64,000 nt of DNA from Candidatus Bathyarchaeia archaeon (lineage in GTDB: Archaea > Thermoproteota > Bathyarchaeia > Bathyarchaeales > Bathycorpusculaceae): contig CP166960.1 in assembly GCA_041447175.1 (NCBI GenBank), forward strand, positions 953,507-1,017,506, read 5' to 3'. Below the pieces are notes generated by a model. That model worked only from the letters and a program-made list of their open reading frames with translations, ran no database searches and was not told where the DNA came from. Every line of letters starts with the position of its first letter. Within the stretch, counting starts at the first letter, position 1. Shown here one piece after another: positions 1 to 64,000 of this stretch. The position numbers and the translations under genes are program-made.

Positions 1-1293
1 TGCAACGCTGGTTTTAAAGAGGCGTTTGGCTTCTTGAGGGTCGCTGGTTTGTCCAAGCGTCCACATAAGCTTAACCAACGCAGTTTCGGGGAACATGTCA
101 TCGGTTGGAATCACGCCCAATCCCTGCAGGTCGCGTCCTGTGTCGTAAACGTTCATGTTAACACGCCCCCAAATACACTGAGAAGCCAACGCAACCACCA
201 CACCGCGCTTAACTGCGTTTCCTATGGCGCTAAAGCAAGAGCTGCTCACGTGCCCAAGCCCCGTGCCCTCAAGCAAAATCCCCCTAAACCCTTGCTCCAC
301 GTACCAATCGATGACTGCAGGGTCAAAGCCGGGGAAAAACTTCACCATAGCCACCTTCTCGCAAAAATCAGGTTTTAGGACAAGCTTCGCGTTGGGGTCA
401 CGTTTTCGATATTGGTCAGTGAGCATGATGACTGTGTCGTTTTCGGTTCGCGCGATGGGGGAGGCGTTCACGGGTTTGAAGGTGTCTCTTCGGCTGGTGT
501 GGCATTTGCGGACGCGGGTTCCACGGTTAAAGATGATGGAGGTGTCTGCAACCGTCTCGTGCATCGCGATGGCGACCTCAGCAAAGGGTCCGTAAGCGGC
601 GGCTTTCACTGCTCCGATGAGGTTTGTTGCCGCATCGGAGCTGGGACGGTCGGAACTTCTTTGGGCTCCAACCACAACCACAGGAACAGGCAGGTTTTGC
701 AGGGCAAAGCTCAACGCAGCTGCAGTATACGCCATCGTGTCGGTTCCGTGGGCTATGATGACGCCTTGCGCGCCATGTTCGATGTGTTCGGCTGCGGTTT
801 TTGCCATTTGTGCCCAATGTTTGGGGTTAAGGTTCTCGCTGTAGACGCTGAAAACAATCTGGGTATCCACCTGAGCAAGGTCAGCAAGTTCAGGAACAAC
901 CCCATAAAGGTCGCTGGCAGAAATAGCTGAACGCACTGCGCCTGTTCGGTAGTCAACACGGCTTGCGATTGTTCCGCCAGTGCTTAGAATCGCGACTTTA
1001 GGCAGGTCAGCTCGTTGGGGAGGAAGCGGCGGCGAAGCGAAGGCAGGTTTTGCGCCTTTGCCGATTTTCTCAATCACCACGGTTGGGGTGAGGCGGATGC
1101 CGATGTTGTAGCCGCTTTTCATTTTAACAACAACGTGTGTGTCGTCACCGGATTCAGAGCGGGGAATCAGGATGCCCTCGTAAGATTTGCCTTCGTCGCT
1201 GACGCGGACAAGGTCGCCCACTGCACATTCGGCTTTTGTTATGGCGGCTAATGCTTTGCCTTTGTAACCTAAATTCTCCTCAGTTTGACTCAT
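1..1293 (-). CDS. gatD: Glutamyl-tRNA(Gln) amidotransferase subunit D, 3' end off window
   Basis: GatD is the asparaginase-like subunit of the archaeal GatDE complex. It releases ammonia from glutamine so that GatE can convert Glu-tRNA(Gln) to Gln-tRNA(Gln) in the cytoplasm. Reading from ATG at 1293 the frame stays open to base 1 (431 codons), so only a few C-terminal residues and the stop are missing compared with the usual ~435 aa. The N-terminal barrel-like domain is followed by the asparaginase signature STGGTIASR, the second active-site motif HGTDTMAY, then GAQRSSDRPSSDAA and, near the end, VKLMWTLGQT, which is typical of GatD. GatE would be expected just beyond the left edge or elsewhere on the chromosome. 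Identification is secure. Confidence 0.97.
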   Translation of the reverse strand, partial: MSQTEENLGYKGKALAAITKAECAVGDLVRVSDEGKSYEGILIPRSESGDDTHVVVKMKSGYNIGIRLTPTVVIEKIGKGAKPAFASPPLPPQRADLPKVAILSTGGTIASRVDYRTGAVRSAISASDLYGVVPELADLAQVDTQIVFSVYSENLNPKHWAQMAKTAAEHIEHGAQGVIIAHGTDTMAYTAAALSFALQNLPVPVVVVGAQRSSDRPSSDAATNLIGAVKAAAYGPFAEVAIAMHETVADTSIIFNRGTRVRKCHTSRRDTFKPVNASPIARTENDTVIMLTDQYRKRDPNAKLVLKPDFCEKVAMVKFFPGFDPAVIDWYVEQGFRGILLEGTGLGHVSSSCFSAIGNAVKRGVVVALASQCIWGRVNMNVYDTGRDLQGLGVIPTDDMFPETALVKLMWTLGQTSDPQEAKRLFKTSVA

Positions 1294-1494
1294 GCCTGCT
1301 TCCTTCAAACCTGTTAATGTAGTTTAGCGGCTTTAACTCAACCGCACATAATGTATTTTGTGCTCAGCCCTTAATAACCAATCTAAACCCAAAAACACAA
1401 ACGCACGAAACAGTAATGCCCTGATTGGAAATTTGTTCACGTTTTACCGCCAAAAAATTAAATAACACCAAATGTTGCAGTTCTAGCATAGCAA

Positions 1495-1504
1495 AATTTT
1501 TAAG
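1495..1504 (+). promoter_or_regulatory. TATA-like element for the 1544 gene
   Basis: AATTTTTAAG lies about 25-30 nt before a plausible transcription start near 1525. It is followed by a GGAGG Shine-Dalgarno at 1530-1534, ten bases ahead of the GTG at 1544. The arrangement fits an archaeal TBP/TFB promoter with a short leader. Confidence 0.5.
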
Positions 1505-1543
1505 AGTAAACCTTCGAAACAGAAGGAACGGAGGAAACAGAGA

Positions 1544-2194
1544 GTGAACTTTGAAACGAGCAAAAATCTAAGCGGAGTCGGCGCAATACTGCTTTTCGTA
1601 AGTCCAATTGTTGGCGCAGCAACAGGATTCGCAACTGGCGTATTAGGACTCATAGGCTTCATACTCTTACTTATCGGCGCATACGGGTTAGCTCAATACT
1701 ACAGGGAAGCAGGCATCTTCAACAACATTCTTTACGGAACCATCGTAGGCATAGTCGGCGGAATCGTCGCAGTCGTCGTTGCAGCATGGGCAGCAATCAG
1801 CATGCTACCAGAACTTTTGGAGAAAATATACCCCACTTGGAATGGCGATTGGACCACTCTTCCAAACATGACCCCAGACACATCAAACTTGGCCATTGGT
1901 GACTTCTCACCCTTTCTTGGAATAATCTTCGCAGTCGTTGTAATTGTATTCATTGTAACAATAATCATGGCAATTTTCTACCGAAAATCCTTAACTATGC
2001 TTTCAGCAAAAACAGGCATCGGCTTATTCGGCACCACAGGAACCATTCTGCTAATCGGCGCAGTCCTAACCATAATCTTCATAGGGGCAGTGCTTGTGTG
2101 GGTCGCAATGCTTCTGCTTGCGATAGCGTTCTTCCAGACCCGTCCGCCGCCACCTCAACCTTCAATGCCGACCGAAAATATACCCCCCATGTAG
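1544..2194 (+). CDS. DUF996-like multi-pass membrane protein
   Basis: A 216-aa integral membrane protein of unknown function. It begins with KNLSGVGAILLFVSP and contains about five hydrophobic segments: roughly residues 10-30, 32-50, 60-85, 125-147 and 165-195. Between the third and fourth is a polar loop with NxT sequons. The tail is proline-rich (RPPPPQPSMP). The opening and topology resemble the archaeal DUF996 family, whose role is not known; this assignment is from recall of the family style. The GTG start is supported by GGAGG at 1530-1534. It is divergent from gatD and not obviously in an operon with the chaperone genes, being followed by a T-rich stretch and a new promoter. Confidence 0.8.
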   Translation: MNFETSKNLSGVGAILLFVSPIVGAATGFATGVLGLIGFILLLIGAYGLAQYYREAGIFNNILYGTIVGIVGGIVAVVVAAWAAISMLPELLEKIYPTWNGDWTTLPNMTPDTSNLAIGDFSPFLGIIFAVVVIVFIVTIIMAIFYRKSLTMLSAKTGIGLFGTTGTILLIGAVLTIIFIGAVLVWVAMLLLAIAFFQTRPPPPQPSMPTENIPPM

Positions 2195-2210
2195 CTGAGT
2201 TGAACCAATC

Positions 2211-2226
2211 AACTCTTTTTTTCTTC
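2211..2226 (+). terminator. T-rich terminator-like stretch after the DUF996-like gene
   Basis: A run of seven T within CTCTTTTTTTCTTC follows the stop codon at 2194. Archaeal RNA polymerase commonly terminates at such U-tracts, and a separate promoter for grpE lies downstream. No hairpin precedes it. Confidence 0.4.
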
Positions 2227-2295
2227 TTACACTCACCCACAGAACAACCTACAAATCATTAAACCATTCAACAAACATTAATTCACGAGCAAAAC

Positions 2296-2305
2296 CTATA
2301 TTTTT
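2296..2305 (+). promoter_or_regulatory. TATA element of the grpE-dnaK-dnaJ operon
   Basis: CTATATTTTT lies about 25 nt upstream of 2324. This places the expected transcription start almost on the GTG at 2324, so grpE is either leaderless from that GTG or starts at the ATG at 2348 with a very short leader. No CIRCE-type inverted repeat is visible. Confidence 0.5.
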
Positions 2306-2323
2306 CTTCATCGCTAAAAAGAG

Positions 2324-2902
2324 GTGAGCCAAAAGGCGGTCAACGTTATGTGTCACAATAAAAATGGAGTGGAAGAACAAAACAAGCAGCAAAAAAACGA
2401 TTTAGAAGACCAAATACTGCTGGAAAAGAAACGCAGTGAAGAATACTTGACGCGTCTAAAGTATTTGCAGGCAGATTTTGAGAACATGCGCAAACGGTGT
2501 GACCGACAAATAGAGGAAGTCAGTCAATATAGCAATGAACGCCTAGTTATACAGTTACTTGATGTGGTGGACGAGTTGGAGTTGGCCATCAAAACCGCAC
2601 AGACCGCTCAAACAGCTCAAGCGCTGATTGAAGGGGTCCAGATGACGCTGAAGCGGTTGCGAAAAGTTCTTGAACTAGAAGGAGTCACTCCAATAGAAAG
2701 CGTCGGAAAGCCTTTTGACCCCACCAGACACAACGCCATCGCAGCCGAAGAACGCGAAGACGTAGAAGTGTGTATGGTAACTGAGGAAGTCAGAAAAGGC
2801 TACCAGATGAAAGAGAAAGTAATACGACCAAGTATAGTCAAAGTAGCAGTAAAAAAAGCGCAGTCACAAAATAAAGAGGAAAAGAAAAATGAGTCAACCT
2901 AA
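2324..2902 (+). CDS. grpE: Nucleotide exchange factor GrpE
   Basis: GrpE releases ADP from DnaK and so resets the Hsp70 chaperone cycle. The 192-aa product has a charged N-terminal coiled-coil region, the conserved [11 protein letters not shown] motif at about residues 48-58, and the C-terminal beta domain with [20 protein letters not shown]. Length matches the family. An alternative start is the ATG at 2348; the promoter position favours either a leaderless GTG at 2324 or that ATG. The gene overlaps dnaK by 14 bases, implying translational coupling. Archaeal KJE systems are generally thought to come from bacteria, and the operon order here (grpE-dnaK-dnaJ) matches that origin. Confidence 0.96.
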
Positions 2903-4802
2903 AACGGGAGAAAAAATTTTAGGAATCGACCTTGGAACAACAAACTCAGCAGCAGCCATCTACGAGAACGGCAGACCCACCGTGATTCCCAGCGCAGAGG
3001 GACCAACAATGGCGGGCAAAATGTTCCCCTCAGTGGTTGCTTTCACCAAAGACGGGCAACTTTTAGTTGGGGAACCTGCCAAACGTCAAGCCACCGCCAA
3101 CCCTAATGGAACCATTTTTGAAATTAAACGGAAAATGGGAACAAAACAAAAAGTAACCATGAACGGCAAAGAATACACGCCCCAACAAATCAGCGCCTTT
3201 ATCCTTCAAAAAATCAAGAAAGACGCTGAAACCTATCTGGGCACCCCAGTCAACAAAGCCGTCATAACGGTTCCCGCCCACTTCGATGATAACCAAAGGC
3301 AAGCAACCAAAGACGCTGGCGAAATCGCGGGCTTTGAAGTTATGCGCATAATCAACGAACCAACAGCCGCGTGCCTTGCCTATGGTATTGACAAGCTGGA
3401 AAAAGAAATGAAAATTTTGGTTTTCAGCTTCGGAGGCGGAACCCACGACGTAACCGTCATGGATTTTGGCAAAGGCGTCTTCCAAGTCTTATCCACCAGT
3501 GGTGACACCCAACTCGGCGGAACCGACGTTGACAAAGCAGTCATGGGCTACGTTATTGAAGAATTCAAACGTCAAACGGGTGTTGACGTAACCAACGACC
3601 AAATGGCGACTGCCAGACTTAAGGAAGCGGCAGAAAAAGCCAAAATCGAATTAACCACGCTCACAACCACCGACATCGACCTTCCCTTCTTAACGGCAAC
3701 CAACGCTGGACCTCAACACCTTCACCTCACCTTAACCCGAACCAAACTGGAAGCCTTAGCTCAACCCATTGTGCAAAAAACTGAACGCACCATCCTTAAA
3801 GCCCTTGAAGACGCAAAGCTAACCCCACAAACTGTAGATAAAATCATTTTAATTGGCGGCATGACCCGTATGCCCTTGGTTCAACGGTTTGTGGAGCAGA
3901 TTTTGGGCAAATCACCAGAACGCGGCTTAGACCCCATGGAATGCGTCGCCATAGGAGCATCCATACAAGGCGCAGTCCTCACAGGCGAGGTCCACGATAT
4001 TCTCCTGTTAGATGTTACGCCCCTTTCGTTGGGTGTGGAAACCATGGGCGGCATCTTCACCAAAGTCATCGACAAAAACACCACCATCCCTACCAAGAAG
4101 TCACAGGTTTTCACAACCGCCGCAGACTTCCAAACCGCCGTAACCATCCATGTACTGCAAGGCGAACGACAAATGTCAGCAGACAACGTTTCGCTGGGCA
4201 TGTTCAACTTAGAAGGCATTCCACCCTCACCCAGAGGCGTGCCCCAAATCGAAGTAATTTTTGACATCGACGCCAATGGCATGCTCAACGTCACTGCAAA
4301 AGACCGAGGAACAGGCAAAGAAAACCGCATCCGCATAACCGCCTCAAGCAGGCTCTCCAAAGAAGACAAAGAACGGATGGTTAAAGAAGCCGAGCAGTTC
4401 GCAGACCAAGACAAGAAGAAAAGGGAAGAAGCCGAACTGCGAAACAGCGCTGACAGCATGGTTTACACTGCGGAGAAAACCAAGAAGGACTTAGCGGACA
4501 AACTCACCTCTGAGCAAAGTGGCAAAATTGACACCGCTGTTAATGCACTAAAAGACGCACTGGCAAAGGCAGACTTAACCGCCATCAAAGAGAAAACTGA
4601 CGAGTTAGGCAAGGTGCTTCAGGAAGTTGGCACAGTGATTTACCAGCAAGCAGCTGCTCAAGCACAGGCACAGCAACAGGCTCAAGGCGAACAAGCAGGA
4701 CCACAAACGCAGGAACAACCAGGACAACAACAAGGACATCCCGGTCAGGAGCAGTCTTCAGGCGACAAAGTTGTCGATTCTGAAGATTACAAAGTGAAGT
4801 AA
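2889..4802 (+). CDS. dnaK: Hsp70 chaperone DnaK with altered phosphate-2 motif
   Basis: ATP-dependent Hsp70 chaperone, 637 aa, full length. The nucleotide-binding domain (about 1-385) shows [16 protein letters not shown] with the catalytic lysine, and [14 protein letters not shown] with the conserved glutamate. The linker [13 protein letters not shown] leads into the substrate-binding domain, followed by a helical lid and a Gln-rich tail ending DSEDYKVK. The phosphate-2 motif, normally (F/Y)DLGGGTFD, reads FSFGGGTHD here: the first catalytic aspartate (Asp199 of bovine Hsc70, Asp194 of E. coli DnaK) is serine at residue 180. The second aspartate is kept at residue 187. This is unusual for an active Hsp70. 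It is coupled to grpE by a 14-base overlap and followed by dnaJ after 58 bases. Confidence 0.97.
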
Positions 4803-4860
4803 CAAGCGAAACAGTCTTAATCTACCTTTTTCTTCCTTTTGTTAATCGCGGTAAATTGGT

Positions 4861-5988
4861 ATGGCAGAGAAAAGAGACTACTACGAAGTTCTGGGTTTAT
4901 CCAGAGATGCATCAAAAGACCAAATTAAAGATGCTTATCGAAAACTGGCTATGCAGTATCACCCAGACCGCAACAAAGCCCCTGAAGCTGAAGACAAATT
5001 TAAAGAAATCTCGGAAGCTTACGCAGTTCTTTCCGACGACCAAAAGCGGCAAAAGTACGACACGCTGGGCCACTCAGGCTTTGACCAGCAATACACGCAG
5101 GAAGACATCTTCCGAGGCGCTGACTTTAACGACATCTTCCGTGACGTAGGCGGAGGATTCAGTGATATTTTCCGCATGTTCTTCGGAGGAGGTTTTGGAG
5201 GCGGAGACTACGGCGGACAACGTGTTAACCGAGGACAAGACCTGCTTTACGAAATGAGCATTACGTTAGAAGAAGCTGCTCAAGGCATCCAAAAAGAAAT
5301 TGAGATTCCACGAACTGAACAATGCGAGGTCTGCGGTGGGTCCGGAGCCGCACCGGGAACGCAGCCGACAACTTGTCCCCGATGCAGCGGAGCAGGCAGA
5401 GTTCAAAACAGGCGGCAAAGCATGTTTGGCACGTTTGTTCAAGTTACTCCTTGCCCACAATGTAAGGGAAAAGGAAAGATAATCGAAATACCATGCAAGA
5501 ACTGCAACGGGTCAGGGTTAGTTAAAAAACGCAGGAAAATCACGGTAACGGTTCCCGTCGGTATTGACGAGGGCTATCAGCTACGGCTTCGCGGCGAAGG
5601 TGACATGGCTGAATACGGAGGCGAAGCGGGTGACCTCTACGTGTTGGTTCACATATTACCCAATGACCTGTTTGTACGTAACGGGGACGACCTGCACTAC
5701 GTTTTGATGATTGGTTTTCCACAGGCAGCATTAGGCACTGAAGTTCAGGTGCCCACCCTTGAGGGACCAGCCCCGCTTAAAATCAAAGCAGGAACCCAGG
5801 TAGGCGACGTAATACGGCTAAAGGGCAAGGGAATGCCAAGATTCCGCGGCTACGGCAAAGGCGACTTGCTTATTCAAGTAGGTATAGCAGTACCAGAAAA
5901 ACTCACAGGCAAGCAACGGGAACTGTTAGACCAATTAGCCAAAGAATTCGGCGAGGACATACAGCAGAAAAAGCACCGCTTTTTTTAG
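4861..5988 (+). CDS. dnaJ: Co-chaperone DnaJ (type I Hsp40)
   Basis: DnaJ delivers unfolded clients to DnaK and stimulates its ATPase. The 375-aa protein has all type I parts in order: a J domain (about 5-70) with the HPD motif in MQYHPDRNK, a Gly/Phe-rich linker (FFGGGFGGGDYGG), a zinc domain with four CxxCxGxG-type repeats (CEVCGGSG, CPRCSGAG, CPQCKGKG, CKNCNGSG), and the two C-terminal beta domains ending near EFGEDIQQKKHRFF. It follows dnaK closely on the same strand and is probably co-transcribed. An intact J domain and HPD are notable because the partner DnaK has a changed ATPase residue. Confidence 0.97.
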   Translation: MAEKRDYYEVLGLSRDASKDQIKDAYRKLAMQYHPDRNKAPEAEDKFKEISEAYAVLSDDQKRQKYDTLGHSGFDQQYTQEDIFRGADFNDIFRDVGGGFSDIFRMFFGGGFGGGDYGGQRVNRGQDLLYEMSITLEEAAQGIQKEIEIPRTEQCEVCGGSGAAPGTQPTTCPRCSGAGRVQNRRQSMFGTFVQVTPCPQCKGKGKIIEIPCKNCNGSGLVKKRRKITVTVPVGIDEGYQLRLRGEGDMAEYGGEAGDLYVLVHILPNDLFVRNGDDLHYVLMIGFPQAALGTEVQVPTLEGPAPLKIKAGTQVGDVIRLKGKGMPRFRGYGKGDLLIQVGIAVPEKLTGKQRELLDQLAKEFGEDIQQKKHRFF

Positions 5989-6057
5989 ACTCTAAAAGTC
6001 CACCCCCCCAAGGGTACGGAAAAATTTTAAAGCAGAAACAGCAAATAGAAGGGAATT

Positions 6058-6423
6058 GTGAATTATAATATGGCTATAAACTTAGACGTATTGTTGATAT
6101 CGCTGGTAATCAGAATCCTTGTGTTGACACCGGTTCTGTGGATTTCGGGCAGAATATTGGTTGGCGGCAATAAGGCAAAATTCACTGACGCCATCTGGAT
6201 AGTCGTGTTAGGAACCGTCATTGCAGGCATCATCGAATACTTCTTCATCGGCTGGATTTCAAGCATCATCGTGCTGCTAATTTGGCTTGGCTTGGTTAAA
6301 CACTTCTTTGACTGCGGCTGGCTCAAGGCGTTCGTCATAAGCGTAATAGCGATACTAATCTTTGTAGTAATCACGTTTCTCTTTGAACTTGCAGGCTTCG
6401 CAATTTGGAGTTTGACGTTTTAA
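6058..6423 (+). CDS. Small four-helix membrane protein, unknown function
   Basis: A 121-aa protein with about four hydrophobic helices (roughly 9-30, 42-62, 66-83 and 90-115) and short polar loops. No catalytic or binding motif is visible and I do not recognise the family. A TATA-like AATTTTAAA at 6023-6031 suggests transcription starts near 6052, giving a leaderless or very short leader start at GTG 6058. The in-frame ATG at 6070 is an alternative. A T-rich terminator-like run follows the stop. It is probably a separate unit from dnaJ. Confidence 0.75.
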   Translation: MNYNMAINLDVLLISLVIRILVLTPVLWISGRILVGGNKAKFTDAIWIVVLGTVIAGIIEYFFIGWISSIIVLLIWLGLVKHFFDCGWLKAFVISVIAILIFVVITFLFELAGFAIWSLTF

Positions 6424-6435
6424 AACCAAACCTAT

Positions 6436-6456
6436 AAAATTTCTTTTTTTCTTTTC
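6436..6456 (+). terminator. T-rich terminator-like stretch
   Basis: An almost unbroken pyrimidine run of T tracts lies just after the stop at 6423 and before the promoter of the next gene. It is typical of an archaeal U-tract terminator, with no stem-loop. Confidence 0.4.
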
Positions 6457-6511
6457 GAGATGTAGGTAAAACTTAAATTGCCAAACCAACAATCCCAGTG
6501 CAGGGAAGCCT

Positions 6512-6859
6512 ATGGTTTATTGTTCTAATTGTGGAAAAGAAATACCTCAAAACGCCGGTTTCTGCCCCAACTGCGGCACTAAAGCAAGAATTGAACCTCC
6601 ATCCGCAACACCCTCCGACGAAATGAGGGAAGCACTCACCAAAATGAGCATAGAGATGGAAAAAGCCTTCAGTATAGCAGCAAAACAGGTCCAGGAAGCC
6701 TTCAAAACCGCAAAGGATAACGTGCAGAAAACAGTTTACAAGGAACCTATTGTTTGCCCTAACTGTGGAGAAAAAAACGTAGCTAACGCTACTTACTGCT
6801 TTAAATGTGGCAAAAACCTCTCCGAAACAGAACCTGCTAAACCAACTGAAGGCAACTAA
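6512..6859 (+). CDS. Double zinc-ribbon protein with helical spacer
   Basis: A 115-aa protein with an N-terminal zinc ribbon CSNCGKEIPQNAGFCPNCG (residues 4-22), a helical charged middle (about 35-82, rich in E, K, A and Q, possibly coiled-coil), and a second ribbon CPNCGEKNVANATYCFKCG (about 88-106). Both ribbons have the CxxC-x(10-11)-CxxC spacing of the 'zinc-ribbon domain' proteins common in archaea. Such proteins are often membrane or nucleic-acid adaptors, but nothing here fixes a role. An SD-like GGGAAG sits at 6501-6508 before the ATG. It appears monocistronic. Confidence 0.85.
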   Translation: MVYCSNCGKEIPQNAGFCPNCGTKARIEPPSATPSDEMREALTKMSIEMEKAFSIAAKQVQEAFKTAKDNVQKTVYKEPIVCPNCGEKNVANATYCFKCGKNLSETEPAKPTEGN

Positions 6860-7216
6860 ACCCAGGTCTCCACGATGTAGGGACCTTCAGTAAGCGCATT
6901 GGTAGACGCGGTCTGTTGCGGCTTTTGCAGGTTCTAGGCATAGAAACAAAGCAGAAAAGTAGAGGGGAAGGAGGCTATCAAAACGTAGCCTACCTACCTG
7001 AAGCCAATTAAGATAGAACTATGAAAATACGAAGGCATCAACCTAACGCTTGTCGCTAAAAAAACTTAAAAAAGAGGCTTCGTCACGAGACGAAGAGATA
7101 GCAGCAATAGACGTGCACCCCGCTTGTCAAAACCTCAAAATAACCGCATACCAAAAAAGCGAAAGTTTGGGGAAGTATGCTAGTGATTAGACCATGTTTG
7201 TCTTAAGGTTTTTTAG
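6860..7216. other. 357-bp non-coding stretch with one strong hairpin
   Basis: No convincing coding sequence is visible on either strand. The stretch contains a perfect 7-bp stem with a four-base loop at 7078-7095, preceded by an A-rich segment. It also contains tRNA-like fragments that do not fold as a tRNA. It may hold a small RNA or decayed coding sequence; neither can be shown from sequence alone. Confidence 0.5.
7078..7095. repeat. Perfect 7-bp inverted repeat (hairpin)
   Basis: CTTCGTC and GACGAAG flank the loop ACGA. It lies in the middle of a gene-free region about 120 bases before the next gene, so it is not an obvious terminator for the zinc-ribbon gene that ends at 6859. Confidence 0.7.
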
Positions 7217-7780
7217 GTGAAACATCTATTCATACCGCAAGGACGGGGACGCGTGCACAAAGCCAAACGAGTATTCATAACCGCACTGTTTAGCTCAATA
7301 ATATTTGTCACCAACTTCTTCGTGCCACCCCCAATTAACTATTTGCTCATCGTCGTTCAAGCCGTCATTCTTGCGTTGGCAACGCTTTTTGTAGGCAGAG
7401 CAGGAGCCACATATGTAGGCTTAATCGGAGGCGCCATGTCTGCACTGGCGCGACCAGCATTTGGTCCCTTCACCTTCATTTTTACTCTCCTCTATGGAGT
7501 TCTAGTCGATTTGTTCTTCATCGCCTGCAAAGCATACCCAACAAAAGAAGGCGCAAACAGAAATCGAATCATTCTTGCCATGGCTTTTAGCACAGCCATA
7601 ATCGGCTTCACAAGCTACTACATCATTGCCGTATACGGCAAAATCATTGAACTCGCACCACCCGAGTTAACACCTATGATGTCAGCTCTGGTTATTTTCG
7701 TTGCAACTGGAAGCGGCATATCCGCCGGCTACGCAGCCGCCTACCTCTGGAACAGATACCTAAAAAATGTCCCCCTATAA
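7217..7780 (+). CDS. ECF-transporter S-component-like membrane protein
   Basis: A 187-aa integral membrane protein with five or six hydrophobic helices. After a basic N terminus (GRGRVHKAKR) come segments at about 20-40, 43-62, 65-80, 82-105, 118-142 and 152-175. The pattern of a small hydrophobic protein with a conserved GGAMSALARPAFGPF-like stretch in the middle resembles substrate-binding S components of energy-coupling factor transporters, which bind vitamins or metals. No EcfA/EcfT genes are in the window, so the substrate and even the family are uncertain. The GTG start at 7217 is the first in frame, and SD support is weak. Confidence 0.75.
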   Translation: MKHLFIPQGRGRVHKAKRVFITALFSSIIFVTNFFVPPPINYLLIVVQAVILALATLFVGRAGATYVGLIGGAMSALARPAFGPFTFIFTLLYGVLVDLFFIACKAYPTKEGANRNRIILAMAFSTAIIGFTSYYIIAVYGKIIELAPPELTPMMSALVIFVATGSGISAGYAAAYLWNRYLKNVPL

Positions 7781-7938
7781 AAGCGGAACCTTCCCCGACA
7801 TATTTCTGGACACGAAATATCCCTTTTAAGCCTTTAGCGGCTCAATGCATGATGGAGAAAGGAGGAAGGCGCCCTTACCCCTCTCCTCGTCAAAAAAGGG
7901 GAGCTAAAAGGTACACCTGACGTGGTTGAGATTGCAAG

Positions 7939-8865
7939 TTAGGAGTTAGCTACCAGATTGGCTAACCCTTCTTGCAAAGTAACTTTTGCATTAAACCCAA
8001 GCTGTATGGAGGCTTTAGAGGCATCCCCGTAACTGAAACGTATATCGCCTATGCGGGGTGGGCCATGCACAACATCAAGTTCACGCTGAGTTACCACACT
8101 TAACGCACCAACTAAGTCGTTGATACTTGTGGGTTGCCCCGTACACACGTTAAAAACCTCGCCACCCACGTCCTTGGCTTCTAACGCCAAAGCTAAAGCT
8201 TGAGCAATATCACTAACGTGAATGAAATCACGAGTTTGCTCACCGTCACCCTCCACAGTTAAAGCTTTCCCGTCTTTTGCTTTACGAAGAAACTTTGTGA
8301 TGACACCACTGTAGGGGCTGTTCTCGTTTTTAGGACCGTAAACGTTGAAAAACCGCAAAGACACCGCCCCAATGCCATAGCATCGGTGGAAGGCTTGACA
8401 ATAAGCTTCACCAGCAGCCTTCGAAGCAGCATAAGGAGAAAGAGGATGCAAAGAAGTAGTTTCCGTAACCGGCAGAGTTTTAACGTCACCATAAACAGCG
8501 GTTGAAGACGCAAAAACAAGCTTTTTAACGCCTTGTTTTGTAGATTGCTGAAGAACGTTAAGTGTTCCTGCGACGTTAACTGCGTTATTTAATTCGGGGT
8601 TTTGGACTGACGCGGTTACGTCGATGAGGGCAGCCAGATGAACCACTGCATCGATACCTAAGAGGGCGTTGTTTAGGTCTTGGGGGTTGCGTATGTCGCC
8701 CTTTACGAAACGAAAAGTTGTTTCGCCTTGACTTTTGGAGAGGTTCTCAAGTTTTCCTGTTGTTAAGTTATCAAAAACGGTTACGTGGTAGCCCTTTTGG
8801 ATAAGCAACGGCACCAGATTGGAGCCGATAAAGCCAGCTCCGCCAGTAACTAAAACGTTCTTCAT
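7939..8865 (-). CDS. NAD-dependent nucleotide-sugar epimerase (UDP-glucose 4-epimerase type)
   Basis: An extended short-chain dehydrogenase that would interconvert nucleotide sugars, probably UDP-Glc/UDP-Gal or the GlcNAc equivalents. MKNVLVTGGAGFIGSNLV gives the Rossmann glycine motif. SSTAVYGD supplies the catalytic Ser/Thr, and the following YAASKAAGE contains the YxxxK pair. RFFNVYGPKN and VEGDGEQTRDFIHVSD are family hallmarks. I start it at ATG 8865 because the motif begins there; ATG 8871 and a longer frame to 8940 are possible. It is the first gene of the minus-strand surface-glycan region and stands alone. The substrate cannot be assigned. Confidence 0.93.
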   Translation of the reverse strand: MKNVLVTGGAGFIGSNLVPLLIQKGYHVTVFDNLTTGKLENLSKSQGETTFRFVKGDIRNPQDLNNALLGIDAVVHLAALIDVTASVQNPELNNAVNVAGTLNVLQQSTKQGVKKLVFASSTAVYGDVKTLPVTETTSLHPLSPYAASKAAGEAYCQAFHRCYGIGAVSLRFFNVYGPKNENSPYSGVITKFLRKAKDGKALTVEGDGEQTRDFIHVSDIAQALALALEAKDVGGEVFNVCTGQPTSINDLVGALSVVTQRELDVVHGPPRIGDIRFSYGDASKASIQLGFNAKVTLQEGLANLVANS

Positions 8866-9004
8866 ACACATCGATAGCTTATCTGCGGGTAGACGATTAA
8901 ACTTTTTTGGCGTACAATCAAGACAAAAAAAATTCAGCATACATAAACAAAAAAATACTGAAAAAATAAAGAAAGCTTAGACCAAGGGTAACCTTAGGCC
9001 AGTT

Positions 9005-10036
9005 TTACTGCTTTGTTTTCCGCACTGAAAAAACTGTCAACGCAGCAAAACAGGCAGCCAACGCGGCAAACGCGCCTAAAGCGTATTCAGGCAACACAAA
9101 TATACCCTCAGAACCCTCGGTTGTTATGGCTTCTTGAGGTTCATATTGACAGTCGCCGGCGAATGTGGCTTTGACGGGGTGAAAACCGTAAGGCAGGGTA
9201 GCTGGAACTTGCCAGTCAAAGGTGTAGCTGCCTTGAACGCCTGTTGTAACTGTGGAGATTGTGTTCCAGGAGGCACCGTCAAAGTAGCTGAGTGTGATGG
9301 TTTTTCCAGAAATACCGATGTTGCTGTTGCTTGCAAGTGTTAGTTTTCCTGTTAGGGTTGTTTGCATGTTTCCGTTTGTGTCAACGGTTGTTGGGGTACA
9401 GGTGATGTTTAGGGCAGTTTCAGCTGCAGCGGTTTCTGTTTGAAAGAGTGCGGTTATTTCGCCTGCACCATAGACACGGAAGGTCGTGTGGCTGGACTCG
9501 GGGTCGGCGATGGAAATTGACTTGGTTGCTTTCCACACCTTGAAGGCATAGTTTGTGTTGGGTGAAGCGGATAAGGGATTACCGCTTGAGTCAGCCGCAT
9601 ACCATACTTCGCCAGTGGGTTCCGTAGAGCCGCCTTTGAGAGGGTCAACATTGAAGGTGACCTTGTATTGGTGAGTGTAAACCCAAATGTTGGTGTCGGA
9701 ACCGCCGCTTGAGGGAGTTTTTCCACTCCACGTTTTGTTACTGCTGACCCACCGCTCAGATGCCGAAACAGTTATTGTTCCTTTGGGGGTTATTGACCAC
9801 TCACTGTTTTTCTTCATGTCAATCTTGGTCGGCGTTTGGGTGAGGGTGAAGTCTTGGCTTTTTCCAGACGCATCGATGTATTGAAGGACAGGAGGTTCCA
9901 GAATTGGCTCCTTGTCGGAGGTGGAATAACTCACAGTCATAGAGTAGGTTGAAGCAGCCCAAACACAAGGCACCGCACTCACTGCAATTGTTAAGATAAG
10001 TAAGATGGTTAAAGTTTCAAGTTTGTGATTTATCAT
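9005..10036 (-). CDS. Secreted Ig-like protein with C-terminal archaeosortase-type signal
   Basis: A 343-aa exported protein. A hydrophobic N-terminal signal (about 8-28, ending near VWAAS) precedes a beta-rich ectodomain. One part (about 205-305) resembles an Ig/Big_3-like repeat (TLTGKLTL, TVTTGVQGSYTFDWQVP, ATFAGD). The C terminus is tripartite: the motif FVLPEY, an 18-20 residue hydrophobic helix (ALGAFAALAACFAALTVF) and a basic end SVRKTKQ. This is the layout of PEP/PEF-CTERM sorting tails, and the tail of the protein at 12598-13437 shares its FVxPE, GA, AL and AC positions. The gene for an archaeosortase-like enzyme lies directly upstream. I infer it is a substrate of that enzyme. Confidence 0.88.
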   Translation of the reverse strand: MINHKLETLTILLILTIAVSAVPCVWAASTYSMTVSYSTSDKEPILEPPVLQYIDASGKSQDFTLTQTPTKIDMKKNSEWSITPKGTITVSASERWVSSNKTWSGKTPSSGGSDTNIWVYTHQYKVTFNVDPLKGGSTEPTGEVWYAADSSGNPLSASPNTNYAFKVWKATKSISIADPESSHTTFRVYGAGEITALFQTETAAAETALNITCTPTTVDTNGNMQTTLTGKLTLASNSNIGISGKTITLSYFDGASWNTISTVTTGVQGSYTFDWQVPATLPYGFHPVKATFAGDCQYEPQEAITTEGSEGIFVLPEYALGAFAALAACFAALTVFSVRKTKQ

Positions 10037-10184
10037 AGCAATCGTGTTTATTCAGAGAACTTTCGCCATATAACAGAAGTTTCTGCATTTGATATAAATC
10101 AAAAATCGATATACACTTGTAAACTCAAAGTCTAATAAAGAACAAAAATAGAAGCTGAAAAAGGCAACAGCTTCAAAATGGGAA

Positions 10185-12254
10185 CTAAAGGTAGTTGAGT
10201 ACCTGGCTTCTCCAGACAAATGTCGGCGTATCGCTCTTGTTAACAAGCACCTGCTTAATTAAGCCTGTTTTTTCTATCTCTTCAAGTCGGTGGGTTAGCT
10301 CATCGTCAGAAATGGACTCCTGCGAGATAGCTTCATACTGTTTAGCGATATCGTGAATTGTTAGATTTTTAATTCGCTTTGTTTTGGCAACGGCTTGAAC
10401 AAGTTGCTGCTCCTTTGTGGGAAGTTTATTGTAGAGATTCGCCAACGACTGCCTTGTCCGGTAATCCAAGTAAATACCGTAAAGAACAAGTAACACCAGA
10501 ATTGCGCTGGCTACAATTGATAGAGAAAGACCATTTTGGCTTAATGCTAAGGCTACACCAGTCCAAGTTTTTATAGGCTGCCAATGATTGTTGATTGCCA
10601 CTGCTATGGGGAATTCTTCATCTTCAGCTGCAGACACACCATCCACAGATGACGGGTAAACAACTAAGCTAATTTTTATGCTTTTAGTCTGCGTTGTTCC
10701 ATTCACGTTGAATGCAGCGGTTTCGTACCAGTAGAGGACAACTTGAATTTGGTTGGTGCTTTTGTATTCAAAAGCAAAATAACGAGCCGTGATGGGCGGG
10801 TTCTCTTGAATTTGAACATCCCGAAGGTCAAGCTGATCTACGCTCGCCTGTTGACCTTGGCTAAGAGGAAAATTGATGAGACAGGTCTCCCACCTGTGCT
10901 CGGATGAAACGCTAGGCGCGATTTCTAGAGTCGTCCAAATAGTTGACTTCGATCTATCAATAGGATTATAGGCGTAAACAACTGAAGCATCTTGACCAGC
11001 AAGCTCCTCAAAGGCGGTATCGCGATAGATGTAGTTCAAAGTATAACCAGGTATCTCAGGCAGCATTGAGTTGGTGGTGTCGACTTCTATACCATTTGGG
11101 GTTTCATATATTACCTGAGCGGGTCCTTGAGTCAAGGCAAAGACGGGTGTTTGAATTGACAGAAGCATTACAACTACAGCGAGTATTCCCACAATTTTCG
11201 CCATATCAAAACGAGTTATCTTAGTTTGGGGATACTTGAAAAGTTTTCCGCAGTTAATGCAGAAAGGCCGAACAGGATTCGCGGGTGTAGGAGTGCACGT
11301 TGGACAGGGCTCTGGAGGCGCAGGTTTTTTGAAGACTTTCTCCGTTACTGCAAGCAGTATCAGGGTACCGATAAACATGAGGACAGTGGCACCTACAGCG
11401 TGAAAGACTTCCAGCGCTAAGGCTTCACCGTAGCCGTAGCCGATTCCTAAAATGGTTGTGATGCGAATTATGTTAAGCGCTATAATTAATGGAATCCCCA
11501 TTATTATGACGGCGGCTTTGTTGAGAAATTTGCCACGTGTTATGTACGCGATGAACAAAGCGAATATAATGAAGCCGATTATGCTGTAGATTCCTGAGCA
11601 AGCAACATCCACACTGAACTGTATAACTGAATTGTCTGGTCGAGTGAGGGTAATAATGGGGCTCCCATAATTAGTTGATAACGTTGTCCCCAGCCCAAAC
11701 AAGTTTGCTAAAGCGTTAGAGGCTGAGGCACTGATGTTTGCCAAAGCAGAACCAACGCCGTAGAGAATTTCAACTGGCGGAGGCGCAAGGAAAGTAAGAA
11801 AGGCTATGGGAAAAAGAAGCTGTTTTAGAGTTTGAAAGTTAAACAGTAAAAGAGTTAAACCCGCCGTCAGAAACGGTAGGGTAAACATGTGGTACTCTAA
11901 CGGTATGAACGTGTAGCTCCCATACCAATATACAAGTATGGCCACTGCACACAAAGATATCCCTGCAAGAGGGCTAAGATATTGCCCAATCCCGCCCGCC
12001 TGATTCACATGGGACTTGAGGGAGGCATTTATCATTTTTCTTTTTCTTATCAACAAATAAGCGAAGAGGAGAGGGATAGCGAGTATATGGAATGACGATT
12101 CGTCAACTAAAGCTCCTTTGAAAACCAAAGTTAAATCTTCAAAATACAACGCGATTACTGCTGTAGCTATTACTGAAAACTTGAGGGCAACAGCTACTCT
12201 ATGCTGAGTTATCGCTGAAGCTATCTTTCCGAATTGAGGTTTAGAGGGTTGCAT
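10185..12254 (-). CDS. Archaeosortase/exosortase-family protein fused to an EpsI-like domain
   Basis: A 689-aa polytopic protein. The N-terminal ~300 residues are a membrane domain of about eight helices carrying the exosortase-superfamily catalytic set: Cys219 in DVACSG, Arg264 in NIIRITT and His285 in EVFHAVGA. Next come a zinc-ribbon-like segment (CPTC and CINC, about residues 315-340), another helix, and an extracytoplasmic domain (about 375-560). That domain contains HRWETCLINFP and VVLYWYET, resembling the EpsI/DUF3485 partner of bacterial exosortases. A last helix and a cytoplasmic winged-helix-like tail (about 610-689) end the protein. The genes on both sides encode candidate substrates. 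The family is well supported; the domain fusion reading is my inference. Confidence 0.9.
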   Translation of the reverse strand: MQPSKPQFGKIASAITQHRVAVALKFSVIATAVIALYFEDLTLVFKGALVDESSFHILAIPLLFAYLLIRKRKMINASLKSHVNQAGGIGQYLSPLAGISLCAVAILVYWYGSYTFIPLEYHMFTLPFLTAGLTLLLFNFQTLKQLLFPIAFLTFLAPPPVEILYGVGSALANISASASNALANLFGLGTTLSTNYGSPIITLTRPDNSVIQFSVDVACSGIYSIIGFIIFALFIAYITRGKFLNKAAVIIMGIPLIIALNIIRITTILGIGYGYGEALALEVFHAVGATVLMFIGTLILLAVTEKVFKKPAPPEPCPTCTPTPANPVRPFCINCGKLFKYPQTKITRFDMAKIVGILAVVVMLLSIQTPVFALTQGPAQVIYETPNGIEVDTTNSMLPEIPGYTLNYIYRDTAFEELAGQDASVVYAYNPIDRSKSTIWTTLEIAPSVSSEHRWETCLINFPLSQGQQASVDQLDLRDVQIQENPPITARYFAFEYKSTNQIQVVLYWYETAAFNVNGTTQTKSIKISLVVYPSSVDGVSAAEDEEFPIAVAINNHWQPIKTWTGVALALSQNGLSLSIVASAILVLLVLYGIYLDYRTRQSLANLYNKLPTKEQQLVQAVAKTKRIKNLTIHDIAKQYEAISQESISDDELTHRLEEIEKTGLIKQVLVNKSDTPTFVWRSQVLNYL

Positions 12255-12597
12255 CAGGAAACACGCAAGTTAATAGATTTAATGAGTTAGGTCGATTGAT
12301 TTATATTTGATGGATTTTCCCTACTGTTTTCTATATCACCAAAAAAAGGAAGCACGTAAACGCCGTTTGCCTCAATAATACATGGGTACGTCTGCAAATT
12401 TGCATTTCAAAAGTACAATGAATATGACACAAAATCAGAACGCGCTAATTTTCTTGGAGCAACAGGCTTCATTAAACAAACAATTAAGAAAATAGGAAAA
12501 AGGTATAATTCAAGCCGGCTGTGGCATAATCTGCGGGTCTCTACTTCACACATCAAGTAAACTGCTACTTGCGGTTCAGTTCAAGGGCAGCCACTTT
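12255..12597. other. Intergenic AT-rich region
   Basis: There are 343 bases between the archaeosortase-like gene and the stop of its upstream neighbour. I see no open frame with coding character, no tandem repeat and no clear palindrome. It presumably holds the promoter of the archaeosortase gene. Confidence 0.6.
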
Positions 12598-13437
12598 TCA
12601 TTTGCGAATTCTAACAATTATCAGAAAAGCAGCCACACAAGCAAGCAAGGCAAGCAGTGCACCCGCATTGGATTCTGGAACAACAAAGGGCGGTGGAGAT
12701 AATGAAGGCGATGGAGTAGTAGTGGGGGTAGCCGTTGGAGTAGGCGTCAATGTAGATGCTGGGGATGCGGAAGGAGTAGGAGTAGGTTCTGATGGTGGGG
12801 TAGCAGTTGGGGATGAAACAGGTGTTGAGGTCGGAGTTGGCGAAGCGTTGGGTCCTGAATCACCCACGCCCAATGGTGTTCCAGTAAGGGCAAGTGCGGG
12901 AAAAGTCCCAATTATTGTGTGTGGAGATTGAAAGTCTGTTGTTACAGAAACCCACTCGTCCAATGTGGAGTTGAAATAGTATAGTACACAGTTTTCGTTG
13001 AAATTTTGATGGGTAAGAGTTACTTTAGCGAGCACATCAGAAACGAAAGTTACATTTGCAGTAACTTTTACGTCATAGTAGGCAGGAACTGCACCGTCAA
13101 CTACTAATGGAGCGCCTGCATCTGATGGGACGTCAGTGCCCCATCTTTCTGTAACAACAGTTAACCATGCATCGTTGGGCAGGTTTTCGCCAAAGATTTC
13201 TACGATGACACCTGTACTACTATTGTGGTCAACGTATGCGTGATGAGTAGTTGGGAATAATTCTGTTGTGTCGCTAACTTGTTGAGGGTTCAAAATGGTA
13301 TAGCTGGGAGTAGTTAAGTAGGATATGGAAAGAAAAACAGCAAGCCCAATTATAAGAGCTAGAAGAGCAACAGAAATCACTTTGTATAAATGGTTTGCTT
13401 TCAGAAATCTGTCCCGTAGTGCACGTATGAAGGACAT
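12598..13437 (-). CDS. Surface protein with Pro/Thr/Ser stalk and C-terminal archaeosortase-type signal
   Basis: A 279-aa exported protein. A basic N terminus and hydrophobic helix (about 19-40) form a signal or anchor. A globular beta-rich region (about 50-185) is followed by a low-complexity Pro/Thr/Ser stalk (about 190-250, repeats of TPTPT type) that looks heavily O-glycosylated in design. The end is FVVPESNAGALLALLACV, further hydrophobic residues and the basic RIRK. This matches the 9005-10036 tail at FVxPE, GA, AL and AC, then AA. Together they flank the archaeosortase-like gene. I infer this protein is cleaved after export and attached to the envelope. Confidence 0.88.
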   Translation of the reverse strand: MSFIRALRDRFLKANHLYKVISVALLALIIGLAVFLSISYLTTPSYTILNPQQVSDTTELFPTTHHAYVDHNSSTGVIVEIFGENLPNDAWLTVVTERWGTDVPSDAGAPLVVDGAVPAYYDVKVTANVTFVSDVLAKVTLTHQNFNENCVLYYFNSTLDEWVSVTTDFQSPHTIIGTFPALALTGTPLGVGDSGPNASPTPTSTPVSSPTATPPSEPTPTPSASPASTLTPTPTATPTTTPSPSLSPPPFVVPESNAGALLALLACVAAFLIIVRIRK

Positions 13438-13606
13438 GTGTTGACGCCTTTCGCAGGATATGCTTGTCAGAAGGCTTTAAATTGATATGGAAAAGTGCAT
13501 AATTGTTCTACACATAAACAGTTAAATTACACGGCACCACAGAGAAACAACTGCAGCAAAGAGACAAAAAACAAGCAAAACAAAGAACAAATAATGGAAA
13601 GAAAAA

Positions 13607-14344
13607 CTATGAAAAAGCTTGCAACAAAATTCTTTTCAGAATAGTTGCGCCATGTTTCATTTTCAACTTCTTTTCACCAACTCTTTTTCTATACTGTATT
13701 GGCACTTCGACGATTTGATATCCCTTTTGTTCAATCAAGTGGTTCAATTCGACCTCTACGTCAAAGCTCTTAGACTTAAAAACGAAACCTCTGAGCAAAG
13801 CCGCACGGACCACCCGCAATCCAGTAAGAGGATCTTTCATTGACACACCGTTGAGGACCTTATGAGCAAAGCACAACAGTTTATTCCCAAGGTAGAACCG
13901 GCTTCGAAGAGCGTTATCGTCCACGTTCCCGTTGAAGCGATTCCCACAAACCATGCCAACATTCGGGTTCTTCGCCAACACATCAATCATTTCGGGTAAA
14001 TATTCAGCGGGATAAGTAAAATCGGCATCGGTAATAACTAAATAGTCAACATCTTCATCGGTGTATTCAAGCCCTTTTGAAAGCGCATCACCTTTGCCTT
14101 TTCCATCCTGGAAGAGTACATCTGCACCCAAATCTTTGGAGACATCAACTGTCCGGTCATCACTGTTCCCATCAACAACCAAAATTCGAGGACCAATAAG
14201 ATGCTTTTGAACCTCAGTGATTGTCAGCCCGATGCCTTCTTCCTCATTTAAAGCGGCAATCAAAACTAACGTTGAGTTGAAACGAGAGCAATCTTCTGAA
14301 GTAGAGCCAAGATTTTTGTATGCTTCTTTTTCCTGTATCTGCAA
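13607..14344 (-). CDS. GT2 family glycosyltransferase (dolichyl-phosphate hexose synthase type)
   Basis: A 245-aa GT-A enzyme likely to transfer a hexose from a nucleotide sugar to a polyprenyl phosphate. Motifs are LIAALNEEEGIG at the nucleotide site, VVDGNSDDRT, the metal-binding TDADFTYP (DxD), and DPLTGLRVVRAALL. No membrane helix follows, as in the short DPM1/AglJ-like group. It is highly similar throughout to the protein at 42252-42947 (for example GKGKGDAL, TDADFTYPAE, GMVCGNRF and MKDPLTGLRVVRA are shared), so the two are paralogues at opposite ends of the glycan locus. The sugar donor cannot be told. Confidence 0.92.
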   Translation of the reverse strand: MQIQEKEAYKNLGSTSEDCSRFNSTLVLIAALNEEEGIGLTITEVQKHLIGPRILVVDGNSDDRTVDVSKDLGADVLFQDGKGKGDALSKGLEYTDEDVDYLVITDADFTYPAEYLPEMIDVLAKNPNVGMVCGNRFNGNVDDNALRSRFYLGNKLLCFAHKVLNGVSMKDPLTGLRVVRAALLRGFVFKSKSFDVEVELNHLIEQKGYQIVEVPIQYRKRVGEKKLKMKHGATILKRILLQAFS

Positions 14345-14653
14345 TCACAACACCTTACATAGTTGTCTGTATCGTAAGGGTTGCGAAATTTGATATAAGC
14401 AAGATTTCTGTCGAAGAAATAGTCTGCTAAATCGCCATAAATCGAAAATGGATGCATATAACCATACAGAAAGAAGGTAAAAAGAAACCTAACTACTGTT
14501 AGGGTCAAAAAAAGTGAAAAAAGTAGAAACAAATTTTCTTCGAAAAGGTGGAGAAAAAAACGTATACGGTGAAACGGAAATTGGTCACAAAATAGCTATC
14601 AATAATGGAAAAACTGCTTTTATAGAAATCGAAAAAATAAAACGGCGGGCGGG
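14345..14653. other. Intergenic AT-rich region
   Basis: About 310 bases upstream of the GT2 gene and downstream of rmlB. It is strongly A/T-rich on both strands. I see no supported gene and no strong repeat. It probably carries the GT2 promoter. Confidence 0.6.
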
Positions 14654-15661
14654 TTAGTTGTTTTTCAGCTTTTTCCATGGAGTTGGATGCAAAATCTCAT
14701 CTGTAGCTGAAGGAGCCCACCAACTCCCGTTTTCAGTATACCAAGCAACAGTAGAACTCAAGACATCCAAGAAACAAGATTTCGGTTGCCAGCCTAACTG
14801 AGTTTGAAGTTTGGATGAATCCAAACTATACCGAGTATCGTGCCCCGGTCGGTCCTCGACGTAAGTTATAAGGTCTTGAGGTTTTTGCAGTAGTTCCAGT
14901 ATTCTTTTCACTATCTCCAAGTTAGTGACTTCATTTCCCGCCGAAATATTGTACACTTCACCAGCCTACCCTTCTCCAAAACCGTCGTCACGGCAGCACA
15001 ATGATCCTGCACATAAATCCAATCACGAATATTAGTACCAGCACCATAAACGGGAATGGAAAGACTTTTCAAAGCGCGAAATATCGTTTTTGGAATAAGT
15101 TTTTCAGGCATCTGATAAGGACCAAAATTGTTTGTGCAACGAGTTATCGAAGCATTTAAGCCAAAAGTCTTGCGATAAGAAAGAACGAACATGTCCGCAG
15201 CAGCTTTGGAAGCAGAATAAGGATTTGAGGGAAAAAGAGGGTCTTTCTCTGTAAATGACCCCTCAACAGCTGTACCATAAACTTCGTCGGTTGAAACCTG
15301 AACCATACGAACTCGTGGGTTGTGTTTTCTTATGGCTTCAAGAAGGGTATAAGTACCAACTGTGTTGTTTTTCAAGAAAGTTGAAGGGTCACTTATGCTT
15401 CGGTCAACGTGAGTTTCAGCAGCTATGTTGACAACTGCATCCACTTGTGTCATGACTTCTTGCATAAAATGTGGGTCACAAATGTCACCCTTCAAAAATT
15501 GGTATCGACTGTCCTCAGCCAAATCACTAAGGCTTGAAGGGTTAGCACCCACCCCAACTTTGTCGACATTTAAGAGCCCGCCAATCCTTATGCACCGTCA
15601 GTATGTGTTTGCAGAAGTTGCTCCCTATGAATCCTAATCCGCCTGTGACAAGAAGTTTCAT
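14654..15661 (-). pseudogene. rmlB: dTDP-glucose 4,6-dehydratase, two frameshifts
   Basis: RmlB converts dTDP-glucose to dTDP-4-keto-6-deoxyglucose. ATG at 15661 opens with MKLLVTGGLGFIGSNFCKH, but the frame breaks near 15575-15582, where one extra base would restore LNVDKVGVGANPSSL. The middle part (15552 down to about 14965) has VSTDEVYG, NPYSASKAAADM, CTNNFGPYQ and IRDWIYVQDH. A second shift near 14960-14966, equivalent to one lost base, joins it to VYNISAGNEVTNLEIV and the C terminus. The two shifts cancel, giving 335 codons, the usual length. Only the first shift touches a short G run. It may be a decaying gene or carry sequencing errors. rmlC and rmlA lie directly upstream. Confidence 0.85.
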
Positions 15662-15666
15662 AGCAA

Positions 15667-16170
15667 TCACTTATGAGGAGGATAATTCCAATCCCAAGTT
15701 TTACCAATACGAGAATCATTAGTCTTGCCATTAATGAGTTTAGGAATTAAAGTCGTGTCATTCCAAGGTCGACGCTCCTCATCAGGGTCAGCACAATCGT
15801 ACAAGTTAGTAGTGAAATACAGCAGCATCACCTGTTCATCACCAACCGCCTTAAAACCATGCCAAAAATAGCCAGGCACACGCACCACTTGCGGCAAGGT
15901 TCCTGTCGAAATAATTTCATCAAGTTCGCCTGTTTCGTCATCAAAAATACCGATTTTTATTGTGCCTTTAATAGCAATAAAGTAGTCAACTTGACCGCGC
16001 TTGTGTCGGTGCCAAGCGCGAATTATGCCAGGAAAAGTTGTAGATAGATTGGCTTGAGCTGGAACGTCACCACCTAGCAAGTCCAGCCAGTCGTTCCTGA
16101 AAACTTCAGTAAAGGTTCCTCTTTCGTCAGGTATTCTTTTGAATGGTTTAATTATAACTCCGGGTAACAT
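15667..16170 (-). CDS. rmlC: dTDP-4-dehydrorhamnose 3,5-epimerase-like cupin
   Basis: RmlC-type epimerase acting on dTDP-4-keto-6-deoxyglucose in the rhamnose-type pathway. The 167-aa cupin shows PDERGTFTEVFR near the start, the catalytic-His region RAWHRHKRGQVDYF, KIGIFDDETGE, and VPGYFWHGFKAVG in the last strands. It ends with an RmlC-like DPDEERRPWND stretch. It sits five bases ahead of rmlB and 49 bases after rmlA, in the order rmlA-rmlC-rmlB. Unlike its neighbours, its frame is intact. No rmlD is visible in the window, so the end product may be another 6-deoxyhexose, or rmlD may lie elsewhere. Confidence 0.9.
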   Translation of the reverse strand: MLPGVIIKPFKRIPDERGTFTEVFRNDWLDLLGGDVPAQANLSTTFPGIIRAWHRHKRGQVDYFIAIKGTIKIGIFDDETGELDEIISTGTLPQVVRVPGYFWHGFKAVGDEQVMLLYFTTNLYDCADPDEERRPWNDTTLIPKLINGKTNDSRIGKTWDWNYPPHK

Positions 16171-16219
16171 ATCTTTTCCTCAATATCATTTTGTTTCATA
16201 TTCTTTTAACGGGTAATGT

Positions 16220-17277
16220 TCAAACTTCCACTTCCGAGTAATCTCCGACATGAAGTTTTATTGTGTTGTTCTTGCGGCTTTTTGCAACTTGGGCTTTTTT
16301 GCCAACCAAACTGTCTTCGAGACGGCACACATCATTAACAACTACGCATTCTAGGATAACGCAGTACTCAAGATGCGAATTAGAAATCTGGGAACTATCT
16401 CCCACACTTGTGAAAGGCCCTATAAAACTATGTCTAACTTGCGTGTTTTTGCCAATTATACAGGGTCCTCTGATGGTACTGTTAATAACTGTGGCGGTTT
16501 TGTCGATGGATACTCGTCCGTCTACACTACTGTTTTCGATTTTGCCTTCAACTTTAGAAGTTATGTACTCATCAAGAATTTTTGCGTTTGCGCTAAGGAT
16601 ATCATCTTTTTTACCGGTGTCTAGCCACCAACTGTGGAGAACTTCGGCCTTAACCTTAAGGCCCATATTCACCATTTCTTGAACGGCGTCAGTTATCTCA
16701 AGCTCTCCACGCCAGCTGGGCTTAATGCGTTCAATTGCAGAGTGAACTTTATTTGAGAAGAGATATGTTCCGATTATGGCTAAGTTGCCCATGGGGGTTT
16801 TGGGTTTTTCAACCAAACGAATTATATTTCCGTTCTTGTCTAGCTGTGCAATACCAAAACGGGAGGGGTCATCAACTTCCTTGAGCACGATAAGGGCGTC
16901 TAAACCTTCGCGTTCAAATTTTTCAACGTAACCTTTTATGCCCTGACCAGTGACGTTGTCTCCTAACACATAACAAAAGACTCTTGACCAAGAAATGGTT
17001 GGGCGGTTTTAACGGCATGCGTTAAACCCAGAGGCTCTTGAGAAATATAATCTACGCTAAAACCCCATGCGGCACCATCTTTAACATACTCTTCGACGTA
17101 GCAACCTGTTTCGGGCGCAGTAATTATGCCAACTTGGGTCACGTTCGTTTCTTTAATTTGATCCAAAACGTACCCTAAGATGGGCTTGTTAGCTACAGGT
17201 ATAAGCTGTTTTGCGCAGGTAAACGTCAGAGGTCTAAGGCGGGTAGCTTTTCCTCCACTTAGTACAAGAGCTTTCAC
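16220..17277 (-). pseudogene. rmlA: Glucose-1-phosphate thymidylyltransferase (long form), one frameshift
   Basis: RmlA makes dTDP-glucose from glucose-1-phosphate and dTTP. The likely start is GTG at 17277, giving VKALVLSGGKATRLRPLTFT, the nucleotidyltransferase signature. After QPFLGQESFVMC the frame hits a stop near 16970. A one-base deletion around 16966-16976 accounts for the shift into LGDNVTGQGIKGYVEKF. The C-terminal part has VEKPKTPMGNLAIIGTYLF, GELEITDAVQEM and a left-handed beta-helix tail (SFIGPFTSVGDSSQISNS). The total of about 352 codons equals the long RmlA form of archaea and actinobacteria. Shifts in both rmlA and rmlB suggest decay of the pathway, or local sequence error. 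Confidence 0.85.
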
Positions 17278-17464
17278 TTCAACATCACGGGCATTGTATT
17301 GCTTTGTTAGGTTAACATGTTTTCTGTATAGGGAATAGTTAGTATGAATATGACTCTTCGGAAAGTCATTTTGTAAAGCAACCACATACTACAGGTTGCC
17401 TTTAAGTACGTTGAGGTAAACAAAGTTGTTTGGGGTTTAATTTAAGTCAAACGTTCAGGCATTT

Positions 17465-19048
17465 TCAAAGTTTAAAGTAGGTCATGAGCTTCCCGAAAAT
17501 ACCCAAGATTGTTTTCAGGATTTTTCCAACTGTACCCAGACTGCTTGTCATGTCACACAGGTTTACAATGTCAAACTGGTTAATTGACCTAGTAAGCAGA
17601 GCTGATGGAATAAAGACAACAATGAAAAGTAATACACCCAGTATTAGCGTAATCCAGCTGGAAAAATGCATCAAAGAAATTGCAGCATAAGTTACTGATG
17701 CAGCAATAGCAGACGAAAACAGAATTTTTGCAGAAGAAAGCCAATCGACCGTAATCCCATAGTTTTTTTGAATAAAACGTAACCCAAGAAAGATTCCAGG
17801 CAGCGCAGACACAAGAGTCGTGACAATTAAACCAATGACGCCATAAGCCATAATCAAAAGGTAGCCCATAGGAAAACCAATAGACCCATTCAGTAAGGCT
17901 AGCTTTAAAACGTATTTTGTTTTGCCTTGACCATTCAGAAAACCACTCAAACTCAAGTTGCCCAGAGCAGTATATAAATACTGAATGGCAAGCAGTGCAA
18001 GAAAAAGCGGAGCTGTATTGTAAACAGTTCCGAAAAGCGTTTCTACGGCAGGTTGCGATAAACATATCACTATAGCGGTTACTGGCACAACCAATAGTGA
18101 AGCATATTTGACGGAAAATTGAAAAGCACTTTTTAGAGCGTCTATATCTTTTTCGGGGTCCAGTTTAGAGAATGCTGGGAAAAGCATACTTGTTATTGGA
18201 ATTGAAAAAAAGGTTATTAGAACAACGAAGTTCATGGCTACTCCGTAGTTGCCAATCATTGTGTTGTCGGTTGCGTAATGAATTGGCAGAAGAAAAGCAT
18301 AAAACTGTGGAAGAAGCCCGCTTATGACGGTTACGACAGACAATGGTAGGCAATATGTTAGCATAGCGGTTAAGTACGCTTTTATTTCAAGTTTATGTGA
18401 GTAAGGTTTAGGCAAACGTCTATAGATGGTCCAAATTAGGATCATACCAACTATGCTTGCGAATATTACTCCTGAAGTGAAGCCGATTGTGGCGCCTGCA
18501 GCTCCAAATCCTAAGGCAACTAAACCTATTATGAGTGCTGTTTTGAAGACACTTTGGACAATGAGCATTATGCTATTGAGTTCCATTTTTTCGTAACCAG
18601 TAAAGGTAGCTGTAGCGGTGACCACTATACTGTTAGCTAGAACCGCAAAAGAAACAATTTGGATAAGTGGCGCGATAGCTGGACGGCTGAACAGGTTTGT
18701 TGCCAAGAAATCTGCAAAAAAGAACGAGAAAAAGGTAAGTATTAAGCCCAAGACAAGTTGGAATAGTATACCCGACAAGTATATGCTTCGGATTTCGTCG
18801 GTTCTACCTTCCGCACGGAATTGAGCTGTGAATCGTATGATAGCGGAGTTCATGCCCAAGTTCCCGAACGTGACGAGAAGGTTAGGGACCGTTAATACGA
18901 CCAAGTATAGTCCGTATTGGTCAGGGTTTAGCATGCGAGCGATGAATATTGTCCCTACTGACGAGATCAGAGTTGAGATTACTAGTCCCCATAGGTAGTG
19001 AAAGCTACTCTTAGCTGAAACTTTCGCTATGGCCGCGGCCTTGCTCAT
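17465..19048 (-). CDS. Wzx-type polysaccharide flippase (MOP superfamily)
   Basis: A 527-aa protein with about 14 predicted membrane helices and short loops. It matches the Wzx/RfbX O-unit translocases that flip lipid-linked oligosaccharides across the membrane. The N terminus (SFHYLWGLVISTLISSVGTI, then FIARMLNPDQYGLY) is the classic start of the family. The motif GLGMNSAIIRFTAQF and the central charged loop after the sixth helix also fit. It is transcribed towards the rml genes with 187 bases between. A long AT-rich gap precedes it, so it probably begins its own transcript. The substrate is presumably the glycan built by the neighbouring transferases. Confidence 0.92.
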   Translation of the reverse strand: MSKAAAIAKVSAKSSFHYLWGLVISTLISSVGTIFIARMLNPDQYGLYLVVLTVPNLLVTFGNLGMNSAIIRFTAQFRAEGRTDEIRSIYLSGILFQLVLGLILTFFSFFFADFLATNLFSRPAIAPLIQIVSFAVLANSIVVTATATFTGYEKMELNSIMLIVQSVFKTALIIGLVALGFGAAGATIGFTSGVIFASIVGMILIWTIYRRLPKPYSHKLEIKAYLTAMLTYCLPLSVVTVISGLLPQFYAFLLPIHYATDNTMIGNYGVAMNFVVLITFFSIPITSMLFPAFSKLDPEKDIDALKSAFQFSVKYASLLVVPVTAIVICLSQPAVETLFGTVYNTAPLFLALLAIQYLYTALGNLSLSGFLNGQGKTKYVLKLALLNGSIGFPMGYLLIMAYGVIGLIVTTLVSALPGIFLGLRFIQKNYGITVDWLSSAKILFSSAIAASVTYAAISLMHFSSWITLILGVLLFIVVFIPSALLTRSINQFDIVNLCDMTSSLGTVGKILKTILGIFGKLMTYFKL

Positions 19049-19417
19049 ACAGTTGCCTCAATAATATTTTTATTTATGTGTCGTTAATGTCGGTGCATAA
19101 ACTTTTTTTGGTTATGAATAAGTTTTCCTTAAGCAATTGCGACTGTTGTTTCAACGTCAATTACTTGTTTTGTCAACTGTCTCCGCCATTAACATCTATG
19201 TATCCTCGTCTCTGTTGAACTGTTTACGTTAACGAAAATATTTAAGCTAAAATTTTAAATGCTAACGTTCAGATTCAGAATTTATAGTCTACGCTATCAA
19301 TAAATTAAATCACAAAAGCCATCTGCTTTCTAAATGTATATTGAATCAAAAATTAGAAAAAACGTTAAAAATCGCGTATTTGAGGTTGTGTGTTTGTTAA
19401 ATTTTTTTAAAAGCACC
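19049..19417. other. Intergenic AT-rich region
   Basis: Some 370 bases, very rich in A and T, separate the flippase from the small membrane gene upstream. I see several TATA-like stretches but no gene, palindrome or repeat that stands out. It likely contains the flippase promoter. Confidence 0.6.
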
Positions 19418-19621
19418 CTAAAAATTCACTATTCTTAGTGCAATGGTAGAAAAAAAAAGTACGCTCATCGCTAAAGCCGCACTTTTTAGCTGTTTTTTGT
19501 TTAAGGTGAGGTAGGTCTTAGTTAAATTGGGTGATGCAAGCTCAAAGGTAACGAGCAGTAAAATGGCCGCTATCGCAAACAAGAAAGTAACATCATCTAA
19601 AGCTAATTGTGGGACCTGCAT
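19418..19621 (-). CDS. Small two-helix membrane protein, unknown
   Basis: A 67-aa protein with hydrophobic helices at about residues 11-28 and 45-65, separated by a short polar loop (SPNLTKTYLTLNKKQ). I start it at ATG 19621 because an AAGGTG Shine-Dalgarno lies about six bases ahead; a GTG at 19630 would overlap the upstream gene by eight bases. The pairing with the membrane protein at 19623-20405 suggests translational coupling and a shared role. No known family was recognised. Confidence 0.65.
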   Translation of the reverse strand: MQVPQLALDDVTFLFAIAAILLLVTFELASPNLTKTYLTLNKKQLKSAALAMSVLFFSTIALRIVNF

Positions 19622-19622
19622 C

Positions 19623-20405
19623 TTATTCACCTTTTAATGTGTATTCTATTGTTGTTGTTTTAGCTTCGACGTTTTGGGTTTCTGTTTTTATAACTACGGG
19701 TTTGCCAGAAGCTTTTGCCAGGGCACACGCGATAGCACTGGATAGGAGACAACCTGTCTGCATATGAGTTCTAGGTTGATTGCTTGCTTGTTGACAGATT
19801 TCGTTTAATATGTTTCCAGTAAGGTCTACCGTAACAAGGTTATTTTCGGTTTTGATTACTACAGTTTCTGCAAGTTCTAAATCTTCCGTGAGAAGTTTCG
19901 GAAGCGTTTTTTGTAAGTTTTCTAGTGTTGTTCGGGCAAAAGTGATGCCGAGTTCCTGTTCAAATAGATGGGACAACGATAAACCGGAAGGTGTGAGTAA
20001 AACACCGTTTTCTTTTAAGAAGAATTTTCCGTTTGTCTCTTCCGATGTAGGTAGCAATGTTATTTGGGCATTTTTAGGTACGAATATGAGGCTCTGCTCG
20101 ACGGTTTGGAGATTTTTCGGTGGGAGATAGATGCCTTTTTCTGTAAGGTTTAGTTCAGTTAATATTCGTTCGACAGTGCTGTCGTCAGGGTTAGCTGAGG
20201 CGGCGAGCAAGGTTAGGGGCACTTGCGTGGTGGGTCTGAGGTAAAGGAGTATGGATCCCCAAGCGGCGAGTGTAACACCTAATATTGTTAGAAAACTCGA
20301 AATGTAAAACGAGGATATTATCACTAACAAGATGCCGGTTAACAAAATAAAAACCGTAGCGATTCGATATGGAGAACGCTTTTTTTTCTGGGACATACTC
20401 TTCAC
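19623..20405 (-). CDS. Membrane-anchored protein with soluble C-terminal domain, unknown
   Basis: A 260-aa protein. A basic start (KKKRSPYR) is followed by two adjacent hydrophobic helices (about 14-33 and 35-55), then a soluble domain of about 195 residues rich in Thr, Leu and Glu with alternating strands and helices (for example GVLLTPSGLSLSHLFEQELG and LVTVDLTGNILNEICQQ). The end KTTTIEYTLKGE overlaps the next small membrane gene. The topology predicts a hairpin anchor with a cytoplasmic domain. I do not recognise the family. It lies inside the glycan locus but may serve another purpose. Confidence 0.8.
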   Translation of the reverse strand: MKSMSQKKKRSPYRIATVFILLTGILLVIISSFYISSFLTILGVTLAAWGSILLYLRPTTQVPLTLLAASANPDDSTVERILTELNLTEKGIYLPPKNLQTVEQSLIFVPKNAQITLLPTSEETNGKFFLKENGVLLTPSGLSLSHLFEQELGITFARTTLENLQKTLPKLLTEDLELAETVVIKTENNLVTVDLTGNILNEICQQASNQPRTHMQTGCLLSSAIACALAKASGKPVVIKTETQNVEAKTTTIEYTLKGE

Positions 20406-20511
20406 TCAAACCAACATTTTCTTCTGTTATTTTAAACTGATTAGACCACTTAACGAATATATCTTTTTTAATATAAAGGGAAATACTTTTTCAGCAACGG
20501 ATTGCACTCTT

Positions 20512-21501
20512 TTATGTTTGTTTTTTCGTGAGGTAGAAAGCGGCGCAATCGCCTACACCAGACTTATTTAGTTTGTTTGCTTGTTTTTCAAATTGTTGTA
20601 TTTGCGCTTTCGTGAATATTGAGTTGGACGGGTTAATGCTGTAGGATCGATCAGATTGTAGGGCGATTCCTTTTTGGTATTGTATGCTGCCCCAAAACTG
20701 AAAACCTCGTGAGGTAAAAACTATTTTTTCAATATTGAAACCTGCTTTGTCAGCTAACACTTTCATACTTTTTGTTGAATGAATACATAAGTGACGTGGA
20801 CAATCTAGATTAACCCAGTTATCGCGGTAATGTTTCCATGCGTAACTTGAACAGACAGGCATGTTGATTAGGCATAAGCCATTTGTAGAAAGTAAAGTTT
20901 TAATTTTATGCAAAACCCCAAGTTGGGAAGGCATATGTTCGAAGGAATGTTCAAAAGTGATCAAATCATACTGTCCATTTAAAGCATCTATTGTTGATTT
21001 TAAGATGTGCACACCATTACTATAGGTTATGTCCGATTCGATAAACGCATCAACGCCGCGGAGGTCTTTAAAACCAGCAGCGGCCATTCGATAAAGTAAT
21101 TTGCCGTTACCACATCCTACGTCTAAGATACGGCTTTTTTTGGTTAATCTTGTGGACAGTGTACGTACTTGCAATAATCCGTCTATTCTTAGCCAGTATG
21201 CCTCACATAAGTTTGCCCAGCAAGAGAGGGACCCCACTATTTTACTGGCTCCCGTTAAGGCATAGACCATTTGCCTCTTTCGAATAAAACGGGATAACAA
21301 ACTCCCATAGTCGGCAGGTTTTGTGAAGCTATAATAATCGGAGCGGTAATATTTTGCTAAATTTTTAGGAATAGTAACTATCTGCAGGCAACCGCATTGT
21401 GGGCACTCAAGATAATCGAAACTGTCTTGGAAACCAAACAATTTCTCTTTGACAGGTATTACAGAATTGTTGTCAGCATTCCCACAAACGATACATCGCA
21501 T
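20512..21501 (-). CDS. SAM-dependent methyltransferase with N-terminal zinc ribbon
   Basis: A 329-aa class I methyltransferase. Two CxxC pairs at the N terminus (CIVCG at 3-7 and CPQCG at about 33-37) form a putative zinc site. The SAM-binding motif I is RILDVGCGNGKLL (about 129-141), followed by GVDAF and the post-motif YDLITFEHSFEHM. Such zinc-ribbon-plus-Methyltransf_23 proteins are frequent in surface polysaccharide clusters, where they may methylate a sugar or lipid-linked intermediate. It is on the same strand as the acetyltransferase and epimerase upstream. The exact substrate is unknown. Confidence 0.9.
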   Translation of the reverse strand: MRCIVCGNADNNSVIPVKEKLFGFQDSFDYLECPQCGCLQIVTIPKNLAKYYRSDYYSFTKPADYGSLLSRFIRKRQMVYALTGASKIVGSLSCWANLCEAYWLRIDGLLQVRTLSTRLTKKSRILDVGCGNGKLLYRMAAAGFKDLRGVDAFIESDITYSNGVHILKSTIDALNGQYDLITFEHSFEHMPSQLGVLHKIKTLLSTNGLCLINMPVCSSYAWKHYRDNWVNLDCPRHLCIHSTKSMKVLADKAGFNIEKIVFTSRGFQFWGSIQYQKGIALQSDRSYSINPSNSIFTKAQIQQFEKQANKLNKSGVGDCAAFYLTKKQT

Positions 21502-21565
21502 AACGCATACGTCCTATATGGAACTCATTGAGCAGAAAATGAATAAAAGAGTTTAGATTATGACA

Positions 21566-22081
21566 TCAGCACATTTTAAATTTGGGGTTAGTACAGCGAA
21601 TTCGAACAGGTTTTGCGGGTACACCAACTGACACAGTGTACGGTTCAACGTCTTTTGTAACTACGGCTCCAGCGCCAATCACGGCACCCTCTTTAATTTC
21701 CACCCCAGGAAGAACTACGACGTTTAAACCAAGCCATACATCGTTATGAATAATCACCCGCTTAGTTGTACTAGAATATCTCACTAAAGGAGAATTAACA
21801 TCATGACCCTGAGAAGCGATTTTTACACCTGAAGCAAGCATCACCCTATTCCCTATCGTTAAACCTCCACCCCCCCATATCAAGCTAAATGCACCTAAAG
21901 CCACGTCATCCCCGATTGTAACCTTCCCTGGTTCGTGGATAATAATCGGAAAATCAACGTAGAGGTTTTTTCCGCAAGATTTTAAGCTTCTTTGCAATTT
22001 ACTTTTCTTGGCAGCATAGGAACCGCCTTCAAACTGAGGGCTATTCAGTATCTTATCGGCGCAAGTCATGACAGCGTGCAT
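21566..22081 (-). CDS. Hexapeptide-repeat acyltransferase (WbbJ/maltose-acetyltransferase type)
   Basis: A 171-aa left-handed beta-helix enzyme, probably an O- or N-acetyltransferase for a sugar in the surface glycan. Imperfect hexapeptide turns run from about residue 50 to 160 (VTIGDDVALGAF, LTIGNRVMLASG, VIIHNDVWLGLN, AVIGAGAVVTKD). A protruding loop carries the catalytic histidine in ASQGHDVNS. The C-terminal SVGVPAKPVRI is diagnostic of the family. It lies between a methyltransferase and an epimerase gene on the same strand, with short gaps, consistent with one operon. Confidence 0.93.
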   Translation of the reverse strand: MHAVMTCADKILNSPQFEGGSYAAKKSKLQRSLKSCGKNLYVDFPIIIHEPGKVTIGDDVALGAFSLIWGGGGLTIGNRVMLASGVKIASQGHDVNSPLVRYSSTTKRVIIHNDVWLGLNVVVLPGVEIKEGAVIGAGAVVTKDVEPYTVSVGVPAKPVRIRCTNPKFKMC

Positions 22082-22118
22082 TATTCTCGTTTCTATCGCC
22101 TCGTAAAGAAAGTAAAAA

Positions 22119-23111
22119 TTATGGGAGATAGTCTTTTAGGTTTTCTTGGTAGAATTTGACGGTTTTTGTTATTCCCTGTTCTAATGAAGTTTGTGGGACC
22201 CAATTTAGAAACTTGGTTATCTTGTCATAATTTGTCACAAACCGCTTGACGTCCGTTCTATTTAAAGTAGGAGGAAACGGCACACACTTAAATTCTCCTT
22301 GCCCAGCAGTCTTTATTATCATTTTAGCAATGTCCAGCAGTGAAGTTTCTGTTCCTGAGCCAACAAAGAAAAGTTCGCCAACAGACTTGTCGTTTTCTGC
22401 AACAAGAAGTAGGGCGTTCACAACATCATCAACGTAAACATAGTCTCGGGTCTGCAATCCATCGCCGTACAAGGGGATACTATGGTTTGTAAGGGCATAG
22501 CCGACAAAAAGGTTCAGCGTTCCGTAATGAGGATACCTCATTTGGGCGTGGGGACCATACACGTTGCTTAGCTTTAAAACTGAAGTCTTAACATCATAAA
22601 CCTCATTATACATTAGACAGTACTTTTCAGCGAGCATTTTGTCAATGCCATAGCTGTTCTTTGGGTCAAGAGGATGCAGTTCATCAACAGGCAAATATTT
22701 TGGCTCACCAATGGTAACTCGGCTGCTTGTAAAAATCACCTTTGCCATGCTATTATTTAGACGGCAACCTTCCAGAACATTTAACGTCCCCGTACAGTTA
22801 ATGCTTAAATCCACATGGGGCGTGTCCATGGCGATTTTTTGGTCAACCTGCGCAGCTAAATGAAACACAAAATCTTTATCCGTCACGTGCTCTGCGACAA
22901 GCGTCTGGTCGCGCACATCACCGTTTACAACTTTAACTTTTTCCCTTATGTTCTTGATGTTATTTATGTTTCCACCATAGGGAACTAAAAGGTTGTCTAA
23001 TATGGTTACATCGGCACCTTTTGCTACTAAAACGTTTGCAAGGTTGCTGCCAATGAAACCAAATCCGCCGGTAATTAACACTTTAGAGTTTTCAAAACTT
23101 TTTTTCATCAT
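22119..23111 (-). CDS. NAD-dependent nucleotide-sugar epimerase/dehydratase
   Basis: A 330-aa extended SDR enzyme. It shows the Rossmann motif VLITGGFGFIGSNL, VVNGDVRD, HLAAQVDQ, the serine of FTSSRVTIGEP, the YGIDKMLAEKY catalytic tyrosine/lysine pair, LSNVYGPHAQMRYPH and GDGLQTRDYVYVDDVV. In the middle, where UDP-galactose epimerases read SSAAVYG, this protein has SSRVTIGEP, a modest departure near the active serine. It likely epimerises or dehydrates a UDP-sugar for the adjacent transferases. It is 37 bases ahead of the acetyltransferase gene and probably co-transcribed with it. Confidence 0.92.
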   Translation of the reverse strand: MMKKSFENSKVLITGGFGFIGSNLANVLVAKGADVTILDNLLVPYGGNINNIKNIREKVKVVNGDVRDQTLVAEHVTDKDFVFHLAAQVDQKIAMDTPHVDLSINCTGTLNVLEGCRLNNSMAKVIFTSSRVTIGEPKYLPVDELHPLDPKNSYGIDKMLAEKYCLMYNEVYDVKTSVLKLSNVYGPHAQMRYPHYGTLNLFVGYALTNHSIPLYGDGLQTRDYVYVDDVVNALLLVAENDKSVGELFFVGSGTETSLLDIAKMIIKTAGQGEFKCVPFPPTLNRTDVKRFVTNYDKITKFLNWVPQTSLEQGITKTVKFYQENLKDYLP

Positions 23112-23227
23112 TTCAATACCTCAAGCACTATGAAGTTATCACAGAATAGACAGTTATGTTCAGTTCACACCTTTCCCATGTATAAGCAAAGAGAATTTAT
23201 AAAACAACATGAAAAAATAATAGCTTA

Positions 23228-24283
23228 TCACATTCTTTTTGTTAACGCCTTAACATTAACAATCCAGATACCGCTATAAGGCAAAAAAAGACTTTTAAAG
23301 TCATCAGACACGCATTTAAAATTATGCCGATTCTGCAAGGTTCCACCAAGATTTTTCAAATTCCAAAAAACCGCCTTACCTAAAACGCCAACGTAGTCGC
23401 GGTCACCTGACAGCAAAAAGTTTAGACCCAGCCCAACTGCATCAAGCAAATAACCTGATACAGAAATAATCAAGGAAAAACCAAACTGGTTCTTAATTAA
23501 CATACGCAAACGGTTTTTGTAGAAGTGAAAAGCAATCGGTTTTTTCATCTTTTTCTTTTTAGCACTTGAAACAGAGGAAGTCGCACTGCCCATATGGTAA
23601 ATGATGCTTTCAGGAATATACACAATCTTGTAGCCCATCCTGTGAAGCCTCCAACAAAGATCAGTTTCGTCAAAATACGCAAAGAATGATGCATCATATC
23701 CACCAGCTTTAGCAAATAAGTCTTTCCTAAAAATCGCCATCCCATGAAACACTTCCTGCCGACAGTCAAATTGACCTGTATCTACTTGGCCACCGCCTCT
23801 GTTTAAACAATTACCGAATTTATCCATGAAACGGCCGGCACCACATGAAACATCAAACTTGTTTCTCTCAAAATAATTAAGATATTTTGAATCACAACAC
23901 CCAATAGAGGAGTCTGCCTCCAAAGCCATCACTAGAGGCGTTAGCCATTCAGAATCTACCTCCATATCGTTGTTTATGAATGCAAGATATTTCCCGTTAG
24001 CCACAGAGGCGCCAATGTTGTTTCCGATGGTAATACCTACATTCTCTTTAAGAGACATCACTGTAACAGATGGACAGTTTTGCTTCAGATAAGAAACACT
24101 TCCATCACAAGACCCGTTATCAACGACGATAACTTCCATGTCGGGATAGTTTGTCTTCAATAGCATAGGCAATGTTTTCTGCAGAAGCTTCATCCCGTTT
24201 AGGTTCAAAATAATTACTGAAACTTTTGGAAAATCACGAACAGCCGTATTTTCATTTTTGTTTTTGATCCATAACTCCCCCAA
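23228..24283 (-). CDS. GT2 glycosyltransferase (rhamnosyltransferase-like)
   Basis: A 351-aa inverting GT-A enzyme. VSVIILNLNGMKLLQKTLPM opens the nucleotide-binding fold. VIVVDNGSCDGSV and LAFINNDMEVD (the DxD metal site as NDD-type NNDME) follow, and DETDLCWRLHRMGYKIVYIP is the ED-type acceptor motif common to WbbL-like rhamnosyltransferases. A hydrophobic segment near residues 265-285 may tether it to the membrane. It is transcribed with the DUF2206-like membrane gene upstream, 35 bases away. It likely adds one sugar to the lipid-linked glycan; donor and linkage are unknown. Confidence 0.92.
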   Translation of the reverse strand: MGELWIKNKNENTAVRDFPKVSVIILNLNGMKLLQKTLPMLLKTNYPDMEVIVVDNGSCDGSVSYLKQNCPSVTVMSLKENVGITIGNNIGASVANGKYLAFINNDMEVDSEWLTPLVMALEADSSIGCCDSKYLNYFERNKFDVSCGAGRFMDKFGNCLNRGGGQVDTGQFDCRQEVFHGMAIFRKDLFAKAGGYDASFFAYFDETDLCWRLHRMGYKIVYIPESIIYHMGSATSSVSSAKKKKMKKPIAFHFYKNRLRMLIKNQFGFSLIISVSGYLLDAVGLGLNFLLSGDRDYVGVLGKAVFWNLKNLGGTLQNRHNFKCVSDDFKSLFLPYSGIWIVNVKALTKRM

Positions 24284-24318
24284 CTAATGTAGCTTTTAAA
24301 CGTTAGCACCAAGTGACT

Positions 24319-26499
24319 TTAGGTAGCTACAGCAGGCAATTTCGGTAAAGAAAGCCAAATTTGGCCATTTCCGTTTGAATATACCAAATTAGATTGGTCT
24401 AGAAAAGGCGTGATGTCAGAAGTATTATAAGTTTCACTAACGCCTCTCACCATCAAACCGTTATTGACGTTTAGCTGCCTAAGATAAATAAAATTGTTAG
24501 GCGACAAGGTTGTTTGATTATTAAGTTCTTGAGTTTGTGTGAACGCTATTAAACCATAGCTTGAAAGACTGTGAATCCTCGAAACCGTATCCGCATATAT
24601 CAAGGTCGTTTGATTTATCTGACCAGACAACCATACCGCACTAAAAATGTCTGGTCGGGTATTGTAAACAGTGTAAAAGCCCCTTTGCAAAGCTAAATCT
24701 TCGGAATTAAGCATCCTATTGTGATCAATCGAATAAGATTGAGGGGCAGCATTTGTAGCAAAATTGATGAAACCGGATTGTGAAAGGAAATACCCTATCA
24801 AAACCAAGGAAAGCAAGATAGTTACTACTTGACGATTCTTAGTGACCTTAGAAAAGTTGGTGCGCCTGACTTTTGCTAAAAGATATCGTCCTGTATCGAC
24901 GAGATTCTCACCACCCAATACAAAAAAGGGAGCAAGAAAGATCATGCTTATTGAATACAACCGGGTTAAATTAAGAGCAGGAGCTATGTTAGGAATAATA
25001 ACTGAGAATGCTAGAATAGCCACCCATACAAGTAAAAAGCTACGGTAAGTTTCATTAAAAGGAATTCTTCGAGGCCGTACTAGCATAACCAAAACTCCAA
25101 ACGCAATGAAGGCATGCACAATAAGGAAAAGAGCCCAGTTTATTCCACCTGCAACAGTCAAAATTGGCGTAGCGCTGATTGAGGTTCGGCTAGCAGGATT
25201 AAGAAGAGCTTCCGTAGAAAACCTTGAAAAAACTGAAGTGACAATTGAAGATAAAGTTGTTAAAGGTGCAACCGTTAGACTATACCATGAGAAAGTCATG
25301 ACAAAAAGCAATAAAACCATAGAACCATTAAGTACACGATCAAAAACACGCCTCATTCGCAATAATAAATAAAAAGATAGAAGGAACACCAAATAGATAT
25401 AGGTTACAGAATAATGCGAAACTACCATCCCCGCACCAAAGATTATCAAAAGTAGCCGTCTTTTTCCAAAAAACATCTTTGAGTCCAACAAAACGAAGCA
25501 TGATAAAACCAAAAACAAAAGTGCCACTATTTGCTTATCCAAACTTAAGAATTCAACACCGAAAAACGTCAATGGAGTTGAAATAAAAAAAAGCACTGCC
25601 AAAAGCGACTTGAATTTCTCCCAATGCTTACTTAAGGTCACATACATTGTTAAGGGAATAAGAGAAAAGAGGAACGGGTAGAAAATCTTGAAAAGTAATT
25701 CTCCTTGAATATTCATCAAAGCGGAATATATTGTTGGGAGTATAGTAACGCTCAACATGGAGTTATATCGCGCATAGTCAAGTTGACCGTAAATTGGTAT
25801 GAGCTGCCAATTGCTGTTGTTCGAAGTTAATCTAAAAATGTAGAACTCTATGTTGGAATCAAAACCCATTATATACTGTGAAGTAAACACTATTTGAAAT
25901 ACCAAAGCCAAAGAAACACCCAGAATAACCAGAGGATACAGGTTTGGGGGTATAAGTTTAGTAGAAGAACATACAACTGCAAAGACCGCTGCTATCCCCA
26001 CTATTGAAAATGTCAGCAGGAGGGCAGAAACAAATGGGACCGATACGTACAAAGCACCCGTTAAGCTTGCAATAATTAGCAAAATAAGAAGGACTAACAG
26101 AGGGTAAACTGTCTTTGAGTGGATGAAATCAGAGACGCAATTTGTAAAAGTTCCCGTTATTTCATTCCGGTAACAAATCAAAAAAAGGATTATTGTGGGA
26201 AGACTCAAAGAAACTTCTAATGGAACTACCGACAAAGGTCTCAAGAAACCAAGCACTAAACTTAAGCCATTAAGAATAAACCCAACAAACATTGTATAAG
26301 TTAAGCTCAACCCCACTGCAAACAAGAACGTTTCGATTGTTTGAAGCTCGTTGAGGTGAAGAAACTTAAGGAAGACGAAACCCGGAATGAAGGTCAAATA
26401 ACAAAATACAACAATTTGCCTAATAATTGGAATATCAAGGCTAACAGTGATGAACAGTAAAGATTGGATCACTACAAAGGAAATAACATCAGGTTTCAT
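24319..26499 (-). CDS. Large polytopic membrane protein, DUF2206/DUF1616-like
   Basis: A 726-aa membrane protein with about 14-16 helices and a C-terminal extracytoplasmic domain of about 120 residues with NxT/S sequons. The N-terminal segment (IRQIVVFCYLTFIPGFVFLK, then an ETFLFAVGLSLTYTM-like stretch) matches the opening of archaeal DUF1616/DUF2206 proteins. The long loop after helix 7 (around GFDSNIEFYIFRLTSNN) resembles the acidic first loop of GT-C glycosyltransferases. I infer a lipid-sugar-dependent glycosyltransferase or polymerase role. It precedes the GT2 gene on the same strand. Confidence 0.85.
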   Translation of the reverse strand: MKPDVISFVVIQSLLFITVSLDIPIIRQIVVFCYLTFIPGFVFLKFLHLNELQTIETFLFAVGLSLTYTMFVGFILNGLSLVLGFLRPLSVVPLEVSLSLPTIILFLICYRNEITGTFTNCVSDFIHSKTVYPLLVLLILLIIASLTGALYVSVPFVSALLLTFSIVGIAAVFAVVCSSTKLIPPNLYPLVILGVSLALVFQIVFTSQYIMGFDSNIEFYIFRLTSNNSNWQLIPIYGQLDYARYNSMLSVTILPTIYSALMNIQGELLFKIFYPFLFSLIPLTMYVTLSKHWEKFKSLLAVLFFISTPLTFFGVEFLSLDKQIVALLFLVLSCFVLLDSKMFFGKRRLLLIIFGAGMVVSHYSVTYIYLVFLLSFYLLLRMRRVFDRVLNGSMVLLLFVMTFSWYSLTVAPLTTLSSIVTSVFSRFSTEALLNPASRTSISATPILTVAGGINWALFLIVHAFIAFGVLVMLVRPRRIPFNETYRSFLLVWVAILAFSVIIPNIAPALNLTRLYSISMIFLAPFFVLGGENLVDTGRYLLAKVRRTNFSKVTKNRQVVTILLSLVLIGYFLSQSGFINFATNAAPQSYSIDHNRMLNSEDLALQRGFYTVYNTRPDIFSAVWLSGQINQTTLIYADTVSRIHSLSSYGLIAFTQTQELNNQTTLSPNNFIYLRQLNVNNGLMVRGVSETYNTSDITPFLDQSNLVYSNGNGQIWLSLPKLPAVAT

Positions 26500-26939
26500 G
26501 AGGGATCACTGTTGTACCGCAAATAATTATAGCTATCTAAATAGTGTTTGATAAAAAACTATCAGTTCAAAATACTCTTTTCGGCGACTACAATAACTTG
26601 GTCCAAAAAAGTTTAAAAAAAATTATTGGTTTATTGCGAAAAACGCAGGCAGTTTAGCTCAACTTTTAATTTTAAAGAAAGTGAAGCCAAGACAGCAGTC
26701 TCCCATCACTAAGTTTTCCCTTCATCGTTCATGCCTGCATATTCTGCATTCTCAATAGTTGTCTTGTCTCCAGCTTACAATACCAGAGCATCCGCAGCAA
26801 TCCACCCATACTTTATCTTATAGAGCCTGCCACATTCGGCATTACCTTGACAGGATTACGGTCGAAATAAAAAGGCAAGCTGAGATAGCAAAAAAATATC
26901 TCTAACCATAATTAATCCATGTTTTTGCAAGACTCGAAA
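26500..26939. other. Intergenic region without a supported gene
   Basis: There are 440 bases between the large membrane protein and a small gene upstream. Reading the minus strand gives short open fragments broken by stops, with no start or ribosome site and no recognisable motif. It may be decayed coding sequence. No repeat or palindrome was seen. Confidence 0.5.
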
Positions 26940-27260
26940 TTAGTCTCGAAGCGAAAGAGATTTACGCGATACATGACTAAAAAAACTCAGTACGGTAAAC
27001 CAAATTGAAGCGGCAAAACGTAAAAAATAGGCTCCTACATTTTTTGGTATTTTTCTGTCTCCTTTAATATCGACATTGTTCACTTCGTCTAAGTCAACTC
27101 TAAGGTTACCCTTTTCAAGAGTCGTTATGCGGTCACCTTGACAGCTATCCATGTCCAAAAGTTCCTCATCAGCATACAAATTGAGCGCGTCTTTTGACAC
27201 AGTTGAAGTTTTATTTGAAATTGACAATTTTTTGATCTCGACTGTTAACAATCGAACCAT
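26940..27260 (-). CDS. Small protein with C-terminal hydrophobic segment, unknown
   Basis: A 106-aa product with a mostly polar, acidic N-terminal 80 residues (for example NLYADEELLDMDSCQGD) and one hydrophobic stretch near residues 82-97 (FLRFAASIWFTVLSFF) before a basic end. A good GAGGTG Shine-Dalgarno lies seven bases ahead of the ATG at 27260, which is the main reason to accept it. It diverges from the glycosidase-like gene that starts at about 27566. No family was recognised; a tail-anchored membrane protein is possible. Confidence 0.55.
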   Translation of the reverse strand: MVRLLTVEIKKLSISNKTSTVSKDALNLYADEELLDMDSCQGDRITTLEKGNLRVDLDEVNNVDIKGDRKIPKNVGAYFLRFAASIWFTVLSFFSHVSRKSLSLRD

Positions 27261-27565
27261 CCAACATCACCTCAGCAGAATACAAGAGTCATTTATACAA
27301 CTAAAGTGCAGTAAATTCAAGTGAACAAGACATTTGTTGTAAATCCAGCATACGAGCTTTTGTTAATAACTTGCAACATCTGGTGAAGCAGACATACTTC
27401 CCCCCGTTCAGCGCACTCCCGAACCGCGTAAGAAATACAAACCAAAGTCAGCTCTGAAGTGGCAAGAAAAAGGTGTATTTGTGTAGCTCACCAATCCAAC
27501 AACATTTATTAAGTCGCAATATACAAGACCAAAACGTGTTCAAGATGATTTTCCAAGGTCACCAA

Positions 27566-28780
27566 ATGGCGTCGAGAATAGGGGCGACAATCGCATTATG
27601 CATTTTGTTATTAGTACCTTCTTTCGCGACGGCAACATTAAACAACTCACAAGTTCAAATTTCATCTATCGGTACAGTAGCACATAACAACGTTTTACAA
27701 ACTTCACGAATAATTGAAGCAGATACACCTGTCAACATATTTCACCCCAACGCTGTGAATTACCAACCCAATGCTGAAGCGATACTCCATAACCTTGGAA
27801 TTAACACAATTAGAATTCAGGGAGGAAGCGAGGGGAACGTTTGGGGGACAAATATGGTAACAAATGCTGAAAATGATTCGTGGGCAGACAACTTAGACAG
27901 CTTATTAACAACAATAGATGCAATGGGATTCAAAGCAGCGTTCTTTACGCTTGGAAGTGCATGGGGAAATCATTTAGGAATAAATGAGCCTATCGTCTCC
28001 ATAATACAACAAGACATGCAACCCATGGAAGTAGAAATTGCAAAAACATACATCGATAAATTGGCGGGAAACAACAAACTGCAACATAACTTCATAACTG
28101 ACCCCAGAATCGCGTACTGGAGCGTAGCAAACGAAGTATTTCTGGGAACATACATTGACCAAAGCACGTTCGTGCCGAGTAGTAACTACGATTGGGTGAT
28201 ACAGATGTGTGATTACATCAGAAGCAAAAATGGAAAAGTGGTAGTAGCTTCTCCAGTTGTCGATACAACAGCAATAGACGGCTGGCACTACAACACTGAT
28301 TTTCAATGGACAGTCCCCTTGCTAAGCGGCCATGTTGATTATGTTGAGAGACATTTTTATGGCTTATATGAATTAGCAAATTACTATTACCTTGGAAATC
28401 AACAGTACAACTGGACTGCTTGGAAAACTTACATGCAAAGCCAATTGCAGAACATGATCTATTACAGAGGAGAATTTTCACTGAACCAAGTCATACTTGG
28501 AGAGTTTGGAATGTGGAGAGGAACTGGATCAGATATTGGCTTAACAAACTGGTACTTCAGTGATGAAAACATAAAAGATTATTATACTGCCATATTTCAA
28601 GTAATAGAAGAAGTGGGATTTCTAAACGTTGGTTTCCATTGCAGTTTTGCAGAAAAAAAAGCCAATGGAACCATGGCAAATACGGGTTCCCCTTTTGGAG
28701 TTATTGACCCCGACGGACAACCCTATCCGTACGCTGCTGACATAATCAAGCAAAACTTTGCTTTACTCAAAAGGACATAA
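27566..28780 (+). CDS. Secreted glycoside hydrolase-like protein (clan GH-A, GH5-type)
   Basis: Probably a secreted retaining glycosidase with a TIM barrel. I start at ATG 27566 because a clean signal peptide follows (MASRIGATIALCILLLVPS, cleaved near ATA); ATG 27545 is an alternative. The barrel shows NTIRIQGGSEGN in strand 2. A putative acid/base Glu lies at about residue 190 in SVANEVFLG, after YW at the end of strand 4. A putative nucleophile Glu lies at about residue 313 in ILGEFGMWRG on strand 7. Length (about 404 aa) fits GH5-like enzymes. It is the only long plus-strand gene in the glycan region and may trim or remodel the glycan. The family number is not certain. Confidence 0.82.
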   Translation: MASRIGATIALCILLLVPSFATATLNNSQVQISSIGTVAHNNVLQTSRIIEADTPVNIFHPNAVNYQPNAEAILHNLGINTIRIQGGSEGNVWGTNMVTNAENDSWADNLDSLLTTIDAMGFKAAFFTLGSAWGNHLGINEPIVSIIQQDMQPMEVEIAKTYIDKLAGNNKLQHNFITDPRIAYWSVANEVFLGTYIDQSTFVPSSNYDWVIQMCDYIRSKNGKVVVASPVVDTTAIDGWHYNTDFQWTVPLLSGHVDYVERHFYGLYELANYYYLGNQQYNWTAWKTYMQSQLQNMIYYRGEFSLNQVILGEFGMWRGTGSDIGLTNWYFSDENIKDYYTAIFQVIEEVGFLNVGFHCSFAEKKANGTMANTGSPFGVIDPDGQPYPYAADIIKQNFALLKRT

Positions 28781-28901
28781 AGAAATGAAGTAATATATAG
28801 ACCAATGAACTTTTATTAGGATAGACTTAACAGCATCATGATATCTTACACCCGGAAGCACGAATTTCTTTTTCTCATATCCGAAAAAGTCAACACCCCG
28901 T

Positions 28902-30176
28902 TTATAGATTTAAGTCCAACAACTCTCTAATCAGCAGACCACTATCAAGTACAGACGCCTCCAACACAGGTACTGTTGATTCCAGTTCAGCTCGAATGGC
29001 AGCCCTATTTTTCCACGCCTCATCAAGTTTTTGAATTATTTCAGTATAGCGGGCTGTTTTAAACATCATTGAATATTTTCCCTGACCAGCCATTTCCATA
29101 ATTCCTTTGTATTTATGGCTCCAACCAAGCGCAACAACAGGAACACACATAGAAAGGGAGGCAATGTTTGAATGCATCCTTGACCCAATAAACAGAGAAC
29201 ACTGACCAATTATGCCTTTGAGCTCCTCAGGCGAGTAATCACCAGTCACCATTTTAATTTTCTCTTTATGCTTAACTCTTTCAAGAACTAATTTAGAAAT
29301 GTATCTGTCATCATTAACCGCGTACTGTTCTGGAATAATAACGTGAGGGATTAGCAATACCTGAGCACCCATATGCTCAACTATATAATCTGCCATCTTA
29401 GCGGTTAGAGAAAGATAAGATTCGCGATTAGATTTATAGAGTTTATAAATCAACTCATTTGTACCGATTCCAACTATCGGAACACGTGTAGGTACTTTTT
29501 CTTTCGCAAATATTTCTTCAATACGATTTTGAGATGCAGGTTTCATAGCAAAAGCTATCTCGGCAGCCAACTTAACGTTAGAAAAACCAATTTTTTTTAA
29601 AATTTCTATTGTTTCATTCTCTCTAACGACCACCAGGTCTGCTTTATTTAAGTATATTTTCGCTATAGGGTTCATCACTTTTTTGAATGGCCCTATTGAT
29701 TGCGAATAAACCACAATTTTCTTTTTAAAAGCAACAGCTATGTAACCGTATAGTAAAGGAAAAATCGAAAAAGCACCATGGTCACTGAAACTATCTCCGG
29801 CAAGATCAATAACAAGATCAGAGGAATGATACTGTTCAAGAACATTTTCCGAAATCAGAAAATCGACATCTATACCAGCGTTATTAAAGCTAGACCAGAT
29901 ATGTGATCTTAGCAAAAGGTTACTCAATCGAAAGAAAGACTGCACGTAAGCAAATCTAGAAAAGGGAGACTTATTCGAAAAACCTACAACGTTAACACCA
30001 TAGCGACTGCATAACTTGGCATCAAGATCAGGACAGTTTATCGAAACCAGAGTGAATCTTGAATTTGGTATAACCTTGCGCAAAGTCTCTACAGTACTTA
30101 CAACCTGAGCAGCAGAACCCTTGTTCCAAGAACAATTGGTGTTAATTAATAATATGTTAGTCACGACTATACCCAT
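28902..30176 (-). CDS. Polysaccharide pyruvyl transferase (CsaB/WcaK-like)
   Basis: Transfers pyruvate from phosphoenolpyruvate to a sugar, adding negative charge to cell-surface polysaccharide. I start at ATG 30176, giving MGIVVTNILLINTNCSWNKG. This ATG shares one base with the stop of the upstream transferase (TGATG), so the two are translationally coupled. Family features are the N-terminal NxxNxGS-like stretch, DLVIDLAGDSFSDH, VVYSQSIGPFK, VVVRENETIEIL, and the C-terminal CSLFIGSRMHSNIASLSMCVPVVALGWSHKYKG with the conserved SRMH. Length (about 424 aa) is normal. Confidence 0.92.
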   Translation of the reverse strand: MGIVVTNILLINTNCSWNKGSAAQVVSTVETLRKVIPNSRFTLVSINCPDLDAKLCSRYGVNVVGFSNKSPFSRFAYVQSFFRLSNLLLRSHIWSSFNNAGIDVDFLISENVLEQYHSSDLVIDLAGDSFSDHGAFSIFPLLYGYIAVAFKKKIVVYSQSIGPFKKVMNPIAKIYLNKADLVVVRENETIEILKKIGFSNVKLAAEIAFAMKPASQNRIEEIFAKEKVPTRVPIVGIGTNELIYKLYKSNRESYLSLTAKMADYIVEHMGAQVLLIPHVIIPEQYAVNDDRYISKLVLERVKHKEKIKMVTGDYSPEELKGIIGQCSLFIGSRMHSNIASLSMCVPVVALGWSHKYKGIMEMAGQGKYSMMFKTARYTEIIQKLDEAWKNRAAIRAELESTVPVLEASVLDSGLLIRELLDLNL

Positions 30177-30796
30177 CAAGATTGTGCAGAGATTAAATTT
30201 TGGTAAACAGCTATTGCTTTTTGGGCGTTGTGTTCCCAATCATATAGCAACTCCGCCTTTTTTCGGGCGTTCGCACCAAGCATTTTTCTTAACTGCGGGT
30301 TTTCTATCACCTTAAAAACCAAATTGACTAATTCAGAATCTGGATTTTTACAGATAAGAGCATCCTTGTTATTTTCAAGTTCTAGACCCTCCGCCGCCTT
30401 AGTAGTTGCAACAATAGCTTTTCCACAAGCCAAATATTGCAACATTTTCAGCTTGGTTCCACCTCCACTTGTTAGTGGCACAACTGCAAGGTCAGCAATG
30501 GCGATATAATCAAAGGGATTTTCAACAAATCCGGTTAGTATTATATGAGGGGAAGAGATTTTTGGAGGATTCTTACCCATTAGAAGAAGGTACACGTTAG
30601 GATATTTTTTAATAATTTGCGGTAAAAGGCGTGTTAAATTTTCCACTGCGTGCATATTAGGAGCATAGTTGAGTGTTCCATGGAAAATGAGTACAAAAGC
30701 ATTTTGTAAACCGTATGCTTTTTTGATGTTATCGCGCAGAATCAATTTTTTTGATTCATTTATACCCGTTCTATTCACAGCGTCTACCACCGTCAT
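30176..30796 (-). CDS. C-terminal half of a GT4 glycosyltransferase
   Basis: A 206-aa protein that contains only the donor-binding Rossmann half of a GT-B, GT4-family enzyme: VLIFHGTLNYAPNMHAVENL, LLLMGKNPP, ILTGFVENPFDYI, and SGGGTKLKMLQYLACGKAIVAT replacing the usual EGFG-type ExxG loop. Complete family members have about 380-400 residues, so the acceptor half is missing. The matching N-terminal half of a GT4 lies at 33216-33950, separated by two genes. Its start overlaps the end of the FrhB-like gene by 26 bases. It may be non-functional alone, or may work with the other half. Confidence 0.8.
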   Translation of the reverse strand: MTVVDAVNRTGINESKKLILRDNIKKAYGLQNAFVLIFHGTLNYAPNMHAVENLTRLLPQIIKKYPNVYLLLMGKNPPKISSPHIILTGFVENPFDYIAIADLAVVPLTSGGGTKLKMLQYLACGKAIVATTKAAEGLELENNKDALICKNPDSELVNLVFKVIENPQLRKMLGANARKKAELLYDWEHNAQKAIAVYQNLISAQS

Positions 30797-32087
30797 TTTT
30801 CAAGGTTGCAGTAGAGGACGTTACAGTAAACTTTTTGCTTGCAATCTTGGGGTAAATATCTATCAATGCCCATAATTGAGGGTTTGAGGACAAAGATAAT
30901 CGAAGATACGATAATAAAGCAACCGGATAATCACGAAGTTTCGGCTGCAAAGGTTCCTGATTATACGTTGGAACGCGTTTGTTTAATTGCTTGAACACCT
31001 TTACGCGAGCTTCATGCTGCCGTTTTCTTGCTATAATAGATTGTGACTGCATGATTGCGTTACATGATACGCTTTTTAGCTTTATTTTCTTCATTTCAAG
31101 TGCTTTTTTCAATATTTCTTGCCCTAACTTGTTTCTGGAAATAATTATTGATTCCCCAAGCGAACTGTCAGAGTGGTGCCAAGCATCAGCCAACGAATAA
31201 TCAGCCAATTCACAGGATTTATCATTGCAAAGCATACACCGAGGAGTGTGGAAATATGAATTAAAAACATGTCCCCAATAGTACGGGTCAAAATGGTCCA
31301 TCGATTTTTCGCGTCCACCCTTTAAAGTTAAAGTTAATCTACCGGGCCAACCGTTTCCGCGGTAATTAATGGCCAGTACATCTTGTTTGTTAACATTTAA
31401 TTTTTTGAGAAGGTAATCAGTTGCGGAAAAAGTCGGTGCATGATTACAGAATAGCCCAAAGTGTAAAACAATTTTTTTTGCCAAATTTTTATCTATTAGT
31501 TCTGTCTTTCGTAGCCCAGCGATGTGACATGGAAGACCAACTACTGCAAATTTACCTTCTGATTTGGCGAGAATCTTTAACGCAGAGTTTAATGGAACGG
31601 GACAATATTTAGACTTAGCAGCTTCAAGTATCTCTTTTTCTGTTCGTGCAATATAAGGTTCGGGTTCTAAAGGCCGAGCAACATTCATTCGAGTGACCAA
31701 AGCACCATCAATGTACTTCTCACTCAAGCAAAACCGCAAAAGTTCGCTAACAAGTCCACCAGAAGTTGAATTACTGCGTAAAGTAGTATCCGTTGAATGG
31801 CCAATATAGCACCCGATGTGATTACCGATAAAAGAGTCACTCTTGTGACCGAAAACATCAAGATTTAATTTATTAAAATTAATAGCCGCACCAGGACAAA
31901 CCAAAGAGCAAAGTCCACAATAGTTGCAAGAGTCGTTTACAATAGGAAGATAAACACTTTTAGTTTTTTGCATACGTATAGCCGATTTTGGGCAAATACC
32001 GTCACAGGTACCGCAGCCGGTGCAAAGACCTGATTCAACAACGCCACTAATATTACTTCTTTCTGGTTGTGTTCTATATTCCCCCAT
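30771..32087 (-). CDS. FrhB-like iron-sulfur/flavin protein (F420 hydrogenase beta-subunit family)
   Basis: A 438-aa protein with two 4Fe-4S ferredoxin motifs (CTGCGTCDGICPKSA and CNYCGLCSLVCPGAA) in the first 70 residues. The FrhB N- and C-terminal domains follow (TSGGLVSELLRFCLS, AVVGLPCHIAGLRK, GLFCNHAP, CMLCNDKSCELADYSLADAW). Members encoded in polysaccharide clusters, often next to pyruvyl transferases, are thought to reduce or oxidise a sugar intermediate. The last residues (TLKNDGGRRCE) run into the start of the truncated GT4, so the natural C terminus may have been altered at that junction. Confidence 0.9.
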   Translation of the reverse strand: MGEYRTQPERSNISGVVESGLCTGCGTCDGICPKSAIRMQKTKSVYLPIVNDSCNYCGLCSLVCPGAAINFNKLNLDVFGHKSDSFIGNHIGCYIGHSTDTTLRSNSTSGGLVSELLRFCLSEKYIDGALVTRMNVARPLEPEPYIARTEKEILEAAKSKYCPVPLNSALKILAKSEGKFAVVGLPCHIAGLRKTELIDKNLAKKIVLHFGLFCNHAPTFSATDYLLKKLNVNKQDVLAINYRGNGWPGRLTLTLKGGREKSMDHFDPYYWGHVFNSYFHTPRCMLCNDKSCELADYSLADAWHHSDSSLGESIIISRNKLGQEILKKALEMKKIKLKSVSCNAIMQSQSIIARKRQHEARVKVFKQLNKRVPTYNQEPLQPKLRDYPVALLSYLRLSLSSNPQLWALIDIYPKIASKKFTVTSSTATLKNDGGRRCE

Positions 32088-32114
32088 TGTTTTCTCGCTA
32101 CCGATTTAATTTTT

Positions 32115-33131
32115 TTATTTGGAAATCATTTTCTCAAGAGGCTGCAAGGTTAAATTCCAATCAAGTTCATGTGCTTGTTCGAATGCCGCCGCACTTAGTT
32201 TTTCCCATTTATCTTGATCGGAGTAGCAATGAACTAAGTCCACAAAGTTGTTTTCATTAAAAGGCAAAACTCCTTTCAATTCATGTGAAAATTGTAACCA
32301 ATCAGGAGATAATGAAGGCAAACCGTAGGAAAGGTACGTGAGGATTTTTGAGGAATGGAACTTTATTGGCCCTTTGCAGACTGTGTTTAAACCAAACTGA
32401 TAATTTCGAAGAATGTCCAAGGAATCAGCAAATCCTTTGTAATTTAGGTGAAATTTCCTAGGTGGTTTGTGCCTGCCGTAAAGGTCAATTGGAAATGGAC
32501 TTTTTTTGGTTAAAATTGAAATGAGGTCTCTATTGACCCAATAGTAGCCAGCAGTGCCTATAAAAACTACAGCGGTTGGAGAGGTATAAGATACTTTTTC
32601 TTCTTTTGGGTAACAACCGTACTTCAAAGTGACAAAATTGTTGCCGTTTAAAATATTTTTCCGAACATGATCCTCAGTTGTTTTCCAAGGAAAAACGACG
32701 AAATCTGATTTCTGCATGATTTCAATTTCTAAGTCTCTGTAAGCGGCGATTCGCTCAGGTGAACATTTATTTGAATAATATAGCTCGTCTACTTCAGGCG
32801 CTTCGTAACTAAATATTTTCACACAGCCCAAATCGCGGGTTAAAACATAAGAAATAGGATGTTCAATACAAATAACCGCATCATAACGACCTTGTCTAAT
32901 CACCTTTTCCAGTCGGTCGGCACTGTATTTCATGTGTCTTCGCTCATGACCACTTAAAAACGCCAGACCACGAGTATAGTACCACCACAGCTTAGATGAA
33001 TAACCTTCACCAGGATAGTGGTATACACTAACAACGTGATTTTTTGATTCTAGAAATTTTTTGTATGATGTCACTCTGCCTAGCGGACCACCATATTTAC
33101 GACCGATTATTAAAATTTTCAAATTATTCAC
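32115..33131 (-). CDS. GT-B fold glycosyltransferase
   Basis: A 338-aa protein starting at GTG 33131 with MNNLKILIIGRKYGGPLGRV, a GT-B N-terminal Rossmann opening. The donor half shows AVVFIGTAGYYWVNRDLIS, IDLYGRHKPPRKF, the strand-turn LNYKGFADSLDILRNYQFGLN and HSSKILTYLSYGLPSLS, which matches the K..E-like/donor loop of GT4-type enzymes in outline but lacks a clear EGxG. It is likely a glycosyltransferase for the surface glycan. With the FrhB-like gene it forms the two-gene block separating the two GT4 halves. Confidence 0.8.
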   Translation of the reverse strand: MNNLKILIIGRKYGGPLGRVTSYKKFLESKNHVVSVYHYPGEGYSSKLWWYYTRGLAFLSGHERRHMKYSADRLEKVIRQGRYDAVICIEHPISYVLTRDLGCVKIFSYEAPEVDELYYSNKCSPERIAAYRDLEIEIMQKSDFVVFPWKTTEDHVRKNILNGNNFVTLKYGCYPKEEKVSYTSPTAVVFIGTAGYYWVNRDLISILTKKSPFPIDLYGRHKPPRKFHLNYKGFADSLDILRNYQFGLNTVCKGPIKFHSSKILTYLSYGLPSLSPDWLQFSHELKGVLPFNENNFVDLVHCYSDQDKWEKLSAAAFEQAHELDWNLTLQPLEKMISK

Positions 33132-33215
33132 AACTTCGTCTCATTTTAAATCCAAGTGTTGAATATGTGAGGAGAAAACAGTAAAGTCAACATAACTCTG
33201 AAATGCACTTAGTTA

Positions 33216-33950
33216 TCAAAAGGTACACTTATCAAGCTCTATCGAATTAGGGATTATCGTCATTTTTTTTCCCGAGATTCCCATTGCTTGAAGTATCCTT
33301 TTGTCATCTGAGGATACAGTAAAAACTGCATTGCACAAATTACAAGATTTAATTTCGATTTTTCTTGTAAGTGCTGTCTGCAATTTTCCCGAGTTCAAAC
33401 TTTTTAGCCGTTCAGATTCAACGTTGTGAGCATCATACACTATAGGGATATTAAGCAATTTACCGATTACAAAAGCAGAGAATAGGGAATAAGGATATTC
33501 ACTTTGTATGACAGTTATGTTCTCTTTCTTGCAAACAAAGAAAAGCTTCAGCATTAGATATAGGTCAAGTATTTGCGAATAAAAAACCTCAGACTTAATA
33601 GTCTTTCCTGTTATTCTAAATATTTGATTTAAAGCTTCTTGAAAGAATTTTAGTATACCAGGAAAGAGGAAAATCATATGACGAGGATAAAGATGAATAA
33701 GCATTTTCCCATTTTTTACTTCACGATATGTGTCTTTGTCATTAATCAATGCAGACAAAGACTTACTGGCTACGCGATCAATTATATATACGTTAACACC
33801 CTTTTTTGAAAGGGCTCTCGCAAAACTTTCTATTCTTTCCACTCCCCCATTGTATACACCTAACCAAACATGTGTACACATACAAACATTGATTTCAGAA
33901 TTGTTATTAACTTGCGTTAAGCTTGCTGTACTCATATATGCACTTTCCAT
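33216..33950 (-). CDS. N-terminal half of a GT4 glycosyltransferase
   Basis: A 244-aa protein with the acceptor-binding half of a GT4 enzyme: GGVERIESFARALSKKGVNVYII, ENITVIQSEYPYSLFSAFVIG, IPIVYDAHNVESERL, and CNAVFTVSSDDKRILQAMGI followed by KKMTIIPNSIELDKCTF, where it stops. The IPNxI motif marks the inter-domain hinge, so the donor half is absent. A 10-bp sequence at this hinge (33258-33267) recurs exactly at the start of the isolated C-terminal half (30791-30800), and joining there keeps the frame. I infer this is the 5' part of a gene that was split. Confidence 0.8.
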   Translation of the reverse strand: MESAYMSTASLTQVNNNSEINVCMCTHVWLGVYNGGVERIESFARALSKKGVNVYIIDRVASKSLSALINDKDTYREVKNGKMLIHLYPRHMIFLFPGILKFFQEALNQIFRITGKTIKSEVFYSQILDLYLMLKLFFVCKKENITVIQSEYPYSLFSAFVIGKLLNIPIVYDAHNVESERLKSLNSGKLQTALTRKIEIKSCNLCNAVFTVSSDDKRILQAMGISGKKMTIIPNSIELDKCTF

Positions 33951-33956
33951 GGAGAA

Positions 33957-35144
33957 CTATGCTAATTTCTGATACAGCTCTATATACTTCTTGATTAAGG
34001 TGTCCCAGTTGTGGTTTTTACTTACTTGTTGATATGCATTTTGGCTTAGCTTTGCTCGAAGTTTCTTATCGGACAAACCTAAACAGATTTTTTCAGCAAG
34101 GTCTTTAACGTCGCATGCTTTAGCAATTAGACCATTGTGACAATCTATTATGTATTCACGAGCAAAAGGATAATCAAAAACTACTATAGGCTTTCTGTTT
34201 GCAAGGGCTTCCAAGACTGCAACTGGTTGACCTTCGTATATACTTGGAAGGGTAATAAGGGTTGTCCCTTGAATTTTTTTCGTTAAGAATTCTTTTGTAA
34301 CGTACCCGTGAAATCTAACGTTTTTTTTCAGCCCCAAGTTATCCGTTAAAGATTTTAATACGGCTTCCAGTGGACCTCTGCCACAGACGTCAAGAGTAAC
34401 GTTAGGAAACTCTTCCTTGACAAGTGCCATGGCTTTTATCAGTTGCATGATACCTTTGTTGTAGAATAATCGACCCCAATAGAGTACTGAGCATTCGTTC
34501 TCCTTGGCTTTCGGATCTAATTGAATATTATCTAAATGAATACCATTATAGATTACTGAAACTTTACGGTAGTCTAACTCGGGATTTCGCCTTTTCATCT
34601 CGTCAACTCGCGCAGTGCTGCAAACTATAGCATGGTCTGCATGGTGCAAGCTTGCGTTGACAAGAAATTCATTTAGAGGGTACTCGAGGACTTGGTAAAC
34701 AAATTCTCCTGGCGACCAAGAAAAAAGAGGTGAATCCAGAAAAGCCTTAGTTTCACAATGTCCACATCCGTGAACGTGAACAACAAACGTGCCTTGCCAG
34801 TTTTTCCTAAAATAAGCCAACACACCAGCAGCGCGGGTGTCAATACAGTGAATTATGTCGAACCGTTTTAAGGCACCAATCAAAGGCCCCAGATTTTGAA
34901 GAGGAAACCACAAATGCCGAGGAGGCGCCCTAATTATAGGCATACGAACAACTTCTAAGTGGTTATTGACTTTTTCAGAGGTGATTTTGTCGGCTTTTCC
35001 ACAAAAGACTGTGGTGTCAACCCCATTTTTCGAAAGACCTTGGGCAAGGTCATAGCAGACAGTTGATACACCACCAAGAGAAGATGGCGGATACTCACCT
35101 GAGACCAAAGCAATTTTCAAATTTTTACGCAATTTTTGCACCAA
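33957..35144 (-). CDS. GT4 family glycosyltransferase
   Basis: A complete 395-aa GT-B enzyme. KIALVSGEYPPSSLGGVSTV is the N-terminal glycine-rich loop. HVHGCGH contributes to the acceptor side, SVIYNGIHLDNI is the hinge, SVLYWGRLFYNKGIMQLIKA starts the donor domain, and LPSIYEGQPVAVLEALANRKPIV carries the two-glutamate E-x7-E motif of retaining GT4 enzymes. It lies six bases upstream of the truncated GT4 on the same strand. It likely adds a sugar to the lipid-linked glycan in the cytoplasm. Confidence 0.94.
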   Translation of the reverse strand: MVQKLRKNLKIALVSGEYPPSSLGGVSTVCYDLAQGLSKNGVDTTVFCGKADKITSEKVNNHLEVVRMPIIRAPPRHLWFPLQNLGPLIGALKRFDIIHCIDTRAAGVLAYFRKNWQGTFVVHVHGCGHCETKAFLDSPLFSWSPGEFVYQVLEYPLNEFLVNASLHHADHAIVCSTARVDEMKRRNPELDYRKVSVIYNGIHLDNIQLDPKAKENECSVLYWGRLFYNKGIMQLIKAMALVKEEFPNVTLDVCGRGPLEAVLKSLTDNLGLKKNVRFHGYVTKEFLTKKIQGTTLITLPSIYEGQPVAVLEALANRKPIVVFDYPFAREYIIDCHNGLIAKACDVKDLAEKICLGLSDKKLRAKLSQNAYQQVSKNHNWDTLIKKYIELYQKLA

Positions 35145-35217
35145 AAGAACCGAGCTTTAACGTGAAACATTGTCACAGTCATAGGCTCAAGCATCTAACA
35201 AAGAATTGAAAGGGAAT

Positions 35218-36174
35218 TTAGTTGTGATCTCTGAACCAGTTAACTGTGTTCTTAACGCCAGTCTCCAGGCTAACTTGTGGTTGAAAGCCCAAAGTTTTTA
35301 TCTTTGTAATGTCCGCCACCATTTTTGTTATGTCACCCTTCCACGAGGAACCTGTAAACTTGATTACTGTTTTACCAGTTAAACCGACCTGCTCGATAAC
35401 CAGTTTAGCAAGGTTTTCAATTGTGATTGGATTACCGCCGGCTATGTTGTAGATTTCTCCAATTTCGCCCTTTTCAGCCAAAAGCTTGAGCGCGTTAACG
35501 GTATCGGACACGTAGGCGTAGTCGCGCATGTTTGAAGGGTTGCCGAGAACTTCTAGCTGTGTGGGATCTGCATTTAGTTTCTTGATGAAATCGTGAATAA
35601 CATAACGTGACTGTCTTGGCCCGTAGGTGTTGAATATTCTTCCCATGACGGGTTTAACCCCGAAACTCTTCATGTAAGCGGACAGGTACTTTTCTCCTGC
35701 AAGTTTGCTTATACCGTAGGGGGATACTGGCTCTTTTGGGTGTAGTTCGTCAACGGGAGTGTATTGGGGTTCACCATAAACCGCTGCTGATGAAGCATAA
35801 ACTATCCGAATAGATGGATTGTAGTCTTTGACGCCTTTGAGGACTTTCACTGTGCCCTCAGCATTGACTTTCATCTCTTCAAAGGGGTCATTAAAGCCCA
35901 TGCTAGTTTCTTTGGTTCCTGTGTTAGCGGCTAAATGGAAAACTAAGTCAACATCGCACAAACACTCCATGACTGTTTCTGAATCACGTATGCTACCTAA
36001 AGTGAACTTTGCTTTTTTGTTTACGTTTTCCATTTTTCCGTTTGATAAGTCATCTATGACGGTTACATTTGCGCCTTCTTCGATTAAAGAATCAACCAGA
36101 TGAGAGGCAATAAAGCCTGCTCCTCCAGTAACAAGGATATTTCGGTCTTTCATGGTGGTTTTCATTTTCTTCAT
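35218..36174 (-). CDS. NAD-dependent nucleotide-sugar epimerase
   Basis: A 318-aa extended SDR enzyme of the UDP-glucose 4-epimerase type. ILVTGGAGFIASHLVDSL gives the Rossmann motif. HLAANTGTKE, ASSAAVYGEPQYTPVDE with the catalytic serine, SPYGISKLAGEKYL with Tyr/Lys, RIFNTYGPRQSRYV and LGNPSNMRDYAYVSD complete the set. It resembles the epimerases at 7939 and 22119 but is a distinct paralogue. It lies 29 bases downstream of a GT4 gene. An alternative start (MKDRN) is 21 bases further in. Confidence 0.93.
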   Translation of the reverse strand: MKKMKTTMKDRNILVTGGAGFIASHLVDSLIEEGANVTVIDDLSNGKMENVNKKAKFTLGSIRDSETVMECLCDVDLVFHLAANTGTKETSMGFNDPFEEMKVNAEGTVKVLKGVKDYNPSIRIVYASSAAVYGEPQYTPVDELHPKEPVSPYGISKLAGEKYLSAYMKSFGVKPVMGRIFNTYGPRQSRYVIHDFIKKLNADPTQLEVLGNPSNMRDYAYVSDTVNALKLLAEKGEIGEIYNIAGGNPITIENLAKLVIEQVGLTGKTVIKFTGSSWKGDITKMVADITKIKTLGFQPQVSLETGVKNTVNWFRDHN

Positions 36175-36203
36175 TCCTTACTCTTTTCGGGTAAATTGAG
36201 GAG

Positions 36204-37433
36204 TTACGCGCTGAAGTTGTTTTTAGCCCAGTGATACGCTGCTTTTGTTTCGTCAGCAAACTTTTGGAATGTGAATTGTTCTTCTATTGTTCTACGGGCA
36301 TTTTGACTAAGTTTATTTGCAAGAGATTTATCCGACAACACTTCAACGATTTTGTTCGCCAAAGCTTTAGGGTCAGAAGGCGGAACAAGCAGCCCGTTAA
36401 ATTCGTCTGTTATCATTTCGGGAATACCAACTATTCGGGAAGCAACTACTGGTTTTTGGCAACTCATGTTTTCAAGAACTCTGAAAGGGAAATTCTCGTA
36501 TAGAGTAGGGGCAACGAAAACGGAAGCTATGGAGTAAAGACCAGGTATATCGTTGAAATCCCGAATGTACCCAACAAAATTGTAATTACGTTGAGGGATA
36601 TGCATCTGCTGTATCATTTGTCGGTAAAGTTGTGAATTACCGCCACCCGTAAACACGAAGTGCGCATCCTTAACTTCACGTAGTATATACGGCATAGCCT
36701 TCACTAAAACGTGCACACCTTTGGTGGAGATCATTCTGCCAGAAAACAAAACGATGGGACCGCCGGCGTTGTTGTATATGCTCTCGATGAATTCGGAGCG
36801 TTTCACATTGGGGCTGAACTTTCGGTGGTCAACACCATTATACACAACCTGTATATTTGACTTCCTTGCGCCAAAATCCTCGGATAAAACATTCTTCATC
36901 CAGCCAGATGGAGAAATAAACGCCGATGACTTCTTCATGTAAGCCTTTTCAAGCCCTTCTAAGAAGGGCGCAAAAGTAAGCATCCACCGTTCGGAAGATT
37001 CAAAGCCTCCGAAGCCAACATTAGATTTCTTGATTGCACTATTACGCCTTGAAAAAGTTTCATGCACTGTTGTCAAGTAGCATAATTTCTTGGAGGCGAG
37101 TTTGAGTAAAATATCAGACATAGGTTGGTGTTGTCCGTGAATAACATCAAAATGGTGTTCTTTATGTAGGCGTGGAATCCATTTATAGCAAAGCCTCTGA
37201 AAGTTCGCCTGAGAAAAAAAGGTGTCTTTGCCCTTTGCTAAGATTTTGATGTTTACGTTATCGCCGAATGATAAAGATTCATCTTTGACGCTTTTGTCTT
37301 CAGGAACTAACCTTTGCGTTGCGAGGACATGAATTTCAACATCTTTTGGGAGATATTTGAGTAAGCCTACAGCGTATGTACCGCCGCCGCCCCATATGGG
37401 GTAAAGTTCAGGTGCTAAAAAACAAACTTTCAT
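36204..37433 (-). CDS. GT4 family glycosyltransferase
   Basis: A 409-aa GT-B enzyme, full length. The N-terminal loop FLAPELYPIWGGGGTYAVGL, the acceptor-side FDVIHGQHQPMSD, and VVYNGVDHRKFSPN at the hinge are clear. The donor half has PIVLFSGRMISTKGVHVLVKAM, HFVFTGGG, FVGYIRDFNDIPGLYS and PTLYENFPFRVLENMSCQKPVVA with the E-x7-E pair. It sits between an epimerase and a TIM-barrel-like gene with gaps of 9-29 bases, so it belongs to the same transcript. Donor and acceptor are unknown. Confidence 0.94.
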   Translation of the reverse strand: MKVCFLAPELYPIWGGGGTYAVGLLKYLPKDVEIHVLATQRLVPEDKSVKDESLSFGDNVNIKILAKGKDTFFSQANFQRLCYKWIPRLHKEHHFDVIHGQHQPMSDILLKLASKKLCYLTTVHETFSRRNSAIKKSNVGFGGFESSERWMLTFAPFLEGLEKAYMKKSSAFISPSGWMKNVLSEDFGARKSNIQVVYNGVDHRKFSPNVKRSEFIESIYNNAGGPIVLFSGRMISTKGVHVLVKAMPYILREVKDAHFVFTGGGNSQLYRQMIQQMHIPQRNYNFVGYIRDFNDIPGLYSIASVFVAPTLYENFPFRVLENMSCQKPVVASRIVGIPEMITDEFNGLLVPPSDPKALANKIVEVLSDKSLANKLSQNARRTIEEQFTFQKFADETKAAYHWAKNNFSA

Positions 37434-37442
37434 GTTAGATCC

Positions 37443-38366
37443 TCAAACCCGATTACAACGGTTTAGTTCATTTTTTAGCAATCGGAATGTTTCAGTGGCA
37501 TGACGCTCTTTTGATACGCCGACAACAACGCCGCTTAAATCTTGGAGGCTTTCAACATATTCAACTGCATCTGCTGGACGAAGATAACCTGATGCTAGAA
37601 TACTCATAGCAATCACTTCAGCATCGCGAGCACATTTTAGAGCAGCTTCACATTCAGCCTTTGAAGGCTCCATTTGGAAACCGACTTTGTTAAAAGAGGT
37701 AGTAAGAGTTACATCTTTGAAGTCGATATTCCACTCTCCAAATTTGTTTACGAGATAAGTGAAGTTACGAGTTTCAAAACCGGCTTTGATGCTACTTTTT
37801 TTCATGAATCTTATGTATGACTTAAAGAGGTCCTCAAGATTCAGCGCTAAAGCCATATCCGTTATTATTTCATGAAGCATAACTGATTTCAGGCATGAAA
37901 CGGTTTTAGTTACAGATTTTATCCGAGAAATCTCATAAGAAACGTATGTTTTAAGTAAAGCTGATGGATTAAAACCTAAGAGTCCACCAGCATTTAATGC
38001 AAGAATTTTTGCGTTTGAAGAGAAAACCATTTCCTTGGCAAGTTGCCTTGCTAAACCTGAAACACCACCCGCGTTTGTTGCGCGTCGGACGTACTCGTAA
38101 GCGTAGGGCACAATTGCGTGAAGCTGCACGTTGTCAATTTTTGTTTCATTACTCAGAGTTTGAAGTATTGATAGGGTAGTATCGTCAACTGAGAACATGA
38201 AACCATCGGCGCCGTTTTCCAATGCCAGCTTCACAAGTTGAGCAAAATATTCAACACTTCCATGACCCTTGTCATTGGATCTTGCTCGAACTCGAGCTTG
38301 AGAAAGGTGACTTATACCGTGAAACGGATTGTCGCCTACTAAAAAGCTCATTGATTGCTTAGGCAT
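37443..38366 (-). CDS. Predicted TIM-barrel protein of unknown function in glycan locus
   Basis: A 307-aa protein that I could not place in a named family. Its alternating strand-helix pattern (FLVGDNPFHGI, GADGFMFSVDD, QLHAIVPYAYEYV, KILALNAGGLLG, IKAGFETRNFTYL, DVTLTTSFNKVGFQM, VIAMSILASGYL and VVVGVSKERHATETFRLL) is what a TIM barrel gives. The last strand-loop resembles the phosphate-binding end of aldolase or aldo/keto-type barrels. Its start overlaps the oxidoreductase gene by eight bases, so the two are coupled and probably act on the same sugar intermediate. Confidence 0.8.
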   Translation of the reverse strand: MPKQSMSFLVGDNPFHGISHLSQARVRARSNDKGHGSVEYFAQLVKLALENGADGFMFSVDDTTLSILQTLSNETKIDNVQLHAIVPYAYEYVRRATNAGGVSGLARQLAKEMVFSSNAKILALNAGGLLGFNPSALLKTYVSYEISRIKSVTKTVSCLKSVMLHEIITDMALALNLEDLFKSYIRFMKKSSIKAGFETRNFTYLVNKFGEWNIDFKDVTLTTSFNKVGFQMEPSKAECEAALKCARDAEVIAMSILASGYLRPADAVEYVESLQDLSGVVVGVSKERHATETFRLLKNELNRCNRV

Positions 38367-39363
38367 ACGCTTTACTCCTTACATCTTCAAGCAGACGATC
38401 TACACGTTTGCCATTTTCAAAATCTGAGTCGATATGTGCTTTGTTTACTATTGCTTTGACAAATGTTTCGTCTTCTCGGAAATACTCCGAGCCACCAAGC
38501 ATGAATCCAACATTATCGCCTAAACTCTGCCGATACCATTTTTTGGGTTCTTCTTGATTCAGTTTAAGGGCAACTTCGTCGTCGTTAACTGTCAATGAAC
38601 CTTTATTTCCAGTAATCGAAAGACCAAATTCAGGCATTCGGTAACCGTTTTTACACCAAGAAACTTCAAATGTTCCTGCCAGTGCATTAGAAGTTTCGAC
38701 CTTGAAGTATGCCGAGTCCACTGAATCAGGAGCAACCTTTGAGTCTATTTTTGCTGTTGACACTGTTAAATCCCCAAAAAACCATGTTGCTAAGTCAGCG
38801 ACGTGAGATCCAAGGTCTTCAAGGGCACCACCGCGCGCTTTTGATACCACCGAGCCTTCAGGTACATCCGCAAAATCGGATGAAAATGCATAAGCATCAA
38901 ATGAAATCAATTCGCCCAACACATGCTGGTCAAGGAGGTTTTTTGCATGATTGAAGGTTACAGCAAAACGCTTCATGTAACCCACCATGTTAACACTTTT
39001 GTTATGATCTGCAAGTTTAACTAATTCTTGTGATTGTGCAAGTTTTGAGGAGAGAGTTTTTTCAACAAAAACATTGTTCGCTATCTTCTTCTCGTAGATC
39101 TCTTTAATTATAGAATAGTGTGAAGGAATAGGTGTTAGAACAAAAACGGCGTCCAAATTTAAATCTGCAAGTTTTTCTAAGTCATCAGTAACTGTGGAGT
39201 CACGAAATGTGCGTTCTGCAATTTTTCGCATTAATCGACTTTTATCGCATAATGCGGAGACTGTCACGTTTGGAAGAACATTAAGCAGACATGCATGCAT
39301 TATACCCATTTTGCCTAAACCTATGACGGCAATATTCAGTTTGTCAGTTATCGTCGGCGCCAT
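38359..39363 (-). CDS. Gfo/Idh/MocA family oxidoreductase
   Basis: An NAD(P)-dependent dehydrogenase likely to oxidise a nucleotide sugar, like WlbA/WbpB. I start at ATG 39363 (MAPTITDKLNIAVIGLGKMG), which places the Rossmann motif at the expected N terminus; an upstream TTG is unlikely. VFVLTPIPSHYSI and the following FVEKTLSSKLAQSQ contain the EKP-like motif as EKT. GYMKRFAVTFNHAK and GGALEDLGSHVADLATWFFG with the catalytic-site GxxxDxxxH are present. It overlaps the TIM-barrel gene by eight bases and follows the GME-like gene by about 80 bases. Confidence 0.93.
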   Translation of the reverse strand: MAPTITDKLNIAVIGLGKMGIMHACLLNVLPNVTVSALCDKSRLMRKIAERTFRDSTVTDDLEKLADLNLDAVFVLTPIPSHYSIIKEIYEKKIANNVFVEKTLSSKLAQSQELVKLADHNKSVNMVGYMKRFAVTFNHAKNLLDQHVLGELISFDAYAFSSDFADVPEGSVVSKARGGALEDLGSHVADLATWFFGDLTVSTAKIDSKVAPDSVDSAYFKVETSNALAGTFEVSWCKNGYRMPEFGLSITGNKGSLTVNDDEVALKLNQEEPKKWYRQSLGDNVGFMLGGSEYFREDETFVKAIVNKAHIDSDFENGKRVDRLLEDVRSKAYA

Positions 39364-39441
39364 TTTCACAAACCTTGCTATTGTCTTGCTATAGAGTGGA
39401 AAATGAAGAAGGTATTTTGTTGATTTGGTCAAAACTTTTGT

Positions 39442-40410
39442 TTAAGCAGCTTTATCTTTTTCGACCATCGATTTTATCCAGCTGTAGGTTTTGGTCAAAC
39501 CTTCCTCCAGCGTCACTTTAGGCTCCCAATGCAAAGCTTCTTTCACTAAAGTCAAATCAGCGTTTCTACCTCGTACACCTTGAGCAGCGTTCAAATCGTG
39601 TTTCTTAGATATTTTCTTCCCAGCAATTGCTGCGATGATATCAGCAAGCTGATTTATCGTTACAAGCCTGTCAGAACCGATGTTTATTGGTTTGGCAAAA
39701 TCAGATTCCATCAGCGTTATAGTTCCCTGAACAGCATCATCAACATAACAATAACTTCGGGACTGCTTTCCGTCTCCCCAAATGGTAATTTCGCCAGGGT
39801 CAGGAGCCTCAGCAATTTTTCTACATAGCGCTGCCGGTGATTTTTCTCGTCCACCTTTGTATGTTCCTTCAGGACCGTAGATGTTGTGATATCTGAGAAC
39901 GCGAATCGTCATACCGTAATCGCGTTGATAAGCTTCACAGAGTTTCTCAGTGTAGAGTTTTTCCCAGCCATAGAAATTGTCGGGGTCAGCTGGATAGGCA
40001 TCTTCTTCTTTCAGGCCGGGCAGGTTAGGATTTGTTTGACGGTAGGTGGGATAAATACAAGCAGATGATGTGTAGAGGTATCTTTTTACGTTATTAATTC
40101 TTGCGGCCTCGAGCATATGGGTGTTTATCAAAACATTGTCATGCATTACTTCGGCACCAATTTCAGTGATAAAACCAATTCCACCCATGTTTGCAGCGAG
40201 ATTGTAAACTTTGTCCATTCCTTCTGTTGCTTTGAGGCAGTTATCCCATACTCGCAGGTCAAGGTTCATTTTTTCATCGTAATATGCATCTTCCATGTAG
40301 TCGTCGAATTTTATATCGACTATTCGAACGAAATGTCCTTGCTGCCGCAGATATCGAGATAGGTGACTTCCTATGAAGCCACCACCACCAGTAACTAATA
40401 TGCGATCCAT
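39442..40410 (-). CDS. GDP-mannose 3,5-epimerase-like SDR enzyme
   Basis: A 322-aa extended SDR closely resembling plant-type GDP-mannose 3,5-epimerase. It has ILVTGGGGFIGSHLSRYL, NLAANMGGIGFI (the GME hallmark MGGxGFI), TSSACIYPTYRQTN, FYGWEKLYTEKL with the Tyr-x3-Lys pair shifted as in GME, RYHNIYGPEGTYKGGREKSPAALCRK, and GVRGRNADLTLVKEALHWEP near the end. In such enzymes this shape gives GDP-L-galactose or GDP-gulose. It is the 5'-most sugar enzyme of the cluster, followed by the oxidoreductase and TIM-barrel genes, so the three may form a pathway. The substrate is inferred from similarity. Confidence 0.92.
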   Translation of the reverse strand: MDRILVTGGGGFIGSHLSRYLRQQGHFVRIVDIKFDDYMEDAYYDEKMNLDLRVWDNCLKATEGMDKVYNLAANMGGIGFITEIGAEVMHDNVLINTHMLEAARINNVKRYLYTSSACIYPTYRQTNPNLPGLKEEDAYPADPDNFYGWEKLYTEKLCEAYQRDYGMTIRVLRYHNIYGPEGTYKGGREKSPAALCRKIAEAPDPGEITIWGDGKQSRSYCYVDDAVQGTITLMESDFAKPINIGSDRLVTINQLADIIAAIAGKKISKKHDLNAAQGVRGRNADLTLVKEALHWEPKVTLEEGLTKTYSWIKSMVEKDKAA

Positions 40411-40530
40411 TCTTTTGTATCCCCTAAATTTGACTTAGTTTTTTGTAATCTACTATATAACTATGATGGATTAAGACTTTATAATGATAAAAACAGTTCA
40501 TGCTTACCAATTCTTTCTCACATCAATTTG

Positions 40531-41133
40531 TTAAGGTAAGGTACTTGTCAAATTGAGCTGAAGATACACATAACGATTATCGTATTCAACTGCGCCATTT
40601 TTAGCGTTATAAGCCCACAATTCCACTAAAAGGCGATAAGTAAAAGCGGTGCTATTTGAATTCCATATCGCAGCTTTGTTGACCTCAATATTGTTGTTGT
40701 TTATGGACATACTTCTGATTGAAGACTGATTTTCTCTTTCATAGACCCCCGAAAAAGAGAAGGCTAAGGGTAGCTCAACACTCTGGTTCTTTGGTAGCAA
40801 AAATTGATAGGTGTAAAGAGACTGCAATGGACTTGGACTGCTTACGGTTGCATTAGGCAGAGAATCAGTTTCATTTAATAACTTTAAATTTACCGCATAG
40901 TACGCCGCGGACCCTAAACGGTTTCCAACTCCAATATAGATTGAATAGTTTTGTCCTGAATCAATGTTGTAGGGGTAGTCTTGGGCTTTTTGGTTTGGAC
41001 CTAGAAGGTAAAGTTCGGAGAACTGTTCTTCTGGCGGCAGGTGTATTACGTTGCTTAATACGGGTGAGGCAAGGAGCAATATACCAATTAGACCAACTGA
41101 AAAGAGCCCAATTTTGTATCCAATGAGCCTCAT
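40531..41133 (-). CDS. DUF1616-like membrane-tethered extracytoplasmic protein
   Basis: A 200-aa protein with an N-terminal hydrophobic helix (about 9-30) and a beta-rich outer domain containing FSELYLLGPNQKAQDYPYNI, the signature of the C-terminal domain of archaeal DUF1616 proteins, and six or more NxS/T sequons. It lacks the multi-helix membrane part that usually precedes this domain. Its start overlaps the stop of the upstream gene by four bases (ATGA), so the two proteins are co-translated and may associate. The role is unknown but probably linked to the envelope. Confidence 0.82.
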   Translation of the reverse strand: MRLIGYKIGLFSVGLIGILLLASPVLSNVIHLPPEEQFSELYLLGPNQKAQDYPYNIDSGQNYSIYIGVGNRLGSAAYYAVNLKLLNETDSLPNATVSSPSPLQSLYTYQFLLPKNQSVELPLAFSFSGVYERENQSSIRSMSINNNNIEVNKAAIWNSNSTAFTYRLLVELWAYNAKNGAVEYDNRYVYLQLNLTSTLP

Positions 41134-41639
41134 GGTCTATCTTCCACTTTGTCTACTTCGGATAATATTCTATTGAATCTTCGTTTAATCAAACTCCAAG
41201 TTACAATTAAAGCTGAAACAAGTATCAATGAACCAATTGCTGCAAGTGCTATATTGGAAGAAAAAGCTGTTTTTGCATCATTTGTAGCCGTTATCTGAGC
41301 ACTGTTTGCTTCGACCATAACTTGTTGCGCTTTAGTAATAACGGTTTCTGCAACGCTTATGGTGGTTGTGTTATCGCCAATTTGATAAGCATTTTCTGCT
41401 TGCGCTTGCAGAGTTGCAGTATCATTTAACTGATTTAACAGGTTAGTGATGTCAGCACCAGCATTTTCCGCGTCCAAAATCGCCTGAAAAGCTTGGTTAA
41501 TTGCGGTTGTGGCTTCTTGTATTTTAGTTTCTGCGGAATCGAATTGAGCAAAAGTATAAGCCACGCTGCAAACGTAGCCGTAGGATACTAAAAAAATCAG
41601 AGCTAATGTTACGATTAGTTTGAATTTGATATTTCCCAC
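41130..41639 (-). CDS. Exported coiled-coil protein with C-terminal membrane anchor, unknown
   Basis: A 169-aa protein with a signal-like helix (about 6-26), an Ala/Glu/Gln/Thr-rich helical region (about 33-125) with heptad-like spacing (KIQEATTAINQAFQAILDAE and similar), a hydrophobic anchor (about 130-150) and a basic cytoplasmic tail (SLIKRRFNRIL). It starts at GTG 41639 and overlaps the DUF1616-like gene by four bases. The pair looks like a small envelope complex at the end of the glycan locus. No named family was recognised. Confidence 0.75.
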   Translation of the reverse strand: MGNIKFKLIVTLALIFLVSYGYVCSVAYTFAQFDSAETKIQEATTAINQAFQAILDAENAGADITNLLNQLNDTATLQAQAENAYQIGDNTTTISVAETVITKAQQVMVEANSAQITATNDAKTAFSSNIALAAIGSLILVSALIVTWSLIKRRFNRILSEVDKVEDRP

Positions 41640-41913
41640 AGGGGCACCCTGAAAAAGTTCACATCTGAAGCTGAAAAATCCCCCTCTGACGAGAGCGGAT
41701 GCGAATTCTTTGCTTAGAGCAAATGTGTTGCCTTAGGACGTCTGTCGATATTGTACACAAACTTTTGAGCCGTATCCATTTAAACATTTAGGAATGAAAT
41801 TCTGCTATGTATTTTTAAAACAAATAAAAAAGTTAACAATTTTATTCTCCTAATTGAAGTGCATTTTTTTGGGAAACGATATTGAAGTGTTGAGCGAGTT
41901 GAAGGAGCAATCA
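41640..41913. other. Intergenic region between divergent genes
   Basis: With the promoter that follows, over 320 bases lie here without a gene. It separates the minus-strand pair ending the glycan locus from a plus-strand small gene. It contains a small inverted repeat (TTTGC and GCAAA around TTAGA) near 41711-41725, otherwise nothing distinct. Confidence 0.5.
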
Positions 41914-41930
41914 AAAATATTTATATATTA
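41914..41930 (+). promoter_or_regulatory. Strong archaeal TATA-type promoter
   Basis: AAAAATATTTATATATT is an excellent archaeal TATA element with an A-rich BRE-like upstream side. It lies about 25-30 bases before an expected start near 41945 and is followed by a tandem 9-bp repeat (AGTAGCAAG twice, 41938-41955) and a GAGGGAG ribosome site. Confidence 0.65.
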
Positions 41931-41966
41931 AGTGTCAAGTAGCAAGAGTAGCAAGAGGGAGTTAAT

Positions 41967-42167
41967 TTGAAGACTAATAAGCTTGTTAAGGTTTTGTTTA
42001 TGCCTGTCGTTCTTTTTGCTTTTGTTATTGGTTGGTGTCTTTATTTTGTGGGTGAGGATAAGCAAAAAGTTGCGAATTCACGGTCTTCAGTGAGGAAAAG
42101 TGCGGGTAAGGATTGTGTAGAATTTTCGGTGGTTCCTTTGCAGGAACGAAAGGTTGTTGCAGAATAA
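41967..42167 (+). CDS. Small single-helix membrane protein, unknown
   Basis: A 66-aa product starting at TTG 41967 with a GAGGGAG Shine-Dalgarno ending seven bases before it and a strong TATA element upstream. One hydrophobic helix (residues 8-28, VLFMPVVLFAFVIGWCLYFV) follows a short basic start, and the remaining 38 residues are basic and polar. The combination of promoter, ribosome site and helix supports a real gene despite its size and TTG start. I do not recognise the family. Confidence 0.6.
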   Translation: MKTNKLVKVLFMPVVLFAFVIGWCLYFVGEDKQKVANSRSSVRKSAGKDCVEFSVVPLQERKVVAE

Positions 42168-42251
42168 GCCGTTTTTCGTTTTTTGTGGGATTTTGTGGAG
42201 GCTTTTGCCTGAGTTCCGTTTTTAGTTTGTGGTTGGTTTCATTAGGGTGGG

Positions 42252-42947
42252 TTATTGGGTTGTTTCGAGCATTATTCGTTTGAGAATGTCCATGCCATGT
42301 TTGACTTTAAGTTTCTTTTCGCCCACGCGTTCCCGGTAGCCAATTGGCACTTCTACGATTTGATATCCTTTACGTTCGACTAGATGGTTAAGTTCAACTT
42401 CAATGTCAAAACCTTTGGATTTTACGACCCAGTCTTTGAGAATTTCTGCACGCACTACGCGCAAGCCAGTTAAGGGGTCTTTCATTTGAACGCCATTAAG
42501 GAAACTGTGAGTGAAGGCAATCAACCGGTTTCCCAAATGAAACACTGTGTGCAATGCTTTAGTGTCTAAGTTTTCTGTGAAACGGTTTCCGCAGACCATG
42601 CCGACGCGCGGGTTCTCTTGAAGAATGGCGATCATTTGTGGGATGTGCTCGGCGGGGTAAGTGAAGTCGGCGTCTGTTATAACTATGTAGTCAACATCTA
42701 AGTTTGAACATTCGATTGCTTTGGCTAATGCATCTCCTTTGCCTTTGCCGTTTTGAAATGCTATTTCTGCGCCTAGATTCTTGGCAACCTCTACGGTTCG
42801 GTCAGTACTGTTGCCATCAACGACAAGAACACTACAGTTGATGTGGGCTTGCATCTCAGCAATGGTAAGTCCAATACCGTGTTCTTCATTCAGGGCAGCA
42901 ATAATAACGTGCGTTAAGGGAGTTGCCTCTGCTCCTTTCTCCATCAT
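42252..42947 (-). CDS. GT2 family glycosyltransferase (dolichyl-phosphate hexose synthase type), paralogue of 13607-14344
   Basis: A 231-aa GT-A enzyme predicted to load a sugar on polyprenyl phosphate. I choose ATG 42947 because AGGGGA lies at the right distance; a TTG further upstream would add 15 basic residues. HVIIAALNEEHGIGLTIAEM, VVDGNSTDRT, TDADFTYP (DxD) and DPLTGLRVVRAEIL match its paralogue at the other end of the glycan region almost word for word. Divergence in the first helix suggests an old duplication or replacement. It is isolated from the main operons and lies next to an HTH gene. Confidence 0.92.
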   Translation of the reverse strand: MMEKGAEATPLTHVIIAALNEEHGIGLTIAEMQAHINCSVLVVDGNSTDRTVEVAKNLGAEIAFQNGKGKGDALAKAIECSNLDVDYIVITDADFTYPAEHIPQMIAILQENPRVGMVCGNRFTENLDTKALHTVFHLGNRLIAFTHSFLNGVQMKDPLTGLRVVRAEILKDWVVKSKGFDIEVELNHLVERKGYQIVEVPIGYRERVGEKKLKVKHGMDILKRIMLETTQ

Positions 42948-43038
42948 AATTTTCCCCTTTCTTTTCTTTAACCATCTTATTAACCTTTCCAATATTTAAA
43001 GAACTATGGAAAAAATATCTACAACTATTGAGTAAAAT

Positions 43039-43389
43039 CTAATTTGCGTCCAAAACGGACTTTTCTGATTCATCAACCATCGAGGGCGCACAAAGGTTAA
43101 TCAACATTTCACGTTCGACCTCTAATGCCTCACAAAGCTGTTTGACTTTCAGAAAATGTTCATGATAAGTGCGGTATTTTTTTAGAAAAACCAATCCCTT
43201 GTCAGTTAAGACGTAGGTTGAATCGCGAACCTCAAGAAAGCCAAAACATACAATTCGATTCAAATATTTTTCCACAAGCTTGAAACTCAGATTTGCCGTG
43301 TACATAATTCGGGTTTTTGTAGCACCTGAATGCGCAACCTCTAGAATGGCTGCAACAATGCTTAGCTTATCACGGTTTTTTCCGAACAT
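43039..43389 (-). CDS. Winged-helix transcriptional regulator (HTH_45 type)
   Basis: A 116-aa DNA-binding protein. I start at ATG 43389 (MFGKNRDKLS) with an AGGTG ribosome site five bases ahead. The sequence DKLSIVAAILEVAHSGATKTRIMYTANLSFKLVEKYLNRIVCFGFLEV shows the archaeal HTH_45-type winged helix, followed by the wing (DSTYVLTDKGLVFLKKY) and a C-terminal helix likely used for dimerisation. Such genes are frequent in archaea and their targets are usually unknown. Its position next to the GT2 paralogue suggests it may control that gene or the locus. Confidence 0.88.
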   Translation of the reverse strand: MFGKNRDKLSIVAAILEVAHSGATKTRIMYTANLSFKLVEKYLNRIVCFGFLEVRDSTYVLTDKGLVFLKKYRTYHEHFLKVKQLCEALEVEREMLINLCAPSMVDESEKSVLDAN

Positions 43390-44313
43390 AAACACACCTG
43401 AGTAAAAATCTGAATGTACACAAAGCAGAACGTTTCAGCGCGGTCTTCAAGAAGTGATACGGAGTTAAACCTACCGAATCCCTTCCTGACGGAAGTGGAA
43501 CTGAAACAAAATCAGCTTAATTAAATGTCAAGCTGCTGTTCTTTTCCTCCCAAAGGCATCATAGCCTTTTCTCAGCAGAACATCATTTAAGGATTCCGAA
43601 TGAAAACTCAATAACATATAGATAAAAATAGATTTCCAATGCAAAATCCATCGGCCACTATACTCCAAAATAGCGTTTATAGAGTTGTGATGGAAGCTCG
43701 AGGTGAAACCTACTTCACTGGAGGCAGAGATAAGACCGAAAGATTGTAGCGAACCATTTGCCCCTTTGCAACTAACCAGTGAAGTCATGTTTTGTTTTGT
43801 CCCCTTTTTGAGTATTCAAATGGAAACCTAAAAAAAACAATATAAACATAATTCTCCACCCGTAATATTCCACTGGTCGTAGGTACACCCAGAAGAAGCA
43901 ATAACGAGGCGCGGAGGCTTAACTGAAGATGAATGTTTATGGAAAAAAATAGGCGGTATAGGACGTTTTTTGGAGAAATATTCACGGCATTCGCAGATAG
44001 TGTTAAAGATTTTGAGTTTCAAACAAACAGCAAAAGAAAAACACTGTTCGCGAACAACACGCTATGATGAAGCAAACGAACTTTCAAATAAGAAATAGAA
44101 AGCAAAATGCAAAGGTAATGCATTAATTAAAATTCATAAGCAAAACATTGAACAAAAATCAGCAGAGCATCACACATAACAACACATTAAACACCGTCTG
44201 AAACCGCCTGTGCAGACAGACATTTGGGTCAGATTTGGGGTCAATTCTGCAAAACTTTAATAATTAAACCAAACATCAACAAAGCTCCAAATAACAGAAG
44301 CGAGAGGGATAAA
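43390..44313. other. Long gene-poor region
   Basis: Over 900 bases without a gene I can support. Minus-strand frames at 43528-43788 and 43785-43985 are open but have no motif or ribosome site and poor coding character. A small perfect hairpin (CTTCC-TGAC-GGAAG) lies near 43483-43496. Short G-rich direct repeats (TTTGGGTCA and TTGGGGTCA) occur near 44223-44242. It may hold a decayed gene or an unrecognised RNA. Confidence 0.5.
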
Positions 44314-45252
44314 TTGAAAAAAACAACAGCAGCGGTACTTTTAACATTATTAGCCATAAGCGTTTTTTGTGCCTCAGTGACTACAGATGCCTACGCAAAA
44401 CCTGAAGATGTACAAATTCTAAGCTATAGCTGGTATACTTATCCTGCTTCAAGTTACAGTCAAGGCGCATTCATCGTGGTTGGCGAAGTGCAAAACGTTG
44501 GCATAACAAACTTAGACGGCGTTCGAATAATGGGCATCGTTTACACTAGTGATGGGCAACCTCAAGCAGAGTCAATGTGCCAAGCTTTTGTAGAGGATAT
44601 GCTTCCTCAACAAAAAGCGCCCTTTTACATGTACTTTGATGTGAACAATGCGTACAGCGGCAACATGACTTGGATGGACCTGGTAGACCATGTTGACCTT
44701 ACCGTTGTCTATGCAAATGACACTGAGACTCAGCCAGACACGAATCTTGTAGTTTTAGGCAATGCATCCTATACTGACCCCAGTCGCAATGGTCTTTACA
44801 CGGTCACTGGAATTATCAAAAATAATGGAGTGCAGCCAAGTAAAAATCTGGTGTGGGCAGTTACAACGTTCTATGATTCTTCAGGAACGGTCATAGGGGT
44901 TAATCAAACTGCTTCACCACATATGAAAACGTCGCTAGCTCCTAACGCCACGTTTGCATTCACCGCTACACCTGTAGACTACACTCTACTTTCAGGACAG
45001 GTTGCCAGCTTTTCAATTTTAGTTCAAAGTCGCCAAATAGCCGTTGCAAGCCCCACCCCAACACCGACCCAGTCAGCCAATCCTTCACCAACGCCCACAA
45101 CTGCCATCACCCAGCAGCCAACGCAGCCACCGCAAGGTCAACCGTCAACTGATGCAGGTTCGTCTCAGGAGTGGCTGTATGCCTTGGTTGGCGCGGTTGC
45201 GGGGGCAGTCGCAGTCATTGTGGTTATGGTTGTGTTCAGAAAGAAGAAGTGA
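44314..45252 (+). CDS. Secreted/anchored surface protein with Thr/Pro stalk and C-terminal helix
   Basis: A 312-aa exported protein. A TTG start at 44314 has GAGAGG just upstream and gives a clean signal sequence (KKTTAAVLLTLLAISVFCAS); longer readings from 44224 add an implausible leader. The ectodomain has two FxLYD/CARDB-like repeats (VGEVQNVGITNLDGVRIMG and VTGIIKNNGVQPSKNLVWAV), then a Pro/Thr/Gln-rich stalk, a C-terminal hydrophobic helix and FRKKK. It lacks the VPE motif seen in the archaeosortase candidates, so I regard it as a plain membrane-anchored protein. Confidence 0.85.
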   Translation: MKKTTAAVLLTLLAISVFCASVTTDAYAKPEDVQILSYSWYTYPASSYSQGAFIVVGEVQNVGITNLDGVRIMGIVYTSDGQPQAESMCQAFVEDMLPQQKAPFYMYFDVNNAYSGNMTWMDLVDHVDLTVVYANDTETQPDTNLVVLGNASYTDPSRNGLYTVTGIIKNNGVQPSKNLVWAVTTFYDSSGTVIGVNQTASPHMKTSLAPNATFAFTATPVDYTLLSGQVASFSILVQSRQIAVASPTPTPTQSANPSPTPTTAITQQPTQPPQGQPSTDAGSSQEWLYALVGAVAGAVAVIVVMVVFRKKK

Positions 45253-45358
45253 AGCGGCAGCCCAGCATTTTTTGGCTGTTGCGTCACTTTTTTTTGATTT
45301 TTGAGATTTTTTGTTTTCGCTGAGTGGATTTCTTTGAGCAAAAGGGTGGAAGGCGTTT

Positions 45359-46246
45359 CTATTCGATTGTTGGTTCACTTTCTTCGCTTGTGTCTTGGAG
45401 CGAAGGCGACTCTTGTTGTTCAGTTTCGGGTTCTTGGGGTTTGGTGACTTTGCGGGCGTGTGTTATGTAGCCGGTGTGTCCTGTCATGAGTGTTTGGGGT
45501 CGAACTTTGCCGCGTTCGGTCTGCATGTTCCGCATTATGCATTCGAATGTTTCGATGTTAAGGAAATTATTTTCTTTTAGGGCTTCAACAGTTTTGACCA
45601 CTTGGTCAATTGTTGGGCTAAATGAGACGATGGTTCCTGAGGGTTTGAGGGCTTCATATGCTTGTGGAACAACAAGCCAAGGCACAGCCATGTCCAAAAC
45701 CACGGCGTCAACATCGCGTTCGTCGATGCCTGTGACTACGTCTTTGAGTTTAAGTTCCACATAATCGATATGTCCGGAGCGGGTGAGGTTTTTTTCGGCG
45801 GTTTTTTGTCCTTCGGGGCGGATGTCGTAGCTGTAGATTTTGCCTGTGGGCTGCACGTAGTGGGCAAGTGCGGTGGTTAGTGCGCCTGTTCCTGTGCCTG
45901 ATTCGACAACGCGGCTTCCTGGTCCGATGCCGCTGAACATGACGATGAGTGCTGCGTCTTTGGCGTAGATGATTTGGGTGTTGCGTTGGGATTTGAGGAT
46001 GTAGTCGGTGAGTTGGGGTTTGAGGACGGTGAAGTTTATGCCTAGGCTACTTTTGAAGGTTGAGCCGAATTCTTTGCCGATGAGGTCGTCAAATTTAACG
46101 TAGCCTTTGTGGGTGTGGAAGGTTTGTCCTGCTTGGACTTTGATCATGTAGGTTCGGCGCAGGTCTAGGTATAGTAGGATGTTGTCGCCTTCAGCGATTT
46201 TCTGGGAGGTCAACTGGTTATTTTTCTCCTTGGTTGTGTGTACCAT
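45359..46246 (-). CDS. trmI: tRNA (adenine-N1)-methyltransferase TrmI
   Basis: Archaeal TrmI methylates adenine 57/58 in the T loop of tRNA. The 295-aa protein shows the N-terminal beta domain (IAEGDNILLYLD, AGQTFHTHKGYVKFDDLIG) and the class I fold with VVESGTGTGALTTALAHYV as motif I. YDIRPEGQKTAEKNL, DAVVLDMAVPW and FSPTIDQVVKTVEAL follow. MTGHTGYITHARK closes the domain, followed by a Glu/Pro/Ser-rich tail of about 25 residues. Tetrameric and cytoplasmic in known cases. It is alone on the strand. Identification is secure. Confidence 0.95.
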   Translation of the reverse strand: MVHTTKEKNNQLTSQKIAEGDNILLYLDLRRTYMIKVQAGQTFHTHKGYVKFDDLIGKEFGSTFKSSLGINFTVLKPQLTDYILKSQRNTQIIYAKDAALIVMFSGIGPGSRVVESGTGTGALTTALAHYVQPTGKIYSYDIRPEGQKTAEKNLTRSGHIDYVELKLKDVVTGIDERDVDAVVLDMAVPWLVVPQAYEALKPSGTIVSFSPTIDQVVKTVEALKENNFLNIETFECIMRNMQTERGKVRPQTLMTGHTGYITHARKVTKPQEPETEQQESPSLQDTSEESEPTIE

Positions 46247-46646
46247 GCAAATTTATGCTTTTAAACTTTGAAGCTTGTGCGGGAGATTTTGCGTGGGTAA
46301 TCTATTGTTGGGTGCTGGTTTGCTTGAAATTGTCTATACCCCTCTATGTTTTGGCAAAGCCCGTTTTTGGTTGTTTTTTAGATTTAACGTTTGTTTTGGG
46401 TTTTTGTTGCGGCATAAAATGGCTGAGAAAGGCGTGGAAGGGCGGGAAATGGCTGTTTTTGATTTCAACAATGGCGTCTGGACACATTTTCTTTAGGGCA
46501 AGGGGTCAAAACCCTATTAGCTGGCTACATGTTTGCAGTATGTGATTCTGATAAAAGACGTTGTGGCAAACAAAAATTCCATAGGGTACAGTTGCATCTT
46601 TTGCTGCAGGTTTATTGTGTAAAGAAATCTTTACAAATAGGCTTTT
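46247..46646. other. Intergenic region
   Basis: There are 400 bases between divergent genes trmI and the secreted protein at 46647. Short open frames are present, but none has a ribosome site or coding character. It probably contains both promoters. Confidence 0.55.
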
Positions 46647-47615
46647 ATGCAGAAAACGCGTTTGTACAGTTTGATGGCTATGAACAAGGCGAGTGTGGTT
46701 ATAGCTGTTGTTTTAATGTGCTCACTCATAGCTGCGGCGACAGTTATTGCTGCAAATCAGCCTTTGAGTCAAGAGCCCAATCCCGCCGTGCCTATCAGCA
46801 CTCAAACTCCCGAGTCTACATCAACTTCCGCGACGACTGCCAACCCACTTCCACCTGATTCTGCCCCAGCAAAGACCACGCAGCCACCACCCACAGAGAA
46901 ACCTCCTGCCTCTTCTCCTCCAACAGCATCCCCAACCCCCACCTCTATATCCTTCATCGTTCCAGACCACATCGAGGTAGAAACCAAAGCGTTGTCAAAC
47001 CTGTTTAACGCCACATTAGACTACATTTTCTTAGATGGAACAAACCAAACAGCGGAGCGCCATGACCTCTTCGGGTTCGGAACCTCGCGCAACTACACCT
47101 ACTACCCCGTAGATGTTGCGTTGAAGTTAACTTACATTGGTGCCTCTGAAGATGAACCGTATGGAGCCAAAATCGAAGGCTACTTAGTCAATCTCTCCAC
47201 AGACACAGATGTTGTCGCCAGCTACATATGTTATGTTGGAACAAACCTCAAGGCAGGTTTTGACCCCTCGCGAAACGAACTTACACCATACTTACAGATT
47301 GCCCTCAATTCGGCTGCTGGAACCCCCAATTGCTTTTCATTGTGTTTGAACTTGACAGCAGGTGAATCGTTTAGCGCTTCACTCGGGTCCACAGGTTCGC
47401 TGGGTACACTTAGAAACATGTCCCGAACCCTAAGCGTATGGACAAATGGCACCCCAACCGAAGTGACTGCAACAGTATACAGACTAGGCTGGATAGTATT
47501 CACCGAGGAATCCGTCGCGTTTGTGGCAAACCCTGCATCTGAAGATGTTTTGCAGGAGGTTCAGCTTGAAAAGGTCGGCGTTGACTTCCGCTACGGCAAC
47601 AAACCTATTTCTTAA
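46647..47615 (+). CDS. Secreted Pro/Thr/Ser-rich protein, unknown
   Basis: A 322-aa protein. The N terminus has a hydrophobic signal (about 14-36, KASVVIAVVLMCSLIAAATV); in-frame ATG codons at 46674 and 46680 are equally possible starts. A Pro/Ser/Thr linker (about 40-105) leads to a beta-rich domain with four or more NxT/S sequons (NATLDYIFLDGTNQT, LNLTAGESF, RNMSRTL). There is no C-terminal anchor. It resembles archaeal extracellular proteins with a stalk between membrane and domain. No family was recognised. Confidence 0.82.
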   Translation: MQKTRLYSLMAMNKASVVIAVVLMCSLIAAATVIAANQPLSQEPNPAVPISTQTPESTSTSATTANPLPPDSAPAKTTQPPPTEKPPASSPPTASPTPTSISFIVPDHIEVETKALSNLFNATLDYIFLDGTNQTAERHDLFGFGTSRNYTYYPVDVALKLTYIGASEDEPYGAKIEGYLVNLSTDTDVVASYICYVGTNLKAGFDPSRNELTPYLQIALNSAAGTPNCFSLCLNLTAGESFSASLGSTGSLGTLRNMSRTLSVWTNGTPTEVTATVYRLGWIVFTEESVAFVANPASEDVLQEVQLEKVGVDFRYGNKPIS

Positions 47616-47724
47616 CTATCTACCAAGCCTTTTTGTCTGTTCTAAACAGTCTTTCTCTGCAGCATTTTTGAGCCGAAAAATAACTTAAGAAGCCGCCTTC
47701 CCACAGCCTTGCAGGTGCTGCCCT

Positions 47725-48024
47725 GTGACTTTGGATAGGCATGTGGAGTTTAAAGTAGTGATGCAAAGAGGAAGCCGACTTCAAGTCCCCAAACTTATCC
47801 GCTGGGAATTCAAACTCGAACCAGCACAGGTCCTGCGGATTGCGCTACATTTTGACGGCCACTGGGGTACGCGAGAAGAATTCTTTGGACACATCAACAA
47901 GGCTGGACGCATAACTGTCCCCAAGTTAATTTGCAGCTTGCTTAAAAACACTTATAATGGGCATGAGTTGGCGGAGGCAACTTTTGTGGTAGAGTTGGAG
48001 CCCGCTGACAAACCCGACGAATAG
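47725..48024 (+). CDS. Tandem AbrB/SpoVT-like swapped-hairpin protein
   Basis: A 99-aa protein with two copies of a short pattern: QRGSRLQVPKLIRWEFKLEP near residues 14-33 and INKAGRITVPKLICSLLKN near 57-75. Each has the basic-Gly-R-(I/L)-x-VP-K-x-(I/L) pattern of AbrB-type swapped-hairpin DNA-binding domains. Duplicated AbrB halves in one chain are found in archaea, where they can form a pseudodimer. It could be a small transcription factor or an antitoxin, but no toxin-like gene is adjacent. The start is GTG 47725. Confidence 0.72.
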   Translation: MTLDRHVEFKVVMQRGSRLQVPKLIRWEFKLEPAQVLRIALHFDGHWGTREEFFGHINKAGRITVPKLICSLLKNTYNGHELAEATFVVELEPADKPDE

Positions 48025-48067
48025 GAATAACAAAAAGGACGGACGTTAAGAAACGATTCAGGTTCCG

Positions 48068-48361
48068 TTAACGGCATACCTTAGGTTCAGCCTGTTTTTT
48101 CTCTTCCTTCTCCACCATCCGCTTGACCTTTTTCTCCATCTTCAACTCGTAAGCATGTTCTTTCACGGGCGGCGCCAAGGTCTTCTCGGTATAGAGCAGG
48201 TTGGGGAGCAAAATTCGTTGTTCGCCTGTTTTGACGACGATTTTTTGTTCGCCGATGGAGTCTTCAAAATCTTCCTGGGCTTCAACAATCCAGTAGCCTT
48301 CGCTTTGGGAGACAATTCGGACTTTATGCAGCCCGCGGTAGTAGCGGATTTCTCCACTCAA
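48068..48361 (-). CDS. Small conserved-looking charged protein, unknown
   Basis: About 97 aa. I favour TTG 48361 (SGEIRYYRGLHKVRIV) because GGAG lies eight bases ahead; a longer reading to 48388 is possible. The first 65 residues are beta-rich (WIVEAQEDFED, QKIVVKTGEQRILLPNLLY) and the last 30 form a highly charged helix (KMEKKVKRMVEKEEKK). It lies 54 bases downstream of the beta-CASP gene, so it may share that transcript. No family was recognised. Confidence 0.6.
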   Translation of the reverse strand: MSGEIRYYRGLHKVRIVSQSEGYWIVEAQEDFEDSIGEQKIVVKTGEQRILLPNLLYTEKTLAPPVKEHAYELKMEKKVKRMVEKEEKKQAEPKVCR

Positions 48362-48414
48362 AACGACCACTCCTGCAAATATAAGCACACGGCAACATAA
48401 AAACGCCTAGCACC

Positions 48415-49767
48415 CTACAAGAGGTACGCTTTGTTTTTCTGAACCAGCGTGATTTGGCTGTTAAGGTCACGCATAAACCCCGCAAACAAGTCCGCCTGCT
48501 CCGTATGCACCGGAAACACCCGCTTTGCCCCAATCGTTTTCAAAGCGGCTTTGAGCTGCAGGGGCATCATGTGGCCTGAAACATGCACATGGTACTGCGG
48601 CAGCCCATAGTGCCGTAGCCAGTTAAGGAGGCGTTCAAAGTCGATTTCCATTTCCTCGTTAAACGGCTCCGAAGCCGACAACACATAGCAGCTTCCCGCC
48701 GCGGGCTTTAGCGCCACGAGCTCCTCAAAATCATAAAACCCAAGCGCCAAAACCATGCCGCACTGGCGCTTCGAAGCTTCGAAAACATCAAAAACCTTGT
48801 TTTCCCCGTCAAACCGCTCCATCAACGCCCGTTCCCACCGTTCATAGCGTTGCTTCGACTTTCGAAAAATCATCAGGTTGGGGTCAGAGAGGTCAGGAAC
48901 TTGCAGGTGTTTGTCGGTTCGCAGTGCATCCAGCAGTTGGGCTTGGCGTAATGAAACAGCAAGGCACCGTCCGTTCTGTTTGGCTATGTGAAAGAAGCTG
49001 TTGAGGCGGTCCACGTCGGAGTAGCCAAACTCTGCCAGCACAATACCGTTTGATTGTGAGATGATGTTGTTGAGTTTGGTTTGCACTTCTACTTCGTTGG
49101 ACACGGAGGCGCCGGTCATGTTGGTGGCTTCCGAGATGACAGCCACGGGGTCCGCCTGCTTGGCTGCTTCGATGAAGTCGCGGGTCATTTCGGGTTTGGC
49201 GCCGTGGTCCCGAAAATCTCCGGTGTACACGACGGAGCCGTTGGAGGTGTGAATTATAAATCCGTAGGCGCCGGGCACGGAATGGTCAACGTGGATGGGT
49301 TCAATCTCTAAGCTGCCGATGTGGATTTTGTCGCCTGTGCGGAACGGTTGGAAGCATATGTCTTTGACGCTAAACTCCAAGTCAGCACGGCGCACTTGCC
49401 CAAGGGTCTGCAAAATCGTCTGTGTGGTTTCTCCGCAGTAAACGGGGATTTCCCGTTTGATAAACGACAGATAGGCGGTGTGGTCTAAGTGCCCATGCGA
49501 AATAAAGACGGCGTCCGCTTGGGGCTCGGAGGCGTCAAACTTGTAGAGCCCCCCAATTTTGGGCAGAATACCCAGCTCCTGCAGGCTCCTTTCGCTGCGG
49601 GGCGACAGAAAAGGCGGTGAATAAAACAGCTTCTTTTGGCTAAAGGACATGCCAAAGTCGAAGAAGACGCGGGTGTCGTGGTCTTGGAGCAGGATTTTGT
49701 TGCCGCCGATCTCGTCGACTCCACCATAGAAGGTGAGGCTGGTTGTGGGTTTCACCATTTCTTGCAC
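48415..49767 (-). CDS. Beta-CASP metallo-beta-lactamase nuclease (RNase J-like)
   Basis: A 450-aa zinc hydrolase of the RNase J/CPSF group, probably an RNA-processing nuclease. The zinc motif VFISHGHLDHTAYL (HxHxDH) lies at about residues 88-101. HVDHSVPGAYGFI supplies the next histidine, VYTGDFRDHG the aspartate, and HVSGHMMPLQLKAALKTIG and VFPVHTEQADL give the C-terminal histidines of the beta-CASP domain. The N terminus TSLTFYGGVDEIGGNKILLQ is typical of RNase J. The start overlaps the kinase-like gene by 16 bases, so both are translated together. Confidence 0.9.
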   Translation of the reverse strand: MQEMVKPTTSLTFYGGVDEIGGNKILLQDHDTRVFFDFGMSFSQKKLFYSPPFLSPRSERSLQELGILPKIGGLYKFDASEPQADAVFISHGHLDHTAYLSFIKREIPVYCGETTQTILQTLGQVRRADLEFSVKDICFQPFRTGDKIHIGSLEIEPIHVDHSVPGAYGFIIHTSNGSVVYTGDFRDHGAKPEMTRDFIEAAKQADPVAVISEATNMTGASVSNEVEVQTKLNNIISQSNGIVLAEFGYSDVDRLNSFFHIAKQNGRCLAVSLRQAQLLDALRTDKHLQVPDLSDPNLMIFRKSKQRYERWERALMERFDGENKVFDVFEASKRQCGMVLALGFYDFEELVALKPAAGSCYVLSASEPFNEEMEIDFERLLNWLRHYGLPQYHVHVSGHMMPLQLKAALKTIGAKRVFPVHTEQADLFAGFMRDLNSQITLVQKNKAYLL

Positions 49768-51557
49768 TTTGGGCCTTCAATTTTTCTGCAGGTGTTAGCC
49801 ATGGCGCGCAGCACACGGGGTAGGGTGAATATGCTAAAGACGCGGGTGTAGCGGGTTACCGCGGCGCATTTGATGGCTTGGGGGTTTCCGCCCGCTTGGA
49901 GGTAGCCCTCGATGAAGGCTTCTGTTATGAATTCAGCTTTCTGCTCGCCTCCATTCAATGGCAGATAGTGCCCGCAGTAAAACAGGAAACAGGCAACATC
50001 CCAAGCGCGGTCGCCACTTCGGCTGGCTTGCTCAAAATCAATCAAGGACAAGTTACCTTGTGTGTCGACCAAGATGTTTTCGGGTTTCGTGTCACCCAAA
50101 ACCACGTTTAAGGCGTGCACTTTAGCGTAGGTTTCCCCTACTTTTTGAATAATGTTAAAGTCATTTTCGGTTAAGTCAGAGTTCTGGGTTAAGGCGATTC
50201 TTTTAATGAGGTTGCTGAAGTTGTCTCCTTCTAGGAACTCCATGAAAACCAGTCGTTCACTGGCTGAAACATGCAGGATTTTGGGCACACGAAAACCCGC
50301 CGCGCCGAGAAATTCGTTTATGGCGCATTCCCGTTCCAGCCGTGACCTGCCCATGAGGGCAAAGCTACGGGCGCCGATGCTCCACATCGACAGCGGGAAC
50401 CACTTCATACCTGAGAGGTCTTTGAAGCGTTTCACCAGCACCTTCTTTTCTGTGTGGTCTGAATATGCCCGAATAAGGTACACGTCGTTGAGAAACCCGC
50501 CAAACTCCTCCACTTTAATTCGACTAAACTTTCCATCGTTTAACACGCGTTTGGCGTAGTCACGGATGTCAACTTTATCCGCTAAAGAAACCACACCATC
50601 CGTTGTGGGCACAAACACGTACTTCTGGGGGTTCACAAAGTTTCTGGAGAAGTCAAACTCTTTCTTCCAAGGCGGCGTCTGAAAACGCACAAACGCTTCA
50701 AAATTCTGTGACAGAAAATTTAGCAGTTGTGGGAAAACCCCAAAGAAGGCGGCAAAGATGGCGCGGGGCGCGGTTTTTATAGTGTTGGTGAAGCGGACGC
50801 GGGGGGTTTTGCTGGCGGTGATGAAGCTGGAGGATATTGTGACCTCGTGTTCAGACAGGGTTAAAGGCCCGTCGTTATGAAGTTGGCGCAGGGCATCCAT
50901 GTAGCCGCTAAGAATAAAACTTGTTTTTTCGCGGTTTGCTTCTTCGCAGAGAATGTAGGAGGAGCCGTAAGCCATGGGTGGAAAAACCCTGACACGGTTT
51001 AACAGAACCTCATACATGAAGTATTCAGGTTTAATCCGCAGGGTGTAGGAAAGTTCGGGATAGCTTATAATGAGGTTCTCCAAAAGCTCCAGAATTAGTC
51101 GCTTCTTTAAAGCGACCTCTTGCAAGTGTAAATACGCAGGGTTGTCTAAGGCGGTGTAGGGGAAAAGCAGCAAACGAGCCAAAGCTTCACCAAGAAAGCC
51201 ACGGTCAACGTCGCGCTCAAAAATCCATTGATCCACCACTAGGAAAACTACGTTTCGACCATCGATAATTTTGACGTAGCTGAGTAAACGGGGCTGAAAA
51301 CCCTTCAGAATCACTAGAACTTCGATTGTGGATTTGGCGGTGGGCACTTCAAGGGTGTAGTCGTCGGATTGGCAAACCGCGACGGTTTCGTGGGGTCCAG
51401 TAACGTGTCTGCAAAAGTTCAAGATTTGACGTGTAAGGTCATCGTCGCCACCACTGGAAAGTTGATTCAAACCGTCACCTGACCTGCCGTTTACTATATT
51501 GAACAGAGCAGGTTGTATATAACAAGTATCTCCTGAACCCGAGATCGGGTACGGCAA
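49752..51557 (-). CDS. Kinase-like protein with N-terminal nucleotidyltransferase-like region
   Basis: A 601-aa protein. The C-terminal half (about 345-580) is a protein-kinase-like/phosphotransferase fold: KVLVKRFKDL has the ATP lysine near residue 372, RERECAINEFLGAAG-type helix C follows as RLERECAINEFL, VFMEFLEGDNF is the hinge, GDTKPENILVD near residue 488 is the catalytic loop, and LSLIDFEQASRSGDRAWDVACFL holds the metal aspartate. The N-terminal third (about 40-160) looks like a nucleotidyltransferase-type domain, though its catalytic acids are unclear. It is coupled by a 16-base overlap to the beta-CASP nuclease. Substrate unknown. Confidence 0.82.
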   Translation of the reverse strand: MPYPISGSGDTCYIQPALFNIVNGRSGDGLNQLSSGGDDDLTRQILNFCRHVTGPHETVAVCQSDDYTLEVPTAKSTIEVLVILKGFQPRLLSYVKIIDGRNVVFLVVDQWIFERDVDRGFLGEALARLLLFPYTALDNPAYLHLQEVALKKRLILELLENLIISYPELSYTLRIKPEYFMYEVLLNRVRVFPPMAYGSSYILCEEANREKTSFILSGYMDALRQLHNDGPLTLSEHEVTISSSFITASKTPRVRFTNTIKTAPRAIFAAFFGVFPQLLNFLSQNFEAFVRFQTPPWKKEFDFSRNFVNPQKYVFVPTTDGVVSLADKVDIRDYAKRVLNDGKFSRIKVEEFGGFLNDVYLIRAYSDHTEKKVLVKRFKDLSGMKWFPLSMWSIGARSFALMGRSRLERECAINEFLGAAGFRVPKILHVSASERLVFMEFLEGDNFSNLIKRIALTQNSDLTENDFNIIQKVGETYAKVHALNVVLGDTKPENILVDTQGNLSLIDFEQASRSGDRAWDVACFLFYCGHYLPLNGGEQKAEFITEAFIEGYLQAGGNPQAIKCAAVTRYTRVFSIFTLPRVLRAMANTCRKIEGPKCKKW

Positions 51558-51568
51558 GCGATTTTAGA

Positions 51569-51922
51569 TTAAACCAGAAAAGTTGACGCAGACAGGTTTT
51601 CGGCTCTTACAAGGTTTTGACAGGAAAGCTGCAACGAGGTTTCCGCAGAAAGTAAAAAAGTGACGCCTTTTGTAGTTAGGTAATAGAGTTTCGTGTAACC
51701 ATGGCAGTCTATGGTGTCGCCAATTTTTAGGTAGCCTTGTTTTTTTAGGTATTTTAAGGATGAATAAATTTGGAGGGGTCGGATGTTTAAGCCGAAGCTA
51801 TCTTGTATTGTTTCTCTGAGTTGGGAGCTGGTTTTGGGCTGGTCTTTTAGCATATCGAGTAGCATGAAGCTGAAGAGCTTAAGGGAGGGCGTTCTTTGGA
51901 GGTTTGCTTTTTGGGTCTGCAT
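51569..51922 (-). CDS. PadR-like winged-helix repressor, probably autoregulated
   Basis: A 117-aa DNA-binding protein. I start at ATG 51922 (MQTQKANLQRTPS); the upstream TTG lies inside the operator and is unlikely. KLFSFMLLDMLKDQPKTSSQLRE and RPLQIYSSLKYLKKQGYLKIG form the winged helix with its recognition helix (PLQIYSSLKYL), and TKLYYLTTKGVTFLLS is the wing and third helix, as in PadR-type regulators. A perfect 18-bp palindrome sits between its TATA element and start, typical of self-repression. The neighbouring kinase-like gene starts only 11 bases after its stop, so it may govern that operon. Confidence 0.85.
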   Translation of the reverse strand: MQTQKANLQRTPSLKLFSFMLLDMLKDQPKTSSQLRETIQDSFGLNIRPLQIYSSLKYLKKQGYLKIGDTIDCHGYTKLYYLTTKGVTFLLSAETSLQLSCQNLVRAENLSASTFLV

Positions 51923-51940
51923 TTTGGATTCCTGCTGTTT

Positions 51941-51958
51941 TACTGTTGTACAACAGTA
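51941..51958. promoter_or_regulatory. Perfect 18-bp palindromic operator
   Basis: TACTGTTGTACAACAGTA reads the same on both strands. On the minus strand it lies between the TATA-like GATATAATT (about 51961-51969) and the ATG at 51922, so bound repressor would block transcription start. A matching half (TGTACAACACTA, 11 of 12 bases) is found at 52118-52129. Confidence 0.8.
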
Positions 51959-52149
51959 CAATTATATCTTTTACAGACATATTTCAGCGTGCTCTACCAT
52001 AGAAAAACTCACTAATAAACCTTCAGTAACCAAAATCCCAAGGAAACATACATAAAACAACCAACAAAAACCCCGCCAAAACCCAAAAACACCCCTCAAA
52101 AACAACTACACATCACCTGTACAACACTACACCAAAACCCACCACAACA

Positions 52150-53745
52150 TCAGAGCATCTTCGAAACGTAAGGACCATCATACCCGTATCCAAAACGCAA
52201 ATAATACTTCTTAGTGCCCAACGCACTAATCACCAAAATCTTCCTCGCACCATAACAGTCACAAGCAACACGTTCAGCTTCACGTAGCAACGCTTCCCCA
52301 TAACCCTTATGCTGCCAAGCATCAGCCAAATGCTTGCCGACTGGAACCAGTTGCCCATAAACGTGAAGCTCCCGCACAATCGCCGAAGCCACAACCGAAA
52401 TTTCGGGGCGATGCGCCATAAAAGAAGGAACCCGAAGCCGCAGGTACCCCACCAAAACGTCGTTTTCCCGATCCTCAGCTGAAATGAAAACCTCTTTGCC
52501 TCCCGAAGCTTCGTAGGTAACAGATGCAATTTGGACATTATTCAAATCTGGCTTCACCCCATCAGCCATAAGACGGTGTCCCACCTCACGGCAGCGGATG
52601 CATCGGCAGCGTTTGCCCTCTTGGGCAAGTTCTAGTTGGGCAAGCTGACGCAAATTACTCTTCTTCACACCCGCCACTATAAGCCCCGCGGGGATGTCAC
52701 GTTGAACTCGCATGATGCGCACCCATGGTGGAATCATCTTTTTAACTTCAGCAATTAACTTTGCAGCTTCTTGGGTGCAATACGGCTTGTAGGCGTCTTG
52801 CTGGTACCATTGATGCGTTTTCGTGCCGTCTATAACCAAGCAGGGGTAAATTTTGAGCATGTCAGGTTTAAAGGCGGAGTCAGTGAAAATTCGCCTAAAC
52901 GCTTCCAAGTCCTTCTCAAAACTTGAGCCAGGTAACCCAGGCATCATGTGGTACACGACTTTTAACCCTGCATCCTTGGCAATCTGGGTCGCTTCTTGCA
53001 CGTCAGCAACAGTGTGAGTTCGACCCACTAAACGGTAGATTGTATCATCAGGATTTTGCACCCCCAACTCAATGCGAGTAACACCCATATCCAGCATGGC
53101 GTTAATGTGAGGCTGCTTTGCCCAGTCAGGACGGGTTTCCACCGTTATGCCTACGTTACGGGTTTTGCTGGTTTCTGCGTTCTTCTTTGCCTCCTCCAAA
53201 CTATGCGATTTCTCGCCTGTTATTGCATCAAGGCAGCGCTGAATAAACCAGTGCTGGTATTCGGTTGGGGTAGCAGGGAAGGTGCCGCCCATGACAATGA
53301 GTTCGATTTTGTCCACGCGGTGACCAATTGCCGTAAGCTGGTCAATACGGCTTTGGACCTGCAGATAAGGGTCATAGCTGTTTTGTCCACCACGCATAGC
53401 AGCAGGTTCATAACCTGTGTAGCTTTGGGGACTACCCGTTGTGGGGCCACCTGGGCAGTAAGCACAGGGTTCAGGCTGCGGACACGGATACGGCTTAGTC
53501 ATGACCGCAACCACGGTAACACCTGAGATGGCGCGAGTAGTTTTCCTGCGCAAAATGCCTCCAAGTTTGCTTTTCTCGTCAGAGGTCAGAACGGCTAGCA
53601 AATCAGCGTTTGAAGGAATTTGCTGCAAGTGATGTTTAGCGGCGACCCTGAGCTTGAGCCGGTGAGCGTCGTCAGCAGTAGGGGAAGGCAGAAGCAGGAG
53701 GGCGTCAACGATGTCACGGGCAGGTTCAATTTTGGACTTGGACAT
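52150..53745 (-). CDS. elp3: tRNA uridine(34) acetyltransferase Elp3
   Basis: Elp3 makes 5-carboxymethyluridine at the wobble position of tRNA, using radical SAM chemistry and acetyl-CoA. The 531-aa protein has the N-terminal basic region, the radical-SAM cluster CPQPEPCAYCPGG (CxxxxCxxC type), TGYEPAAMRGGQNSYDPY, IVMGGTFPATP, GVTRIELGVQ, the zinc-type cysteines RCRCIRCREVGH (about 385-396), and the C-terminal GNAT domain (VPVGKHLADAWQHKGYGEALL). Length equals typical archaeal Elp3. The start is ATG 53745. Identification is secure. Confidence 0.96.
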   Translation of the reverse strand: MSKSKIEPARDIVDALLLLPSPTADDAHRLKLRVAAKHHLQQIPSNADLLAVLTSDEKSKLGGILRRKTTRAISGVTVVAVMTKPYPCPQPEPCAYCPGGPTTGSPQSYTGYEPAAMRGGQNSYDPYLQVQSRIDQLTAIGHRVDKIELIVMGGTFPATPTEYQHWFIQRCLDAITGEKSHSLEEAKKNAETSKTRNVGITVETRPDWAKQPHINAMLDMGVTRIELGVQNPDDTIYRLVGRTHTVADVQEATQIAKDAGLKVVYHMMPGLPGSSFEKDLEAFRRIFTDSAFKPDMLKIYPCLVIDGTKTHQWYQQDAYKPYCTQEAAKLIAEVKKMIPPWVRIMRVQRDIPAGLIVAGVKKSNLRQLAQLELAQEGKRCRCIRCREVGHRLMADGVKPDLNNVQIASVTYEASGGKEVFISAEDRENDVLVGYLRLRVPSFMAHRPEISVVASAIVRELHVYGQLVPVGKHLADAWQHKGYGEALLREAERVACDCYGARKILVISALGTKKYYLRFGYGYDGPYVSKML

Positions 53746-53833
53746 GGCGTTACCAGTACAGTACAGAACTCGTTAAGAAATACATAAACCACGCTGCAAA
53801 ACTTCAGAATTCCAGTGATGCCCGCAGGGTTGT

Positions 53834-54382
53834 TTAAAGGAAAAGAGCCATACGATATTCGTCAGTGAAGCGGTTTTTGTAGTGCATTTCTTTTTTTAGA
53901 ACGCCTTCAATCTCAAAACCCGCCTTTTTGTACAGGTGAACGGCGCGGACGTTTTCAGTGTGTACGGTGAGGCAGACTTTGGTGAGGTTTCTTTTTTTGG
54001 CAAGCGTTATCATGTGGGTTAGAAGTGCGGTGCCGATGCCCTGATTCTGGTAGCTATCGTGGACTGTCAACCCTAAATCTGCCTTGTGCCCAAACGCCTC
54101 CTCCGAGTAGAACTTTAGCGAAGAAACCCCCACAATTCGCCAAGCACCAGCCTCTTTAACCACTGCAACAACCGCCAAAACGGCTTGAGGGTTTATGTTG
54201 CTTGTCCACCCTTCGATTCTTTCGCGGGGAAACGGCGGAACCAGATTTGAGATGCTTTCCTGCGAGAGGGTGGAGAACATTTGCCAGAGCATTTCTGTGT
54301 CATCGGCTTGTATGGGGCGAAAAAGCACGGTTTTTCCGTTTTTCGCAGTGAAATGAACACGACTGCTGCTTAGGCAAACCAT
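53834..54382 (-). CDS. GNAT-family N-acetyltransferase
   Basis: A 182-aa acetyl-CoA-dependent transferase. FTAKNGKTVLFRPIQADDTEMLWQMF opens the fold. IVGVSSLKFYS, KADLGLTVHDSYQNQGIGTALL with the acetyl-CoA pyrophosphate loop (QNQGIGTA), and KVCLTVHTENVRAVHLYKKAGFEIEGVLKKE are standard motifs. The start at ATG 54382 has AAGGTG six bases upstream. The ending KNRFTDEYRMALFL resembles RimI/PhnO-type enzymes acting on small molecules or protein N termini. The substrate is unknown. Confidence 0.9.
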   Translation of the reverse strand: MVCLSSSRVHFTAKNGKTVLFRPIQADDTEMLWQMFSTLSQESISNLVPPFPRERIEGWTSNINPQAVLAVVAVVKEAGAWRIVGVSSLKFYSEEAFGHKADLGLTVHDSYQNQGIGTALLTHMITLAKKRNLTKVCLTVHTENVRAVHLYKKAGFEIEGVLKKEMHYKNRFTDEYRMALFL

Positions 54383-54472
54383 AGGGACACCTTATGTGGA
54401 AGCTGGAAACAGAAAACGGATAAAAGGAACCCACAAACTCAGAAGTAAAGTAATCAAGAAGGGAAGGATGAA

Positions 54473-54634
54473 TTACATCCAGTTTTGTCCAACTTTACGT
54501 TGGAGAACTACACGTTTTTCGTAGTTACGGCGAGTCCTGTTTTTAGGGCTCATTTTGGTCCTTTCATGACCTTCAATTTTTGGGGTTTGTGCGCGGACTT
54601 TTCCCGCTTTGGATAATGAACCGTGAGTTGGCAT
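54473..54634 (-). CDS. rps30e: 30S ribosomal protein eS30
   Basis: Small, very basic ribosomal protein specific to archaea and eukaryotes, 53 aa. The start MPTHGSLSKAGKVRAQTPKI is diagnostic of eS30, and the rest (RTRRNYEKRVVLQRKVGQNWM) matches its conserved C-terminal half. It begins at ATG 54634 and ends at 54473. This gene is too short for routine prediction. Its presence is a strong domain marker for Archaea. It stands alone between an acetyltransferase and a divergent gene. Confidence 0.96.
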   Translation of the reverse strand: MPTHGSLSKAGKVRAQTPKIEGHERTKMSPKNRTRRNYEKRVVLQRKVGQNWM

Positions 54635-54871
54635 TTTATTCTACCTGTTGGCAAATAAAGAAAGGAGGTTCTTCTTAAACCTTTACCTATAAAACTGACG
54701 CACAACCCGACTTGTCTGCACCACAAGCAGAAACAGATTATAACTCAAAAAAAACGTGAACAGAAAAGTTCAGCATCAAAAACCATTAAAACCGCCAGCA
54801 ACATATAAGTACAATAAAACACCGTTCCTTTTCGCTTCACTTAATCAATTCTCCGCAGAAGGTGAACACTC

Positions 54872-55369
54872 ATGGAAAAAACCCAAATCAACACCCAAAT
54901 TCTACGCAAAATAAACCAGCCCGAATGCTACTTCACAAACAACTTTAAAGGGTTCGAAAAAGTCGCCTCTGTCCGTCGGCTTTTCGGCGAAAAAACCGCC
55001 AAAATCCTTGAAAAAATCAAAGTGAAATTCACGCATGACACCATCTACATGCGGGTCACCGACCAAGGGCACCTGCTGATTAACCCCGACTACTTCCAAA
55101 CAGGAAACCCCACCGACCTCTACTTGGATATAATCCATGAGTTGGTTCACGTAAAGCAGGTTTTTGATGGCAGGTCCTCCAACCCAAAAGTCAACTACGT
55201 CGAGCGACCTCTGGAAATTGAAGCTTATGGCATAACGGTTGATGAGGCAAAACGGCTTAACCTAACTGAGGAGCAGATTGTTAACTACTTGGAGTCGGAG
55301 CTGGTTCAAGGCGCCGACCTCACCAAGCTTTGTGCAACCCTTGACCTTGACCCAGACGTAAGCTCCTAA
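54872..55369 (+). CDS. HExxH metallopeptidase-like protein
   Basis: A 165-aa cytoplasmic protein. IIHELVHVKQVFDG contains the zinc-binding HExxH helix near residue 89, and RPLEIEAYGITVDEAKRL a little later supplies a glutamate in the position of a gluzincin third ligand. The first 70 residues are mixed alpha/beta. The size and layout recall minimal zincins of the SprT/ImmA-like kind. Catalysis is inferred from the motif only. An AGGTGA ribosome site precedes the ATG by about 9 bases. Confidence 0.85.
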   Translation: MEKTQINTQILRKINQPECYFTNNFKGFEKVASVRRLFGEKTAKILEKIKVKFTHDTIYMRVTDQGHLLINPDYFQTGNPTDLYLDIIHELVHVKQVFDGRSSNPKVNYVERPLEIEAYGITVDEAKRLNLTEEQIVNYLESELVQGADLTKLCATLDLDPDVSS

Positions 55370-55477
55370 CCGCCTCGCCAAATCTGGGCTCATTTTTTGG
55401 TTTTTGTTTGCTGAGCAGTGGGGGCGGCAAGTATTTATTTGTAAGAGTGGTTTTAGATGAAACCACTGCTGCCGCGT

Positions 55478-55565
55478 GCAGGGGTCGCCGAGCATGGTCA
55501 AAGGCGTAGGCTTCAGGAGCCTATCCTGTAGAGGTTCATGGGTTCAAATCCCATCCCCTGCACCA
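55478..55565 (+). tRNA. tRNA-Leu(CAG), CCA encoded
   Basis: A class II tRNA: acceptor stem GCAGGGG (55478-55484) pairs with CCCCTGC (55555-55561). The D arm is CGCC...GGCG, the anticodon stem TAGGC/GCCTA encloses TTCAGGA with anticodon CAG, a long variable arm (CCT-GTAG-AGG) follows, and the T arm is ATGGG-TTCAAAT-CCCAT. Discriminator A73 and an encoded CCA (55563-55565) follow. No intron is present. A TATA-like TATTTATT near 55433 is a plausible promoter. Confidence 0.95.
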
Positions 55566-55749
55566 CACCTTAAATCCCCTGCTGTTGGCACTGCCTTTTT
55601 GAAGCAGCGTTAAATTGAGTGAATTGGATGGGGTAAAATCTCCCAAAAAGTAGCCTCAATGTTTTTTTGTTGAACAATTAGTGGAACTATCGATTTCTGT
55701 AATATGCCCTTTTATGCGATTCAAAAGCAACGTTTTGAACGATGCCCCA

Positions 55750-56133
55750 ATGGACAAAAATGAACAAACAACCAAAGAACAAATAAAAAACAAATTCATT
55801 GGAAGGCTGATAACCGAATTCTTAGATATTATAATCATGGCGCACTTCGAAAACGAGCCCTTCTGCGGATACAAAATTCTCCAGCACGTGCAACACTTAT
55901 TTGGGGTTCGTTTAAGTTCAGGCACCGTCTACTCCACAATCTACGCCATGGAAAGAAAAAACCTCCTGTCAGGCGTAGGATTAAACGGCAAAAGAATCTA
56001 CCGAGTCACTAACAAGGGCAAACTCTATTTATCAGCTGCCTTTTCACCAGAAGAAACCGCAGAGTTTATGGCAAAAGCAATGAACACACCATTAAGGGAT
56101 AAAAAGGGTCAAACTAATGAAATGCCAAACTGA
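55750..56133 (+). CDS. PadR-family transcriptional regulator
   Basis: About 127 aa with a PadR winged helix: FLDIIIMAHFENEPFCGYKIL, RLSSGTVYSTIYAMERKNLL as recognition helix, and NGKRIYRVTNKGKLYL as the wing. The C-terminal helix (AAFSPEETAEFMAKAMN) probably dimerises. I favour ATG 55750; ATG 55714 and GTG 55681 give longer N termini without a ribosome site. It lies on the plus strand after tRNA-Leu and about 300 bases before the converging cassette genes, with no obvious target next to it. Confidence 0.87.
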   Translation: MDKNEQTTKEQIKNKFIGRLITEFLDIIIMAHFENEPFCGYKILQHVQHLFGVRLSSGTVYSTIYAMERKNLLSGVGLNGKRIYRVTNKGKLYLSAAFSPEETAEFMAKAMNTPLRDKKGQTNEMPN

Positions 56134-56437
56134 GCACACGGCAACCGACGATAAACAAAGAGTTTTTTCGCCAACCCAACTGCTTTTGGACCAGTTTTCT
56201 TTACCTTCAGGCGATGCTTTTTTCATAATATTTAGGAAAAAGAAGCGATTTTTGGCGAATATCAACATTATCTAGTGGAGTAGTTGAATTGGAGCAATGT
56301 ATTTCGAAGAGTGACCAGTCTTAAACACTGTACTTCTTTTAATCGTTGTATGCCTCTTTATCAAGTTACTTAATTGAATTGAAAAGATTCAACAACGGGG
56401 TAACCATTTTCAAAATTACAAAAAAAATAAAAAAGGT
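56134..56437. other. Intergenic region between converging genes
   Basis: Some 300 bases between two genes reading towards each other. I see no gene or structured repeat. T-rich and A-rich tracts at both ends (a run near 56410-56432 in particular) may terminate the two transcripts. Confidence 0.55.
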
Positions 56438-56941
56438 TTAAGCAGCATCAGCCTTTACTGTTTTATCTAAAGGTTCCTTTTGTGTCTCGGCGCCCTTTGG
56501 CTGTTTGGTTTTTCTTCTCAGCTGCAAGCCCTCCGCCAAAAACAGAACCGTCGCGATGATATTGGTTACCGCTAGATATATTAGGTCTATGCTGGGTAAT
56601 AATCCGTGTAGGAAGAACTGGCTTGCAATTATCACGAGTTCGGTGCCTACCACTCCTGAAAAAAAGAGGGAGTAGCACATCAGTCGGGGCACGAGGTTTC
56701 TGCCAATCCACAAGTGCCCACTGATGTTGACTTTTTCTTTGACTAGGTATTCGCCGTATCCGTTTTTTTGCAGTAGTCCGCATGCTTCGAGTTTTTGCAG
56801 GTGCCAGTATGCTACGCTGGGGCTGCTTAGATTTGCGCCGCGCATAACTTCGCGTGGACCTACGGGTTTGCCCTCTTTGACCGCGTAGCTGTAGACGTTG
56901 AGGGTTTTGCCTTCCAATGATTCAGCGTCTGCGTTGGTCAT
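56438..56941 (-). CDS. Membrane-anchored winged-helix regulator, cassette 1
   Basis: A 167-aa protein. Residues 10-72 are a winged helix: VGPREVMRGANLSSPSVAYWHLQKLEACGLLQ has the helix-turn-helix, with Trp46 and His47 on the recognition helix, and NGYGEYLVKEK is the wing. A linker (75-87) leads into two membrane helices (about 86-110 and 115-140) and a basic/polar tail. DNA-binding would be on the cytoplasmic face. It starts at ATG 56941, five bases after the secreted-protein gene. The counterpart at 58089-58589 is a clear paralogue. I infer a one-component sensor of the membrane or envelope. Confidence 0.85.
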   Translation of the reverse strand: MTNADAESLEGKTLNVYSYAVKEGKPVGPREVMRGANLSSPSVAYWHLQKLEACGLLQKNGYGEYLVKEKVNISGHLWIGRNLVPRLMCYSLFFSGVVGTELVIIASQFFLHGLLPSIDLIYLAVTNIIATVLFLAEGLQLRRKTKQPKGAETQKEPLDKTVKADAA

Positions 56942-56946
56942 GAAGT

Positions 56947-57951
56947 TTAGCTCCTTGGCTGTATGGTTACTTCGCCGAACTGGTCTATTACAAACACTTT
57001 GTCTGCCATAGAAACGTTGTCGTATACGTAGCCGTCGCTGGTTTGCTCCCACTGAATCTGAAGTGTATTTTCTGCAATTGCATGGGTGTCTCTGGGTATT
57101 GAGCCGTTTATTTGGCTGCTAATTGCTGCATGGAAAAGTATGTCGCCTGTTAGCTGCTCAATTTTCTCTGAGTCATAGTATCTGTTTGGAATTTCGCGGT
57201 CATCAAAGATAGCGATTAGCCTTGACTCGTTAGGTGCCCAAAGTTGATTAAAGCCGTTGGGTGTTCCGCTGATACCGGTGATGCCGTGCGTCTCAATGCC
57301 TGACGGGAAGTCACTGCCTAGCATTTTTTGGTGTTGGAAGTAAGTTTCGGGTCCAGCAAATGTTGGGGGCCAATCACTTGGGCGTTCTACATCGATTCTG
57401 CCTGTGACATCAACCCATGTGCCGTTCATGTTCATGCGTGTGAAGTCCAATTCGCCGTTGGCGTATTCTTCGTAGACCATGACGCCTTCCATCCAGTAGC
57501 CTGTGCTGTTCTCTTCAAAAGGTCCATTCATGCTAAATTCTTGGTTGTTGGGTACCCACGTGATGTTGTAGTATTTGCCATCTACCCAAGCGTACTCAGC
57601 ATCCCATCCGCGCCCGCTCCTTCCAGTGTCTTGTGCAGGTTTGTTGTAGTTCGGGGTTTTTGCATCGCATGCTACTCCGCTAATTTTTGCTGTTTCATTG
57701 CTGTTGTTGGTTATGTTCAGGACGGTAAAGTATGAGATACCCGTGAACCTATCAGGCTTTGTACTGGGGTTTATGCTAAAGTTGGCGTATAGCAGGTCAA
57801 TGCTGATGTCTGCGTAGGGTCCTTTGGGTGGTTCGGGGTATTGTCTGATGGTTGAGAAGTCGATTTTTGACATTAGAAGTGGCGAAGCAGCAGTAACTCC
57901 CAGCGATATCGAAAGAATCGCGGCGATTAATAGTTTTGTTCCATATTGCAT
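56947..57951 (-). CDS. Secreted protein, cassette 1
   Basis: A 334-aa exported protein starting at ATG 57951 with MQYGTKLLIAAILSISLGV, a signal or anchor helix, then SPLLMSKIDFS. The long outer domain is beta-rich (DISIDLLYANFSI, SYFTVLNITNNSNETAKI, TWVDVTGRIDVERPSDW) with several N-glycosylation sequons and no C-terminal anchor. It is paralogous to the protein at 58595-59833; shared points are the start, the WxxNxxE pattern and TWVDVTxR. It lies five bases before the membrane regulator, so the two are coupled. Function unknown; I propose it is the extracytoplasmic partner of that regulator. Confidence 0.85.
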   Translation of the reverse strand: MQYGTKLLIAAILSISLGVTAASPLLMSKIDFSTIRQYPEPPKGPYADISIDLLYANFSINPSTKPDRFTGISYFTVLNITNNSNETAKISGVACDAKTPNYNKPAQDTGRSGRGWDAEYAWVDGKYYNITWVPNNQEFSMNGPFEENSTGYWMEGVMVYEEYANGELDFTRMNMNGTWVDVTGRIDVERPSDWPPTFAGPETYFQHQKMLGSDFPSGIETHGITGISGTPNGFNQLWAPNESRLIAIFDDREIPNRYYDSEKIEQLTGDILFHAAISSQINGSIPRDTHAIAENTLQIQWEQTSDGYVYDNVSMADKVFVIDQFGEVTIQPRS

Positions 57952-57985
57952 TTTGTTTTTCCTCGTTTACTCTTTTGGGTAAGTG

Positions 57986-57998
57986 CCTATTAGCTCTG
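57986..57998 (-). promoter_or_regulatory. Core promoter element of cassette 1
   Basis: On the minus strand CAGAGCTAATAGG lies about 25 bases before the expected start near 57965, so it is the likely BRE/TATA region. Exactly the same 13 bases occur at 59867-59879 before cassette 2, at the same distance from the operator. Confidence 0.6.
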
Positions 57999-58002
57999 GT
58001 CA

Positions 58003-58030
58003 TAGAACGCCCACGTTCTACCTGTAGAAC
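58003..58030. promoter_or_regulatory. Three-half-site operator of cassette 1 (AGAAC type)
   Basis: On the plus strand AGAAC (58004), GTTCT (58015) and AGAAC (58026) recur every 11 bases in alternating direction. They form two overlapping perfect inverted repeats: TAGAACG/CGTTCTA (4-base spacer) and GTTCTAC/GTAGAAC (2-base spacer). It lies just upstream of the core promoter, a position that suits an activator. Confidence 0.8.
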
Positions 58031-58088
58031 AACAATCAAACAAGAAACAACACAACCGACACGGGTAAAGAAAAAGGAGGAAAAGAGG

Positions 58089-58589
58089 TTAAGCACTTTG
58101 ATTTTGATTAGGTTTCTCGTTGATGGAGTCATCTTTCAAAGCAGTGCCAGGCCTGTTTTTGCGGAACAGAAGTAGCCCTTCGGTTAAAAAGAGCCCTGCA
58201 GAGATGGCGGTGACTGGCACCAAATACAAAATGGCTAAGCTGGGTGCTCTTGCTTGTATGAAAAACTGAATCAGCAAAATTGCAAGTTCAACGCCGAGCA
58301 TGCCAAAGAAAAAGAGGGAGTAGCACATCAGTCGGGGCACGAGGTTTCTGCCAATCCACAAGTGCCCACTAATGCTTGCTTTCTCTTGCACTATGTATGC
58401 TCCGTACACGTTTTTCTTAACTAAGCCAAGCGATTCAAGCTTTTGCAGTTGCCGGTATGCGGTGCTTGGGCTGCTGAGGTTAGCACCCCGCATAACTTCA
58501 CGTGGACCCACAGGTTTGCCTTCTTTAACCACGTAGGCATAAACGCAAAGAGTGGTGCCTTCGAGGACTTCAGCATCCAAGTTTGTCAT
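58089..58589 (-). CDS. Membrane-anchored winged-helix regulator, cassette 2
   Basis: A 166-aa paralogue of the protein at 56438-56941, with the same layout: winged helix (residues 10-72; VGPREVMRGANLSSPSTAYR with Arg46 and Gln47 in the recognition helix), two membrane helices (about 86-110 and 118-142) and a polar tail. The juxtamembrane region and first helix are identical between the two, and a 62-base DNA tract there (58309-58370) matches 56661-56722 without a mismatch. It starts at ATG 58589, five bases after its secreted partner. I infer it controls cassette 2. Confidence 0.85.
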   Translation of the reverse strand: MTNLDAEVLEGTTLCVYAYVVKEGKPVGPREVMRGANLSSPSTAYRQLQKLESLGLVKKNVYGAYIVQEKASISGHLWIGRNLVPRLMCYSLFFFGMLGVELAILLIQFFIQARAPSLAILYLVPVTAISAGLFLTEGLLLFRKNRPGTALKDDSINEKPNQNQSA

Positions 58590-58594
58590 CTTGT

Positions 58595-59833
58595 TTAGCT
58601 CCGATCTGCAATGAAAACTTCTATGTCCCATGGGTCAGGCTGGAAAATCTGGTTCGCCTCAAGAACACCATTGTACACAAAGCCCTCGCCTTCTGGTTGC
58701 ACTGGTATCTGCTGGATTACGTCGATAACTTTTGTGGTATCTGTCATGGTTCCGTTTACAACGCTGGCAGCGTCGGTCAAGCGCGATTGCCCCATAACGT
58801 GAACTGCTATGTTTCCGCTTTGAAGATACTGCACAACATCCGCGCTGTAGGCAAATACTGTACCGTTAAACATTATCAGCCTAGACTCATTCGGTGCCCA
58901 AGTGTTATTGAATTTGTCAGGTCCCGTGTAGACGGTGATGTGTTCCGAGTAGGGCGATGAGAGGTCAACGGTTATGTTTGCACCTGAAGGGTACATGGGT
59001 TTCACTGTTACCGTTGTTATGGTTGTGGTTACGGTTGTGCCGTTGCCAAAGTCTTCTGTTGAGCTGCGTGTGTTTGTTTCTGTGCTGTTCCAGTCTTCAG
59101 GCAAAGGTGCTTGAAACAGGTAACGACTGTTGGCGATAGCATGTCCACCTGAAGTCATAGTGCTAAACGGGTCTCCACGGTCAGGCACTTCAACCCTATC
59201 AGTGACATCCACCCAAGTTCCGTTGATGTACATGTACGTGTAAGCTAAAGTACCGTTGACGTATGTATCCGAGGTTTCAACACCTTCACGCCAGTAACCC
59301 TCATCAGGAAAAGCCGCATCACTTTCTATTCCCCACGGAACAGACGATGGATACTCGGGGTATCCAGGTATGTCGGGGTGCGGCGCAGTTGGAACATTTC
59401 CAGAGTTGGGTATCCAGGTAACGTTGACTATTTCCCCGTCAAGGATTGCATATCTGTGGCTGCCTCCAAAGCTTGAGACACCGTTTTCAACGAAGAAACC
59501 ACCGCCTCGGGTGAAGCTTTCCGCAGATGAGGCTTCTAAGAAGTCCACTTTGACATATTCGTCCGAGAGGTTGGTGACGTTGACGACCATGTTGTAGTTG
59601 ACGGTTGTGGGGTTTTCGTTGTGGTTCCAAGAGGGCACGGTCAGGGCGGGGTCGGCAGATTGGACGCTGAAGCTGGCGTAGACAACGTTTGCGGTGACTT
59701 CGGGTTTGGGTCCTTCAGGCAAGTAGGGGTAGGGCGCTAAGTTAAGTTCAGAGATCAGCAGTGGAGAGGCACATGCGATTCCTATGGACATCGAAAGGAT
59801 TGCTGCGAAGAGTAGTTTTATTCCGTATTTCAT
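58595..59833 (-). CDS. Secreted protein, cassette 2
   Basis: A 412-aa exported protein starting at ATG 59833 (MKYGIKLLFAAILSMSIGI), supported by GAGGAAA upstream; longer readings to 60037 run through the operator. After the signal helix come SPLLISELNLAPYPYLPEGPKP and a beta-rich domain with many NxT/S sequons. It is longer than its cassette 1 paralogue by about 78 residues, partly through a Thr-rich insert (TVTTTITTVTVKP). Both end with a similar YNGV/YDNV...FVIxD-like stretch. It is coupled to the membrane regulator by five bases. Function unknown. Confidence 0.85.
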   Translation of the reverse strand: MKYGIKLLFAAILSMSIGIACASPLLISELNLAPYPYLPEGPKPEVTANVVYASFSVQSADPALTVPSWNHNENPTTVNYNMVVNVTNLSDEYVKVDFLEASSAESFTRGGGFFVENGVSSFGGSHRYAILDGEIVNVTWIPNSGNVPTAPHPDIPGYPEYPSSVPWGIESDAAFPDEGYWREGVETSDTYVNGTLAYTYMYINGTWVDVTDRVEVPDRGDPFSTMTSGGHAIANSRYLFQAPLPEDWNSTETNTRSSTEDFGNGTTVTTTITTVTVKPMYPSGANITVDLSSPYSEHITVYTGPDKFNNTWAPNESRLIMFNGTVFAYSADVVQYLQSGNIAVHVMGQSRLTDAASVVNGTMTDTTKVIDVIQQIPVQPEGEGFVYNGVLEANQIFQPDPWDIEVFIADRS

Positions 59834-59884
59834 GTGAGTTTCCTCAAGTCCTCTTGTGTGAATGTACCTATTAGCTCTGCTTAC

Positions 59885-59910
59885 GGAACAAACCCGTTCC
59901 AGACTGGAAC
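59885..59910. promoter_or_regulatory. Three-half-site operator of cassette 2 (GGAAC type)
   Basis: GGAAC (59885), GTTCC (59896) and GGAAC (59906) alternate with spacings of 11 and 10 bases, giving GTTCCAG-A-CTGGAAC as a near-perfect palindrome. The geometry matches the cassette 1 operator but every half-site has G in place of A at its first base. It lies five bases upstream of the shared 13-bp promoter element at 59867-59879. Confidence 0.8.
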
Positions 59911-60006
59911 ACCCCAAACATGCAGCGACAGCAATTTTCGAGCTAATAGAAAACGTACAGGTTTTAAGGTTGACACACAATGGGTATAGGAGAGGTGAAA
60001 TATGCC

Positions 60007-60186
60007 ATGGGATGGGGAAGCGCGGGTACACCGCCATGGGTCGACGAAAAAGCCATCGACCAAGAAAAACACCGACGCAAAGACAGCCAGCAAACAGCCA
60101 AAATAGAGGCGCTGGAAAAAGAAAACTCCGAACTTAAACAACGAATAAAAGAACTTGAAGATGAATTGAAAAAACTCAAAAAGTAG
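60007..60186 (+). CDS. Small coiled-coil protein
   Basis: A 59-aa protein starting at ATG 60007 (MGWGSAGTPPWVDEKAID). The start is chosen because GGAGAGGTG (59987-59995) lies 11 bases ahead; ATG 59980 would lie upstream of that ribosome site. After a short Gly/Pro-rich lead, residues 20-59 form a clear leucine heptad coiled coil (IEALEKENSELKQRIKELED). It diverges from cassette 2 just beyond its operator, so the operator could influence both directions. Family not recognised. Confidence 0.68.
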   Translation: MGWGSAGTPPWVDEKAIDQEKHRRKDSQQTAKIEALEKENSELKQRIKELEDELKKLKK

Positions 60187-60234
60187 TCCATTAGAAGTTG
60201 GACTGTTTAGGTTTACCTAACCAGCGTTCCTTTT

Positions 60235-60720
60235 TTAAAGAGAACTTAATTTTTTGCTCATTACGTAGGCGTCTTCGCCGTCGCTGTAGTACCCTGAAAT
60301 TGTCCGTGTAACCTCCAACCCAACGCCCTTGTACAGGTTCACGCCAGCCTCGTTGGTCACGCGCACCTCAAGATAAATCTGCTTGGCTTTGTAGGCGCAC
60401 ATGCCCTCCATGGCTGCATTCAGCAACGCCGAAGCAACTCCCTGACGCCTCGCCTTGGGCATAACCGCCAACGAAACCACATGCCCCTTGCGGATTAAGC
60501 CGCCTAACCCAAAATTACTCAAACCCACCTCAATACGGCACATGATGTAGCCGACGATACCTTTGCTCTCTTCGGCAACAATGAAGGTCTCGGGGAAACG
60601 TTCATGCAAATCCACAAAAAACATGTCAGTATAGTTCTCGGGCAGACACACGCGATTGATACGCATCACAGCTTGCAAGTCGCCACGTTCGAACTTTCGG
60701 AGCTTGAAGGTTTGCTGCAT
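60235..60720 (-). CDS. RimI/ArdI-like N-terminal acetyltransferase
   Basis: A 161-aa GNAT enzyme probably acetylating protein N termini, the common archaeal NAT. The start at ATG 60720 (MQQTFKLRKFERGDLQAVMRI) places the fold correctly; a longer frame to 60759 has no support. INRVCLPENYTDMFFVDLHE, KGHVVSLAVMPKARRQGVASALL with the acetyl-CoA loop (RRQGVA), YLEVRVTNEAGVNLYKGVGLE and YYSDGEDAYVMSK are hallmarks of the RimI/ArdI group. It precedes nothing in operon and lies 50 bases from the LarA-family gene. Confidence 0.93.
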   Translation of the reverse strand: MQQTFKLRKFERGDLQAVMRINRVCLPENYTDMFFVDLHERFPETFIVAEESKGIVGYIMCRIEVGLSNFGLGGLIRKGHVVSLAVMPKARRQGVASALLNAAMEGMCAYKAKQIYLEVRVTNEAGVNLYKGVGLEVTRTISGYYSDGEDAYVMSKKLSSL

Positions 60721-60772
60721 GTTGAATTTTCCTTCTGTAACCAATTTTCCATAGGGCACTTAAAGGTTACGT

Positions 60773-62074
60773 TTATTCGGTACTCGCCGTCTCTTCAGAG
60801 GAGGATGCTTTGACTTCAGGCAACGTATAATTGCCTTGCGGAATCGTCCAAACGCGCCCAGCTTTCCCAGCAATGTTGAAGGCTTCATTTAATGCGTCGT
60901 TTACCGCTCGGGCAGTCTTCAGCTTAAAGATGTTAATTGCATAATAGTCAGGCAACGAGGAAACCAGCACTATTTGGTGGTTCTGCAACGCTTTCATCAA
61001 GTAATATGCCTTGTGCCCGCCTAAGACAAAGTTCTTTTTGATTTCCCGCTCAACCGACTTCGCATCAGCAAAACGAACCATCCAATCATAAAACACTTGG
61101 TTTCCATGTCCCTCAGGGCATTCCGCAACCAAAATCACCACGCCCCCACGCTTAACAACCTCTAAAGCCCCATCAACAGCCTTGTATGCCTGATACAAAT
61201 TAAGGTCAGCGGGTGTACCGCCACAACTCACAACCACAATATCAGCGCGGCGGTCAACAACAACACGGTACATTTCATCCACAACCCCAACACCCGCCGC
61301 AAAAACGGTTTCCAACTCGCCCGCAAAAGCCTTCACCACCTCACATTTACTGTTCGCAACCACATTAACCGCAAAATCCACCTTAGCAAGTTTTGCGGCT
61401 TCAGCCATGTCTTCATGAACAGGGTTGTCTGCTAACACGCCAGTACGGGCATTTGGGCTAAGCATAAGTGCATGGTTAAACTTTATGGTTTCTTCGCCTG
61501 CAACGGCGGGCAAAACGCTTTTTCTGCCTCCACCATACCCAGCGTAGTAGTGAAAACCCACATCACCCAGCAGTATCCGAACATCTGCCTCAGCAAAGGT
61601 GCGGTTAAGAAGAACCTTGTTACCTCGCTTAGTAGTGCCAATATAGACTAAGTCTTGGGCTCGGCAGTCGTGGCTCTCCGTTTTCACCCGCCCAAGTATC
61701 TCTTCGCCCAGAAGCATTTTGGCTTCCTCAGGTTTCACGGCGCGGTGGGTTCCACAGCCAAAAATCACCGTTACATTCTCATCCTTAACACCCGCCGAAT
61801 TCAGCTCTGCGAGAACGGGCAAAAGCATGATTTCGCTGGGGGCTTTTCGTGTCGCGTCATCAACAACTATTGCAACTTTGCTTTCAGGCTTGACAATGAT
61901 TTCGCAGAGACGTTTGCTGCCCGTGGGCACGGGCTCTTGAAGAGCACGTTCTACTTCGGCTCTGGCGTCGGGGCAGGCAGGCAACTCTTTAGGCTCAAGG
62001 GACCCCAAAAAATTGCGCGCTGGAACCCGAACGCAAACGTCGGTTTTCCCGTATGGAAGCCAAACATCAACCAT
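60773..62074 (-). CDS. larA: LarA-family (nickel-pincer) racemase/epimerase
   Basis: A 433-aa LarA/DUF2088 protein. Enzymes of this family use a nickel-pincer nucleotide to racemise or epimerise alpha-hydroxy acids such as lactate. DDATRKAP at 72-79, GCGTHR with His110, GFHYYAGYGGGRKSVLP with His175 and the cofactor-bearing Lys185, and NHAL with His201 correspond to His108, His174, Lys184 and His200 of the Lactobacillus enzyme. The cofactor makers LarB, LarC and LarE are not in the window. Lactate may not be the substrate, since the family is wide. The gene symbol denotes family only. Confidence 0.88.
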   Translation of the reverse strand: MVDVWLPYGKTDVCVRVPARNFLGSLEPKELPACPDARAEVERALQEPVPTGSKRLCEIIVKPESKVAIVVDDATRKAPSEIMLLPVLAELNSAGVKDENVTVIFGCGTHRAVKPEEAKMLLGEEILGRVKTESHDCRAQDLVYIGTTKRGNKVLLNRTFAEADVRILLGDVGFHYYAGYGGGRKSVLPAVAGEETIKFNHALMLSPNARTGVLADNPVHEDMAEAAKLAKVDFAVNVVANSKCEVVKAFAGELETVFAAGVGVVDEMYRVVVDRRADIVVVSCGGTPADLNLYQAYKAVDGALEVVKRGGVVILVAECPEGHGNQVFYDWMVRFADAKSVEREIKKNFVLGGHKAYYLMKALQNHQIVLVSSLPDYYAINIFKLKTARAVNDALNEAFNIAGKAGRVWTIPQGNYTLPEVKASSSEETASTE

Positions 62075-62155
62075 GAAACATCCCGATTAATAAAAAGACG
62101 GAACGCGCATCTATTAAGCCTTGCCAGACAAACACAAGAAACGGCTTAAAAACGG

Positions 62156-62935
62156 CTACACCTGCGGATTTAGACGGCTGACTTTGCTTAAAATCTTAAG
62201 CCAAACATCACTTAGCTGGTCAGTTGGTTTGATGAAGAAAGGTTCATCGACAATGTTTAGCATGTCCCAATCGTTTGGACCATTGCCCACGCCGAAGGTT
62301 CGGGGCTTCCCAAAAGCTCTCTCGTAAAGTTGGGTCAGCATGGCTGCAGCTTTGCCTTTGTTGTTGTTACCCGTTAAGTGATAGTAGCGGTCACCTTTAG
62401 TTACGGACAACCCCGCTTGCTCGACAAGGTGAATCACCAATTCAGGGTCACCTTTAACGACCCGAAAAGGCTCATCATATTCTCTTTGCTTTGCTAAAGA
62501 CGCCATCTTTAAGCTTAAACCACACTCCGCCGATAAGTCTTCAACACTCAAGTCTCCAAACCCAACAACCTCAACGTCAGCTTCAGCATTGACCATTTCC
62601 AAAATCTCTCTAAGCTTAGAATAAGGAGTGCCTAACTCAAGTACCTGAAAGGTAAGGGTTCGCCGAGAATAAGTGAAATCGAAAGGAAAATACTCGTCAG
62701 GGATGAAAATCGCGGCGCCGTTTTCAGAAATGAAAGGGTCACTAAGGTTTAAGGTTTTTTGGAAAAACTGGATTTCGGCGGAGGTTTTGCTGCTGCACAG
62801 CACCACGGGTACGTGTAGGGCTAAAAGCTGCTTGACAACGGGTCGGGTTTGTTCATACTCGTACTTGTCGTTTAGCAGCGTGCCGTCTAAATCGGTGAAC
62901 ACCACAGCTTTGGGGTTAGTGTTCAATGGCGGCAT
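62156..62935 (-). CDS. Mannosyl/glucosyl-3-phosphoglycerate phosphatase (HAD)
   Basis: Dephosphorylates mannosyl- or glucosyl-3-phosphoglycerate to the compatible solute mannosyl- or glucosylglycerate. The 259-aa HAD enzyme of the Cof/MPGP subgroup has the catalytic FTDLDGTLLND, VVLCSSKTSAEIQFF with motif II serine, ISENGAAIFIP, the family region TGNNNKGKAAAML with the motif III lysine and FGVGNGPNDWDML with the metal aspartates. It overlaps the synthase gene by 20 bases, so both are made together. Sugar specificity cannot be read from sequence alone. Confidence 0.92.
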   Translation of the reverse strand: MPPLNTNPKAVVFTDLDGTLLNDKYEYEQTRPVVKQLLALHVPVVLCSSKTSAEIQFFQKTLNLSDPFISENGAAIFIPDEYFPFDFTYSRRTLTFQVLELGTPYSKLREILEMVNAEADVEVVGFGDLSVEDLSAECGLSLKMASLAKQREYDEPFRVVKGDPELVIHLVEQAGLSVTKGDRYYHLTGNNNKGKAAAMLTQLYERAFGKPRTFGVGNGPNDWDMLNIVDEPFFIKPTDQLSDVWLKILSKVSRLNPQV

Positions 62936-64000
62936 TCCTCAAGCGTTCTCTTGCATCAGGCATCGCAGAAATAGTCCGCAGCCAGTCAGGCAGCTGAGCG
63001 GTGGTGGGTTTTTCCAGATACTTTCTGCCTTCAGTGATGATAACTTGAGAGAGAGAATCTACGTTGGTTTCTTCTTCATGACGGTCATACTCCAAAGAGT
63101 TGCATAATGCATCCGCATTGTATTGACGTATGCGGTCCTGGGCAAACCTACGATACGTAACTTCAAGACTAACCAGAAAAGACTCTGAGATGTTAATCCC
63201 CTCGGTTTCCGTCAGTGTCCGCAGCAAAGTAACAAAGCCGTCACCAGCAGTTTTAAGTAAAGATTCGGGACTCAGCGGCTTGTGAATATGATCAAAGAAG
63301 CCCAAGTCCACTTCGCAGATGCGTTTGTTTGAAACGTTACGGTAAAGTTCAGCCAGCATCCCTAATTCTAAGCCCCAGTCACTGGGTATCCTAAGGTTTA
63401 AGGCTAAATCGCTTAAAATGGCAATTTCACCAGACAACGTGTAACTGAAGCATTTAAGGTACCGTAGGAAAGTGGAGCGGTGGTCCAGCTTCTTTTGGAG
63501 GGCATCAATCACGGGGTTAATGAATAGTCGGCAGACGCGCCCGTACATTTTTTTGTTTTCCAGATTAATACGAGCATAGTAGCCCTTTGAGAAGGAAAAA
63601 TCAAGTTTTGGCTCCACAATAGTGTACAACAGTTTAGTTGGTATTAACCCAGAATAGTTGGCTATGTCAGCATCGTGAAGGGCTAAGGCGTAAAGCTCCA
63701 AGGAAGCTATACCTGTGGCAATCCAGAGGTCTTTACCTTTACCTTTTGAAGCAGTAATATCAAGCCCTTTACGTTTAAGTTCCTCCACAATAACTTGCAC
63801 TTCAGGCTTGTTACACCAAATTATCTCGCAGGGAATTTCGAACCGGTGGGACATCTGCATTGCTTTATCGTAGTCGTCGTCGTTGACTGTGGAAAGGGCG
63901 ATGAAGACTTTTTTCAGGTACTGACATTCGTTAAGACCGTTGATTATTTGAGTGAAGCTTGGGTTTTTGAAGGCATCCCCCAATATGGGAATTATCACGC
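62916..64000 (-). CDS. Glucosyl/mannosyl-3-phosphoglycerate synthase, 5' end off window
   Basis: A GT-A enzyme that joins a nucleotide-sugar hexose to 3-phosphoglycerate. The frame is open to the right edge. The first codon readable as a start (GTG 63998) falls inside VIIPILGDAF, which looks like the first strand of the fold, so the true start is probably beyond 64000. ITASKGKGKDLWIATG, LHDADIANYSG (metal-binding DxD type), RLFINPVIDALQKKL and SGEIAILSDLAL with DWGLELGML are typical of GpgS/MpgS-like GT81 enzymes. It is coupled to the phosphatase by a 20-base overlap. I lean to the glucosyl type. Confidence 0.9.
   Translation of the reverse strand, partial: VIIPILGDAFKNPSFTQIINGLNECQYLKKVFIALSTVNDDDYDKAMQMSHRFEIPCEIIWCNKPEVQVIVEELKRKGLDITASKGKGKDLWIATGIASLELYALALHDADIANYSGLIPTKLLYTIVEPKLDFSFSKGYYARINLENKKMYGRVCRLFINPVIDALQKKLDHRSTFLRYLKCFSYTLSGEIAILSDLALNLRIPSDWGLELGMLAELYRNVSNKRICEVDLGFFDHIHKPLSPESLLKTAGDGFVTLLRTLTETEGINISESFLVSLEVTYRRFAQDRIRQYNADALCNSLEYDRHEEETNVDSLSQVIITEGRKYLEKPTTAQLPDWLRTISAMPDARERLRNAAIEH

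Follow-up and report, generated by a model that had tools for sequence, protein, structure and literature searches.

Little is known about how archaea sense their surroundings outside a few model organisms, and the Bathyarchaeia are abundant and mostly uncultured. A bacterial precedent for the locus described here is provided by the co-component signal transduction systems, such as VtrA/VtrC and ToxR/ToxS (Kinch et al. 2022, PMC9214523), which the cassettes resemble in having an adjacent gene pair, often overlapping (adjacency and spacing in the cassettes are read from the genes), in joining a membrane-tethered helix-turn-helix regulator to a putatively membrane-anchored exported partner, and in the fast evolution of that partner, which lacks family matches. 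The cassettes differ from these systems in that they are archaeal, that the exported gene comes first (the regulator gene is first in VtrA/VtrC), that the regulator has two membrane helices and no outside domain, that its helix-turn-helix is not of the CadC/OmpR type, and that an operator at a set promoter spacing links them to a regulon of surface-protein genes. The fold of the partner may also differ: the VtrC-type partner is a lipocalin-like barrel, and the model of the cassette partner shows a beta sandwich that carries insertions.

Like the transmembrane transcription regulators, of which the survey of Demey et al. 2023 (PMC10269533) treats the broad class only, the cassette regulators are predicted to carry a DNA-binding domain and membrane segments in a single chain; the partner, the operator and the regulon go beyond that survey. 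ArnR and ArnR1 of Sulfolobus acidocaldarius, which control surface structures (archaellum and pili; PMC6396743), share with the cassette regulators an archaeal helix-turn-helix, two C-terminal membrane segments and, prospectively, control of the cell surface. In ArnR, however, a HAMP domain and a sensor domain separate the helix-turn-helix from the membrane, whereas the cassette winged helix passes straight into a hairpin; nor has ArnR been described with a gene for an exported partner, such as the cassette regulators have. An earlier sequence-only reading of this DNA knew of no named system of such composition. Neither the regulator nor the exported protein is covered by any Pfam or NCBIfam family, and the papers searched yielded nothing on Bathyarchaeia regulators of the cassette kind; the general principle, however, has its precedent in the co-component systems (PMC9214523), which that reading did not name.

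Two tandem cassettes in the window

The window is a 64,000-nt stretch of contig CP166960.1 (Candidatus Bathyarchaeia archaeon, GCA_041447175.1), in which region 56438-59910 holds two tandem cassettes, A and B, both on the minus strand, each with an exported gene followed by a regulator gene (Table 1). The open reading frames, AlphaFold2 models and shuffling bear out the earlier description of two units, each with an exported sequon-rich beta protein and a winged-helix regulator with two membrane segments. The proteins are, as had been claimed, paralogous pairs, given the identity between the regulators P0001 and P0002 (66% over 146 aa, E 1e-71) and between the exported proteins P0003 and P0004 (30% over 422 columns, E 1e-39). 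The gap of five bases noted between the genes holds for both window cassettes but is not universal, since across cassettes it ranges from -4 to about 60 nt, with two at about 92 nt, and in some members the two genes overlap translationally. In cassette A, the ribosome-binding GGAG sits inside the 3' end of the exported gene. The region boundary at 59910 coincides with the first base of the cassette A operator, and a tRNA at 55478 is the sole Rfam match nearby.

Table 1. Features of cassettes A and B, in window positions
Feature	Position	Strand	Remarks
A, exported beta protein P0004, 412 aa	58595..59833	-	putative signal-anchored; no Pfam/NCBIfam match
A, N-terminal hydrophobic helix	59756..59833	-	putative signal anchor; invariant G18, A22, P24
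A, gap, 5 nt	58590..58594	-	TAA-ACAAG-ATG
A, winged-helix regulator P0002, 166 aa	58089..58589	-	predicted membrane-anchored
A, P0002 recognition helix, residues 41-53	58431..58469	-	triad YRQ, paired with GTTCC operator; position transferred from P0001 model
A, P0002 two membrane helices, residues 75-145	58155..58367	-	position transferred from P0001 model
A, predicted operator	59885..59910	-	GTTCCAGTCTGGAACGGGTTTGTTCC; three GTTCC half-sites
A, BRE/TATA-like element	59868..59882	-	AAGCAGAGCTAATAG; central A 17 nt from third half-site
B, exported beta protein P0003, 334 aa	56947..57951	-	putative signal-anchored
B, N-terminal hydrophobic helix	57874..57951	-	putative signal anchor; model helix 4-22
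B, gap, 5 nt	56942..56946	-	TAA-ACTTC-ATG
B, winged-helix regulator P0001, 167 aa	56438..56941	-	predicted membrane-anchored
B, P0001 recognition helix, residues 41-53	56783..56821	-	triad YWH, paired with GTTCT operator
B, P0001 two membrane helices, residues 75-145	56507..56719	-	AlphaFold2 model
B, predicted operator	58004..58030	-	GTTCTACAGGTAGAACGTGGGCGTTCT; three GTTCT half-sites
B, BRE/TATA-like element	57987..58001	-	GACCAGAGCTAATAG

The two proteins and their pairing

The structure models are of moderate confidence. That of P0001 (AlphaFold2, pLDDT 78.8) has helices at 12-23, 29-35 and 41-53 and a two-strand wing, then two long helices, 75-112 and 118-145, with a linker of about five residues between them, and a disordered tail. 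With the wing ending at residue 67 and the membrane helix starting at 75, the claim that the regulator has no soluble sensor domain stands. The model matches winged-helix structures at Z of about 10, and for 27 regulator members the sole matches are to winged helices such as those of LexA, IclR and TrmB; none of the 27 matched Trans_reg_C (the CadC/OmpR-type helix-turn-helix) at E 0.01. Assignment to the TrmB family (PF01978) was rejected, with P0002 scoring 18.0 bits against a Pfam gathering cut-off of 25.6 and P0001 giving no match.

The P0003 model (AlphaFold2, pLDDT 75.7) consists of a single N-terminal helix, residues 4-22, followed by an all-beta ectodomain, and sequons exceed the shuffled expectation in both exported proteins (10 against 3.2, and 12 against 4.7). 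Among 51 exported pairs, the N-terminal 30 residues are 41% identical and the ectodomain 22%; in NosD paralogues, by contrast, the signal is 38% and the mature part 42% identical. Judged by conservation alone, the helix resembles a signal anchor that stays in place more than a signal peptide that would be cut off ahead of the conserved SPLL. No Pfam match was found for 21 members of the exported family and no NCBIfam match for P0003 or P0004; comparison of the family with PDB chains by sequence gave nothing useful, and Foldseek gave no PDB match below E 0.001 for either the exported or the regulator model. VIA-align placed the luminal domain of TMEM106B first for the exported model (Z 9.5, 138 residues, 3.5 A), followed by LEA14, ApaG, IPI and transglutaminase beta domains (Z 7-8). 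These matches may reflect merely a common sandwich, and we therefore assign no function from them; lipocalin is absent among the matches listed, an absence that excludes nothing. An ordinary enzyme or S-layer protein, the identity that would have spoken against a link to the regulator, was set aside because no curated Pfam or NCBIfam model matches.

Pairing was counted on a tree of 88 regulators. In a clade of 37 that includes the window pair (support 99/90), the exported gene lies directly upstream in 37 of 37 cases (32 intact, 5 frameshifted or truncated), it comes first in every cassette, and the pairing is seen again at named Bathyarchaeia loci. Conversely, all exported-family matches in 19 genomes adjoin such a regulator, barring one degenerate copy. 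Co-occurrence, which the sequence-only reading had proposed as a check, is thus near-obligatory in both directions for this clade. It is not a general rule for the regulators: the sister clades, about half of the proteins examined, are solitary. Distances among exported proteins and among regulators correlate (r=0.72; 0 of 2000 permutations equally high), a result to be expected whenever linked genes are duplicated as a pair. The two-way pairing, this co-divergence, the translational overlap in some members and the conserved N-terminal helix together support the view that the exported protein and the regulator are partners.

Operator, recognition helix and regulon

An operator in three parts, TGTTCY-N-RGAACA-N-TGTTCY, occurs in the cassette promoters, where its distance to a BRE/TATA-like element is constant. 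Of 41 labelled cassettes, 35 have the strict pattern upstream, as against 9 of 54 others, of which at least two are cassette fragments; in shuffles it occurred in 14 of 1900. The spacing between the second and third half-sites is nearly always 5-6 or 16-17 nt, a difference of one helical turn. In each of the 75 cassette-type and 18 regulon promoters listed, exactly 17 nt separate the third half-site from the TATA-like A. The usual binding position of archaeal activators is immediately upstream of the BRE, and EarA and TrmBL1/Tgr likewise have repeated sites directly upstream of BRE/TATA (PMC5512572, PMC4158304). The position of the cassette operator is therefore suggestive of activation rather than repression, with the regulator presumably binding it directly. 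EarA and TrmBL1/Tgr are, to our knowledge, soluble and without an exported partner, in which the cassette regulators differ.

The operator version differs between cassette A (GTTCC) and cassette B (GTTCT). Residue 47 of the regulator, Q or N as against H, tracks the half-site base, C as against T or G (15/17 versus 3/58; Fisher 4e-11, with phylogeny ignored). Half-site and helix changed together from T to C twice independently on the tree, and no further co-changes were found. The rule is broken by solitary YRH regulators with GTTCC sites (L015, L104), by L198 (HWH, GTTCT) and by L082 (YYN, GTTCT). That the variable base of the promoter operator follows the recognition helix supports the view that the exported gene is an output of the regulator.

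The same operator stands ahead of about 20 other genes in the source genome and of about 19 sampled loci elsewhere, and the products of these genes are nearly all exported or membrane proteins. Counts by pattern search, in which the spacing was held to a fixed window and the 16-17 variants are therefore missed, gave 210 sites against 74 in the control in 26 genomes with the regulator subfamily, and no excess (108 sites against 168) in 75 genomes without it. The latter result suggests that the operator is probably not used by those solitary relatives that are near-universal (L007/L008 type). The solitary L015 and L104 have it within their own promoters, which shows that an exported partner is not needed for regulation.

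A model for the cassette and its alternatives

We lean towards the view that the cassette is an archaeal co-component system that regulates itself, includes a signal-anchored partner and lies inside a surface-protein regulon. The downstream product would consist of a DNA-binding winged helix and a two-helix hairpin that fastens it to the membrane, leaving hardly anything outside. The upstream product would be a type II (signal-anchored) protein with a beta ectodomain that is glycosylated, and its conserved N-terminal helix would pack against the hairpin within the membrane. The regulator would activate its own operon from three GTTCY half-sites, which it would bind immediately ahead of the BRE/TATA-like element; variants of the half-site and of the recognition helix would insulate paralogous cassettes within one cell, and a wider surface-protein gene set would be driven by the same operator class. 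Because that class is found on surface-protein genes, the system may adjust the cell surface according to what is encountered by the ectodomain or the membrane. The sequence-only reading had the secreted protein either supplying the outside signal or being the regulated output; the operator base speaks for output and the pairing and conserved helix for partnership, while the exported protein may act as a sensor or could be output only.

The output-only alternative, which we regard as unlikely though worth serious weight, is that the hairpin itself senses the membrane (lipid state, crowding or translocation load), and that the exported protein is one of the controlled surface proteins, co-transcribed for convenience. 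It would account for the exported proteins of the wider regulon that have no paired regulator, for the operators in the promoters of solitary relatives, and for one cassette-free genome in which a NosD-like surface gene and a solitary regulator (L250/L107) are arranged divergently. It leaves unexplained why the exported family is restricted to this regulator clade, and why its N-terminal helix is conserved at twice the level of the ectodomain, when the regulon's other exported genes stand on their own. The autoregulatory operator, the obligate pairing and the conserved anchor helix would fit equally well if the exported protein were an anti-activator, free copies of which bind the hairpin in the membrane and stop transcription, so that the pair sets a level and reads no outside signal; the translational overlap in some members also suits a stoichiometric pair. 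Such feedback seems to us rather improbable: it does not explain that the ectodomain diverges fast in comparison with the anchor, and it can account for several cassettes with differing operators in one genome only if every surface protein has a set point to itself. Finally, arms 1-2 and 2-3 of the repeat are complementary and could form mutually exclusive hairpins, as in an RNA element rather than a protein-binding DNA site. We give this very little credence, because the repeat lies upstream of the BRE/TATA-like element at a fixed spacing, and so is probably outside the transcript, because its spacing shifts by a helical turn, and because its variable base follows the recognition helix.

With apparently self-directed sites on the pair and the same kind of site ahead of many surface-protein genes, the co-component model describes what looks like an undescribed mode of archaeal cell-surface control. 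New here are the tripartite operator, its fixed promoter spacing, the link of the half-site to residue 47 and the surface-protein regulon; together they offer a regulator family, a predicted operator, a specificity rule, a regulon and a partner, all testable in vitro. The co-component idea would thereby be carried from enteric bacteria to archaea, with other parts in another arrangement. More tentatively, and with some doubt on our side, the surface repertoire of Bathyarchaeia may be run by membrane-tethered winged-helix activators with a helix-to-half-site code, some with their own signal-anchored ectodomains, which would form parallel, insulated channels from the outside to the DNA without a kinase or a soluble sensor domain.

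Two tandem cassettes and the pairing of regulator with exported gene

The genome that holds the window is a single contig of 2.73 Mb, and the named contigs with the closest relatives are all labelled Bathyarchaeia or similarly (Bathyarchaeum, Bathycorpusculum, 'Nitrososphaerota' bins). The two adjoining units of an exported protein and a membrane-anchored winged-helix regulator, described in the sequence-only reading, are present where it had placed them, and both kinds of protein are indeed paralogous pairs, with 66% identity between regulators P0001 and P0002 and 30% between exported proteins P0003 and P0004. The exported proteins are rich in sequons (10 in one and 12 in the other, against 3.2 and 4.7 expected from composition), as are their relatives when pooled (314 against 176 expected). 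Just beyond the cassettes lie a tRNA (window 55478-55562, plus strand) and, by reading alone, a possible PadR-like regulator (55681-56133, plus strand); no link of either to the cassettes was seen.

Genes of the two tandem cassettes, in window positions
Gene	Position	Strand	Unit
exported P0004	59833..58595	-	cassette A
regulator P0002	58589..58089	-	cassette A, five bases after P0004
exported P0003	57951..56947	-	cassette B
regulator P0001	56941..56438	-	cassette B, five bases after P0003

In the AlphaFold2 model of P0001, a winged helix (helices 12-23, 29-35 and 41-53; wing strands 57-59 and 65-67) leads into a pair of long helices (75-112, then 118-145); the tail is disordered. The N-terminal part resembles winged-helix proteins from many families (Z about 10), and the regulator's Pfam matches are weak (LexA, IclR, TrmB).

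This genome encodes eight regulators of the family. Counts run from two to ten in several genera, and most of the order's genomes have one or a few. We compared the neighbourhoods of most of the closer homologues and of a sample of distant ones. A tree of 88 regulators contains a supported clade of 37 (99/90), 32 of which have an intact exported gene directly upstream; in the other five (L013, L057, L066, L087, L101) the exported gene is frameshifted or truncated, or the regulator start is mis-called. Named Bathyarchaeia loci show the same pairing. Adjoining clades hold solitary regulators or different kinds of upstream gene, yet two more basal regulators outside the clade (L060, L092) have an exported partner. 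When 101 genomes were searched with a profile of the exported family, 19 had matches, and by coordinates every match adjoins a listed regulator with the sole exception of C1:2375852-2376586. The rule that the two genes occur together holds within the 37-member clade and, with that one exception, for the exported family, and fails in the solitary neighbouring clades. The regulator tree and the reverse search make the cassette look like a pairing, of single origin, between a solitary membrane regulator and an exported gene.

The excepted match (L011/L019, own genome) is an orphan, degenerate copy with two stops and no regulator beside it. A third cassette of this genome, of type II (L003/L013, C1:2453000-2454540), has an intact upstream operator; its exported gene is spread over three reading frames, which makes it a pseudogene unless the long-read assembly is in error.

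A tripartite operator and its probable recognition

Aligning the promoters of exported genes revealed a tripartite operator, TGTTCY-N-RGAACA-N-TGTTCY, after which come a purine-rich stretch and CTAAWA or TTATWA. With the strict pattern, the operator was recovered ahead of 35 of 41 labelled cassettes. It was also recovered for 9 of the 54 other regulators; at least two of the nine are cassette fragments, and the nine include two solitary regulators, L015 (own genome) and L104, in which the site stands 92 and 113 nt before the regulator gene itself. Composition shuffling reproduced the pattern in 14 of 1900 trials. Between the second and third half-sites the spacing is mostly 5-6 or 16-17 nt, two settings that differ by one helical turn, and the distance from the A of the TATA-like element to the G of the third half-site is 17 nt in all of the listed promoters (75 cassette-type and 18 regulon promoters, sites judged outside a promoter being left out). 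Archaeal activators typically bind directly upstream of BRE (PMC5512572; PMC4158304). The cassette regulator is probably an activator.

The fifth half-site base is T, C or G, mostly the same in all three half-sites (59 of 71 cassettes), and follows recognition-helix residues 45-47: C is found with YRQ, HRQ and YRN, T predominates with YWH, YRH and HRH, and G predominates with HWH. With Q or N at residue 47 the base is C in 15 of 17 cases, compared with 3 of 58 when another residue stands there (Fisher 4e-11, without correction for phylogeny). In a tree built without residues 45-47, two T-to-C base changes each share a branch with an H-to-Q change, out of four and six changes in total over 148 branches. 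Because cassette A combines YRQ with GTTCC sites and cassette B combines YWH with GTTCT sites, each tandem paralogue is probably insulated from the other. Another version, GTTCA..TGAAC..GTTC, recurs in six genomes (G099, G065, G084, G034, G019, G044), some lacking the cassette clade; a different branch of the regulators may recognise it.

Genes downstream of the operator

The operator pattern occurs 26 times in the own genome (L210-L235), compared with 7 times for the reversed control. With the three cassettes, solitary L015 and one site that looks like chance set aside, about 20 sites remain close to the starts of genes. A hydrophobic N-terminus is encoded by 16 of 20 genes downstream of sites, compared with 28 of 129 background genes (Fisher 7e-7); two of the genes that fail are a borderline case and a frameshifted exported gene. 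Among the products are proteins of the NosD/beta-helix, kelch, PQQ-propeller and PKD kinds, and several of them are membrane-anchored at the C-terminus. In other genomes (L236-L255), 18 of 19 sampled sites that have the promoter element stand ahead of genes for exported or polytopic membrane proteins. Of the 101 genomes, only the 26 that hold this regulator subfamily have more operators than control sites (210 against 74), and the remaining genomes have 108 against 168 (Mann-Whitney p 6e-7). Nearly all of the operator-preceded genes encode exported or membrane surface proteins, and they form an undescribed, predicted surface-protein regulon. Half-sites are not uniform in 9 of 20 regulon operators, and such mixed operators may be read by several regulators in common.

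A double operator of four half-sites (GTTC..GAAC..GTTC..GAAC) is conserved in four genomes (L215 at C1:461283-461317 of the own genome, L242, L247, L253) ahead of a gene for a polytopic membrane protein of about 6-7 helices; the own-genome gene has no Pfam match.

Possible role of the exported ectodomain

The P0003 model (AlphaFold2) has a helix at the N-terminus (4-22) and then an all-beta ectodomain, whose nearest structure by VIA-align is the TMEM106B luminal domain (Z 9.5, 138 residues, 3.5 Å), with LEA14/ApaG-like sandwiches also among the nearest; no curated family in Pfam or NCBIfam covers the protein. Invariant columns of the family alignment include M1, G18, A22 and P24, all within or beside the helix. 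Over 51 pairs, mean identity is 41% in the first 30 residues and 22% in the remainder, unlike in five NosD-like exported paralogues of the own genome (signal 38%, mature part 42%). From this we infer that the helix is probably a signal anchor that is kept and has a specific role, which would most simply be packing against the regulator's hairpin.

The sequence-only reading had left two roles for the exported protein, outside sensor or regulated output. Given the obligate pairing and the conserved putative anchor, we lean towards a partner that senses or feeds back. The main rival to this reading is that the ectodomain is merely such an output.

The cassette works like the bacterial co-component systems ToxR/ToxS and VtrA/VtrC (PMC9214523), but it differs in gene order and HTH type, and its regulator lacks an outside domain; we, therefore, do not regard it as a member. 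The regulator qualifies as a transmembrane transcription regulator in the broad sense of that term (PMC10269533). It is unlike ArnR, whose sensor lies between HTH and membrane (PMC6396743).

In a genome without cassettes, a solitary sister-clade regulator and a NosD-like surface gene (L250/L107, G060:C28) lie in divergent orientation on either side of the operator, which suggests that the ancestral role of the family was control of surface genes. For the cassette, the data support a model in which a membrane-tethered winged-helix regulator and its dedicated, signal-anchored ectodomain would form an autoregulated unit within a surface-protein regulon.
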